Source: Helicobacteraceae bacterium
Lineage (GTDB): Bacteria; Campylobacterota; Campylobacteria; Campylobacterales; SZUA-545
Direction: 5' to 3'
Assembly (NCBI GenBank): GCA_031268655.1
Contig: JAIRWX010000001.1
Location: 1-37,681 of the forward strand
Length of the DNA: 37,681 bases
Of the stretch, positions 1 through 37,681 are shown piece after piece. Positions within the stretch are counted from its first letter, which is position 1, and every line of letters begins with the position of its first letter. The notes below the pieces were generated by a model that had not been told where the DNA came from, searched no databases, and worked only from the letters and a program-made list of their open reading frames with translations. The position numbers and the translations under genes were made by a program.

Positions 1-870
1 CCGCGGCAGAGCGGCGAAAACGTCGGCGGGCTTAAAACCGTTCAGATAGGCGCACGTAAAACGCGCCTTTGGATCAAAAACCTCTTTTGGCGCATAGATC
101 TTCGCCCAAGGCGCGACGCGACGGATAAACGCGAGCGCCTCTCGCTCCTCTTCGTCGGCGGCGCGATCAAAGATCAGCAGCCGCTCGCCGTTTGCGATCG
201 CGTAGATATTAAAGCGACTCAAGGCGATCGGGACGTTAAATCGCGTCCGCAAGCCAAACCTTTTGGCAAACGCGATCGCCGCCGACAATTCGGAGAGAAA
301 CAGCGACGGTAGAGCCAGCGTTAAGCGTCCGCCCCGATATACAATCGTCGTCTCCAAAAGCGTCTCTTTAACGACCTCGATCGGCTCGGCGCGAAGCGGC
401 TCGGAGTTGATCGCCGTTTCAAACAGCGAACTGGATTTGGAGCACAACAGCAAAGGCGCGCTCCGCCGCGAGAGGACGCGGATCGTCTCCTTGAAGTCGG
501 GATCGACCAATAGGCGCCTGTCGGAGACGATGGCGCCAGCGATCTCCGCTTCGATCGGCGAGGCGCTGAAAACAACCGTATTTTGCTCGATCAACAGATA
601 GCGCGCAAGTCCTGCGAGAGCGCGATTCATATCGTCTACCGCGATCAACGCGGTCTCTCTGTCCGCGAGGCGCGTTGGGCGGTTGAACACCGCGGCGAAC
701 GCGCCGTTGGTTAACGCCGCGTAGAGCGCCGTCTCGTCGCCGTCGTCGTGAAAATAGCAGTCGCCGCGCCTTGTCGTCTCGGGCGAAAAGCTAAAACCCT
801 CGATCGCGCCGATTGACGGGCTGTTCAACAACCTGCCGCGAACAACCTCGACAAGCGAGGCGATTCTCAT
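1..870 (-). CDS. Mur-ligase N-terminal-like protein, 3' part cut by window edge
   Basis: The frame is open from an ATG at 870 to the window edge (290 codons, no stop), so the C-terminus is missing. The start overlaps the metG stop by four bases (ATGA), which implies translational coupling. Residues 30-90 resemble the N-terminal substrate-binding domain of Mur ligases such as MurF: an RRGDCYF segment where MurF has its RxGDLFFA-like strand, then an NGAFAAVF strand, then a 'V-D-D-M-N-R-A-L' helix start. I see no Mur ATP-binding GxxGKT motif in the visible part, so it may be a Mur-like non-enzyme rather than a true ligase. A gene of unknown function sits next to metG in several Campylobacterota, and this may be the same family (from memory). 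Function is unassigned; the coding call is firm. Confidence 0.75.
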   Translation of the reverse strand, partial: MRIASLVEVVRGRLLNSPSIGAIEGFSFSPETTRRGDCYFHDDGDETALYAALTNGAFAAVFNRPTRLADRETALIAVDDMNRALAGLARYLLIEQNTVVFSASPIEAEIAGAIVSDRRLLVDPDFKETIRVLSRRSAPLLLCSKSSSLFETAINSEPLRAEPIEVVKETLLETTIVYRGGRLTLALPSLFLSELSAAIAFAKRFGLRTRFNVPIALSRFNIYAIANGERLLIFDRAADEEEREALAFIRRVAPWAKIYAPKEVFDPKARFTCAYLNGFKPADVFAALPR

Positions 871-2759
871 TTAATCGGCGCGCCGTTAGCCGTCGCCGTC
901 TCGGGACGCGCGAGCCGCAAACCGTTTTTGTCTTCAATCGCGAGAACCATTCCGCGGCTCTCAAAACCCATCAGTTTCGCCGGTTTAAGATTGGACACGA
1001 CGCAAACCTGCGTTCCTTCGATCGCTTCGGGCGCGTAAAACTCGCCGACGCCGGCTACGATCTGGCGCGGGACGTCTTCGCCTAAATCCACCCGCAACAG
1101 CAGCAGCTTGGCGCTGTGCTCCACTCTCTTGGCTTCGATCACCGAGCCGATTTTCAGCTCGACCTTCTTAAATTCGTCAATCGTAATGAGATTTGCTTTT
1201 TCTTCGGCGTTTGTCGGGATTTCGGTCAAACGCGGCGCGTCGATTCGCGCAAAGAGCGGCGGCTGGGCGGCAAGCGTAAACGAGGCGATCCACTCCGCGC
1301 GATCGATCAGCGACCGGCGCGTCGGCGCGTCGATCGTTACGCCAAGCGACTTGGCGATCAGATCGCAGCTTTTGGGCATAATCGGCGACAGCGCCAGCGC
1401 GCCCTTCAAGAGCAGATTAGCCATAAAAACCAGCAGTTCGGCAACCTGATCGCTGGCGCCCGTTTTCATCTTTTCCCAAGGCTTAAAATCGTTGACGGCT
1501 TTATTGCCGATCGCAAAAATTTTCCACAACTCTTCTAAATAGCGGTGCATTTGCATAGCCTCAAAGAGCGGGTCGAGCGTCGCCGCAATAGCGTCGATTT
1601 GCTTTTTTTCCTCGTCAAAACAGGGCAAATCCGCCGCCGCGACATTAAACGCAAAGTACCTATCCGCCATACCGAGCAGTCGGTTGAGCAGATTGCCCAG
1701 ATCGTTTGCCAGATCGGAATTGACGCGATCGATCAGCGCCTTTTCGGCAAAGTCGCCGTCCTGCCCAAACGGCACGTCGCGGAGCATAAAATATCGAAAC
1801 GATTCCAGTCCGTACGCGTCCGCCACCTCGCGGGGACTGATCGCGTTGCCTTTGGATTTGCTCATTTTAGCGCCGTCGCGAGTCCACCAGCCATGCGCGG
1901 CGATTCGTTTCGGAAGAGGCAAATTCAGGCTCATCAAAAACGCGGGCCAATAGATCGCGTGAAAACGTAGAATATCCTTGCCGATCACATGCGTCGCGTT
2001 AGACCAGAAGCGCATATTGTGCTCGTCGGTTCCCCAGCCAAGCGCGGTAACATAGTTCATCAGCGCGTCGAGCCAGACGTAAATAACATGCTTTGGATCG
2101 TTGGCGCTTTTTGGCAGTTTGATCCCCCATTCAAAGGTCGTTCGCGTAACGGAGAGATCCTCCAGCCCGTTCTCTACGAACCGAATCACCTCGTTGCGCC
2201 GCGATTTCGGCAAAATCAGGCTTTCGTCGCTTGCGTACCACGCAAGCAGCCGATCTTGATAGGCGCTCGTTCTGAAAAAGTAGTTTTCCTCTTTCAGCAA
2301 TTCCGTCGGCTTGCCGCAATCGGGGCATGCGCCGCCTTCTAACAGCTGCGATTCGTTCCAGAAGGTTTCGCAGGAGACGCAATACTGCCCCTCAAACTCG
2401 CCTTTGTATATATCGCCGTTTGCGCGCATAATTTCGAAAGCCTTTTGCACTCCAAGCTCGTGATCGGAATCGGTCGTGCGAATAAAGCGGTTGTAGCTTA
2501 TGTCGAAATCGTCCCATAGTTTTTTGAACTCGCCGCCGATTTTATCGGCGTAGGCTTTTGGCGTTTCGTTTCGCGCTTTCGCCGCCTGCTCTATCTTTTG
2601 TCCGTGTTCGTCCGTGCCCGTTAAAAAGAAAACCTCCGCGCCTCTTAACCTGGCGTTTCTGGCAAGCGCGTCGCAGAGAATTGTGGAGTAGGCATGTCCG
2701 ATATGCGGAACGTCGTTTACATAATAAATAGGACTTGTTACGTAAAAGAGATCGCTCAT
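867..2759 (-). CDS. metG: methionine-tRNA ligase
   Basis: Charges tRNA-Met with methionine in the cytoplasm. The 630-aa product has the class I signatures: PHIGH at residues 18-22 and KMSKS near residue 298. A zinc knuckle (CVSC...CPDC) lies around residues 127-147. The last ~100 residues form the EMAP/Trbp111-like tRNA-binding domain (KVELKIGSVIEAKRVEHS, then VCVVSNLKPAKLMG). Length fits the dimeric MetG type with an appended C-terminal domain. A TATAAT box on the same strand at 2786-2791 could drive it. The downstream Mur-like gene overlaps its stop codon. Confidence 0.97.
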   Translation of the reverse strand: MSDLFYVTSPIYYVNDVPHIGHAYSTILCDALARNARLRGAEVFFLTGTDEHGQKIEQAAKARNETPKAYADKIGGEFKKLWDDFDISYNRFIRTTDSDHELGVQKAFEIMRANGDIYKGEFEGQYCVSCETFWNESQLLEGGACPDCGKPTELLKEENYFFRTSAYQDRLLAWYASDESLILPKSRRNEVIRFVENGLEDLSVTRTTFEWGIKLPKSANDPKHVIYVWLDALMNYVTALGWGTDEHNMRFWSNATHVIGKDILRFHAIYWPAFLMSLNLPLPKRIAAHGWWTRDGAKMSKSKGNAISPREVADAYGLESFRYFMLRDVPFGQDGDFAEKALIDRVNSDLANDLGNLLNRLLGMADRYFAFNVAAADLPCFDEEKKQIDAIAATLDPLFEAMQMHRYLEELWKIFAIGNKAVNDFKPWEKMKTGASDQVAELLVFMANLLLKGALALSPIMPKSCDLIAKSLGVTIDAPTRRSLIDRAEWIASFTLAAQPPLFARIDAPRLTEIPTNAEEKANLITIDEFKKVELKIGSVIEAKRVEHSAKLLLLRVDLGEDVPRQIVAGVGEFYAPEAIEGTQVCVVSNLKPAKLMGFESRGMVLAIEDKNGLRLARPETATANGAPIK

Positions 2760-2785
2760 TGCGCGCCTTTATAGTGATTGGCGCG

Positions 2786-2791
2786 ATTATA
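2786..2791 (-). promoter_or_regulatory. putative -10 box of metG
   Basis: A perfect TATAAT on the minus strand lies 27 bases before the metG ATG. No convincing -35 element is visible, which is usual for the vegetative promoters of Campylobacterota. Assigned by sequence only. Confidence 0.5.
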
Positions 2792-2974
2792 CGCTAAAGC
2801 GGCTATGGAGGCAAATGGCGAGGCTTTGCCGCTTTTGAACGCCGCGCCCGATCTTCGATCAATATAACTTGCCTATTATTTATACATATTATTGATTAGA
2901 TTATTCTCACGAATGGCGCTATTATTTAATCGCCGTCGCTGATTGCGGCGCATTTCACGATACGGGGGAGAAAC

Positions 2975-4132
2975 ATGAGGATAGGCAAAATCGTCGGGCT
3001 GGCGGCTCTTACAAGCGCGCCGCTATTTGCGGAGAGTTTTGCGGAGGCGATCAGAAATGGCGACTGGGGCGGAGACGCTTATATTTACAACAGATACGCG
3101 GACTGTTACAACAAAAACGGCGCGTGTAATTACTACAACCCAAACGACGACGGCTCCGGCTACGGGCAGGGATCGTTTAATCTCTACTATTCAAGCGCGC
3201 CGCTTAACGGCTTTGGCTTTTCGGTCGGCGAGCGCTTTAATTACCTGATATGGCAGAGATCAAAAAGAGATTTCAGCCGCAATCAAAACGCCGAGCTGCT
3301 GCTGCACACCGCCAATGTCGGCTATACAAGCGAACATTTTGACGCGATCGTAGGTCGTCAACAGATCGCTCTGGAGTGGGTAAGCGATTATCATCAGGCG
3401 GCGGCGGGTATCGTCAAGCCAATGTCGGGATTGGCGCTTTTTTTGGGGTATACGCAAAAGAAAGCCGTGGCGGACGGCGATGACTGGCTTGTAAAGTTCG
3501 CGGAGGTCAACGAGGACAAGGGCGTTTATGTCGCCGATCTGAAATTTACCGGCTTAGAGGGATTGACGCTCAACCCCTTTTACTACAACGCGCCCAATCT
3601 GGCAAGCTGGTACGGCGGCAGAATAGATTACGACGCGAAGTTCGACGACGCCTCTTTCGGCGCGAGCGCCTTATATACGGCAAGCGACGAGGAAGAAGGC
3701 GGCGACGGAGCGTTTAGCCTAGGCGAACTTCGCGCCGGATTTGGCGGACTGAACGTAAGGCTTGGATACGCCAAAGCCGATAAAGACGGAACGGGATCGA
3801 TTACCTCTATCGGGGACTGCGCGGATCCCTTCTGGAACGGCGATATTTTTTATAAACCCGACGTTAGAACCCTTTACGCGAGAGGGGTTTACATATATGA
3901 CGCATGGAGATTTAGCGCGCTGTTTGGCGACGGGGAAGGCGATGGTCTGCCAAAGGTACAAGAGCTAAACCTGAACGTTGGATATACGTTCAAAGACGCG
4001 TTCGACAACTTTAGCGATTCGCTTCGTCTTAGCCTCGTGTTCGTCAATGTCAGCGTCGATAATCATACCTCGTCGCTAAGAGATCACAGCAAATACGCTA
4101 GCTATATCGTCTATAACTTTAGCGGGGAGTAG
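2975..4132 (+). CDS. OprD-like outer-membrane porin
   Basis: A 385-aa secreted protein with a Sec signal peptide (MRIGKIVGLAALTSAPLFA, cut after FA-E). The mature part is rich in aromatic residues and glycine, with alternating strands such as RFNYLIWQ and SLRLSLVFVNV, the pattern of a beta-barrel. The early segment with paired cysteines (ADCYNKNGACNYYN) and the 'IVGRQQIALEW' strand resemble the Opr-family/major outer-membrane porins of Campylobacterota. It ends in YNFSGE rather than a terminal Phe, which is slightly atypical. GGGGGAG ends five bases before the ATG. It stands alone between metG and the oxidase operon. The substrate cannot be told from sequence. Confidence 0.8.
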   Translation: MRIGKIVGLAALTSAPLFAESFAEAIRNGDWGGDAYIYNRYADCYNKNGACNYYNPNDDGSGYGQGSFNLYYSSAPLNGFGFSVGERFNYLIWQRSKRDFSRNQNAELLLHTANVGYTSEHFDAIVGRQQIALEWVSDYHQAAAGIVKPMSGLALFLGYTQKKAVADGDDWLVKFAEVNEDKGVYVADLKFTGLEGLTLNPFYYNAPNLASWYGGRIDYDAKFDDASFGASALYTASDEEEGGDGAFSLGELRAGFGGLNVRLGYAKADKDGTGSITSIGDCADPFWNGDIFYKPDVRTLYARGVYIYDAWRFSALFGDGEGDGLPKVQELNLNVGYTFKDAFDNFSDSLRLSLVFVNVSVDNHTSSLRDHSKYASYIVYNFSGE

Positions 4133-4156
4133 CGTAAAACCGCTTCGCGTCCGCGA

Positions 4157-4182
4157 GCCGTCCGAATCTCCGTTTGGACGGC
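4157..4182 (+). terminator. hairpin after porin gene
   Basis: GCCGTCCGAA pairs with TTTGGACGGC (10 bp with one G-U) around a six-base loop, 24 bases after the porin stop. The run of T expected of an intrinsic terminator is missing, so it may be a transcript-end stabiliser or a weak terminator. Confidence 0.4.
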
Positions 4183-4388
4183 TTCGTCCGCATAGATAAA
4201 GCGCCGATTTAATTTGGAGTTTAAACGTTAATCGTCCGATCGGTTTAGGCTATGCGCGACGGCTAACATTACAAGCCGATCAAAGCCGCCGCAAAAGACT
4301 TTATTTCGCCTTTTGGCGCGAAGCGACGACGATGCAATAATAGTAAATCCGCCGAAGATCGCGTTAACGCCGTTGTTTGTACGCCTAT

Positions 4389-4409
4389 GTCGCCGCCGCT
4401 GGCGGCGAC
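4389..4409 (-). terminator. perfect 9-bp hairpin after the ridA-like gene
   Basis: GTCGCCGCC / GGCGGCGAC with a three-base loop begins five bases after the stop of the ridA-like gene, at the 3' end of the three-gene oxidase operon. No T tract follows on the minus strand. It probably ends or protects the operon transcript. Confidence 0.45.
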
Positions 4410-4414
4410 GGTTG

Positions 4415-4912
4415 TTATTTACCGCTTTTGCGAACGGCGGTAACCTCTATCTCGACAAGCCACGCGGGATTTGCCAGCGCGACTACCTGAAAGACCGATC
4501 TTGACGGCAGGTTCGGCTGATTTTTGCCGCCAAAAAACTTGACGTAACCTCTCATAAATCCGTCAAAATCCATCTTATCGGAGTTCTTTGGATCGCCGAC
4601 TAGAAAAACCTGCATTTTGACGACGTCGCCCGTCTCCATACCGAGCGATTTCAAACTCTTCTCGATGCTTTGCAGCGCGCTGATCGTTTGCGCTTCGGTA
4701 TCGCCGTACGCTTCCCGCGATCCTTTCGGAGCGCTTTTGTTGATAACGGTTGGAACCGCGCCGCTAAAATGAACTACCGCGCTGGACGCCGGAATCTCCG
4801 TCGCCATAGCGATCGGAAAGTCCGATCCGGGCGTTTTGTGCCGAATCGCTGCGGCGCACAAAACGTTTGCCGCAATTGCTAAACACATTAAAACCCTAAA
4901 CAATACGCTCAT
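4415..4912 (-). CDS. exported RidA-family (YjgF/UK114) imine/enamine deaminase
   Basis: RidA proteins hydrolyse reactive enamines and imines to keto compounds and ammonia. This 165-aa copy keeps the family core: PSRSVFQVVAL carries the Arg that holds the substrate carboxylate, and WLVEIEVTAV carries the conserved Glu. Unlike the usual cytosolic ~130-aa RidA it starts with an export signal (MSVLFRVLMCLAIAANVLCA), so it should act in the periplasm. The start at 4912 is chosen because AAGGAGG lies eight bases upstream; a longer reading would add 30 residues in front of the signal peptide. It is the last gene of the operon, 25 bases after the cytochrome, and would act on the imine product of the upstream oxidase (inferred). 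Confidence 0.88.
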   Translation of the reverse strand: MSVLFRVLMCLAIAANVLCAAAIRHKTPGSDFPIAMATEIPASSAVVHFSGAVPTVINKSAPKGSREAYGDTEAQTISALQSIEKSLKSLGMETGDVVKMQVFLVGDPKNSDKMDFDGFMRGYVKFFGGKNQPNLPSRSVFQVVALANPAWLVEIEVTAVRKSGK

Positions 4913-4937
4913 AAACGTCGCCTCCTTTTTCAAAAAA

Positions 4938-5345
4938 TTACTTAGGTATGTCCGCCGTTCTGACGGCGCCCTTGTAATTGTTGCCGAAGCTGGTTCGCAC
5001 ATAGTTTACGACCTCCACGATCTGATCGTCGGTTAGATACTCTCTAAACCCCGGCATTCCATTTAAGCCGTTTGTAACCGTTTTCAGCGTAGTTTCGGCG
5101 GACATAAGCCTGACGTTGCCCGCCAACGACGGGTAGAAACCCGCGCCGCTGGCGCCCTTTCCGTCCGCCATGTGGCAGCCTTGACAGCTTGCTCTGTACA
5201 GCGCCTCGCCCTTTTTTGCGTCAAAACGTCCGGAATCGGAAGATATGGATAACTGCGGATCGCCGTCGGCAAAAAGCGAAGAGATAAAAAAGTTCCCCGC
5301 CAGCAATAGCGAGCCGATCAACGCGAAATTACCTTTACTTTGCAC
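4938..5345 (-). CDS. periplasmic monohaem c-type cytochrome (class I)
   Basis: A 135-aa small electron carrier. The signal peptide spans residues 1-26 (GNFALIGSLLLAGNFFISS, cut near LFA-D). A single haem site CQGCH lies at residues 54-58, and NGMPGF with Met97 is the likely sixth ligand. The C-terminal helix (LTDDQIVEVVNYVRTSF) is typical of class I cytochromes c. The start is a GTG at 5345 preceded by AAAGGAG with five-base spacing; reading further upstream gives no sensible signal peptide. It lies 14 bases after the flavin oxidase gene and 25 before the RidA-like gene, suggesting that it takes electrons from the oxidase flavin and passes them to the respiratory chain (inferred). Confidence 0.92.
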   Translation of the reverse strand: MQSKGNFALIGSLLLAGNFFISSLFADGDPQLSISSDSGRFDAKKGEALYRASCQGCHMADGKGASGAGFYPSLAGNVRLMSAETTLKTVTNGLNGMPGFREYLTDDQIVEVVNYVRTSFGNNYKGAVRTADIPK

Positions 5346-5359
5346 ATTAACTCCTTTTG

Positions 5360-6982
5360 TCAATTTTTGGCGACAATGTTCGCGTGCAAGCGCTTGATCG
5401 CGTCCTGCGCCGATAGTACCGCGCCCTCCAGCCATGCCGGAATATAAGAGGCGTGTTCGCCCGCCAGCGCAATTCGACCGTCGATCTGGCACAGATCTTT
5501 GTAGCGCTTTTCGCGCGTCTCGTCAGTCCAGATACCGTGACAGCCGTTTGTCCACGGGACGCGATGCCATCCGACGGCGATACCGTTTTCAAAATGATCG
5601 CGGTATTGCGGATGTATCAACGCGCCGTATTTCAGCGCGGCTTCTATTCGCTCGGCGGGAGTCATCGAGGTAAATTCGTAGGCGTTTCTGCCCCAGATAT
5701 ACGCGCCAAGCAGAACGCCCTTGCCCTGCCTGCCGTAGTCGGTATTTGGGTAACCGATCAGCGAAATTGGCGCGTCGGTATAGCTGATGCCTCCGTAAAT
5801 GTGTTCGTCCTCCCAGAAACGGCGCTTAAACTGCAGCCCGATCTTGACCGAAGCCTCGTAAGGCACGGCGCGAATCGCCTCCCGCATCGGCGCGCTTACG
5901 TTGAGCGGGATTTGGCTGAGAATCGACAGCGGGATCGTGCATACGCAGTAATCGGCGCGTTCTGTCAAAGCGCTTCCCGGGCGGGCGCTATTCTCGTAAG
6001 AGACCGACACGCCATTTTCGTCCTGCGCAATCGAAGTAACGCGCGCGTTAAATTTGATCAAGTCGTCCACCTGTTTGGCGAAGGCTTGCGCGATCATATC
6101 CATGCCGCCTACGGGCTGAAAGATAGAGCTTTGAAATTCATGAAACTGACCTGTGATAATCCTTCTCCAGAATCTGGATTTGATCAGCTCTTTGCCCTCT
6201 AATATATCGTTGGAAGCCGCCATAAGCGGCATCAGTCCGCCGCCCGGCCACACTTCAAAACCGCGCCGTTCCGCGCTCTCGATCGATTTTCCGTACGAGC
6301 CGTCTTCGCGCAACGCTCCCCAGCTGCGAAGAGCGGACGTTAACGCCTCGCGATCGGCTTTATTCAACGTCTTGTTCAAAGCGCCCTGATTTACCGACTT
6401 GCTTAATAGCTCGGCTATATGACCTTGAAAGTCGGCTTGCACTTTGCGGTATCTTTGCGGTTTGCCGCCATAGGCTCTGGTTGAGTGGACAAACGCATTG
6501 TAATTGACTTGAATAAACGGCTCAAGCGAAACGCCAAAACTTTTGCAGTAACTAAGTATCGCAAAATGGTTGTACGGAATGCGCCAAGGACCGGGGTTAA
6601 TATATAGCCCCCTGTCAAACTCGCACTTTTGCGTCGCGCCGCCCAGCTCCGTATAAACGTCGCCGCCGCGTATGGTCCAGCATCGTCCCCCGGCTTTTGG
6701 ACGGTATTCGAGTATTTTCACCGAGTATCCCGCGTTGCGTAGTTCGTAAGCCGCCGTCATACCCGCTATGCCCGCTCCCAGCACTAAAACGCTTACGCCT
6801 TTGGGAGCGCCTCTTAGCCGCTCGAACCGCTCGCTCTCCTTAAACGGCGACTGCGCCGCAAAACCCAAATAAGCCATGGCTTGATACATTGCCGCCGCGC
6901 CCGCCGTTTTGCCGATCACGCTTAACGCCTGTCGTCTTGTTATGCCAAGACAATCGCTCGCCTCCATAGAACAATGTTTCAT
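5360..6982 (-). CDS. Tat-exported flavin monoamine / L-amino-acid oxidase family protein
   Basis: An FAD enzyme of the monoamine oxidase/L-amino-acid oxidase superfamily, oxidising an amine or amino acid to an imine. The 540-aa product begins with a twin-arginine signal (TRRQALSVIG at 15-24, then an Ala-rich stretch). The dinucleotide fold GAGIAG is at 69-74, with Glu92 for ribose and the GGRC loop at 98-101. PGPWRIPYNH resembles the 'RxP' substrate loop of L-amino-acid oxidases. LAGEHASYIPAWLEGAVLSA near the C-terminus is the second FAD motif. The start at 6982 is favoured by AAGGAGG five bases upstream; an ATG nine codons earlier lacks a ribosome site. With a cytochrome c next in the operon it may be a dehydrogenase rather than an O2-using oxidase. 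The substrate is unknown. Confidence 0.9.
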   Translation of the reverse strand: MKHCSMEASDCLGITRRQALSVIGKTAGAAAMYQAMAYLGFAAQSPFKESERFERLRGAPKGVSVLVLGAGIAGMTAAYELRNAGYSVKILEYRPKAGGRCWTIRGGDVYTELGGATQKCEFDRGLYINPGPWRIPYNHFAILSYCKSFGVSLEPFIQVNYNAFVHSTRAYGGKPQRYRKVQADFQGHIAELLSKSVNQGALNKTLNKADREALTSALRSWGALREDGSYGKSIESAERRGFEVWPGGGLMPLMAASNDILEGKELIKSRFWRRIITGQFHEFQSSIFQPVGGMDMIAQAFAKQVDDLIKFNARVTSIAQDENGVSVSYENSARPGSALTERADYCVCTIPLSILSQIPLNVSAPMREAIRAVPYEASVKIGLQFKRRFWEDEHIYGGISYTDAPISLIGYPNTDYGRQGKGVLLGAYIWGRNAYEFTSMTPAERIEAALKYGALIHPQYRDHFENGIAVGWHRVPWTNGCHGIWTDETREKRYKDLCQIDGRIALAGEHASYIPAWLEGAVLSAQDAIKRLHANIVAKN

Positions 6983-7009
6983 ACGGCCCTCCTTCGTCTG
7001 AATTTTCAT

Positions 7010-7332
7010 TGCAAAAGCGATCGTAGTGTGAAAGGCGGCATATCGGCGCTTAATTTTTGAACAATTATATGATCATTTTATAAAACTAATATGGCTTTTT
7101 TTTAGTGCAAACAGCGTTGACTTTTTTGCGGCTTAAACGGCAAGCCGCGCCGCTAAATGCGCGATCTAAACGAATCGCCGATCAAGCGCTTCGCGGACGC
7201 GCGCTGAATTTCACCTGTTCCGCGATTGACGATTTGGCAACGGCTTAACGCCAGATCGGCTTTTGTTCGGTTATTATTGTAGATCGCCGCGATCGTCAAA
7301 ACCTTTTCGGCGCTCGGCTTTTTAACGTTGTT
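7010..7332 (-). other. intergenic stretch between queD and the oxidase operon
   Basis: About 320 bases without a supportable gene. The left third is AT-rich and holds the putative operon promoter at 7064-7069. The rest has normal composition with short CGATCG-type words and no clear RNA gene or terminator. The queD and oxidase genes both read leftward, so read-through from queD is possible. Confidence 0.5.
7064..7069 (-). promoter_or_regulatory. putative -10 box of the oxidase-cytochrome-RidA operon
   Basis: TATAAT on the minus strand in an AT-rich block, about 80 bases upstream of the oxidase start. It is the only strong -10-like site between the oxidase gene and queD. Confidence 0.45.
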
Positions 7333-7872
7333 TTAGTTTCCCATAAACAGCTTTTCAAAGCGCTTGCGATCGCCCCAGCCGTTTCTTATCTCGTCGGAGA
7401 AACGAAACTCATCCGGTTTAAGCGCGCCCATGCGCGGATTTTGCACGTCCTCCAAAAAAGCGCGCGCGTAAGCGCTGTCCGTCTCGTGAACAATCGCGCT
7501 CTCTACGCTAATATGCCGTTCGGCGCTAAGCGCGCGATCGGCAAACCAGAAAAACAGACGCGCAAACTGCTCGGCGCTCGGATTGACGGGCGTGATCGCC
7601 CAGCGATCGCTGTGCGACTTTATCGCCTCTATATATGCGTTAGTATCGTTGCCCCAGATTGTTACGCTGTGATCGAAGCTGTCGATAAACCAGCCGAGCA
7701 TATCTTTAATCTGAGAAAAGTCGATCGCGATCTCTCCCTCTTTGAAATCGTCGGCTTTTAAGAGAATTTCCGCCTTGTAACTGTGCCCGTGGAGGCTAAA
7801 CGCGCATCGTCTGCTAGTCGATCCGCGAACAAGATGCGCGTTTTCAAATTTGAAAAGTTTTCTTATAATCAT
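7333..7872 (-). CDS. queD: 6-carboxytetrahydropterin synthase (QueD family)
   Basis: Converts dihydroneopterin triphosphate to 6-carboxytetrahydropterin, an early step of queuosine (7-deazaguanine) synthesis. The 179-aa protein has the zinc-binding histidines of the fold (H13 in ENAHLV, H28 and H30 in LHGHSY), the catalytic Cys23 (SRRCAF) and the FDHSV motif near residue 66. It is somewhat longer than minimal QueD (~120 aa), with a C-terminal extension after residue 140. It begins directly after the ruvC stop (TAA-ATG, no gap), so the two are cotranscribed. queF, a later pathway gene, lies 6.6 kb away on the other side of dnaA-gyrB. Confidence 0.9.
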   Translation of the reverse strand: MIIRKLFKFENAHLVRGSTSRRCAFSLHGHSYKAEILLKADDFKEGEIAIDFSQIKDMLGWFIDSFDHSVTIWGNDTNAYIEAIKSHSDRWAITPVNPSAEQFARLFFWFADRALSAERHISVESAIVHETDSAYARAFLEDVQNPRMGALKPDEFRFSDEIRNGWGDRKRFEKLFMGN

Positions 7873-8349
7873 TTATTTCCTTATCATCGTCCGCTGCGCG
7901 TGGGCGATCGCGACGGCGATTGCGTCCGTTATATCAAGCGGCTTAATCTCTTGTTTTATGCCCAAAAGAACCTTAACCATATACGCCACCTGCTCTTTGC
8001 CGGCTTTACCCTTTCCCGTTACCGATTTTTTCACCTGTAGCGGCGTATATTCGTGAAAAACTCCCAAATCCTGAATTATTTTTAACAGAATAGCGCCGCG
8101 AAACTGCGCGAGTTTCAAAACCGTCTTTGGATTGTACGCAAAAAAAATATCCTCTATAGCCGCCTCGTCGATCTTATGATTTTTCAGAATTAAATCCAAT
8201 CCTGCTATGAGCTCGGGAAGCTGGGCTACAAGCGGATTCGGAGCTATTTTAATAAAACCGGCTTCGATAAGGCTCATCTTGCGTTGTTCTACTTTTAACA
8301 ATGAATACCCGCATTTTGCGGTGCCGGGATCAATACCTAAAATAACCAT
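7873..8349 (-). CDS. ruvC: crossover junction endodeoxyribonuclease RuvC
   Basis: Resolves Holliday junctions with RuvAB. The 158-aa length is standard. Active-site acids are visible: Asp7 in [12 protein letters not shown], Glu in [12 protein letters not shown] near residue 65, and the C-terminal pair in [14 protein letters not shown] near residues 137-140. The DNA-binding segment [16 protein letters not shown] is also conserved. It is divergent from dnaA, sharing a ~100-base spacer that contains DnaA-box-like sites. queD follows with no gap. Confidence 0.95.
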
Positions 8350-8373
8350 TGTCTGAAATACCGCCTCTGTTTC

Positions 8374-8400
8374 TTCACTGCATTTTCACAATGTGAATAA
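8374..8400. promoter_or_regulatory. DnaA-box cluster upstream of dnaA (putative oriC1)
   Basis: Three sites with the TTCAC core occur within 27 bases: 8374-8378 and 8385-8389 on the plus strand, and 8393-8397 on the minus strand. The last is part of TGTGAATAA (8392-8400), the exact reverse complement of TTATTCACA, a classical 9-mer. A TTCAC core is described for epsilonproteobacterial DnaA boxes. The spacer between divergent ruvC and dnaA is the usual place for the upstream half of a bipartite origin in this phylum. Confidence 0.65.
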
Positions 8401-8452
8401 CTTATAAACATTATGTTAGAATCTTTACGCTTTAACGTTATAGGAACGCAAT

Positions 8453-9772
8453 TTGATATTTGACGCGCTGTGCAACGAACTGAAAACGCGAATTTCCGAC
8501 GACGAGTTTACGCGCTACATCGCGCCGCTCAAATTTTTGGAAAAGTACTCCAAATCCGATTATGTCGCTCTTGAAGCGCCAAATCCTTATCTGGCGCTAT
8601 GGGTTCAGAGCAAGTACGGCTCAAAAATAGCGGATTTCTTTGAGAAGGAGAGCGGAATCCGACCGAACGTGCGCGTAAACGTAAAAAACGCCGGAGCTAA
8701 AAAACACGGAGATTTATTGACAAAAGGCGAGGGCGCGACCGTTAAAAGCACCGCGTTAAATCTCAGCTACACCTTCGATAGCTTCGTCGTCGGCAATTCA
8801 AACAAGTTTGCTTACACCGTCGCCAAAGCGGTCAGCGAAAACCTGGGCGCGGCATACAATCCGGTGGTTATATTCGGAGGCGTAGGCATAGGCAAAACGC
8901 ACCTGCTTCAAGCGATCGGCAACATAACCGCGTCGCAAAGAAAAAGCGTCACCTATCGCAAATGCGAACATATGTTAAACGACTTTACCGAACATATGCG
9001 ATTAAAAACGATGGATCGCTTCCGCGATCAATATCGAAATTGCGACGCTTTATTAGTAGACGACGCGCAATTTTTAAGCGGTAAAGAAGGTTTACAAGAG
9101 GAATTTTTCAACACTTTTGAAGAACTTCACTCCCGCGGAAAACAGATTGTTTTAACCGCGGATCAGCCTCCTAAGATGATCGCGGGACTAACCGAAAGGC
9201 TGAAAAGCCGCTTTATGTGGGGTCAGCTCGCGGAGATTCAACCGCCGGAGCTTGAAACAAAAATCGCCATTATCAAAACAAAATGCGAAATACTAAAAAT
9301 CACCTTAGATAAAGAAATTGTCAACTACATAGCCAGCCGCCTTGACGACAACGTGCGCGAAATCGAAGGCGTGTTAAGTAACATCAATCTTTACTGCGCG
9401 ATGCTGGGACGACCCGCATCAATTGAAGTAGTTAAAGATATATTGAAAAATTATCTACGCGACAAGCTTGAAAACATCACGATCGACAGCATCGCGCAAG
9501 CGGTCGCCAAAGAGATGAACTGCAAAATATCTGAGATCAAGAGCAAATCGCGCGTCCAACAGATTGTCGCGGCGCGCAAAATGATCATCTACCTAGCCAG
9601 AAAACTAACTCAAAACTCGATGCCTCTAATCGCCGAATACTTTGGTATGAAAGACCACTCGGCGGTCAGCCACGCATACCGCGTCATCACCCAAATCATT
9701 GAAAACGACGCGGATTTCAAGCTGAAAATCGACGCGCTCGCCGGAAAAATCGCCGCGCCAAAAGAGCCTTGA
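8453..9772 (+). CDS. dnaA: chromosomal replication initiator DnaA
   Basis: The AAA+ initiator that binds DnaA boxes and opens the origin. The 439-aa protein has domain I at the N-terminus, Walker A GGVGIGKTH near residue 141, Walker B LLVDDAQFL near residue 200, and the domain IV helix-turn-helix signature KDHSAVSHAYRVI near residue 400 (the usual text is DHTTV-HA; the Ser-Ala variant is a minor change). The start is a TTG at 8453, with AGGA seven bases upstream; no in-frame ATG is near. DnaA-box clusters lie before and after the gene. Confidence 0.96.
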   Translation: MIFDALCNELKTRISDDEFTRYIAPLKFLEKYSKSDYVALEAPNPYLALWVQSKYGSKIADFFEKESGIRPNVRVNVKNAGAKKHGDLLTKGEGATVKSTALNLSYTFDSFVVGNSNKFAYTVAKAVSENLGAAYNPVVIFGGVGIGKTHLLQAIGNITASQRKSVTYRKCEHMLNDFTEHMRLKTMDRFRDQYRNCDALLVDDAQFLSGKEGLQEEFFNTFEELHSRGKQIVLTADQPPKMIAGLTERLKSRFMWGQLAEIQPPELETKIAIIKTKCEILKITLDKEIVNYIASRLDDNVREIEGVLSNINLYCAMLGRPASIEVVKDILKNYLRDKLENITIDSIAQAVAKEMNCKISEIKSKSRVQQIVAARKMIIYLARKLTQNSMPLIAEYFGMKDHSAVSHAYRVITQIIENDADFKLKIDALAGKIAAPKEP

Positions 9773-9795
9773 CGAAAATTTTGGCAAACAGATCG

Positions 9796-9801
9796 TATAA
9801 T
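9796..9801 (+). promoter_or_regulatory. putative -10 box of dnaN
   Basis: TATAAT in the dnaA-dnaN spacer, about 100 bases before the dnaN ATG. The DnaA boxes and CTA repeat lie inside the resulting leader, so initiator binding could also affect dnaN expression. Confidence 0.4.
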
Positions 9802-9842
9802 TTAGCTTGAAAACAAACGCTCAAGTAGGTAATCGGCGCGCC

Positions 9843-9878
9843 TTTTTCACATTTTCACGCCGCCTACTACTACTACTA
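9843..9878 (+). promoter_or_regulatory. putative oriC2 unwinding region: two DnaA boxes, GC spacer, five CTA DnaA-trios
   Basis: Two head-to-tail DnaA-box-like 9-mers with TTCAC cores, TTTTTCACA (9843-9851) and ATTTTCACG (9851-9859), are followed by a short GC cluster and then CTA repeated five times (9864-9878). Read 3' to 5' on the other strand the repeat is GAT GAT GAT, the DnaA-trio pattern of bacterial basal unwinding elements, and an A-rich stretch follows. Box, GC cluster and trio come in the order known from Bacillus subtilis oriC. This is probably where the chromosome first melts. Confidence 0.75.
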
Positions 9879-9901
9879 AAGTACTTAAGAAAGGAAAGCG
9901 A

Positions 9902-10969
9902 ATGAAATTCGCAATCTCAAAACCCACGCTTGAAAACATGCTCTCCGCGTTACAACCGTTTCTGGAAAAAAGAGACAATTCGTTGATTACCGCGCACATA
10001 CTTTTTGAAGCGAAGGACGAAACTCTGACGCTCCGCGCAACCGACGGCGAAATAGGGTTAAGCGTTAGAACGACCGATTTCACGCCTCAAGAGAGCGGCG
10101 CGTTCACCGCAAACGGGAAAAAAATCCTTGACGTAATTCGAGCGTTAAACGACGATCAAATATCGCTGGAAGGCGGCGAAGAATCGTCACAGATCAAACA
10201 AAACCGATCAAAATACAAGTTGCCGGCTTTCAATCCCTTGTTGTTTCCAGAATTTGAAAGCGAGACAACCGACGGCGAAATAACAATAGACGGTCAAAAA
10301 TTAATTCACGCGCTGAGAAAAATATCGCCCGCGATTGCGACAAATAATCCAAAGTTCGAGCTAAATGGAGCGTTAATCGACGTTCGAGAGGGAGTTATTA
10401 ACGTCGTGGCGACGGACACAAAAAGATTGGCTATCTACAAACTTGAACAAAACTCAAGTAAAAATTATCCTATTATTGTTCCCAAGAAAGCGATAGCCGA
10501 AATTGTCAAAATATTTACTTCCAATCTTAAGTTGTATTACGATGAAACGAATTTAACGATCAAAAACGACGACTATTTCTTTTGTACTAAGGTAATTAAC
10601 GGCAGATTTCCAGATTACGAGCGTATAATTCCGCGCGAGCTTAAACAGTCGTTTTTGCTTGGAGTGGATAAATTTATCGGCGCGTTAAGACAGGTTGGAA
10701 CGCTTTCAAACGAGATTAAGATTACTTTCGTAGACGGCATTATTGAATTTGAGGCGCTAGGCGACAGCGCGGAAGAGGCTAAAACCGCAATAGAAGCGGA
10801 GATTTCAATGAAAGAACCGATCGCAATCGCGGTGAATGGCAAGTATATTCTTGATTTTCTCACACAGACGCAAAGCGAAAAGTTTGCTATAGGCATTAAC
10901 GAATCTATGACCCCGTTTATTTTACGATCGGAAAGTTTTTCTACGATTGTAATGCCGATTGCTTTATAA
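9902..10969 (+). CDS. dnaN: DNA polymerase III sliding clamp (beta subunit)
   Basis: The ring-shaped processivity clamp of replication. The 355-aa length is normal, with three repeated clamp domains; recognisable pieces are LTLRATDGEIGLSV in domain 1, VVATDTKRLAIYK in domain 2 and the C-terminal PFILRSE...TIVMPIAL that forms the binding pocket. AAGGAAAG lies just before the ATG. It follows dnaA across a 129-base spacer that carries the putative origin element, and gyrB follows 19 bases after its stop. The codon use is more AT-rich than in the flanking accessory genes. Confidence 0.96.
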   Translation: MKFAISKPTLENMLSALQPFLEKRDNSLITAHILFEAKDETLTLRATDGEIGLSVRTTDFTPQESGAFTANGKKILDVIRALNDDQISLEGGEESSQIKQNRSKYKLPAFNPLLFPEFESETTDGEITIDGQKLIHALRKISPAIATNNPKFELNGALIDVREGVINVVATDTKRLAIYKLEQNSSKNYPIIVPKKAIAEIVKIFTSNLKLYYDETNLTIKNDDYFFCTKVINGRFPDYERIIPRELKQSFLLGVDKFIGALRQVGTLSNEIKITFVDGIIEFEALGDSAEEAKTAIEAEISMKEPIAIAVNGKYILDFLTQTQSEKFAIGINESMTPFILRSESFSTIVMPIAL

Positions 10970-10976
10970 TTTTTAG

Positions 10977-13304
<2,328 letters not shown>

Positions 13305-13310
13305 AAGTTA

Positions 13311-14519
13311 ATGATCTCTTCAGAGCTTATCGTTTTTTTATATCAAGCGGCTTCGATTCAGCGTTGGAACGACTATCCGCGCCTTGTTGAATTAACCGAA
13401 CTTGACAAACAGTCGCACAAGTTTATTATCGCCTTTTTTCTCGCTTCGCTGGAAACGGACGTCAACTGCAAAAAGCTGATCGAAGCGGGCATTTTTGAAT
13501 TTCTGCGCCGAGTCGTTGTAACCGATATTCGCCCCGACGTTTACCGCCGCGTGATCGACGAGAAAAAAAAAGATATCAACGAGTGGTTTTTGCAAAAAGT
13601 TAAACCGATCGTAAACGCCGATTTTTTTATCAAAATACGCGACTATTTCAACGACGAAACGTTATACGAAAACGAACGCAAACTGTTAGCCGCCGCGCAC
13701 TATCTGGCTACGCGCTACGAATTTAACATTATCTATCACAGCGGAGGGTTTTTGAGCGACATAGAAGATCTTCGTCGATCTATCGAATCAGAAATGTCGC
13801 GTTTTTCTAACTATAAAGGCGTAATAGAGATCGGACTAAACGGCGATCTGGCGAAAATAGTCGATCTGTGCGGTCGTCTGCGCTTTCAAGTTCGCTGGTC
13901 TCAAACGCCGCGCCTGCCCAAAACAAGCGTTTTAGGGCACGAGCTGATCGTAGCTTTTTTTTCATATTTTTACTCTAGCGCCGTTAACGCCTGCGAAAGA
14001 CGTTTGGCTAATAATTTTTACTGCGCTTTATTTCACGATCTGCCCGAGGCTTTAACGAGAGATATTATCTCTCCGGTTAAGCACGGCATAGAAGGTTTAG
14101 AGCATATCATAACAAAGTATGAAATCGAGTTGATTGACAAGCGCATTTTACCGCTGATACCAGAGAATACGCAAGGTCATTTTTCATATTTATTAGGACT
14201 GGATCGCGGCAAAAAGAGCGGCGATAAAAACGAGTTTAGCAACCGAATTATAAAAGGACGCAAAATTCAGATAGTCGAAGACGTTTGCGACTATAACGAA
14301 GATCGCTTTGAGGCGATCGACGGATCGGCGCTAAAAGCGTGCGATCATCTGGCGGCGTTTACCGAAGCGGCGCTTTCTAAAAGCCACGGAGTTAGATCAA
14401 AAGAGCTTGAAAACGGATTCAAAATCAAAGAGAAATGCCGCGAACCGATTGGCGACGTGAATTTTTTCAAAATTATGGACGATTTTGAAAAATATCTGAG
14501 CGCGGGCGAGGAGCGATAG
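13311..14519 (+). CDS. HD-domain phosphohydrolase
   Basis: A 402-aa cytosolic protein with a metal-dependent phosphohydrolase (HD) domain. LGHELIVAFFSYFY near residue 209 gives the first His, and FHDLPEALTRDI near residue 240 is the HD dyad, in the YfbR-like arrangement. YfbR-type enzymes remove phosphate from deoxynucleotides; whether this one does so is unproven. It lies between gyrB and queF with 6- and 0-base gaps, so all three are probably on one transcript. I recall a similar gene beside gyrB and queF in some relatives. Confidence 0.8.
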   Translation: MISSELIVFLYQAASIQRWNDYPRLVELTELDKQSHKFIIAFFLASLETDVNCKKLIEAGIFEFLRRVVVTDIRPDVYRRVIDEKKKDINEWFLQKVKPIVNADFFIKIRDYFNDETLYENERKLLAAAHYLATRYEFNIIYHSGGFLSDIEDLRRSIESEMSRFSNYKGVIEIGLNGDLAKIVDLCGRLRFQVRWSQTPRLPKTSVLGHELIVAFFSYFYSSAVNACERRLANNFYCALFHDLPEALTRDIISPVKHGIEGLEHIITKYEIELIDKRILPLIPENTQGHFSYLLGLDRGKKSGDKNEFSNRIIKGRKIQIVEDVCDYNEDRFEAIDGSALKACDHLAAFTEAALSKSHGVRSKELENGFKIKEKCREPIGDVNFFKIMDDFEKYLSAGEER

Positions 14520-14906
14520 ATGAAATACGGCGAGAAAATGGTAAACGAGTTTGACATAAACAACGACTTAGAACTATGGGATAATCCAAATTCTGAAAAC
14601 GACTATGAAGTCAATATATCGCTTCCCGAATTTACCGCGCTATGTCCGCGAAGCGGCTATCCGGATTTTGCGACGATCAACATAGGTTATATTCCCGAAA
14701 AAAAAGTGGTAGAGCTAAAAGCGCTAAAACTCTATATCAATAGTTTCAGAAACCGTTATATTTCGCACGAAGCCGCGGCAAACGAGATATATAACGCGCT
14801 TTGCGCCGCATTAAAGCCGCGATCGTTAAAACTCTCCGCCGACTTTTCGCCGCGCGGCAACGTGCATACGATAATTATCATAGACAGCCAAAAGCAAATA
14901 AAATAG
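14520..14906 (+). CDS. queF: NADPH-dependent preQ0 reductase QueF
   Basis: Reduces 7-cyano-7-deazaguanine to preQ1, which is then placed in tRNA for queuosine. The 128-aa protein is the short, unimodular QueF type. Cys42 (ALCPRSG) is the covalent thioimide nucleophile and Asp49 (GYPDFA) the proton donor. [19 protein letters not shown] matches the NADPH-binding/Glu region. The ATG directly follows the HD-gene stop (TAG-ATG) and GAGGAG lies seven bases before it. It converges on the phase-variable glycosyltransferase gene, 34 bases away. Confidence 0.93.
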
Positions 14907-14940
14907 TTATATTACCGCTTAGTAAACTATGCAAATCATA

Positions 14941-16106
14941 TTATTCGCCGTTTAATATCCGCTCTATCAGTTTAGGGCGTTTGTTGAGCTCTATAGCAAG
15001 TTTGCTAAAACCGGATTGCCGTCGCCCTTTACTTTTATCGTATCCGGAATCAATATAGGTCGTATAAAGTTTTTTTGCCGCGCCAAGCACAAAAAGATCG
15101 GTCAGCGCGGCAAGGTTGGTCTTATAGCGATCAAGCTCTTTGTTGCCGTGCAACGTCTTGCCGCCGACGTCTGGAATTTCGTTAACGCAAATAAACCGAT
15201 CGCTAAACGTCTCTTTGGCGTAGCGCTGAACCTCGCAGCTATCGGTACAGAGCGCAATCTTATCGCTTGATAGATCGGCTACTTCGGACAAGAAAGATTT
15301 GTAATCGGTTTTATAGTCGCTATGACGAATATGAACGGCGTCGTAAGTTCCAAGTTTATCGATCGTATTTTTGATATATATTCGAACGTCGGGGCGTAAG
15401 TCGGCGTAATAAAAAATACTCAACGAACCGATCGACATTCCACCATCGCCGTATGATTCAAAAACAAGAACAGTTTCTTTATAGGATCTTCGTAAGCTGA
15501 ATGATACAAGAGCGCCCGATTTTTCTTCAATCGAGTTTTGTTTTATATTGTCGTATTTGCTGTGATAATTTACAATATCGTCTTTGAGACAGGGCGGATA
15601 GCAGTCAAACGGGCGCGATAAAAAATCTACTTTACCAAACTTGGTCCGCCCCCCCCCCCCCCTTCTTTGATAGAGAAATAGCGGCTAAAATCGTCTAAAA
15701 ACCCGCTCTTTGTTCCGTCGATATAGATAACGCGCCGATAACGCAAAGCGTAAACTGCGCAGCGATTGATAGTGCAAAGTATATCGCCAAGTCCGCCCAA
15801 AGGGCGGCAGAAAAAGAGTTTAAGAGGTTTGTTAATAGGCGCGGGTTTAACGCCAAATAGCGATAGAACGCGATCATAGAGGCTTAAAAATCGCAACGGA
15901 GATTCTACGCGAGGCGCTCTGGGACAACGGACGATAAATCTCTCTTTTCGCTCTTTGCTTATAAACGGAACTCTTTTTATAATCGAATAAGCTGCTCTAT
16001 AGGAACGATTGTAAATATACGAGCGAGGCGCTCTGTGAATAGAGGCAAAGAACGCAAGCCTGCGAATAAGCGCAAAAGCTACCGCGCAAGCGATCGTTTC
16101 TCGCAT
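14941..16106 (-). CDS. phase-variable glycosyltransferase (fucosyltransferase-like), out of frame in this copy
   Basis: One gene split by a frameshift at a 14-base G tract (minus strand). From the ATG at 16106 the first frame reads a hydrophobic N-terminus and a donor-site-like segment (RPLGGLGDILCTINR) up to the tract, then stops at 15627. The next frame is open from right after the tract to a stop at 14941, with VHIRHSDYKTDY (like the HxRRxDY motif of fucosyltransferases), IALCTDSCEVQRYAKE and LTDLFVLGAAKKLYTTY. With 12 or 15 G the two halves join into a 388-aa protein at 15 G. The start at 16106 has GGGGG ten bases upstream; a TTG eight codons earlier is weaker. The substrate is probably a lipopolysaccharide or other surface glycan (inferred). 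Confidence 0.75.
15649..15662. repeat. poly-C/G tract of 14, contingency switch in the glycosyltransferase
   Basis: Fourteen uninterrupted C on the plus strand, inside the coding sequence. Counted directly: 2 + 10 + 2 across three blocks. Gain of one or loss of two bases restores the reading frame. Tracts of this kind slip during replication in Campylobacter and Helicobacter. A sequencing miscount is possible. Confidence 0.9.
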
Positions 16107-16232
16107 TGTTAACGCCCCCTTATTTATCAAGGCGCAATTGTAGCGCCGCGCAACTTTTGTTTAGAAACAAACGGAGAAAAGTCGTGAAAGCGCCAAAGTC
16201 GTCAGAAAGCTAAACGAACAAAAGCGGATAAG

Positions 16233-16337
16233 GCTTCCTCTCAGATTGCCGCGGCGCTCGATTGCCCAAGCTGGGCTGCTCGGTTCCCCGCCTGACCCGG
16301 TCGCCTAAAAAACCGCCGCGCGGGTCTAAGAAGAAGC
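16233..16337 (-). ncRNA. ffs: signal recognition particle RNA, small bacterial type
   Basis: The apical helix 8 is visible on the minus strand as GGTCAGG, a short stem with a GGAA tetraloop, then AGCAGCC, the binding site of the Ffh protein. The ends pair over 13 base pairs with G-U wobbles (16325-16337 with 16233-16245), and a second stem pairs CGCGGCG with CGCCGCG. The 105-nt length fits the 4.5S-like class. A TATAAT box ends six bases before the predicted 5' end. The tetraloop-closing stem (CGG/CCG) differs from the E. coli version but keeps pairing. Confidence 0.9.
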
Positions 16338-16342
16338 GGATA

Positions 16343-16348
16343 ATTATA
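16343..16348 (-). promoter_or_regulatory. -10 box of the SRP RNA gene
   Basis: Perfect TATAAT on the minus strand, six bases before the 5' end predicted from RNA pairing (16337). It sits in the short gap after the patatin stop codon, so the RNA has its own promoter. Confidence 0.7.
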
Positions 16349-16377
16349 CAAATTTAGGGATTTAACCGCAATGCAGA

Positions 16378-17280
16378 CTACGGCGCGATAACCTTATTCT
16401 CGCCTCGCGCCTCGTATTTGTCTATAGCGCAAAGCGTCAGATCGTAGCCTAACTTTATCATCTCTTCGGCTTTGTGAAAATCGTACGTTTTACAACTGTC
16501 GATCGGTATCTCCACCAAAATATCCGGCAGATAGCCGGCGATTTTATAGAGCGTCATTGAGTCTTGCATCACCTCGATCACCCGCTGAAATATATCAAGC
16601 TGCGTAACGTTCGCGCGCGCCCGCGAATTCCACAGCCCAAGTTTGATTAGCAGCTTTTTCAGCCGCGCCAAGAGCGGTTTTTTCCGTTCGGTCGCCAGAG
16701 CGTAGGGCGCTAAGTTAAGCGGCGTAGAGTAGTTCGCGCAAAGATTAACCGCCGCGATCAACTCGGTGCGATCGCTCATCGTCGGCGCGATTGGCAGCGG
16801 ATTTAGCACCGCCCCGTCCACCAGCGCCCGCGAGTTGTGATAGATCGGCGTAAAAATAGTCGGAATCGCAACGCTTGCGCGAATCGCCGTTTTGAGATCG
16901 CCCTCCTGAAACCAAAACTCCTTTTTTCCGTCCAGATCGGTCGCCACGGCGGTGAAACGAATAGGCAGATCCTCGATTCGTTTATCGCCAAAAAACGGCG
17001 CGATTTTCTCAAAAACCTTTTCGCCTTTGATCGCGCCGCCCGTCGCCAACAGCGACAGATCGACCAGCTTCAGCGCGCCAATCCAGTCTAAATTGATAGC
17101 CCAGCGCTTAAAATTTTCCAGATTGCCCGCCGCGTATACGCCGCCCACCAGCGCGCCCATCGAGCAGCCGCTGATTGATTTAATCGCGTAACCGCGCTCG
17201 CCAAACGCTTCGATCGCGCCGATATGCGCGTAACCCCGCGCCCCGCCGCTGCCCAGAACCAACGAAATCGAACGAGACAT
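16378..17280 (-). CDS. patatin-like phospholipase (RssA/NTE family)
   Basis: A predicted serine acyl hydrolase of 300 aa. The oxyanion loop GSGGARG is at residues 10-16, the nucleophile elbow GCSMG at 38-42, and the catalytic Asp in LVDGAVLNPLPI near residue 155, the Ser-Asp dyad of patatins. No signal peptide is seen, so it should be cytoplasmic or membrane-associated. The C-terminal ~90 residues (after ERKKPLLARLKKLL) are helical and basic. The SRP RNA gene follows on the same strand and bioF precedes it. The substrate is unknown; bacterial relatives act on phospholipids. Confidence 0.88.
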   Translation of the reverse strand: MSRSISLVLGSGGARGYAHIGAIEAFGERGYAIKSISGCSMGALVGGVYAAGNLENFKRWAINLDWIGALKLVDLSLLATGGAIKGEKVFEKIAPFFGDKRIEDLPIRFTAVATDLDGKKEFWFQEGDLKTAIRASVAIPTIFTPIYHNSRALVDGAVLNPLPIAPTMSDRTELIAAVNLCANYSTPLNLAPYALATERKKPLLARLKKLLIKLGLWNSRARANVTQLDIFQRVIEVMQDSMTLYKIAGYLPDILVEIPIDSCKTYDFHKAEEMIKLGYDLTLCAIDKYEARGENKVIAP

Positions 17281-17467
17281 AACGCTCCTTACAAAAAAGT
17301 TTATTATAAATGAAAACAGGCGGCGGCAGTCGAGCGAGCGTCAAAATGGATCAAATTTTGCGTAATATCGCCGACTTTGATCGGTTGCGATCCGACGCAA
17401 ACGCATCGACGTTTTACTATGCGCGAACAAAAGCGGCTTTTATGCGAACATGGCGTCCGATCGGCGT

Positions 17468-18556
17468 TCAGGCGCGATCCGCAACCGTTTGTAAAGCGGC
17501 GAAAAATCTCTTCAAAACCGCGGCGTTTTCGCGCAGAATCGCTCTAAGCTGCGGCGTTTTGACCGACGGGCGGCGAATCGCGCCGACCAAAAACCCTTCT
17601 TTTTGCAGTTTTCTTTGCGCCGCCATAGCCGCTTTGTCGCTTTTCATAGCGATCGGCAGGATGAGCGAATCGGTTTTATAGCCGTTTTGTTCCGCGACGC
17701 TTTTCGCATCCCGTATGGCTTTGGCTATCAATTTGCGTCGCGACCAGACCCACTTTTGCGCCTCAAAAGCGTAGGCGACGTCGAAGAGACTCGGCGCGGT
17801 GGAGTAAATTACGCTCTTTGCGCGGTTTTCCAGAAAAGCTACAATCTCTTTGCTTGCCGCTATATACGCGCCGTAGCTGCCGAAGGCTTTGCCAAACGTG
17901 CCGAGCCGAACGACGTTTTCGCGAGAAATCCCATGAAAATCCAGCGCGCCGAGCAGGTTTTCGCCGATCACGCCGCCAGAGTGAGCCTCGTCAATAATCA
18001 ATGTCGCGTCAAACGCTTTTATCGTTTCGATCGCGCTTTTTTCGACAATCGCGCCGCTCATCGAATACACTCCCTCGATCGCCGCGAAAACGCGCCCGCC
18101 TTTACCGCTTCGCTCCAATTTGCGGCGCAGATCCGTCTCGTCTTTGCGCGAAAAAAATGCGGTTTTACCATGCGTTAATTTAGCGGCGAGCATGCCGCTT
18201 GCGTGATATTCCTCGTCGATCAACAGCAGATCGCCTTTGCGAGGCAGAGTTTCAAACAGCGCGAGGTTGCCCAAAAACCCGCTGCCGACGACCAGCGCGC
18301 TTTCAAAGCCGTGCAGTTTGGCGGCAAAACGCTCGAAATCGCGGTGAATCGGGTGGTAACCATTGACAAGCTGAGACGCTTTGGGGGCAAAAGCGTCGTA
18401 GCGTCGAAGCCGTTTGATCGCGCGCTCGAAGAGCGTTCCGCTGTGCGCCAGCCGCAGGTAGTCGTTGCTCGCCAGATCGACCAGATTGGAGGAAAAAACG
18501 CGCCGTTTTCTTAGCCGACCTTTCGCCTTCAGCGCTTCAAGCTCTTTTTCGTACAT
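17468..18556 (-). CDS. bioF: 8-amino-7-oxononanoate synthase (BioF-type PLP enzyme)
   Basis: Condenses pimeloyl-ACP/CoA with alanine in biotin synthesis. The 362-aa protein is a class II alpha-oxoamine synthase: ASNDYLRLA near residue 30, GSGFLGNLAL near 92, IIDEAHSGGVIG near 187-198, and the PLP lysine in GTFGKAFGSYGAY near residue 222. It is slightly shorter than E. coli BioF (384 aa). Relatives with the same fold (Kbl, HemA, SPT) cannot be fully excluded, but the N-terminal 'LVDLASNDYL' pattern and length fit BioF. No other biotin gene is in the window. The ribosome site before the ATG at 18556 is weak. Confidence 0.87.
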   Translation of the reverse strand: MYEKELEALKAKGRLRKRRVFSSNLVDLASNDYLRLAHSGTLFERAIKRLRRYDAFAPKASQLVNGYHPIHRDFERFAAKLHGFESALVVGSGFLGNLALFETLPRKGDLLLIDEEYHASGMLAAKLTHGKTAFFSRKDETDLRRKLERSGKGGRVFAAIEGVYSMSGAIVEKSAIETIKAFDATLIIDEAHSGGVIGENLLGALDFHGISRENVVRLGTFGKAFGSYGAYIAASKEIVAFLENRAKSVIYSTAPSLFDVAYAFEAQKWVWSRRKLIAKAIRDAKSVAEQNGYKTDSLILPIAMKSDKAAMAAQRKLQKEGFLVGAIRRPSVKTPQLRAILRENAAVLKRFFAALQTVADRA

Positions 18557-18827
18557 AACGCGCTAATTCTATCGCAATCGCGTTTTGCAAGGCTTTTTTG
18601 ATCGCGCAAAGAACGATCGGCAATATGCCGCACAAGGCGCTACGCGATCCTACGCGCCAGATCGCGCTTATCAAACGCGATCGGCAAACAGGCGTCGTCG
18701 CGTCGGTCCGTCGCTGCAACCCGTCCAGCGTCGGCAAATTAGAATCGTAAGCGATCAGAACTCCTATGTCGCGTCTTTTCTTGGAAACGTGGTAGCGCGG
18801 CGCGCGTCGTATATAAAACTATATAAG

Positions 18828-20123
18828 TTATTCGGCGTTCACTAATCCAAGAATCCAATTTAGCCAGCGCTTAATAGTTGAGGCGCGACGTTCAAACGTG
18901 TTGTCGCTTTCAACATTGTAAAGACTTGATTGCTTCATAATTTGGATTACTTCCTCTGTAGCGGGCATATTTCCATTTTCAAAACATTTTCGCAAAGTGT
19001 CGTTGAAAGCCTTATGCGAAAGTATTAAATCGCAATAGGCCAACTGACGCGGCTTGTAATTCAAAGCAAGAATCCGCCTTCCCGCATCGCTTAGCCTATA
19101 AATCGACGTTACCCCGTCTTTTTGCTTTTCAAGCAAACCAAGATAGCGCGCTGCATCGGTATAATAATTCGTTTGTCTCGCGTCAAATGCGTATTGCTCC
19201 GTAATATCGCCGCGGCTTAATTCCTGCTCGCTCAACAATTCGCAAAGATTAATAACACGCTCGAAACTATCCGCCTGTGGAAAGGGGACTTGTGGTTCTG
19301 GCGCAAGCCTCGCGTTTTGCAGCGTTGTTTGTATGTCTGTTATTTCTATTGTCGTATCCTCAATAGAATAATTTTTCTGGTTCACTAACGTCAAAGAGTT
19401 ATAATCATTCGCATCTTGAAAAGCGTACTCATACAGCCGATAAATGCCGTTTGAATAAACAAGAAAAAGCGACCTGACCGGTTTAGTAATGCGGCTTCGC
19501 CATACTCTAAACGGATAATATAGCTGTCTTATTAAAAAATCCTCCGACAAGTCGCGTTTTACTTCAAAGAGCGCTAATCCTTTTATGCCCTCGTATGCTC
19601 CGTCAATCTCTATTTGGGAATTATTTACTTTAACATGGCAAGGCATACCGTTTTTTACATTTGTAATATTAAAGTCAAAAGAACCCGACCCCATTCGACC
19701 AGAAACCGTTGAGATCAAATCCTCATCTTGAAGAAATTCCGTAACAATACCAGCCGCAACCGCACAATTTAGGGCAATGGTTTCGCTAGGTATATTATTG
19801 GAATCCAAACTCTGAATATATGTCGGCAAAGGAACTCTTGTTATAGGCGAGTCGCTATCTTCTAACTTATGGTATGCGTCAAAATGCGATATAACATAAT
19901 CCCCTCTTGTGATTGGCAAAATGGCCAACCGATTATCAGAGAAGATTTTAGGTAAGTTTATAATATGATCAAACTTCGCCATCAGGCGCGGTTCTCTGAA
20001 TACTTTAATTTGCGCGGCTGAAATCTCAAAGCGACCATGAGCGTCAACTTGATTGAGTATGTCATATTTTGAAAAAAGTTGTTCCCAAGCGTCGGCGTTT
20101 TGGCTTTTCGGCGAATTACTCAT
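18828..20123 (-). CDS. type II restriction endonuclease partner of the Dam-like methylase
   Basis: A 431-aa protein that overlaps the methylase gene by eight bases, the usual arrangement of a restriction-modification pair. The middle carries a PD-(D/E)xK-like core: QIEIDGAY near residue 172 and LFEVKRD near residue 185. The N-terminal half has LAILPITRGDYVISHFDAYH, which I recall from a family of type II restriction enzymes. Residues ~285-350 look like a winged helix (RGDITEQYAFDARQTNYY), probably for DNA recognition. Gene composition is AT-richer than the neighbours and lacks GCGATCGC, suggesting transfer. The recognition sequence is not readable from the protein. Confidence 0.75.
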   Translation of the reverse strand: MSNSPKSQNADAWEQLFSKYDILNQVDAHGRFEISAAQIKVFREPRLMAKFDHIINLPKIFSDNRLAILPITRGDYVISHFDAYHKLEDSDSPITRVPLPTYIQSLDSNNIPSETIALNCAVAAGIVTEFLQDEDLISTVSGRMGSGSFDFNITNVKNGMPCHVKVNNSQIEIDGAYEGIKGLALFEVKRDLSEDFLIRQLYYPFRVWRSRITKPVRSLFLVYSNGIYRLYEYAFQDANDYNSLTLVNQKNYSIEDTTIEITDIQTTLQNARLAPEPQVPFPQADSFERVINLCELLSEQELSRGDITEQYAFDARQTNYYTDAARYLGLLEKQKDGVTSIYRLSDAGRRILALNYKPRQLAYCDLILSHKAFNDTLRKCFENGNMPATEEVIQIMKQSSLYNVESDNTFERRASTIKRWLNWILGLVNAE

Positions 20124-20958
20124 AATTTCTTACCACCACCTCGTCAACTTCCCCGCGCTTAGCGGAATCGGCGTTGATCGCCCTTTTTGCCTGAACCGCG
20201 CTTATATGGTAAGCGGCGTATTGTTTTTTGATAAAATCGGTCGCCGAGTTAGAGAGCATAAATTTTAGCCCTCTAGCGTTCAGATCGTCGCAACATTCGC
20301 GCAGATGTATTTGATCGTTTTGGGTAAACCCCCCTTTTGCATAGCCCGTGAAATTAGAGGAGTTAGAAACTGGATCGTAAGGCGGGTCAAGATAGGTAAA
20401 CGTCCCCTTTGGCAAACTCTTTAATACTTCGGCGTAATCAAGGGTTGTTAAACAAATATTTGCCATATTCATATATGAGCTAACCGCCCGAAGCGTCGGC
20501 GCGTTTACAATGTTTGGATTGCGGTAATCGCCAAACGGCGAGTTGAATTCCCCCGCGCCGTTCACTCTGAACAAACCGTTGTAGCAGGTCTTGTTCAAAT
20601 AAAGGATACGAGCGGCTTTTTCAACGTCCGACAATGAAGCGTACTTTTTTTTGTCTCTATCCCAATCCCTGACGGCGTAAAACGCCTCGGCTTCGTTCGT
20701 AAAACCCCGCAAGGCGGTTATAAGCGCTTCGACGTCGGATTTAATAACTTGATAAACGTTTATCAATTCGGCGTTGACGTCGTTGACAAAGGCGGTTTTC
20801 GGCTGCAGATGAAACAGCAAAGCGCCGCCGCCGACAAAAGGCTCGCAGTATGCGGTAATCTTTTGAGGCAGCAACGGGATTAGCGCGTCCAATAGCTGAC
20901 GTTTGCCGCCCGCCCACTTTAAGACGGGGGCAACCAATTTGTTTTTTGTTTGTCTCAT
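20116..20958 (-). CDS. Dam-like D12-class N6-adenine DNA methyltransferase
   Basis: A 280-aa methyltransferase, the length of E. coli Dam. The SAM-binding motif is KWAGGKRQLL at residues 14-23 with FVGGGALLF near 43, and the catalytic motif DPPY is near residue 189. FNSPFGDYRNP and the GGFTQNDQIHL segment also match Dam/DpnM-type enzymes, which mostly methylate GATC. M.EcoRV (GATATC) belongs to the same group, so GATC is likely but not certain. It is the first gene of the pair; the endonuclease follows with an eight-base overlap. Its job is to protect host DNA and possibly to mark GATC sites genome-wide. Confidence 0.9.
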   Translation of the reverse strand: MRQTKNKLVAPVLKWAGGKRQLLDALIPLLPQKITAYCEPFVGGGALLFHLQPKTAFVNDVNAELINVYQVIKSDVEALITALRGFTNEAEAFYAVRDWDRDKKKYASLSDVEKAARILYLNKTCYNGLFRVNGAGEFNSPFGDYRNPNIVNAPTLRAVSSYMNMANICLTTLDYAEVLKSLPKGTFTYLDPPYDPVSNSSNFTGYAKGGFTQNDQIHLRECCDDLNARGLKFMLSNSATDFIKKQYAAYHISAVQAKRAINADSAKRGEVDEVVVRNYE

Positions 20959-21028
20959 TGGCGCGCCTCTTGTTTAATTAGAGCGTAACTATATGATCTT
21001 GACGATCTTGCATAGTGCAAGCCGCCTT

Positions 21029-21253
21029 TTACGAGACTTGCGCCGTTTTATATACGTCCGCCTCGAAACCTATATCGTCGATCGCCGCTCTGATCCGTTC
21101 GATATTTATTTTTTGCGGATCGTAATCAAACGACGCGATTTTGTTTTCAAGATCGACGACGACCCCGCCCGCAAAACGCTCGATCGCCTCCTTCGCCGAT
21201 TTAGCGCAGCCCGCGCAATGCATTCCGTTTATTGTTAGCGTTGCTCGTTCCAT
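21029..21253 (-). CDS. heavy-metal-associated (HMA) domain protein, copper-chaperone-like
   Basis: A 74-aa single HMA domain. The GMHCAGC metal site is at residues 10-16 and the fold continues to IDDIGFEADV, the typical betaalphabeta-betaalphabeta ending. Such proteins carry Cu(I) to P-type ATPases. The start at 21253 is chosen because AAAGGAAAA precedes it; a longer reading would add an unlikely 18-residue basic extension. No copper ATPase is visible nearby. It lies between the restriction-modification pair and the phosphate transporter. Confidence 0.85.
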   Translation of the reverse strand: MERATLTINGMHCAGCAKSAKEAIERFAGGVVVDLENKIASFDYDPQKINIERIRAAIDDIGFEADVYKTAQVS

Positions 21254-21322
21254 ACTTTTCCTTTTGAATAGAATTTTAATCAAAGATCGGCAAAACCCAA
21301 ACCGCAAAATAAGATCGCGCCG

Positions 21323-22918
21323 TCAAAACGCCAATCCGGCTATCACAAACAGAATCGCCGAAAGCAGAGCGGTGGCTGGCACGGTTACAATCCACGCAGC
21401 GACAATCTTTGCCATCGCAGATCGTTTTACAAGTTCTTTTTTATACTCTTTTTTCAACGCCTTGCGCTCTTTTTTGGAAAAGCGCGGCTGATTCGCCTCT
21501 TTTTGCTCCGCCTTTTTTTTCATCGCTTTGAGCATGATCGCCTTTTTCTCCATAGGCGCGGTTTTGTAACGGGCGATATAGGCTTCTACGCGGCTTCGCG
21601 CCTCGCCCTCGTGCGCCTGTATAATCAATTCCAGCATTTTCGCGTGAGAGCTTTTGAGATATTCCCGCAAAAAGCCCACGCCGAAAATCGCGCCGATCGC
21701 CACGTGAGTGGTCGATACGGGAAGCCCAAGCTGCGAAGCCAAGATCACGGTCAACGCCGACGCTAACGCGACGCAATAAGCGCGCATTTTGTCCAGATCG
21801 GTTATCTCGCCGCCGACGGTTTTGATCAGCTTTGGACCGTACAGCGCTAATCCTACGGCAAGCCCCAACGCCCCGATCATCATAATCCACAGCGGAATCG
21901 GGGTTTGCGAAACGACGATCGCGCTCCGCAAAGTTTCGTCGATCGCCGCAAGCGGACCTATGGCGTTCGCCACGTCGTTTGCGCCGTGCGCAAAACTAAG
22001 CAGCGCCGCGGCGAAGATCAGCGGCAAGCCAAAAAGCCTGTTTACCGCGTCTTTGGAGTTTTCCGATCTTAACGTCGTCCTATTTACGCGGCGGCGCGAG
22101 AATAGATAAACAAAAGCGGCGAAAATCCCCGCGCAGAGCGCCGCGAGCGCAAAATCCATTTTAATCAGCGCGCCAAAGCCTTTGATCAGCATATATGTTC
22201 CAAACGTCCACGCCATCAGCGCGTTGAGTAGCGGCACAACCTGCGCGGCGGCTTTTGTCATCTCCCGCCGATAGGTGATGGTGCGCTTAATGGTGTATAA
22301 CATAACCGCCGCAAGCGCGCCGCCAAGCGCGGGCGAAATAACCCAGCTTGAGACAATCGCGCCCATCGTCTCCCAATGCACCGCGCCAAAGCCGCCGCCG
22401 ACTATGCCCGCGCCCATCACCGCGCCGACGATCGAGTGCGTGGTGGAGACCGGCGCGCCGATCGCGGTGGCAATATTTAACCATATCGCGCCGGCAAGCA
22501 ACGCGCACGCCATAATGCGGACAAAAACCTCCGCGTCGCCGACCGCCAACGGATCGATAATGCCGCTTTTAACGGTGCTTACCACGTCGCCGCCCGCGAT
22601 CACCGCCCCAAGCGCCTCGAAAACGGCGGCGGTTGCGATCGCGCCGCCCATCGTAAGCGCTTTGGAGCCTACCACGGGACCCATATTGTTCGCCACGTCG
22701 TTTGCGCCGATATTCATCGCCATATAAGCGCCAAACAGCGCCGCCATCACGAGCAGTATGGGCGCGTAAGGCGCGTTGGAAGCGAAAGAGGCGGCTTGCG
22801 TCGCGGCGTAGATGAAGACGATTAGCGCAAACATCAACGCGCCGCCCAAACGAGCGAAATCCGGGCGCGAATTGCCGCTGGCTTTTTTCTCCAGCTCGTC
22901 GAGGTTTTTAAGTTTCAT
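21323..22918 (-). CDS. PiT-family inorganic phosphate transporter
   Basis: A 531-aa inner-membrane symporter with about ten hydrophobic segments. The two PiT signature repeats are visible: GANDVANNMGPVVGSKALT near residue 73 and GANDVANAIGPLAA near residue 311, with PVSTTHSIVGAVMGAG and PVSTTHVAIGAIFG following each half. A charged cytoplasmic region (~residues 440-495, EKKAIMLKAMKKKAEQK) separates the last helices. Known members move phosphate with H+ or Na+. No phoU-type gene (DUF47) is adjacent. The gene is divergent from the thioredoxin-like gene. Confidence 0.93.
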   Translation of the reverse strand: MKLKNLDELEKKASGNSRPDFARLGGALMFALIVFIYAATQAASFASNAPYAPILLVMAALFGAYMAMNIGANDVANNMGPVVGSKALTMGGAIATAAVFEALGAVIAGGDVVSTVKSGIIDPLAVGDAEVFVRIMACALLAGAIWLNIATAIGAPVSTTHSIVGAVMGAGIVGGGFGAVHWETMGAIVSSWVISPALGGALAAVMLYTIKRTITYRREMTKAAAQVVPLLNALMAWTFGTYMLIKGFGALIKMDFALAALCAGIFAAFVYLFSRRRVNRTTLRSENSKDAVNRLFGLPLIFAAALLSFAHGANDVANAIGPLAAIDETLRSAIVVSQTPIPLWIMMIGALGLAVGLALYGPKLIKTVGGEITDLDKMRAYCVALASALTVILASQLGLPVSTTHVAIGAIFGVGFLREYLKSSHAKMLELIIQAHEGEARSRVEAYIARYKTAPMEKKAIMLKAMKKKAEQKEANQPRFSKKERKALKKEYKKELVKRSAMAKIVAAWIVTVPATALLSAILFVIAGLAF

Positions 22919-22943
22919 AAAAACCTTTGATTTAGTTTGGCGC

Positions 22944-22949
22944 TATACT
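22944..22949 (+). promoter_or_regulatory. putative -10 box of the thioredoxin-like gene
   Basis: TATACT 33 bases before the ATG at 22983, in the 64-base spacer between divergent genes. AAAGGG precedes the start codon. Confidence 0.35.
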
Positions 22950-22982
22950 ACCACAAGAGACTAATGAATAAAGGGTCAAACG

Positions 22983-23363
22983 ATGCGCAAAGCGACGTTG
23001 TTTTTGTTGTGCGCGATCGCCTCTTTCAGTGCGGAGTGGCTTGAAAATTACGGCGAGGCGCTAAATCTAGCCAGAGAGCAAAACAAACCGGTTCTGGCGA
23101 TAGTAATGCGGCAAACCTGCCCTTATTGCAGAAAGTTGATCGGCGAAACCTTGCCGATCAAGGCGATCAACGACAAGATTGAAAACGAGTTTATCCCCTT
23201 AATGCTCGACACCGAGGAGAATCCGGAGCAGGTCGCTAAATCAAGACTTCGCGCCAACGCCGTTCCCGCGTCTTTTATCCTATCGCCAAACGGCGAGATT
23301 ATGGCGACGCGCATCGGATACGCGCCGCCGATGGAGTTTATGCGATTTTTGCAAAACGATTAG
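22983..23363 (+). CDS. periplasmic thioredoxin-fold protein with CPYC site
   Basis: A 126-aa exported protein. The signal peptide is short (MRKATLFLLCAIASFSA, cut near SA-E). The redox motif CPYC is at residues 46-49 and the cis-proline loop is NAVPASFIL near residue 98, so the thioredoxin fold looks complete. CPYC is typical of glutaredoxins and some SoxW/DsbD-like periplasmic reductases. The likely role is thiol reduction in the periplasm. AAAGGG precedes the ATG. The next gene is 188 bases downstream; that spacer is AT-rich with nothing else recognisable. Confidence 0.8.
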   Translation: MRKATLFLLCAIASFSAEWLENYGEALNLAREQNKPVLAIVMRQTCPYCRKLIGETLPIKAINDKIENEFIPLMLDTEENPEQVAKSRLRANAVPASFILSPNGEIMATRIGYAPPMEFMRFLQND

Positions 23364-23551
23364 ATCGGCGATCTAAATCGTCCGCTTTGCTTTGGCGTTA
23401 GCGCCGATTTGAACGCTCTTGTTACGCCGTCTTTCGAAAACTTCTTTGCCTGCAATAAAAACAAAACGATTTTGAATTTTATTTTTTGTTTTCACGCAAA
23501 CTTCACCGCGCGCGGCGACAATTCGCCATTATTATATGAAGGAGTTGTTCC

Positions 23552-24037
23552 GTGCGTTGGAAAAGGTTTGTTACGCCGCTTACGATTGGTTTTGGAGCGG
23601 TCGTCTTTCTCAGCGGACTGCTGATGTTTGTCGGCGTGAAAACCGCGTCGATCCACGCCGTTCACGAATATATTGGAGCGCTGTTTGTCATAATCGTCGC
23701 TTTGCATCTGATCGTTCACAAAAACGCCTCGCTCGGCTACTTTCAGAAAACGCATTCGATCGTGGTTATCGCCGCGTCGGTCGCGATCTGCGCCGTTTTC
23801 CTAGCGGCGATACCCGAAAAGCGCGGCGGCGGCAACGCTTGGAAAGCGCTTGCCGAAAGAGCTATCGACGCGCCGATCGCCGAAACCGCGCAACTGTTTG
23901 ACCTTACCGAAGAGACGTTGCGCGATCGCCTCGCCGAAGGCGGAATTTCGATTTCAAACGCGGAGGAATCTCTCGGCGCGATCGCCAGAAAGCACAATCT
24001 CAGCCCCGACGCGGTGATCGAAAAGATGATGCGATGA
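23552..24037 (+). CDS. DUF4405-like membrane protein
   Basis: A 161-aa protein with three predicted membrane helices (residues ~7-28, 38-56 and 69-88). HAVHEYIGALFVIIVALHLIVH looks like the DUF4405 / cytochrome-b-like four-helix family, whose paired histidines may bind haem. The C-terminal soluble part (~residues 105-161) holds two repeated helical units, LFDLTEETLRDRLAEGGISI and LGAIARKHNLSPDAVIEKMM, resembling small helix-turn-helix repeats. The start is a GTG at 23552 after GAAGGAG. Its stop overlaps the next gene's start (ATGA), so it heads the efflux operon. The function is unknown. Confidence 0.7.
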   Translation: MRWKRFVTPLTIGFGAVVFLSGLLMFVGVKTASIHAVHEYIGALFVIIVALHLIVHKNASLGYFQKTHSIVVIAASVAICAVFLAAIPEKRGGGNAWKALAERAIDAPIAETAQLFDLTEETLRDRLAEGGISISNAEESLGAIARKHNLSPDAVIEKMMR

Positions 24038-25218
24038 GTCGCGCGCGCGTCGCCGCCTTCATTTTGTTTCTGTGCGCGCCCGCTTTCGCGCTAGATCGAT
24101 CGCATCTGAGCGAGGATATTCAAAGCGCGATCGCGCATAAAGAGGCGGCGATTGAAGCGGGGCGCAAGCGGCTTAAATACGATTTTGTGGGCGATATTCG
24201 TCTAAGCGGTTCGGTAACGGAAAACAAAAACTCGAACGCCGAAGAGTGGAGCAGAAGCGGACAGGCGAGCGCGAATTTCAGTCAGGACATTTTTCGATCG
24301 GGCGGCATTATCGCCTCGATCGACTACGCGGAGCTTTGGGCGCGGGCGGCGCGCATTCAGTTGATCCAAGAGCGCAACGGCTATTTGCAAAATCTGGCGA
24401 CATTGCTTTTGCAATTGAGACAGGATCAAATTCGCCTTAAACAAAACGAGCTTAACGCCAAGAACGCCGAAATCGCTTTGCTAATCAAACAGAAGCAATA
24501 CGAGGCGGGCGAAACCGATATCACCCAGCTTAACGACGCGCTGCAAGCCAAAAATAATTTGCAAAAAGCGCGGCTCGATCTGCAAAATCAGAGTCTGTCG
24601 CGTTTTGACGAGATAGCGAAATTAACCTCGCTAAAACCGGAGACAATCCCGCTCGCCCCGTTTGAGCGGATCGGCGAGGGGGAGTTTATCGACGGCTCGC
24701 TCGCCGCGCGGCTTGCTAAAATTCAGAGCGAAACGGCTAGAACGCAGCAGACGATCACGCTCAGCTCTTATCTGCCGACTCTAAGCGCGAGCGCGGGCGC
24801 GAGCTACTCTCATAGCGAGGCGATCGATCGCGAATCGTACAACTACGGACTTTCGCTTTCAATGCCCTTAAGCCTTACCGAGGGTTGGGCGATCGAGGAA
24901 AAAAAGCTGGAGGCTTTGCGGGCGAAATCGCAGGAAAGAACGACCGTCGAGGAGGTCAAACGAATCTACGCGCAAAGCAAAAACGCGATCGAAGCTACGC
25001 AGAAAAATATCGAGGTCTCGAAAGAGAATATCGCGCTATACGATTCGCTTATTCGCGTGGCGCGCGCGCAAACGCAAAGCGGCGATCGCAGCCGTTTTGA
25101 TCTGCAGACGCTTGAAAATTCGCGCCAAAGCGATCAGCTTGAGATTGAATCGAGCGGGATCGCCGTTCAAATCGAGCTGGCGAAACTATACTACGCAATC
25201 GACATGGAGACAAAATGA
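24034..25218 (+). CDS. TolC-family outer-membrane efflux protein
   Basis: A 394-aa exported protein (signal MSRARVAAFILFLCAPAFA). It has the long alpha-helical coiled-coil repeats of TolC: residues ~105-195 (LRQDQIRLKQNELNAKNAEI, then KQKQYEAGETDITQLNDALQ) and again ~290-390 (KRIYAQSKNAIEATQKNIEV, YDSLIRVARAQTQSGDRSRF). The YEAGETDITQLNDA and QSGDRSRFDLQTLENS segments are the two equivalent turns of the repeat. It joins the next three genes by four-base overlaps and would form the outer channel of the tripartite pump. Confidence 0.88.
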   Translation: MSRARVAAFILFLCAPAFALDRSHLSEDIQSAIAHKEAAIEAGRKRLKYDFVGDIRLSGSVTENKNSNAEEWSRSGQASANFSQDIFRSGGIIASIDYAELWARAARIQLIQERNGYLQNLATLLLQLRQDQIRLKQNELNAKNAEIALLIKQKQYEAGETDITQLNDALQAKNNLQKARLDLQNQSLSRFDEIAKLTSLKPETIPLAPFERIGEGEFIDGSLAARLAKIQSETARTQQTITLSSYLPTLSASAGASYSHSEAIDRESYNYGLSLSMPLSLTEGWAIEEKKLEALRAKSQERTTVEEVKRIYAQSKNAIEATQKNIEVSKENIALYDSLIRVARAQTQSGDRSRFDLQTLENSRQSDQLEIESSGIAVQIELAKLYYAIDMETK

Positions 25219-26444
25219 GCCGAATAGTCGAACTTGATTCTTTGCATACGCGCGGCGGCGGAAAAAAGCGGTTTATCATAATCGCTTCCGCGGCGTTAAT
25301 CCTCGCCGCAATCGCCGTCCGGTTTATTTTTTTTAACGGCGGCGACGTTCAGCCGCAGTTTGTCGCCTCGCCGATCAAAAGGCAGGATCTTAAGGTAACG
25401 GTTCAGGCTACGGGCAACTTAGAGCCGTTGCGCACCGTAACGGTGGGCATAGAGGTTTCGGGAACGCTCAGAGAGGTGCTGGCGGACTATAACGAACCCG
25501 TCAAGGCGGGGCAGGCGCTAGCGCGGCTCGATACCGTCAAACTTGAAAGCTCGCTAAACAGCTCGCGCGCCCAGCTCAAGGTGGCGCGGGCGAATCTGCT
25601 CTCGAACGAGGCGGCGGCAAAGGAGGCCAAACTTCAGTTAAACAGGCTGCGACAGGTATTTGAAAGCACAAACGGCGCGTACCCCTCTCAAAAAGAGATG
25701 GATAGCGCTCAAGCCGTCTTTGATCGCGCCAACGCCTCGTTAAGCGCCTCTGAAGCGCAACTGGAGCAAGCCAAGGCGGAGGTCTCCACGGGCGAGGAAA
25801 ACCTAAGAAAAGCGGTCGCCGTTTCGCCGATCGACGGTATAGTGCTTACCCGCGAAGTGGACGCGGGGCAGACCGTCGCCGCGTCTATGCAAACGCCCAC
25901 GCTTTTTACGATCGCCGAGGATCTCAAAAAGATGCAGGTGATCGTAGCGGTGGACGAAGCCGACGTGGGCGAGGTGAAAGACGGACAATTGGTAACCTTC
26001 AGGGTAAACGCCTATCCAAACCGCGAATTTAACGGCTCCGTCTCTCAGGTGCGACTTGGCAGCCAAATCACAAGCGGCGTGGTTACCTATAACGCCGTCG
26101 TTCTGGTCGATAATTCCGAGGGGCTGTTGCGCCCCGGTATGACCGCGCAAGCCTCGATCGTGACCAAGCATGCGATCGGCGCGCTGGTCGTCCCCAACGC
26201 CGCCTTTCGTTTTACTCCGCCCGCGCCGCCTCGAAACGCCAATATGTTCGCCGGCAATCGCCCGAACGCGAGACCCCAAGGCGACAGACTTCAGGGCGAC
26301 AGGATATTTGTACTTGAAAACGGAGCGCCCAGAATGGCGCGGGTGAAGCGCGGCGACACCGACGGGGCGTTTACCGTCGTCGAAGGCGAGGGTATTGACG
26401 AAAATTCGCTTGTCATCACCTCTATGCGGCAAACGGCGCAATGA
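25215..26444 (+). CDS. MacA-like periplasmic adaptor (membrane fusion protein)
   Basis: A 409-aa HlyD/MacA-family protein with one N-terminal membrane anchor (~residues 17-37, RFIIIASAALILAAIAVRFI). It shows the barrel-sandwich (lipoyl-like) halves GNLEPLRTVTVGIEVSGTLR and VSPIDGIVLTREVDAGQTV around an alpha-hairpin (residues ~105-195, about 90 residues of helix). The beta-barrel domain includes QVIVAVDEADVGEVKDGQLV. It links the TolC-like channel to the MacB-like transporter. Near residue 340 there is a low-complexity Pro/Asn/Arg stretch. Start and stop overlap both neighbours by four bases. Confidence 0.88.
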   Translation: MSRIVELDSLHTRGGGKKRFIIIASAALILAAIAVRFIFFNGGDVQPQFVASPIKRQDLKVTVQATGNLEPLRTVTVGIEVSGTLREVLADYNEPVKAGQALARLDTVKLESSLNSSRAQLKVARANLLSNEAAAKEAKLQLNRLRQVFESTNGAYPSQKEMDSAQAVFDRANASLSASEAQLEQAKAEVSTGEENLRKAVAVSPIDGIVLTREVDAGQTVAASMQTPTLFTIAEDLKKMQVIVAVDEADVGEVKDGQLVTFRVNAYPNREFNGSVSQVRLGSQITSGVVTYNAVVLVDNSEGLLRPGMTAQASIVTKHAIGALVVPNAAFRFTPPAPPRNANMFAGNRPNARPQGDRLQGDRIFVLENGAPRMARVKRGDTDGAFTVVEGEGIDENSLVITSMRQTAQ

Positions 26445-27112
26445 TCGAATTTAGACGGGTCAGGCGCGTTTACGGCAAAGGGGAGGGCGAGGCGATCGCG
26501 TTAAAAGGCGTAGATATGAAGATCAAAGAAGGCGAATTCGCGGCTATCATGGGTCCCTCCGGAAGCGGCAAATCCACCTCGATGAACATTATAGGCTGCC
26601 TTGATTCGCCCAGCGGCGGCGAATATCTCTTCGGCGGCGTAAACGCGGGCAAGTTAAGCCGCGACAAAAAGGCGCTGCTTAGACGAGAATATATTGGTTT
26701 CGTCTTTCAGGGCTTCAATCTGCTTGGACGCACCACGGCGCGGGAGAACGTGGAGCTGCCGCTGGTCTATCGCGGCGTGAAAACCGCCGAACGCAGAAAG
26801 ATCGCGTTAGAGGCGCTCGAACAGGTCGGACTTGCGCGTTTTGAAAGCCACACGCCGTCGGAACTTAGCGGAGGACAGCAGCAGCGCGTAGCGATCGCGC
26901 GGGCGATCGTAACCCAGCCTTTGGCGCTGCTCGCCGACGAGCCGACGGGCAATCTCGACAGCGCCCGCGGCGTGGAGGTTATGGAGCTTTTGCAAAGTTT
27001 CAACCGCGATCGCGGCGTTACGATCGTGATGGTTACGCACGAGGAGGATATGGCTAAATACGCGCGGCGAATTATCCGTTTCAAAGACGGCGAGATCGAG
27101 GAACGCCAATGA
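26441..27112 (+). CDS. MacB/LolD-type ABC transporter ATP-binding protein
   Basis: A 223-aa ABC ATPase. Walker A is MGPSGSGKST near residue 36, the signature is LSGGQQQR near 145, Walker B is ALLADEPTGNLD near 164, and the H-loop is VTHEED near 200. The size and the GNLDS text fit the MacB/LolD (type VII) family. In E. coli and Campylobacter MacB the ATPase and permease are one protein; here they are separate genes overlapping by four bases. Confidence 0.93.
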   Translation: MIEFRRVRRVYGKGEGEAIALKGVDMKIKEGEFAAIMGPSGSGKSTSMNIIGCLDSPSGGEYLFGGVNAGKLSRDKKALLRREYIGFVFQGFNLLGRTTARENVELPLVYRGVKTAERRKIALEALEQVGLARFESHTPSELSGGQQQRVAIARAIVTQPLALLADEPTGNLDSARGVEVMELLQSFNRDRGVTIVMVTHEEDMAKYARRIIRFKDGEIEERQ

Positions 27113-28317
27113 TGTTAAACGCTTTTTTGCTCGCGCTTCGAGAGATTCGGCGCAATCTGCTTAGATCGTTTCTTACCGCGCTTGGCGTGGTGATCGGCGT
27201 GGCGAGCGTGATCGCTATGGTGATGCTGGGCGACGGAGCGACGCGATCTATTACCGACGGGTTGGCAAAGCTCGGCGCAAATATGCTTATTCTACAGCCC
27301 GGGCAGGAGCGCAGAACGCCGGGCATGGACAACAACGCGCCGCCGTTTAAGGCGGGCGATATAGAGGCGATCAGAAGCGAAGTGGCGGGCATCAGAGCCG
27401 CCGCGCCCGTTTCAACTAGAAGTTTAACGGCGGTTTTTGGATCAAACGCTTATATAACCACCGTAACGGGAACGGAAAACGGCTATCTGACGGCTAGGGA
27501 TTGGGCGTTAAGTTCGGGCAGGACTTTTGAGCAAAGCGAGCTGCGCGGCGGCGTTTCGTCCTGCATTTTGGGCGAGACGACGCGCAAAGCGCTGTTTGCC
27601 GACGCTAATCCTATCGGATCGCTGGTGCGGCTGGATCGTTTTTCGTGCGAGGTGATCGGAACGCTTGAGAGCAAGGGCGCTTCTACCTTTGGAATGGATC
27701 AAGACGATCTGATTATCATACCTATAGCGCTGTTTCAAAGACGCATAAGCGGCAACGGCGATATTCGCACCGCCTATATCTCCGTCGATCCGTCGGCAAA
27801 TTCGGACGAGATCAAGGCGGAGTTGAACAGCCTGCTCAGAGAACGGCGCAAGTTGCGTCCAGAGCAAACGGATAACTTCTACGTCCGCGACACCAAAGAG
27901 CTGATGAACGCTTACGCCGAGACCAGCAAGACGTTGACCTATCTGCTTGGCGGCGTGGCGGCGATCAGTCTGCTGGTGGGCGGGATCGGCATTATGAATA
28001 TTATGCTCGTATCCGTAACCGAGCGTACGCGCGAGATCGGCATTCGCTTGGCGATCGGCGCGCTGGAGAGCGAGGTGCTGACGCAATTTTTGGTAGAGGC
28101 GGTTACGCTCTCGTCGCTTGGCGGTTTAATGGGCGTGGCGCTTGGATTGATCGCGGCGTATTTTGTTACGAGCGCGTTTGGCATTCCCTATGTGACGAAT
28201 CAGACTATCGTAGTAATCAGTCTGGGGTTTTCTATGCTGGTCGGCGTGGCGTTTGGCTATTTTCCGGCGCGTAAAGCCGCCATGCTTGATCCGATCGACG
28301 CGCTAAGACACGAATAG
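27109..28317 (+). CDS. MacB-like ABC transporter permease (FtsX family)
   Basis: A 402-aa inner-membrane protein with one N-terminal helix (SFLTALGVVIGVASVIAMVM), a ~230-residue periplasmic domain (MacB_PCD) and three C-terminal helices of the FtsX type (LLGGVAAISLLVGGIGIMNI; then IGIRLAIGA; last YFPARKAAMLDPIDALRHE). These proteins push substrates out by periplasmic mechanotransmission rather than through a membrane channel. It completes a TolC-MacA-MacB set for macrolides, peptides, or lipids; the substrate is not readable. The next gene is convergent. Confidence 0.9.
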   Translation: MMLNAFLLALREIRRNLLRSFLTALGVVIGVASVIAMVMLGDGATRSITDGLAKLGANMLILQPGQERRTPGMDNNAPPFKAGDIEAIRSEVAGIRAAAPVSTRSLTAVFGSNAYITTVTGTENGYLTARDWALSSGRTFEQSELRGGVSSCILGETTRKALFADANPIGSLVRLDRFSCEVIGTLESKGASTFGMDQDDLIIIPIALFQRRISGNGDIRTAYISVDPSANSDEIKAELNSLLRERRKLRPEQTDNFYVRDTKELMNAYAETSKTLTYLLGGVAAISLLVGGIGIMNIMLVSVTERTREIGIRLAIGALESEVLTQFLVEAVTLSSLGGLMGVALGLIAAYFVTSAFGIPYVTNQTIVVISLGFSMLVGVAFGYFPARKAAMLDPIDALRHE

Positions 28318-28428
28318 GGTTTATGTAATCGCCGACTTTCGGCGCGCCGATCAAGGTTCTGTTTTGATACATATTTCGTCGCAAAACAAGCGCGGAGCAT
28401 AACGTCCGTGATTGTCTGCGACGCCTCT

Positions 28429-29451
28429 TTATTTGTGATAGATCGCGTATTTTGCCGCCAGCTTATACGGACGGTACGAGAGTTTCACCTTTCGCAGATT
28501 TTCAAAACCCATATCGTCGCCGATGTTGATGTAGGAGCAGTTGTATTCGGCTTTCAGCGCTTTGCAGAACTCGCGGAAAATATATTGCGCGCTTCCTAAA
28601 ACGTCAAAATCGGTCTTTTCTATCAACACGCTCGCGCCGTTTTCTTTTAGTTTTTCGCCGACGGTGAAACCCACCATATCGTCGCCCATTTTCAAAACGA
28701 TACCGATCAGCGAAAGCTCGCGGTAGCGCTTTAAGATGCGTCTGATCGCAAACCGCTCGTGGCTTATGCCGTCCAAAAACTGCTCGGTTTGATCCTTTGG
28801 CAGATACTTTATTCGGTTGGCAATCCAGCGGTTGAGCAGATCGATAATCGCGCCGCCGTGCTTTTCGGGACTGAGCGTCTCGATCGAGGTGTTGGGATAG
28901 GCTTTGCGGAATTTGTTGATTTCGTTGCGTTTGGCGTGATAGGCGTTGCCTTTAAGCTCTATCAGATCGTCGGCGAGATAGATGTAATCTGCGTATTTTT
29001 TTTCGACCAGATAGCTTTCAAGTATCTCAAAAATCTCCGTCCCCCGTTCGAGATAGTTCACAAAACTTTGCAAAAAGAAGTCGCATACGCAGTCGATTCG
29101 GGAGTAGTAGATCGAGCTGTTGTGCTCGTTCATAATGGCAAAACACTCGACCAGCGCGTCGTTTACCTTGTCCTTGCTTCCAAGCGGCGGCAGGAGCATA
29201 GTCAGTTCCTCGCCGCTAAGCAGAAACAGGCAGAATGCGTCGTTGACGATTGCGTAAAAGCCGCTGGAGTGAGTAAGCCAGATGTAGTTTTGCGCGAAGG
29301 TGTAATCGCTCGCTTCCGTATCGACGAAGGCTAGGTAGCGCTCCATTATCTCTTTGGCTTCAATGTTAAACGGGATCAGTTGATAATGTTTAACAGAGAG
29401 CGCCACCATCAAAACAGCTTTGCGTTTAGGATTAAGAACAAGCGAAAGCAT
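28429..29451 (-). CDS. DUF2156 / phosphatidylglycerol lysyltransferase-domain protein
   Basis: A 340-aa cytosolic protein with a double GNAT-like fold of the DUF2156 type. The signatures are DYTFAQNYIW near residue 49, LKGNAYHAKRNEINKFRKAY near residue 167, a GDDMVGFTVGEKL strand and NIGDDMGFENLRKVKLSYRP at the C-terminus. The domain is the catalytic part of MprF, which moves amino acids from aminoacyl-tRNA to lipids, but this protein lacks the membrane part, so it may modify a soluble or membrane-surface target. The start is uncertain: an ATG 14 codons later (29409) is equally plausible as neither has a good ribosome site. Confidence 0.8.
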   Translation of the reverse strand: MLSLVLNPKRKAVLMVALSVKHYQLIPFNIEAKEIMERYLAFVDTEASDYTFAQNYIWLTHSSGFYAIVNDAFCLFLLSGEELTMLLPPLGSKDKVNDALVECFAIMNEHNSSIYYSRIDCVCDFFLQSFVNYLERGTEIFEILESYLVEKKYADYIYLADDLIELKGNAYHAKRNEINKFRKAYPNTSIETLSPEKHGGAIIDLLNRWIANRIKYLPKDQTEQFLDGISHERFAIRRILKRYRELSLIGIVLKMGDDMVGFTVGEKLKENGASVLIEKTDFDVLGSAQYIFREFCKALKAEYNCSYINIGDDMGFENLRKVKLSYRPYKLAAKYAIYHK

Positions 29452-29711
29452 AGCAGACTTATCGGACGATCGCGGCGATTTTTTACCGCCAATCGGACTA
29501 ATTTTTATTTAAGCTAAAGCGCCGATCGCTTCGCGCCGAACGGGCGATCATAGCCTCGCCGCGCGTTTTGGCGCGCCGAAAGCTCCCAAAGTCGTATTTA
29601 AGGCTAAAGGTTATTATACGGCAAGTTCTTATCGTTTGACTACGATCATCGTCGCGCCAGCGAGGGCGCGGCTGCGTCAAAGACGGCGGGTTACGGCTTA
29701 AGGGGAGAGAA

Positions 29712-29968
29712 ATGAAAAAGGCGTTGTTGTTAGGAGCTTTGCTGGCGGCGGTTTTAGGTTTTAACGGCTGCGAGTCGCCCGAAGCGAAGCAAGAAAGACT
29801 GATTTTTGACGAAATAAAATCCCGCAAAGATAAAAGCGATAAAAAAATAGAGAAATCTGCATAGACGAGGGAATAAAAAAACTTGATACGCTTTGCAAAA
29901 ACGCCCCAGACGAACAGGCTTGTATAAAAAGAGCAGAAAATAGATTTTTAAGACAAACACTAGGCTAA
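29712..29968 (+). pseudogene. small lipoprotein gene with a frameshift at an A7 tract
   Basis: From the ATG at 29712 (GGGGAGAGA upstream) a 50-aa product reads a signal peptide with a Cys (MKKALLLGALLAAVLGFNGC) and a charged tail, stopping at 29864. Just after seven A (29841-29847), another frame stays open to 29968 and encodes a plausible continuation with spaced Cys (ICIDEGIKKLDTLC, DEQACIKRAENRF). Eight A would fuse both into an ~85-aa lipoprotein. It could be a broken gene, a slippage switch or a sequencing error. The lipobox (FNGC) is imperfect. Confidence 0.5.
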
Positions 29969-30177
29969 AACTAGCCCCGATATCGAGGGGATCGAGACTT
30001 GAAAACCCAATAAACGACGCGGCGCTCTCTGGCGATATTGCCGTAGGTTCTAACATTATTAATATTGGCGACGTTGAGGAAGGAGCGCAAATCGCGATTG
30101 GGGCGCAAAACTTTGCAAATACGGGCGAAATCGCCGAGGTTATAGAGCTTTGCGTTACGCGCCTAAGCCCCTTCTAG
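29965..30177 (+). pseudogene. coding remnant without a start codon
   Basis: An open frame of about 70 codons, with no ATG, GTG or TTG at its beginning. The text DAALSGDIAVGSNIINIGD and EGAQIAIGAQNFANTGEIAE is protein-like, not random. It may be the decayed 3' part of the frameshifted lipoprotein gene just upstream or of an unrelated gene. No family recognised. Confidence 0.35.
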
Positions 30178-30252
30178 ACGCGGCGTTTTCAAAGCTCCGC
30201 TCTCCTAGAGGCGCGATTCGCAACGCTATGTAGAAATTTAAGCGCCGCGATC

Positions 30253-30258
30253 TATAAT
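30253..30258 (+). promoter_or_regulatory. putative -10 box upstream of the sulfotransferase
   Basis: TATAAT 26 bases before the small leader ORF and ~140 bases before the sulfotransferase ATG. It is the only strong -10-like site in this spacer. Confidence 0.45.
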
Positions 30259-30278
30259 TGCAAAAATAAGGAGTTCCA

Positions 30279-30404
30279 ATGCGTTCGGCGCTCTTACTTC
30301 CGCTTTTCGCCGCGAGATCCGACATAAAATGGATCGAAATTCGCGCTCGGCTTGATGCTGAAGCGTCTAAAAACCGGACAGGCAAAAAGATATGGAAAAT
30401 ATAA
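30279..30404 (+). CDS. 41-aa ORF overlapping the sulfotransferase start, possible leader peptide
   Basis: ATG at 30279 with AAGGAG five bases upstream, a better ribosome site than that of the sulfotransferase. It reads MRSALLLPLFAAR... and then a basic helix, stopping at 30404, 13 bases inside the sulfotransferase gene in another frame. Two explanations fit: a translational coupler for the sulfotransferase, or the leftover 5' end of a replaced gene. There is no homology I recognise. Confidence 0.35.
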   Translation: MRSALLLPLFAARSDIKWIEIRARLDAEASKNRTGKKIWKI

Positions 30405-31384
30405 AAAAGAAAATATTATTAATAACGGGCGCCGTAACGTCGGGAAAAGCCGCTCTCGCATGCTTACTGGAAGGGCATCCCGAAGCGTTTGCTATGCCTT
30501 TCTGGCATGATAAAGTCGCAAGCGGATTAACCAATTTTCATTTTCCTGGTCCTACTCGCCTATTGGGATATCCTGCCGCAAAGATTTGGTCTATAATGAA
30601 TGCGTTGACAAACGACACGGATATTAACGTATTAAAGCTCTTTTCACTGCAACAAAAGTTTGTATATCCCGCAAGCGCGGGCGAAATAATAGAGTTTCCT
30701 ACGAATTTTAACTATTATGATTTAGAAGTAAACATTTATAACGATTTAACTAAACTGGAAACTGAAAACATAAACGCCGATAATATTACGAGTATCATGT
30801 TTAAAAATCTTCAGAATATATTTTCTCCCAAGACGATAGATACCTGCAAATATTATGTTTCCCAGTCGACAAACGGATTCATAAGATACGAGGATTTTTT
30901 TAAAGCGTATTCTGGGGGGGGGGGGGGGTCAAAAATTATTTATGTTAAAAGAGACATTGTGGATTGGCTCTTTACTATGGCTTGGCGTAGTTCGCGTTGC
31001 TCGCATGAAAAAATGATGGGAAGTATAAACTGGGTTTTTGAAAACGACCCGCGAATCAAGAATTTAATCTATTTAGATAAAAATATAGAAAATCTCCAGT
31101 CTAAATATCCGCAAAATCTGAAAATAATAAAGTTTGAAGATTTGATTTTACGCCACGAGATTGTAATAAAAGAGGTCTGCGGGTTTCTTCAAATTGAAGA
31201 ACATAAAAATATGTTTGTCCCAACGATTTTGGGGACAGAAATCCCTCTTGTAAAGGAAATAAAAGACGATATTTCAAAAATAATAACTTCCGAAGAAGAC
31301 AAACATATCAGGAATTGGCTAAGAAAGTATAAGAGCCGCCGAAGCGTCGCCGCTCGAATTAAGCGTTTTATAAGGAAACGCTGA
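30392..31384 (+). CDS. phase-variable sulfotransferase (PAPS-dependent type), in frame
   Basis: A 330-aa protein. The N-terminal loop LLITGAVTSGKAALACLLEGHPE matches the 5'-phosphosulfate-binding P-loop-like motif of sulfotransferases, and KIIYVKRDIVDWLFTMAWR near residue 182 matches the 3'-phosphate-binding helix. Between them, residues 175-179 are five Gly coded by 15 G in a row (30914-30928), in frame here. A change of length that is not a multiple of three would truncate the protein before the second motif. The gene is much more AT-rich than its surroundings and has no GCGATCGC, suggesting acquisition. It probably sulfates a surface glycan (inferred); the acceptor is unknown. Confidence 0.75.
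   Translation: MENIKKKILLITGAVTSGKAALACLLEGHPEAFAMPFWHDKVASGLTNFHFPGPTRLLGYPAAKIWSIMNALTNDTDINVLKLFSLQQKFVYPASAGEIIEFPTNFNYYDLEVNIYNDLTKLETENINADNITSIMFKNLQNIFSPKTIDTCKYYVSQSTNGFIRYEDFFKAYSGGGGGSKIIYVKRDIVDWLFTMAWRSSRCSHEKMMGSINWVFENDPRIKNLIYLDKNIENLQSKYPQNLKIIKFEDLILRHEIVIKEVCGFLQIEEHKNMFVPTILGTEIPLVKEIKDDISKIITSEEDKHIRNWLRKYKSRRSVAARIKRFIRKR
30914..30928. repeat. poly-G tract of 15, contingency switch in the sulfotransferase
   Basis: Fifteen uninterrupted G counted directly (7 + 8). They form five Gly codons and keep the frame open. It is the second tract of this type in the window. Confidence 0.9.
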
Positions 31385-31450
31385 TCAAGCAAGCCTTCGG
31401 TTTATACGCGGACGGCATTCGTAGAAATTGAGTACGCACAAAGAAAGAAA

Positions 31451-31777
31451 TCACCAATAAATCCCGTCGTAGATGTTGCCGATCAGCACAATCTTGTTTA
31501 CTTTGCGAAAGCTATAATCCACAATTACCCGATCGCCTATCTTAAAACGTTGCGATTTAGCGTAATCGTATATAGTAAATATCCGTCCGTCGTCCAAAAT
31601 CAACTCTAAATCCTGCGCGGACGAATTAGCGCCTTGCGCGTAGCTCACGATCGCCCTAGCGCGTCCAAACTGCTCGCAGCCGTAGCCGTAACACGCGCCG
31701 ATATCCTCCCATTTAGAGGATTTAGGAGCGCACCCTAGCAGCGCGATCAGCGCGATAACAAACCAGAAAATCCGCAT
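31451..31777 (-). CDS. small lipoprotein of unknown function
   Basis: A 108-aa protein with a clear lipoprotein signal (MRIFWFVIALIALLGC, lipobox LLGC). The mature part has a second paired-Cys segment (GACYGYGCEQFG), then beta strands (LELILDDGRIFTIYDY, KIGDRVIVDYSF) that look like a small OB- or SH3-like barrel. ACGAGGA precedes the ATG. It would be anchored in the periplasmic face of a membrane. It lies downstream of the alpha/beta hydrolase on the same strand, 109 bases after its stop. No family recognised. Confidence 0.75.
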   Translation of the reverse strand: MRIFWFVIALIALLGCAPKSSKWEDIGACYGYGCEQFGRARAIVSYAQGANSSAQDLELILDDGRIFTIYDYAKSQRFKIGDRVIVDYSFRKVNKIVLIGNIYDGIYW

Positions 31778-31886
31778 TTTTCCTCGTTTATAATTGATAA
31801 GCGATCAAACGCTTTAAGCGCCGATCGTTTCGCCGACGTCCGTTCTTGACATATCGGCGGATCGCGCAAATACGCGAAACAAAAAC

Positions 31887-32729
31887 TCAACGTTTTTCGC
31901 CCGCCTTTAGATCGCGGCGGTTAAACAGCGCGTCAATCGCCTCCGCGAAGCGTTCGCGTTTTTCGCGGTTGACGGCGAAAGAACCGATATGCCCGCCGTT
32001 AAAAACGATATTCAGCTCTTTCGGCTCTTTGGCGCGATCAAACAGCTCGCGCGCGTGCCCGACGGAGACGACCAAATCGCGATCTCCGTGAATAATCCAG
32101 ATCGGCAGTCCCTCCAGCGCGGCGATATTCTCGATCGGATCGTATCGTTTATCGGCGATCTCGCCTAAAAAAGGCAGCGCGAGATAGCCGAGCAAGCTGC
32201 GTTTGGCAACCTCTTTTGCGATGGCTTCGTAGCTTGAAAACGCGCCCTCGGTAATCAAAGCGCCGATTTGCTCTTTATACGGCTCGATCGCGCCGATCGC
32301 CGCCGCGCCGCCAATCGACTGTCCGAAAACCGCGATCGGCATGTCGCTAAACTCGTTTATCGCGTATTCGATCGCCGATCGCGCGTCTATGATCAACCCT
32401 TCGATCGTAGGTTTGCCGCTCGAAGCTCCGTAACCGCGATAATCGACGCTTAGAACGTTGAAATCTCTTTGCGGCAGCCAATAGACGTTGGGCAGATGCT
32501 CGCTGATATTGCCCGCGTTGCCGTGAAGAAATACGATCAGCGCTTTGGGGTTTTTCGCTTTCAGCAGCCACGCGAAAAGCGTCTCGCCGTCGCTTGTAGT
32601 TATCCGTCTGCTTTCGTAATCCAGCTCAAAAAATTCCGGCGTAAAACGAACCTCTTTGTTGGGGTGAAAAAACAGCGAGGCGCACCCGAAAAAGCTAAAA
32701 GAAATAGTCGATAAAAATAAAAGCCTCAT
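31887..32729 (-). CDS. lipoprotein-anchored alpha/beta hydrolase
   Basis: A 280-aa serine hydrolase with an N-terminal lipobox (SFFGC at residues 12-16). The fold is marked by LIVFLHGNAGNISEH (oxyanion loop), LSVDYRGYGASSGKP, the nucleophile elbow VFGQSIGGAAA near residue 135, and the catalytic His in NGGHIGSF near residue 253. These are typical of the YfhR/BEM46 group of small esterases/thioesterases. The ATG at 32729 lies 35 bases inside the DUF4105 gene (same strand, other frame); the signal peptide shows this is the right start. The substrate is unknown. Confidence 0.85.
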   Translation of the reverse strand: MRLLFLSTISFSFFGCASLFFHPNKEVRFTPEFFELDYESRRITTSDGETLFAWLLKAKNPKALIVFLHGNAGNISEHLPNVYWLPQRDFNVLSVDYRGYGASSGKPTIEGLIIDARSAIEYAINEFSDMPIAVFGQSIGGAAAIGAIEPYKEQIGALITEGAFSSYEAIAKEVAKRSLLGYLALPFLGEIADKRYDPIENIAALEGLPIWIIHGDRDLVVSVGHARELFDRAKEPKELNIVFNGGHIGSFAVNREKRERFAEAIDALFNRRDLKAGEKR

Positions 32730-34554
32730 TCAGCTCCGATCCGTCTAGTTTTTCGCCCGCGAATTCAAATCGCAGAGCCAGATTGGTTTCAAGCGCGCAG
32801 CTTGCCTCCAACTTGAGCGTCGTTCGCGGCTTGCCGCGATCGGCGAGATCGTAATCTTGTTTCGCTTCGAGACGCGCCCTTATTTTTTCCGACGGCGTTA
32901 CAATCGCGCCCGCCGAGGCGCCAAGATAAAACCCGCGTTCTTTGTAAAGCCGCCCGCCCGTTTGCGCTTCCGCGTCGGCGCTTAGATAGACGATCGCGCT
33001 TTCATCGCCCCGCCCAAGACCCGCGCCGCCTTTGAAATAGCCGTAGCCGTTTCGCGCCAAACGCGGCGGGTTGTCTTTCCAGCCAAGCCCAAAGCGCCAC
33101 GAGATCGGGCTGAAAAAACGATCTCTTGGCGCAAAGCTTTCCATGTCCAGCGCCGTGAACTTGCGAATGCGCGTCGCGCCGTCCGCGCTTTGAATCCATA
33201 GATCGCCCGCGCTTATCGAACTGCCCGCCGCGAAATCGCCCGACGGATCGACCATATCGTGGTAACTGACGCGGATTTTGAAATTGGCGTTCGGCTTTTT
33301 ATCGTAGCCCGCGCCCGCGCCGACGCGAGAGATTCGATGCCCTTGATCGGGACGGACGCGCGGCGTTATCGGCGTTATCGGCGCGGCGCTCAAACCCAGC
33401 GAACTCCGCGCTCCCATAATGGCGAACAGCCGTTTTTTGTACAGATCGGGCGCGATCTCGCCCTCGGCGTTCAGATATTCCGCGAACTCCATGGCAAGCT
33501 CCAGCGCCGCGATCGCCGACTCTTTATCCATAGCGGAGATCGCCTCGTTTGGCGCGATCTCGCCGCGAACGATCTCAAAAGCCGATCGCGCTATTACGTC
33601 GCCGCCGCGCCGCGCCATACGCGAAATACGCGAGCTTCGCGCAGGACGAAAATCCGCGCTTTTAAGCATATTCGGCTCGCCGATCACCGCTCTGATCGTA
33701 TCGATTGGCGCGGCGAAACCGGTAAATCGCGAAGTAAGATCGATATCGCCTTTAGCGTATTCCAGCAACTCCAGCAGAACAAAAGAGCAGTTTTCCTTGA
33801 AAAAATAGTAATCCCGCGAGAAATTGTGCAGCTCCCATGCGCGAAACAGCAACCTGTCGATCTCTTTCGTCGTGAAATTCAGCTCGTACTCCCATATATC
33901 GCGGTTTTCCAGATCGCCGTACTCTTTTGCTTTTTGCGCGTAGGGCAATGCGTAAAAGTAGCCGTCGTAGCCGCCAAACAAGCCTTTGAAAACGAACATA
34001 ATATCGCTCTCGCTCGGCGGAATAAAGGCTTCGTAGTTGATTGCGTAGCTTGTCAGCGCATTGGCGGATTCGTTTTTGTCGATTCTAAGAAAGGTATGCC
34101 CGAAAGCGGAGGCGGGGTTGTTCATATACGCGGCGGGAAAAATCAGGATCAGCCGATCGCCGCGAACGCCGTTATACCAATGTTCAAACGCCTCGCATGT
34201 AACGCTCGTCAAACGGCTTTCGTCGATTTCTAGCGCCTCTTTGAGAAATCTCCAGCGCGCCGTAAAAATGCAGCGGGCATCGAGGCTCGCGTTGTCCTCA
34301 AACGATTCGGCGAAGAAGGAGTCGATCGTGGCTAATAACTCTTTTTGCGGATTGGTTTTGCCCTCTTTGCTCAGAAAAAACCGCCGATCGTCGATCTCGC
34401 TTTTTACGCCGCCAAACGGCGCGGGTTTGTAACCGACCATACCGCGCCACTCGCGGCGATCGCTCAGATTCATATCGAGCGCCTTGGTTTTAAGCTCGCC
34501 GACGTAGTCCGCAAACAAAACGAGCGGGAACAATAAGAGGATAAATGATTTCAA
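32695..34554 (-). CDS. DUF4105 (Lnb-like periplasmic) protein
   Basis: A 619-aa exported protein (signal MKSFILLLFPLVLFA). The conserved DUF4105 core includes LILIFPAAYMNNPASAFGHT near residue 140 and YYFFKENCSFVLLELLEYA near residue 253; the Ser/His and 'NCS' positions are those proposed as a papain-like (NlpC-related) catalytic set. The C-terminal ~200 residues are a glycine- and aromatic-rich string of short strands ending in FIFIDYFF, as in an outer-membrane barrel. AlphaFold-type data would test this. It is upstream of the hydrolase, overlapping it by 35 bases. Function is unknown. Confidence 0.82.
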   Translation of the reverse strand: MKSFILLLFPLVLFADYVGELKTKALDMNLSDRREWRGMVGYKPAPFGGVKSEIDDRRFFLSKEGKTNPQKELLATIDSFFAESFEDNASLDARCIFTARWRFLKEALEIDESRLTSVTCEAFEHWYNGVRGDRLILIFPAAYMNNPASAFGHTFLRIDKNESANALTSYAINYEAFIPPSESDIMFVFKGLFGGYDGYFYALPYAQKAKEYGDLENRDIWEYELNFTTKEIDRLLFRAWELHNFSRDYYFFKENCSFVLLELLEYAKGDIDLTSRFTGFAAPIDTIRAVIGEPNMLKSADFRPARSSRISRMARRGGDVIARSAFEIVRGEIAPNEAISAMDKESAIAALELAMEFAEYLNAEGEIAPDLYKKRLFAIMGARSSLGLSAAPITPITPRVRPDQGHRISRVGAGAGYDKKPNANFKIRVSYHDMVDPSGDFAAGSSISAGDLWIQSADGATRIRKFTALDMESFAPRDRFFSPISWRFGLGWKDNPPRLARNGYGYFKGGAGLGRGDESAIVYLSADAEAQTGGRLYKERGFYLGASAGAIVTPSEKIRARLEAKQDYDLADRGKPRTTLKLEASCALETNLALRFEFAGEKLDGSELNEAFIFIDYFF

Positions 34555-34564
34555 GCGGAAAATA

Positions 34565-34590
34565 GCGGAGGGGAAAATTCCCCCCCTCGC
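34565..34590 (-). terminator. hairpin between the DUF3015 and DUF4105 genes
   Basis: GAGGGGGGAA / TTCCCCTC on the minus strand follows the DUF3015 stop and is followed by TATTTTCC. The stem is G/C rich with an AT loop, and it is the best intrinsic-terminator candidate in the window. Confidence 0.5.
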
Positions 34591-34594
34591 ATTA

Positions 34595-35074
34595 TCAGAG
34601 AATCGCGTCCATATTTGCCAGAACTTCGCCCGCCGTTACATTTTCGCCGGTGAATATTTTGCCAAAGTTAGCTTGCGTAGCCGCAAAGAAAGCCGGTTTA
34701 TCCGAAACGCCCGCAAGATCGGCAAACGCGTCAAGCGTTTCGCCGCCGCCTTTGGACATATCCGAAGCGAGCTGGTCAAGGTTTTGACCGGCGAAGTTGT
34801 TCAACTCTTCGTTGCTTGCGAAAACGCCGCTGGGATTGCAGCCGCTGGTGCCTGTGGTGATGGCGAACGTGCCGCTGCCGGTGCCGTTTACGGTTACGCC
34901 GAGCACTTGCCAAACAATGTCGTTGCTCTTAGACGACTCGTTGGCGAAAAGCATATTGCCAAGACCGCAGCCCGAAGCCGAATAGCGATTACCGCCGTAT
35001 TGTCCGTCAAATAAAGCGAACGCGCTGGTTGTCAAGACGCCTATAACCGCGACGCTAGTCAAAACTTTTTTCAC
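34595..35074 (-). CDS. DUF3015 family exported protein
   Basis: A 159-aa protein with a signal peptide (MKKVLTSVAVIGVLTTSAFA). The family motif SGCGLGNMLFA is near residue 33, with QVLGVTVNGTGSGTFAITTGTSGC giving a second conserved Cys near residue 80. The C-terminal half is helical and poor in charge. DUF3015 proteins are common in Campylobacterota and Gammaproteobacteria and are of unknown function, probably envelope. It has its own spacer promoter region (35075-35194, shared with divergent purT) and a terminator-like hairpin after it. Confidence 0.88.
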   Translation of the reverse strand: MKKVLTSVAVIGVLTTSAFALFDGQYGGNRYSASGCGLGNMLFANESSKSNDIVWQVLGVTVNGTGSGTFAITTGTSGCNPSGVFASNEELNNFAGQNLDQLASDMSKGGGETLDAFADLAGVSDKPAFFAATQANFGKIFTGENVTAGEVLANMDAIL

Positions 35075-35194
35075 TGAAACCCCCTATTGATTTGGCTTGT
35101 TTGTAAACAAGCCTGAGTAGCAGTCTACTCAAACTTGCCTTATCGCGCATTTACAAGTAAGGATATAATTTTTCAAACATTTTAAGGGCTTGCA

Positions 35195-36364
35195 ATGGTT
35201 ATCGGAGCGCCGTTCAAGAACGGGAGCGTTAAAATTATGCTGCTTGGCGGCGGCGAGCTTGGCAAAGAGGTTGCGATCGAAGCTTTGCGGCTTGGTTTGG
35301 AGGTCGTCGTTTTGGATCGCTATCCAAACGCCCCCGCGCATTTGGCGGCGACTAAATCCTACGCGATTGATCTAAAGGACAAATCAAGCGTTCTCAAGAT
35401 TATCAGGCGCGAAAAACCGTCTTACATTCTGCCCGAAATCGAGGCGATCAGCATAGAGGCGCTGATCGAAGCGGAAAAAGAGGGTTTTCGCGTAATTCCA
35501 AACGCTCGCGCCGTGCAACTCACGATGAACCGCAGGGGCGTAAGACAACTTGCCGCCGAAGAGCTTGGGTTGAAAACAAGCGGCTATCGTTTCGTAAAAA
35601 CATACGACGAGCTGACCCAAGCCGCCGAAGAGCTCGGTTATCCGTGCGTGATCAAACCCGCGATGAGTAGCAGCGGACACGGGCAGAGCGTAGCAAAAAG
35701 CGCAAACGATCTTGAAAAAAGTTTCGCCTTTGCGAGAGAGGACGCGCGCGGCGACGGCAGCGAGTTGATCGTCGAGGAGTTTATCCCGTTTGACGTAGAG
35801 ATCACGCTGCTTACCGTCCGCTCCGAGAAGGAGACCCGCTTCTGTCCTCCGATCGGACATATTCAAAAGGACGGCGACTATATTTATAGCTGGCAACCGA
35901 TCGCGTTAAGCGAAACTACGCGCGAAAAAGCGGAGTCGATCGCAAGGCGCGTTACGGACGCTTTGGGCGGGCGCGGAATTTTTGGCGTGGAGCTGTTTAT
36001 TAAAGGCGACGAGGTATATTTCAGCGAGGTCAGTCCGCGCCCTCACGATACGGGAATGGTTACTTTGATAACGCAAAATCAGAGCGAGTTCGCGCTCCAT
36101 ATTCGCGCCGTTCTGGGTTTGCCGCTCGGTTTTACTCTCGTAGGCGCGGGCGCGAGCGCGGCGTATAAGGCCGACGGCGAAAGCGCCGATCCGATTCTTG
36201 AAATACCCGACGAATTGTTTTCAGATCGCTCTTTCGTTCGCGTTTTTGGCAAGCCGACAAGTCGCAAAGGACGCAGAATGGCGGTCGTTTTAACCGCCGA
36301 CGAAACGAGCGAAAAGGCGCTTGGAAACGCCAAAGCGCTAGTTGCGCGAATCAAAGATCGCTAG
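35195..36364 (+). CDS. purT: formate-dependent phosphoribosylglycinamide formyltransferase PurT
   Basis: Makes formyl-GAR in purine synthesis directly from formate and ATP. The 389-aa protein is a full-length ATP-grasp enzyme close to E. coli Pur[21 protein letters not shown] near residue 11, [19 protein letters not shown] near 108, [13 protein letters not shown] (ATP loop) near 153, [16 protein letters not shown] near 190, and [16 protein letters not shown] near 279. The ATG has AAGGG six bases upstream. Its stop overlaps the GTG start of dxr by one base. Confidence 0.97.
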
Positions 36365-37437
36365 TGGTTTTGCTGGGTTCTACGGGTTCGATAGGTCGCG
36401 CGGCGCTCGATATTGCCGAACGTTTTAATCTGCCGATCGAGACGCTGGTCGCGGGGTTTAACTCGGATCTGCTAAACGAGCAGATCGGGCGTTTTAAGCC
36501 GCGCCGCGTAGCGCTCGCCAGCCGCGCCGCCGCCGAAAAAACGAATTTTCCAAACGCGAAATACGGCGAGGCGGCGATCTTGGAGGCTATCGAAGAGAGC
36601 GAGAGCGATCTCGTCGTAAACGCGCTTTCGGGTTTTTGCGGTTTGCGCCCAACGCTAACGGCGCTTCAGCGCGGCAAGCGGCTCGCTTTAGCGAACAAGG
36701 AATCGCTCGCGTGCGCGGGCGCGTTTATCGACGCGAGCAAAATTCGCCCGATCGACAGCGAGCACTTTGGCGTTTGGTATCTCTCTCGCGATCGCGCTAT
36801 CGAGCGCGTTATTCTCACCGCCAGCGGCGGCGCGCTCAGAGATCTGTCGCTCGCGGAGGCGGAAAACGCCCCGATCGAGCGGGTTTTGCGCCACCCGAAC
36901 TGGTCGATGGGCGCGAAGATTACAATCGATAGCGCGACGATGGTCAATAAACTATTCGAGATACTGGAGGCGCGCTGGCTGTTTGGTTGCGGCGCGATCG
37001 ACGCGGTTATAGAGCGAAGTTCTATATTTCATGCGCTGATCGCGTTCAAAGACGGCTGCGTAACGGCGCACGCCTCGCCGACAGATATGCGTTTGGCGAT
37101 CGCCTACGCGATCATGGGCGAGTTAAACGAGCCGATCGCGGGCGAAATAGACCTTTTTAATCTGCCGCCGATTCGCTTTGAGAGGATTAAAGCCGAGCGT
37201 TACCCCGTCTGGGCGCTTAAAGAGACGCTGTTAAAAGAGCCGAAACTCGGCGTAGTTTTGAACGCGGCAAACGAGGCGGCGCTGTCTCGCTACCGATCGG
37301 GCGCGATCGGCTTCGGCGCGATTTCGCGTCTGATTCTGGACGCTTTTGATCGTTTTGACGCGCCGCCTAGTTCTATCGACGAGTCGCTTGATCTGCACGG
37401 CGAAGCGTATAGATGGGCGATGGAGCGCAACGTCTAA
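36364..37437 (+). CDS. dxr: 1-deoxy-D-xylulose-5-phosphate reductoisomerase
   Basis: The second step of the non-mevalonate isoprenoid pathway (DXP to MEP, NADPH). The 357-aa protein has the N-terminal NADPH fold (LLGSTGSIGRAALDI), LANKESLACAG near residue 115, the metal site DSEHFGVWYLS near 136, HPNWSMGAKITIDSATMVNK near 177, and the closing helix LDLHGEAYRWAMERNV. It is slightly shorter than E. coli Dxr (398 aa). The start is GTG, sharing a base with the purT stop. It is the last complete gene of the window. Confidence 0.96.
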   Translation: MVLLGSTGSIGRAALDIAERFNLPIETLVAGFNSDLLNEQIGRFKPRRVALASRAAAEKTNFPNAKYGEAAILEAIEESESDLVVNALSGFCGLRPTLTALQRGKRLALANKESLACAGAFIDASKIRPIDSEHFGVWYLSRDRAIERVILTASGGALRDLSLAEAENAPIERVLRHPNWSMGAKITIDSATMVNKLFEILEARWLFGCGAIDAVIERSSIFHALIAFKDGCVTAHASPTDMRLAIAYAIMGELNEPIAGEIDLFNLPPIRFERIKAERYPVWALKETLLKEPKLGVVLNAANEAALSRYRSGAIGFGAISRLILDAFDRFDAPPSSIDESLDLHGEAYRWAMERNV

Positions 37438-37537
37438 CGGATCGTAAAGCCGACGTTTGATCGCCGCGCCGACTTTCAAGAGCGCCGCTTGCAAACGGGC
37501 TAAGAGGCGATGGACGACGACGTTCGCCTATTCGTAA

Positions 37538-37681
37538 GTTAAACAAAATCCGCGGCAGACTCCGCTCAACTCGGGCGGCGTGCAAGCCGCGATCGTTCTT
37601 AAGGTTAGCGAAGGGCGACCAAACGTAGAGGATCTGTTTAAGAACAAAGAGGTCGCGCTGGCGATCAACACCTCCGACAAC
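37538..37681 (+). pseudogene. carB: carB C-terminal fragment, 5'-truncated and cut by window edge
   Basis: The frame opens only after a TAA at 37535-37537 and runs off the window (48 codons). It reads GGVQAAIVLKVSEGRPNVED and KEVALAINTSDN, the end of carbamoyl-phosphate synthase large subunit (E. coli has KVHEGRPHIQDRIKNGE...INT). The ~900 residues that normally precede it are absent; dxr lies there instead. A GTG at 37580 could start a short peptide, but a remnant of a rearranged or duplicated carB is more likely. Confidence 0.6.

Follow-up and report, generated by a model that had tools for sequence, protein, structure and literature searches.

A three-gene operon in a Helicobacteraceae genome (Campylobacterota) probably encodes a periplasmic L-amino acid dehydrogenase, a cytochrome c of its own that serves as electron acceptor, and an imine-hydrolysing protein of the Rid3 type. 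Judged from the gene sequences, this is the best available reading, and we assign it, taken as a whole, a probability of about 0.7. The operon lies within a 37,681-nucleotide stretch of contig JAIRWX010000001.1 (assembly GCA_031268655.1), hereafter referred to as the window. Most likely, the trio lets a gut-type bacterium take electrons from amino acids outside the inner membrane and pass them into respiration. The three genes, the roles proposed for them and part of the physiology were already published in 2016 for the lao-cccA-ridA operon of Gluconacetobacter diazotrophicus PAL5 (PMC5053998), and the window operon adds a further member. New in the present analysis are the gene-by-gene homology to the PAL5 operon, the narrowed substrate class, the Rid3 assignment and the recognition of the cytochrome as the more constant partner.

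Organization of the operon and identity of its products

The trio spans positions 4415-6982 of the minus strand, with 14 bases between the flavoprotein and cytochrome genes and 25 bases between the cytochrome and Rid genes (Table 1), the span and gaps being those reported in a preliminary description made from the DNA letters alone. Each gene is preceded by a clear Shine-Dalgarno sequence: AAGGAGG for the flavoprotein and Rid genes, and AAAGGAG for the cytochrome gene. The number of promoter- and terminator-like matches at the locus did not exceed that found in shuffled sequences. The arrangement is not a chance one: all seven Campylobacterota members, counting the window, retain it, and it recurs across Pseudomonadota.

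Table 1. Positions of the trio genes and of porin-type genes adjoining the trio in the window and in related Campylobacterota loci
Feature	Position	Strand	Basis
L-amino acid oxidase-type flavoprotein (FAO superfamily), Tat-signalled, 540 aa; predicted L-amino acid dehydrogenase	5360..6982	-	Pfam, PDB, fold, residues
Class I monohaem cytochrome c, Sec-signalled, 135 aa, GTG start; predicted electron acceptor	4938..5345	-	Pfam, haem motif, adjacency
Rid3-type imine deaminase (predicted), Sec-signalled, 165 aa	4415..4912	-	Pfam, PDB matches, residues
Opr-family porin, convergent neighbour of the trio, candidate member	2975..4132	+	NCBIfam NF033922 (7.4e-67)
Porin-type ORF beside the trio, locus L003	30-1244
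Porin-type ORF beside the trio, locus L013	605-1318
Porin-type ORF beside the trio, locus L014	132-1319
Porin-type ORF beside the trio, locus L020	3608-4798

The gene identities proposed earlier were confirmed with Pfam and NCBIfam, Pfam assigning the products to the families Amino_oxidase (1.2e-60), Cytochrome_CBB3/Cytochrom_C (2.2e-16) and Ribonuc_L-PSP (1.1e-14). Signal peptides were assigned on the basis of motif and hydropathy, and the export routes suggested previously (Tat for the flavoprotein, Sec for the cytochrome and Rid) were upheld. In the flavoprotein, residues 15-20 read TRRQAL and precede a hydrophobic stretch, i.e. a Tat-type leader, while the cytochrome and Rid proteins each begin with a hydrophobic Sec-type leader. 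The cytochrome contains a single CxxCH motif (CQGCH at positions 54-58, C54-H58), and its candidate haem ligand, Met97, is invariant in eight sequences.

In the PDB, the sequence that best matches the flavoprotein, over nearly its full length, is 2jae (8e-85), an L-amino acid oxidase from Rhodococcus opacus, and the next matches are ancestral and snake-venom L-amino acid oxidases. A structural model was obtained with AlphaFold2 from a 29-sequence input (mean pLDDT 80.6, the first 41 residues being of low confidence). In a fold search this model matched 2jb1/2jae with TM scores of 0.82/0.92, and the structural alignment gave 36% identity to the R. opacus enzyme. Ranks 1-43 of the fold search consist entirely of L-amino acid, L-lysine and L-glutamate oxidases. 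NicA2, the flavoenzyme on which the preliminary description had based its analogy, appeared neither among the best 60 PDB sequence matches nor among the best 50 fold matches and is thereby ruled out as the nearest relative. Many flavoproteins of the compared set are annotated simply as flavin monoamine oxidases.

Three residues of the flavoprotein, Arg134, Tyr428 and Lys380, do not vary among 29 sequences. The first two align with Arg84 and Tyr371 of the R. opacus enzyme, which we take to be the pair that binds the substrate carboxylate, and Lys380 is the lysine beside flavin N5. By sequence, fold and the Arg/Tyr pair, the flavoprotein belongs with the R. opacus-type L-amino acid oxidases. The cytochrome and Rid genes that accompany the window enzyme may distinguish it from the R. 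opacus oxidase, for which our data give no evidence of such a pairing. The R. opacus-type matches, together with the invariant carboxylate pair, favour an L-amino acid over a plain amine as the predicted substrate. Since the nearest relative is the R. opacus enzyme and NicA2 is not near, the "amine/amino-acid" substrate of the preliminary description can be narrowed to its L-amino acid part.

Rid3 proteins are defined as those that keep the catalytic Arg and Glu of RidA and have Ile in place of Tyr, and their genes were previously noted to cluster at times with those of FAD amine oxidases (PMC4433059). The two best PDB matches of the window Rid are Rid3 proteins, PSPTO3006 (6.8e-32) and PFL1385 (8.8e-28) (PDB 9bka, 9bkc). 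Like them, it has the catalytic Arg and Glu, and Ile instead of the RidA Tyr; these residues (Arg138, Glu154/156 and Ile34) do not vary across 24 sequences. On these sequence features the window protein is of the Rid3 type, with the catalytic Arg retained. Both PSPTO_3006 and PFL_1385 hydrolyse imines generated by an L-amino acid oxidase in vitro (PMC5619798). They were studied as isolated proteins, without a flavoenzyme of their own. Should the cytochrome be the acceptor of the flavoprotein, the exported Rid3 would join the few Rid proteins whose partner enzyme in vivo is clear.

Export of a Rid protein had been considered unusual, but a hydrophobic leader is present on nearly all Rid copies in the compared GTDB set, and a periplasmic pair has been described in Chlamydomonas. 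That pair, LAO1/LAO2(RidA), resembles the window trio in combining an extracytoplasmic L-amino acid oxidase with a Rid protein; it differs in being eukaryotic, in producing H2O2 and in that no cytochrome partner is described (PMC10805672). In the window's genome (assembly 90% complete), no Rid-family gene other than that of the exported Rid3 was found. Relatives of this genome contain a second Rid copy that better matches the RidA model, a difference that may reflect an assembly gap.

A homologous operon in G. diazotrophicus and distribution of the trio

The preliminary description knew of no characterised system with exactly this trio. Such a system is nevertheless on record: the lao-cccA-ridA operon (GDI2456-GDI2454) of the sugarcane bacterium G. 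diazotrophicus PAL5 is homologous to the window operon gene by gene. Tn5 insertions in lao abolish the formation of tryptophan-derived auxin, with loss of indole-3-acetic acid, and transcripts of all three operon genes fall in the lao mutant; from these insertions the operon was implicated in the conversion of tryptophan to indole-3-pyruvate and auxin. A Tat signal was noted on the PAL5 flavoprotein, and the cytochrome was proposed to act as electron carrier and RidA in imine hydrolysis. The authors also cited ccm mutants that form auxin at 5% of the wild-type level (PMC5053998). The mechanism suggested earlier for the window operon stands as the best reading, although it was in print in 2016 and its novelty does not hold. 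The same gene cluster was noted again together with the similar Chlamydomonas L-amino acid oxidase/RidA pair (PMC10805672).

To locate the PAL5 operon, one published primer was searched for in 398 genomes and was present in two. In one of these two (L105, a chromosome of 3,944,163 bases), all six published RT-qPCR primers sit within the three homologous genes. Comparison by blastp of the window and PAL5 proteins gave 52% identity over 520 aa for the flavoproteins, 43% over 122 aa for the cytochromes and 51% over 136 aa for the Rid proteins. The two operons thus share gene families, i.e. L-amino acid oxidase, cytochrome c and Rid, in identical order on one strand, as well as a Tat-type signal on the flavoprotein. 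They differ in their hosts, PAL5 being an alphaproteobacterial plant endophyte with an auxin phenotype and the window host a Campylobacterota genome without a known phenotype.

A sample of 397 Campylobacterota genomes contained the flavoprotein in 4 cases, counting that of the window; one more member of the same family and two GTDB loci carry it as well. The trio is patchy in this phylum and therefore dispensable there, a point against the proposed reading. All seven Campylobacterota flavoprotein loci contain the complete trio, and in a quick tree these members form one clade with full support. Flavoprotein relatives were detected in 28 of 399 sampled Pseudomonadota genomes, which makes the system of general but moderate interest.

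Gene order was compared in the 80 closest GTDB loci; as these were the best-scoring ones, the sample is biased to close relatives. The RR motif is present in 76 of the 80 flavoproteins. A cytochrome gene lies directly downstream of the flavoprotein gene in 79 of the loci, and in 46 a Rid gene also follows, completing the trio; Rid was not found in the other 34, a few of which have short downstream flanks. At least 13 gains or losses of Rid were counted on the quick tree. Rid as a defining part of the system was ruled out on these grounds.

Three layouts occur around the Pseudomonadota relatives: flavoprotein-cytochrome-Rid, flavoprotein-cytochrome, and flavoprotein-Rid without a cytochrome. 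The last was observed in a more distant clade (loci L126, L131, L132 and L133), where a gene for a Tat-signalled flavoprotein stands directly beside the Rid gene and no cytochrome gene is nearby. In more distant relatives, then, either Rid or the cytochrome can be absent. The 79/80 and 46/80 counts, taken with this variety of layouts, indicate that the cytochrome is nearly constant in close relatives and Rid is optional.

Two plasmid-borne arrangements also differ from the window layout. On a Metabacillus plasmid (L017, 4001-7264), flavoprotein, Rid, tatA and tatC genes stand in a row and a cytochrome gene is absent; tatA and tatC apparently form a Tat pair of their own for export of this enzyme. 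On a Deinococcus radiodurans plasmid (L016, 3188-5572), a gene for a longer cytochrome c is located upstream of the flavoprotein gene, without Rid.

Electron acceptor and physiological role

Flavoenzymes that pass electrons to a cytochrome c are known from NicA2/Pnao-CycN and related FAO-CytC dehydrogenases, in which, as in the window, a Tat-signalled FAO and a Sec-signalled monohaem cytochrome c are encoded in one operon. NicA2 and Pnao act on amines of the nicotine pathway and probably belong to another part of the superfamily than the window flavoprotein (PMC9396064, PMC12224317). In stopped-flow experiments of 2025, many bacterial FAOs that carry a Tat signal and are encoded next to a cytochrome c proved far more reactive towards this cytochrome than towards O2, so that these two features predict cytochrome-using dehydrogenases in the NicA2-related clades (PMC12224317). 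Both features are present in the window operon, as judged from motif and hydropathy; the rule was tested on NicA2-related clades and not on the L-amino acid oxidase clade. L-amino acid oxidases and Rid go unmentioned in the 2025 study, in contrast to the window operon with its Rid gene (PMC12224317).

In the mechanism that we propose, the Tat-exported flavoprotein would take a hydride from an L-amino acid and release the 2-imino acid. The co-encoded periplasmic cytochrome c would then reoxidise the reduced FAD, accepting single electrons in turn, and the electrons would go on to a cbb3 oxidase in place of H2O2 formation. The exported Rid3 would accelerate the hydrolysis that turns the 2-imino acid into ammonia and the 2-oxo acid.

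For the R. opacus homologue, use of O2 has been described, which speaks against the dehydrogenase reading. The window flavoprotein may likewise be a true periplasmic oxidase that reduces O2 to H2O2, with Rid hydrolysing the imine and the cytochrome acting elsewhere, e.g. in peroxide removal or in a general electron pool. The nearest solved relatives are indeed named oxidases, Lys380 next to flavin N5 is kept, and some relatives combine a Tat signal with Rid and lack a cytochrome. Nevertheless, we regard this alternative as unlikely: the cytochrome gene adjoins in 79 of the 80 close loci, more constantly than Rid; such adjacency predicts a slow O2 reaction according to the 2025 kinetics (PMC12224317); and no other role readily suggests itself for a lone small cytochrome c encoded next to an oxidase. 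The flavin-N5 lysine was dropped as a predictor, as it occurs in both oxidases and dehydrogenases, and the O2 reactivity of FAOs is not predictable from sequence alone (PMC12224317). The combination of Tat-signalled flavoprotein and Rid without a cytochrome in L126 and L131-L133 suggests that electrons may go to O2 or to a different acceptor in some relatives, and this clade provides a natural contrast set for oxidase versus dehydrogenase function.

There is a slim chance that the trio functions chiefly in making a secreted product, like its counterpart in G. diazotrophicus, where tryptophan is converted via indole-3-pyruvate to auxin-like compounds acting on a host or on neighbours. This idea draws on the homology to the PAL5 operon, whose Tn5 mutants lose indole-3-acetic acid (PMC5053998). 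However, no sign of an indole pathway was seen in the window, the link to auxin requires later steps, the nearest relatives are Campylobacteraceae MAGs and not plant endophytes, and specificity for Trp is not evident from the sequence. An amine substrate, as for NicA2 or Pnao, is very improbable despite the shared superfamily and Tat-plus-cytochrome layout, given that L-amino acid oxidases account for all of the best matches by sequence and by fold, that NicA2 is absent from the top 60 and top 50 of these, respectively, and that the carboxylate-binding Arg/Tyr pair is invariant.

If the cytochrome is the acceptor, as the dehydrogenase reading predicts, an entire group of L-amino acid oxidases presumed to make peroxide would in fact be dehydrogenases of respiration. 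We see an even chance that the Gram-negative R. opacus-type clade consists largely of cytochrome c-coupled L-amino acid dehydrogenases with an optional exported Rid3. This would represent a further origin of dehydrogenases outside the NicA2-related clades, and periplasmic amino-acid respiration in many Pseudomonadota and some Campylobacterota.

Genome context and a neighbouring porin gene

Family searches of the window's genome identified TatC, one Cytochrom_C_asm protein (within an open frame of 1057 aa) and a single COX1 gene with ccoO- and ccoQ-like genes after it, which together (ccoNOQ-like) make up a cbb3-type oxidase. These genes are consistent with the predicted export, haem attachment and microaerobic respiration of the trio system. 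Operation under low oxygen, in particular, would fit a genome whose only such oxidase is of the cbb3 type.

Five of the seven loci in Campylobacterota have a porin-type gene next to the trio. It is usually divergent and located upstream of the trio, while the window copy is convergent and downstream. The substrate could enter through this porin.
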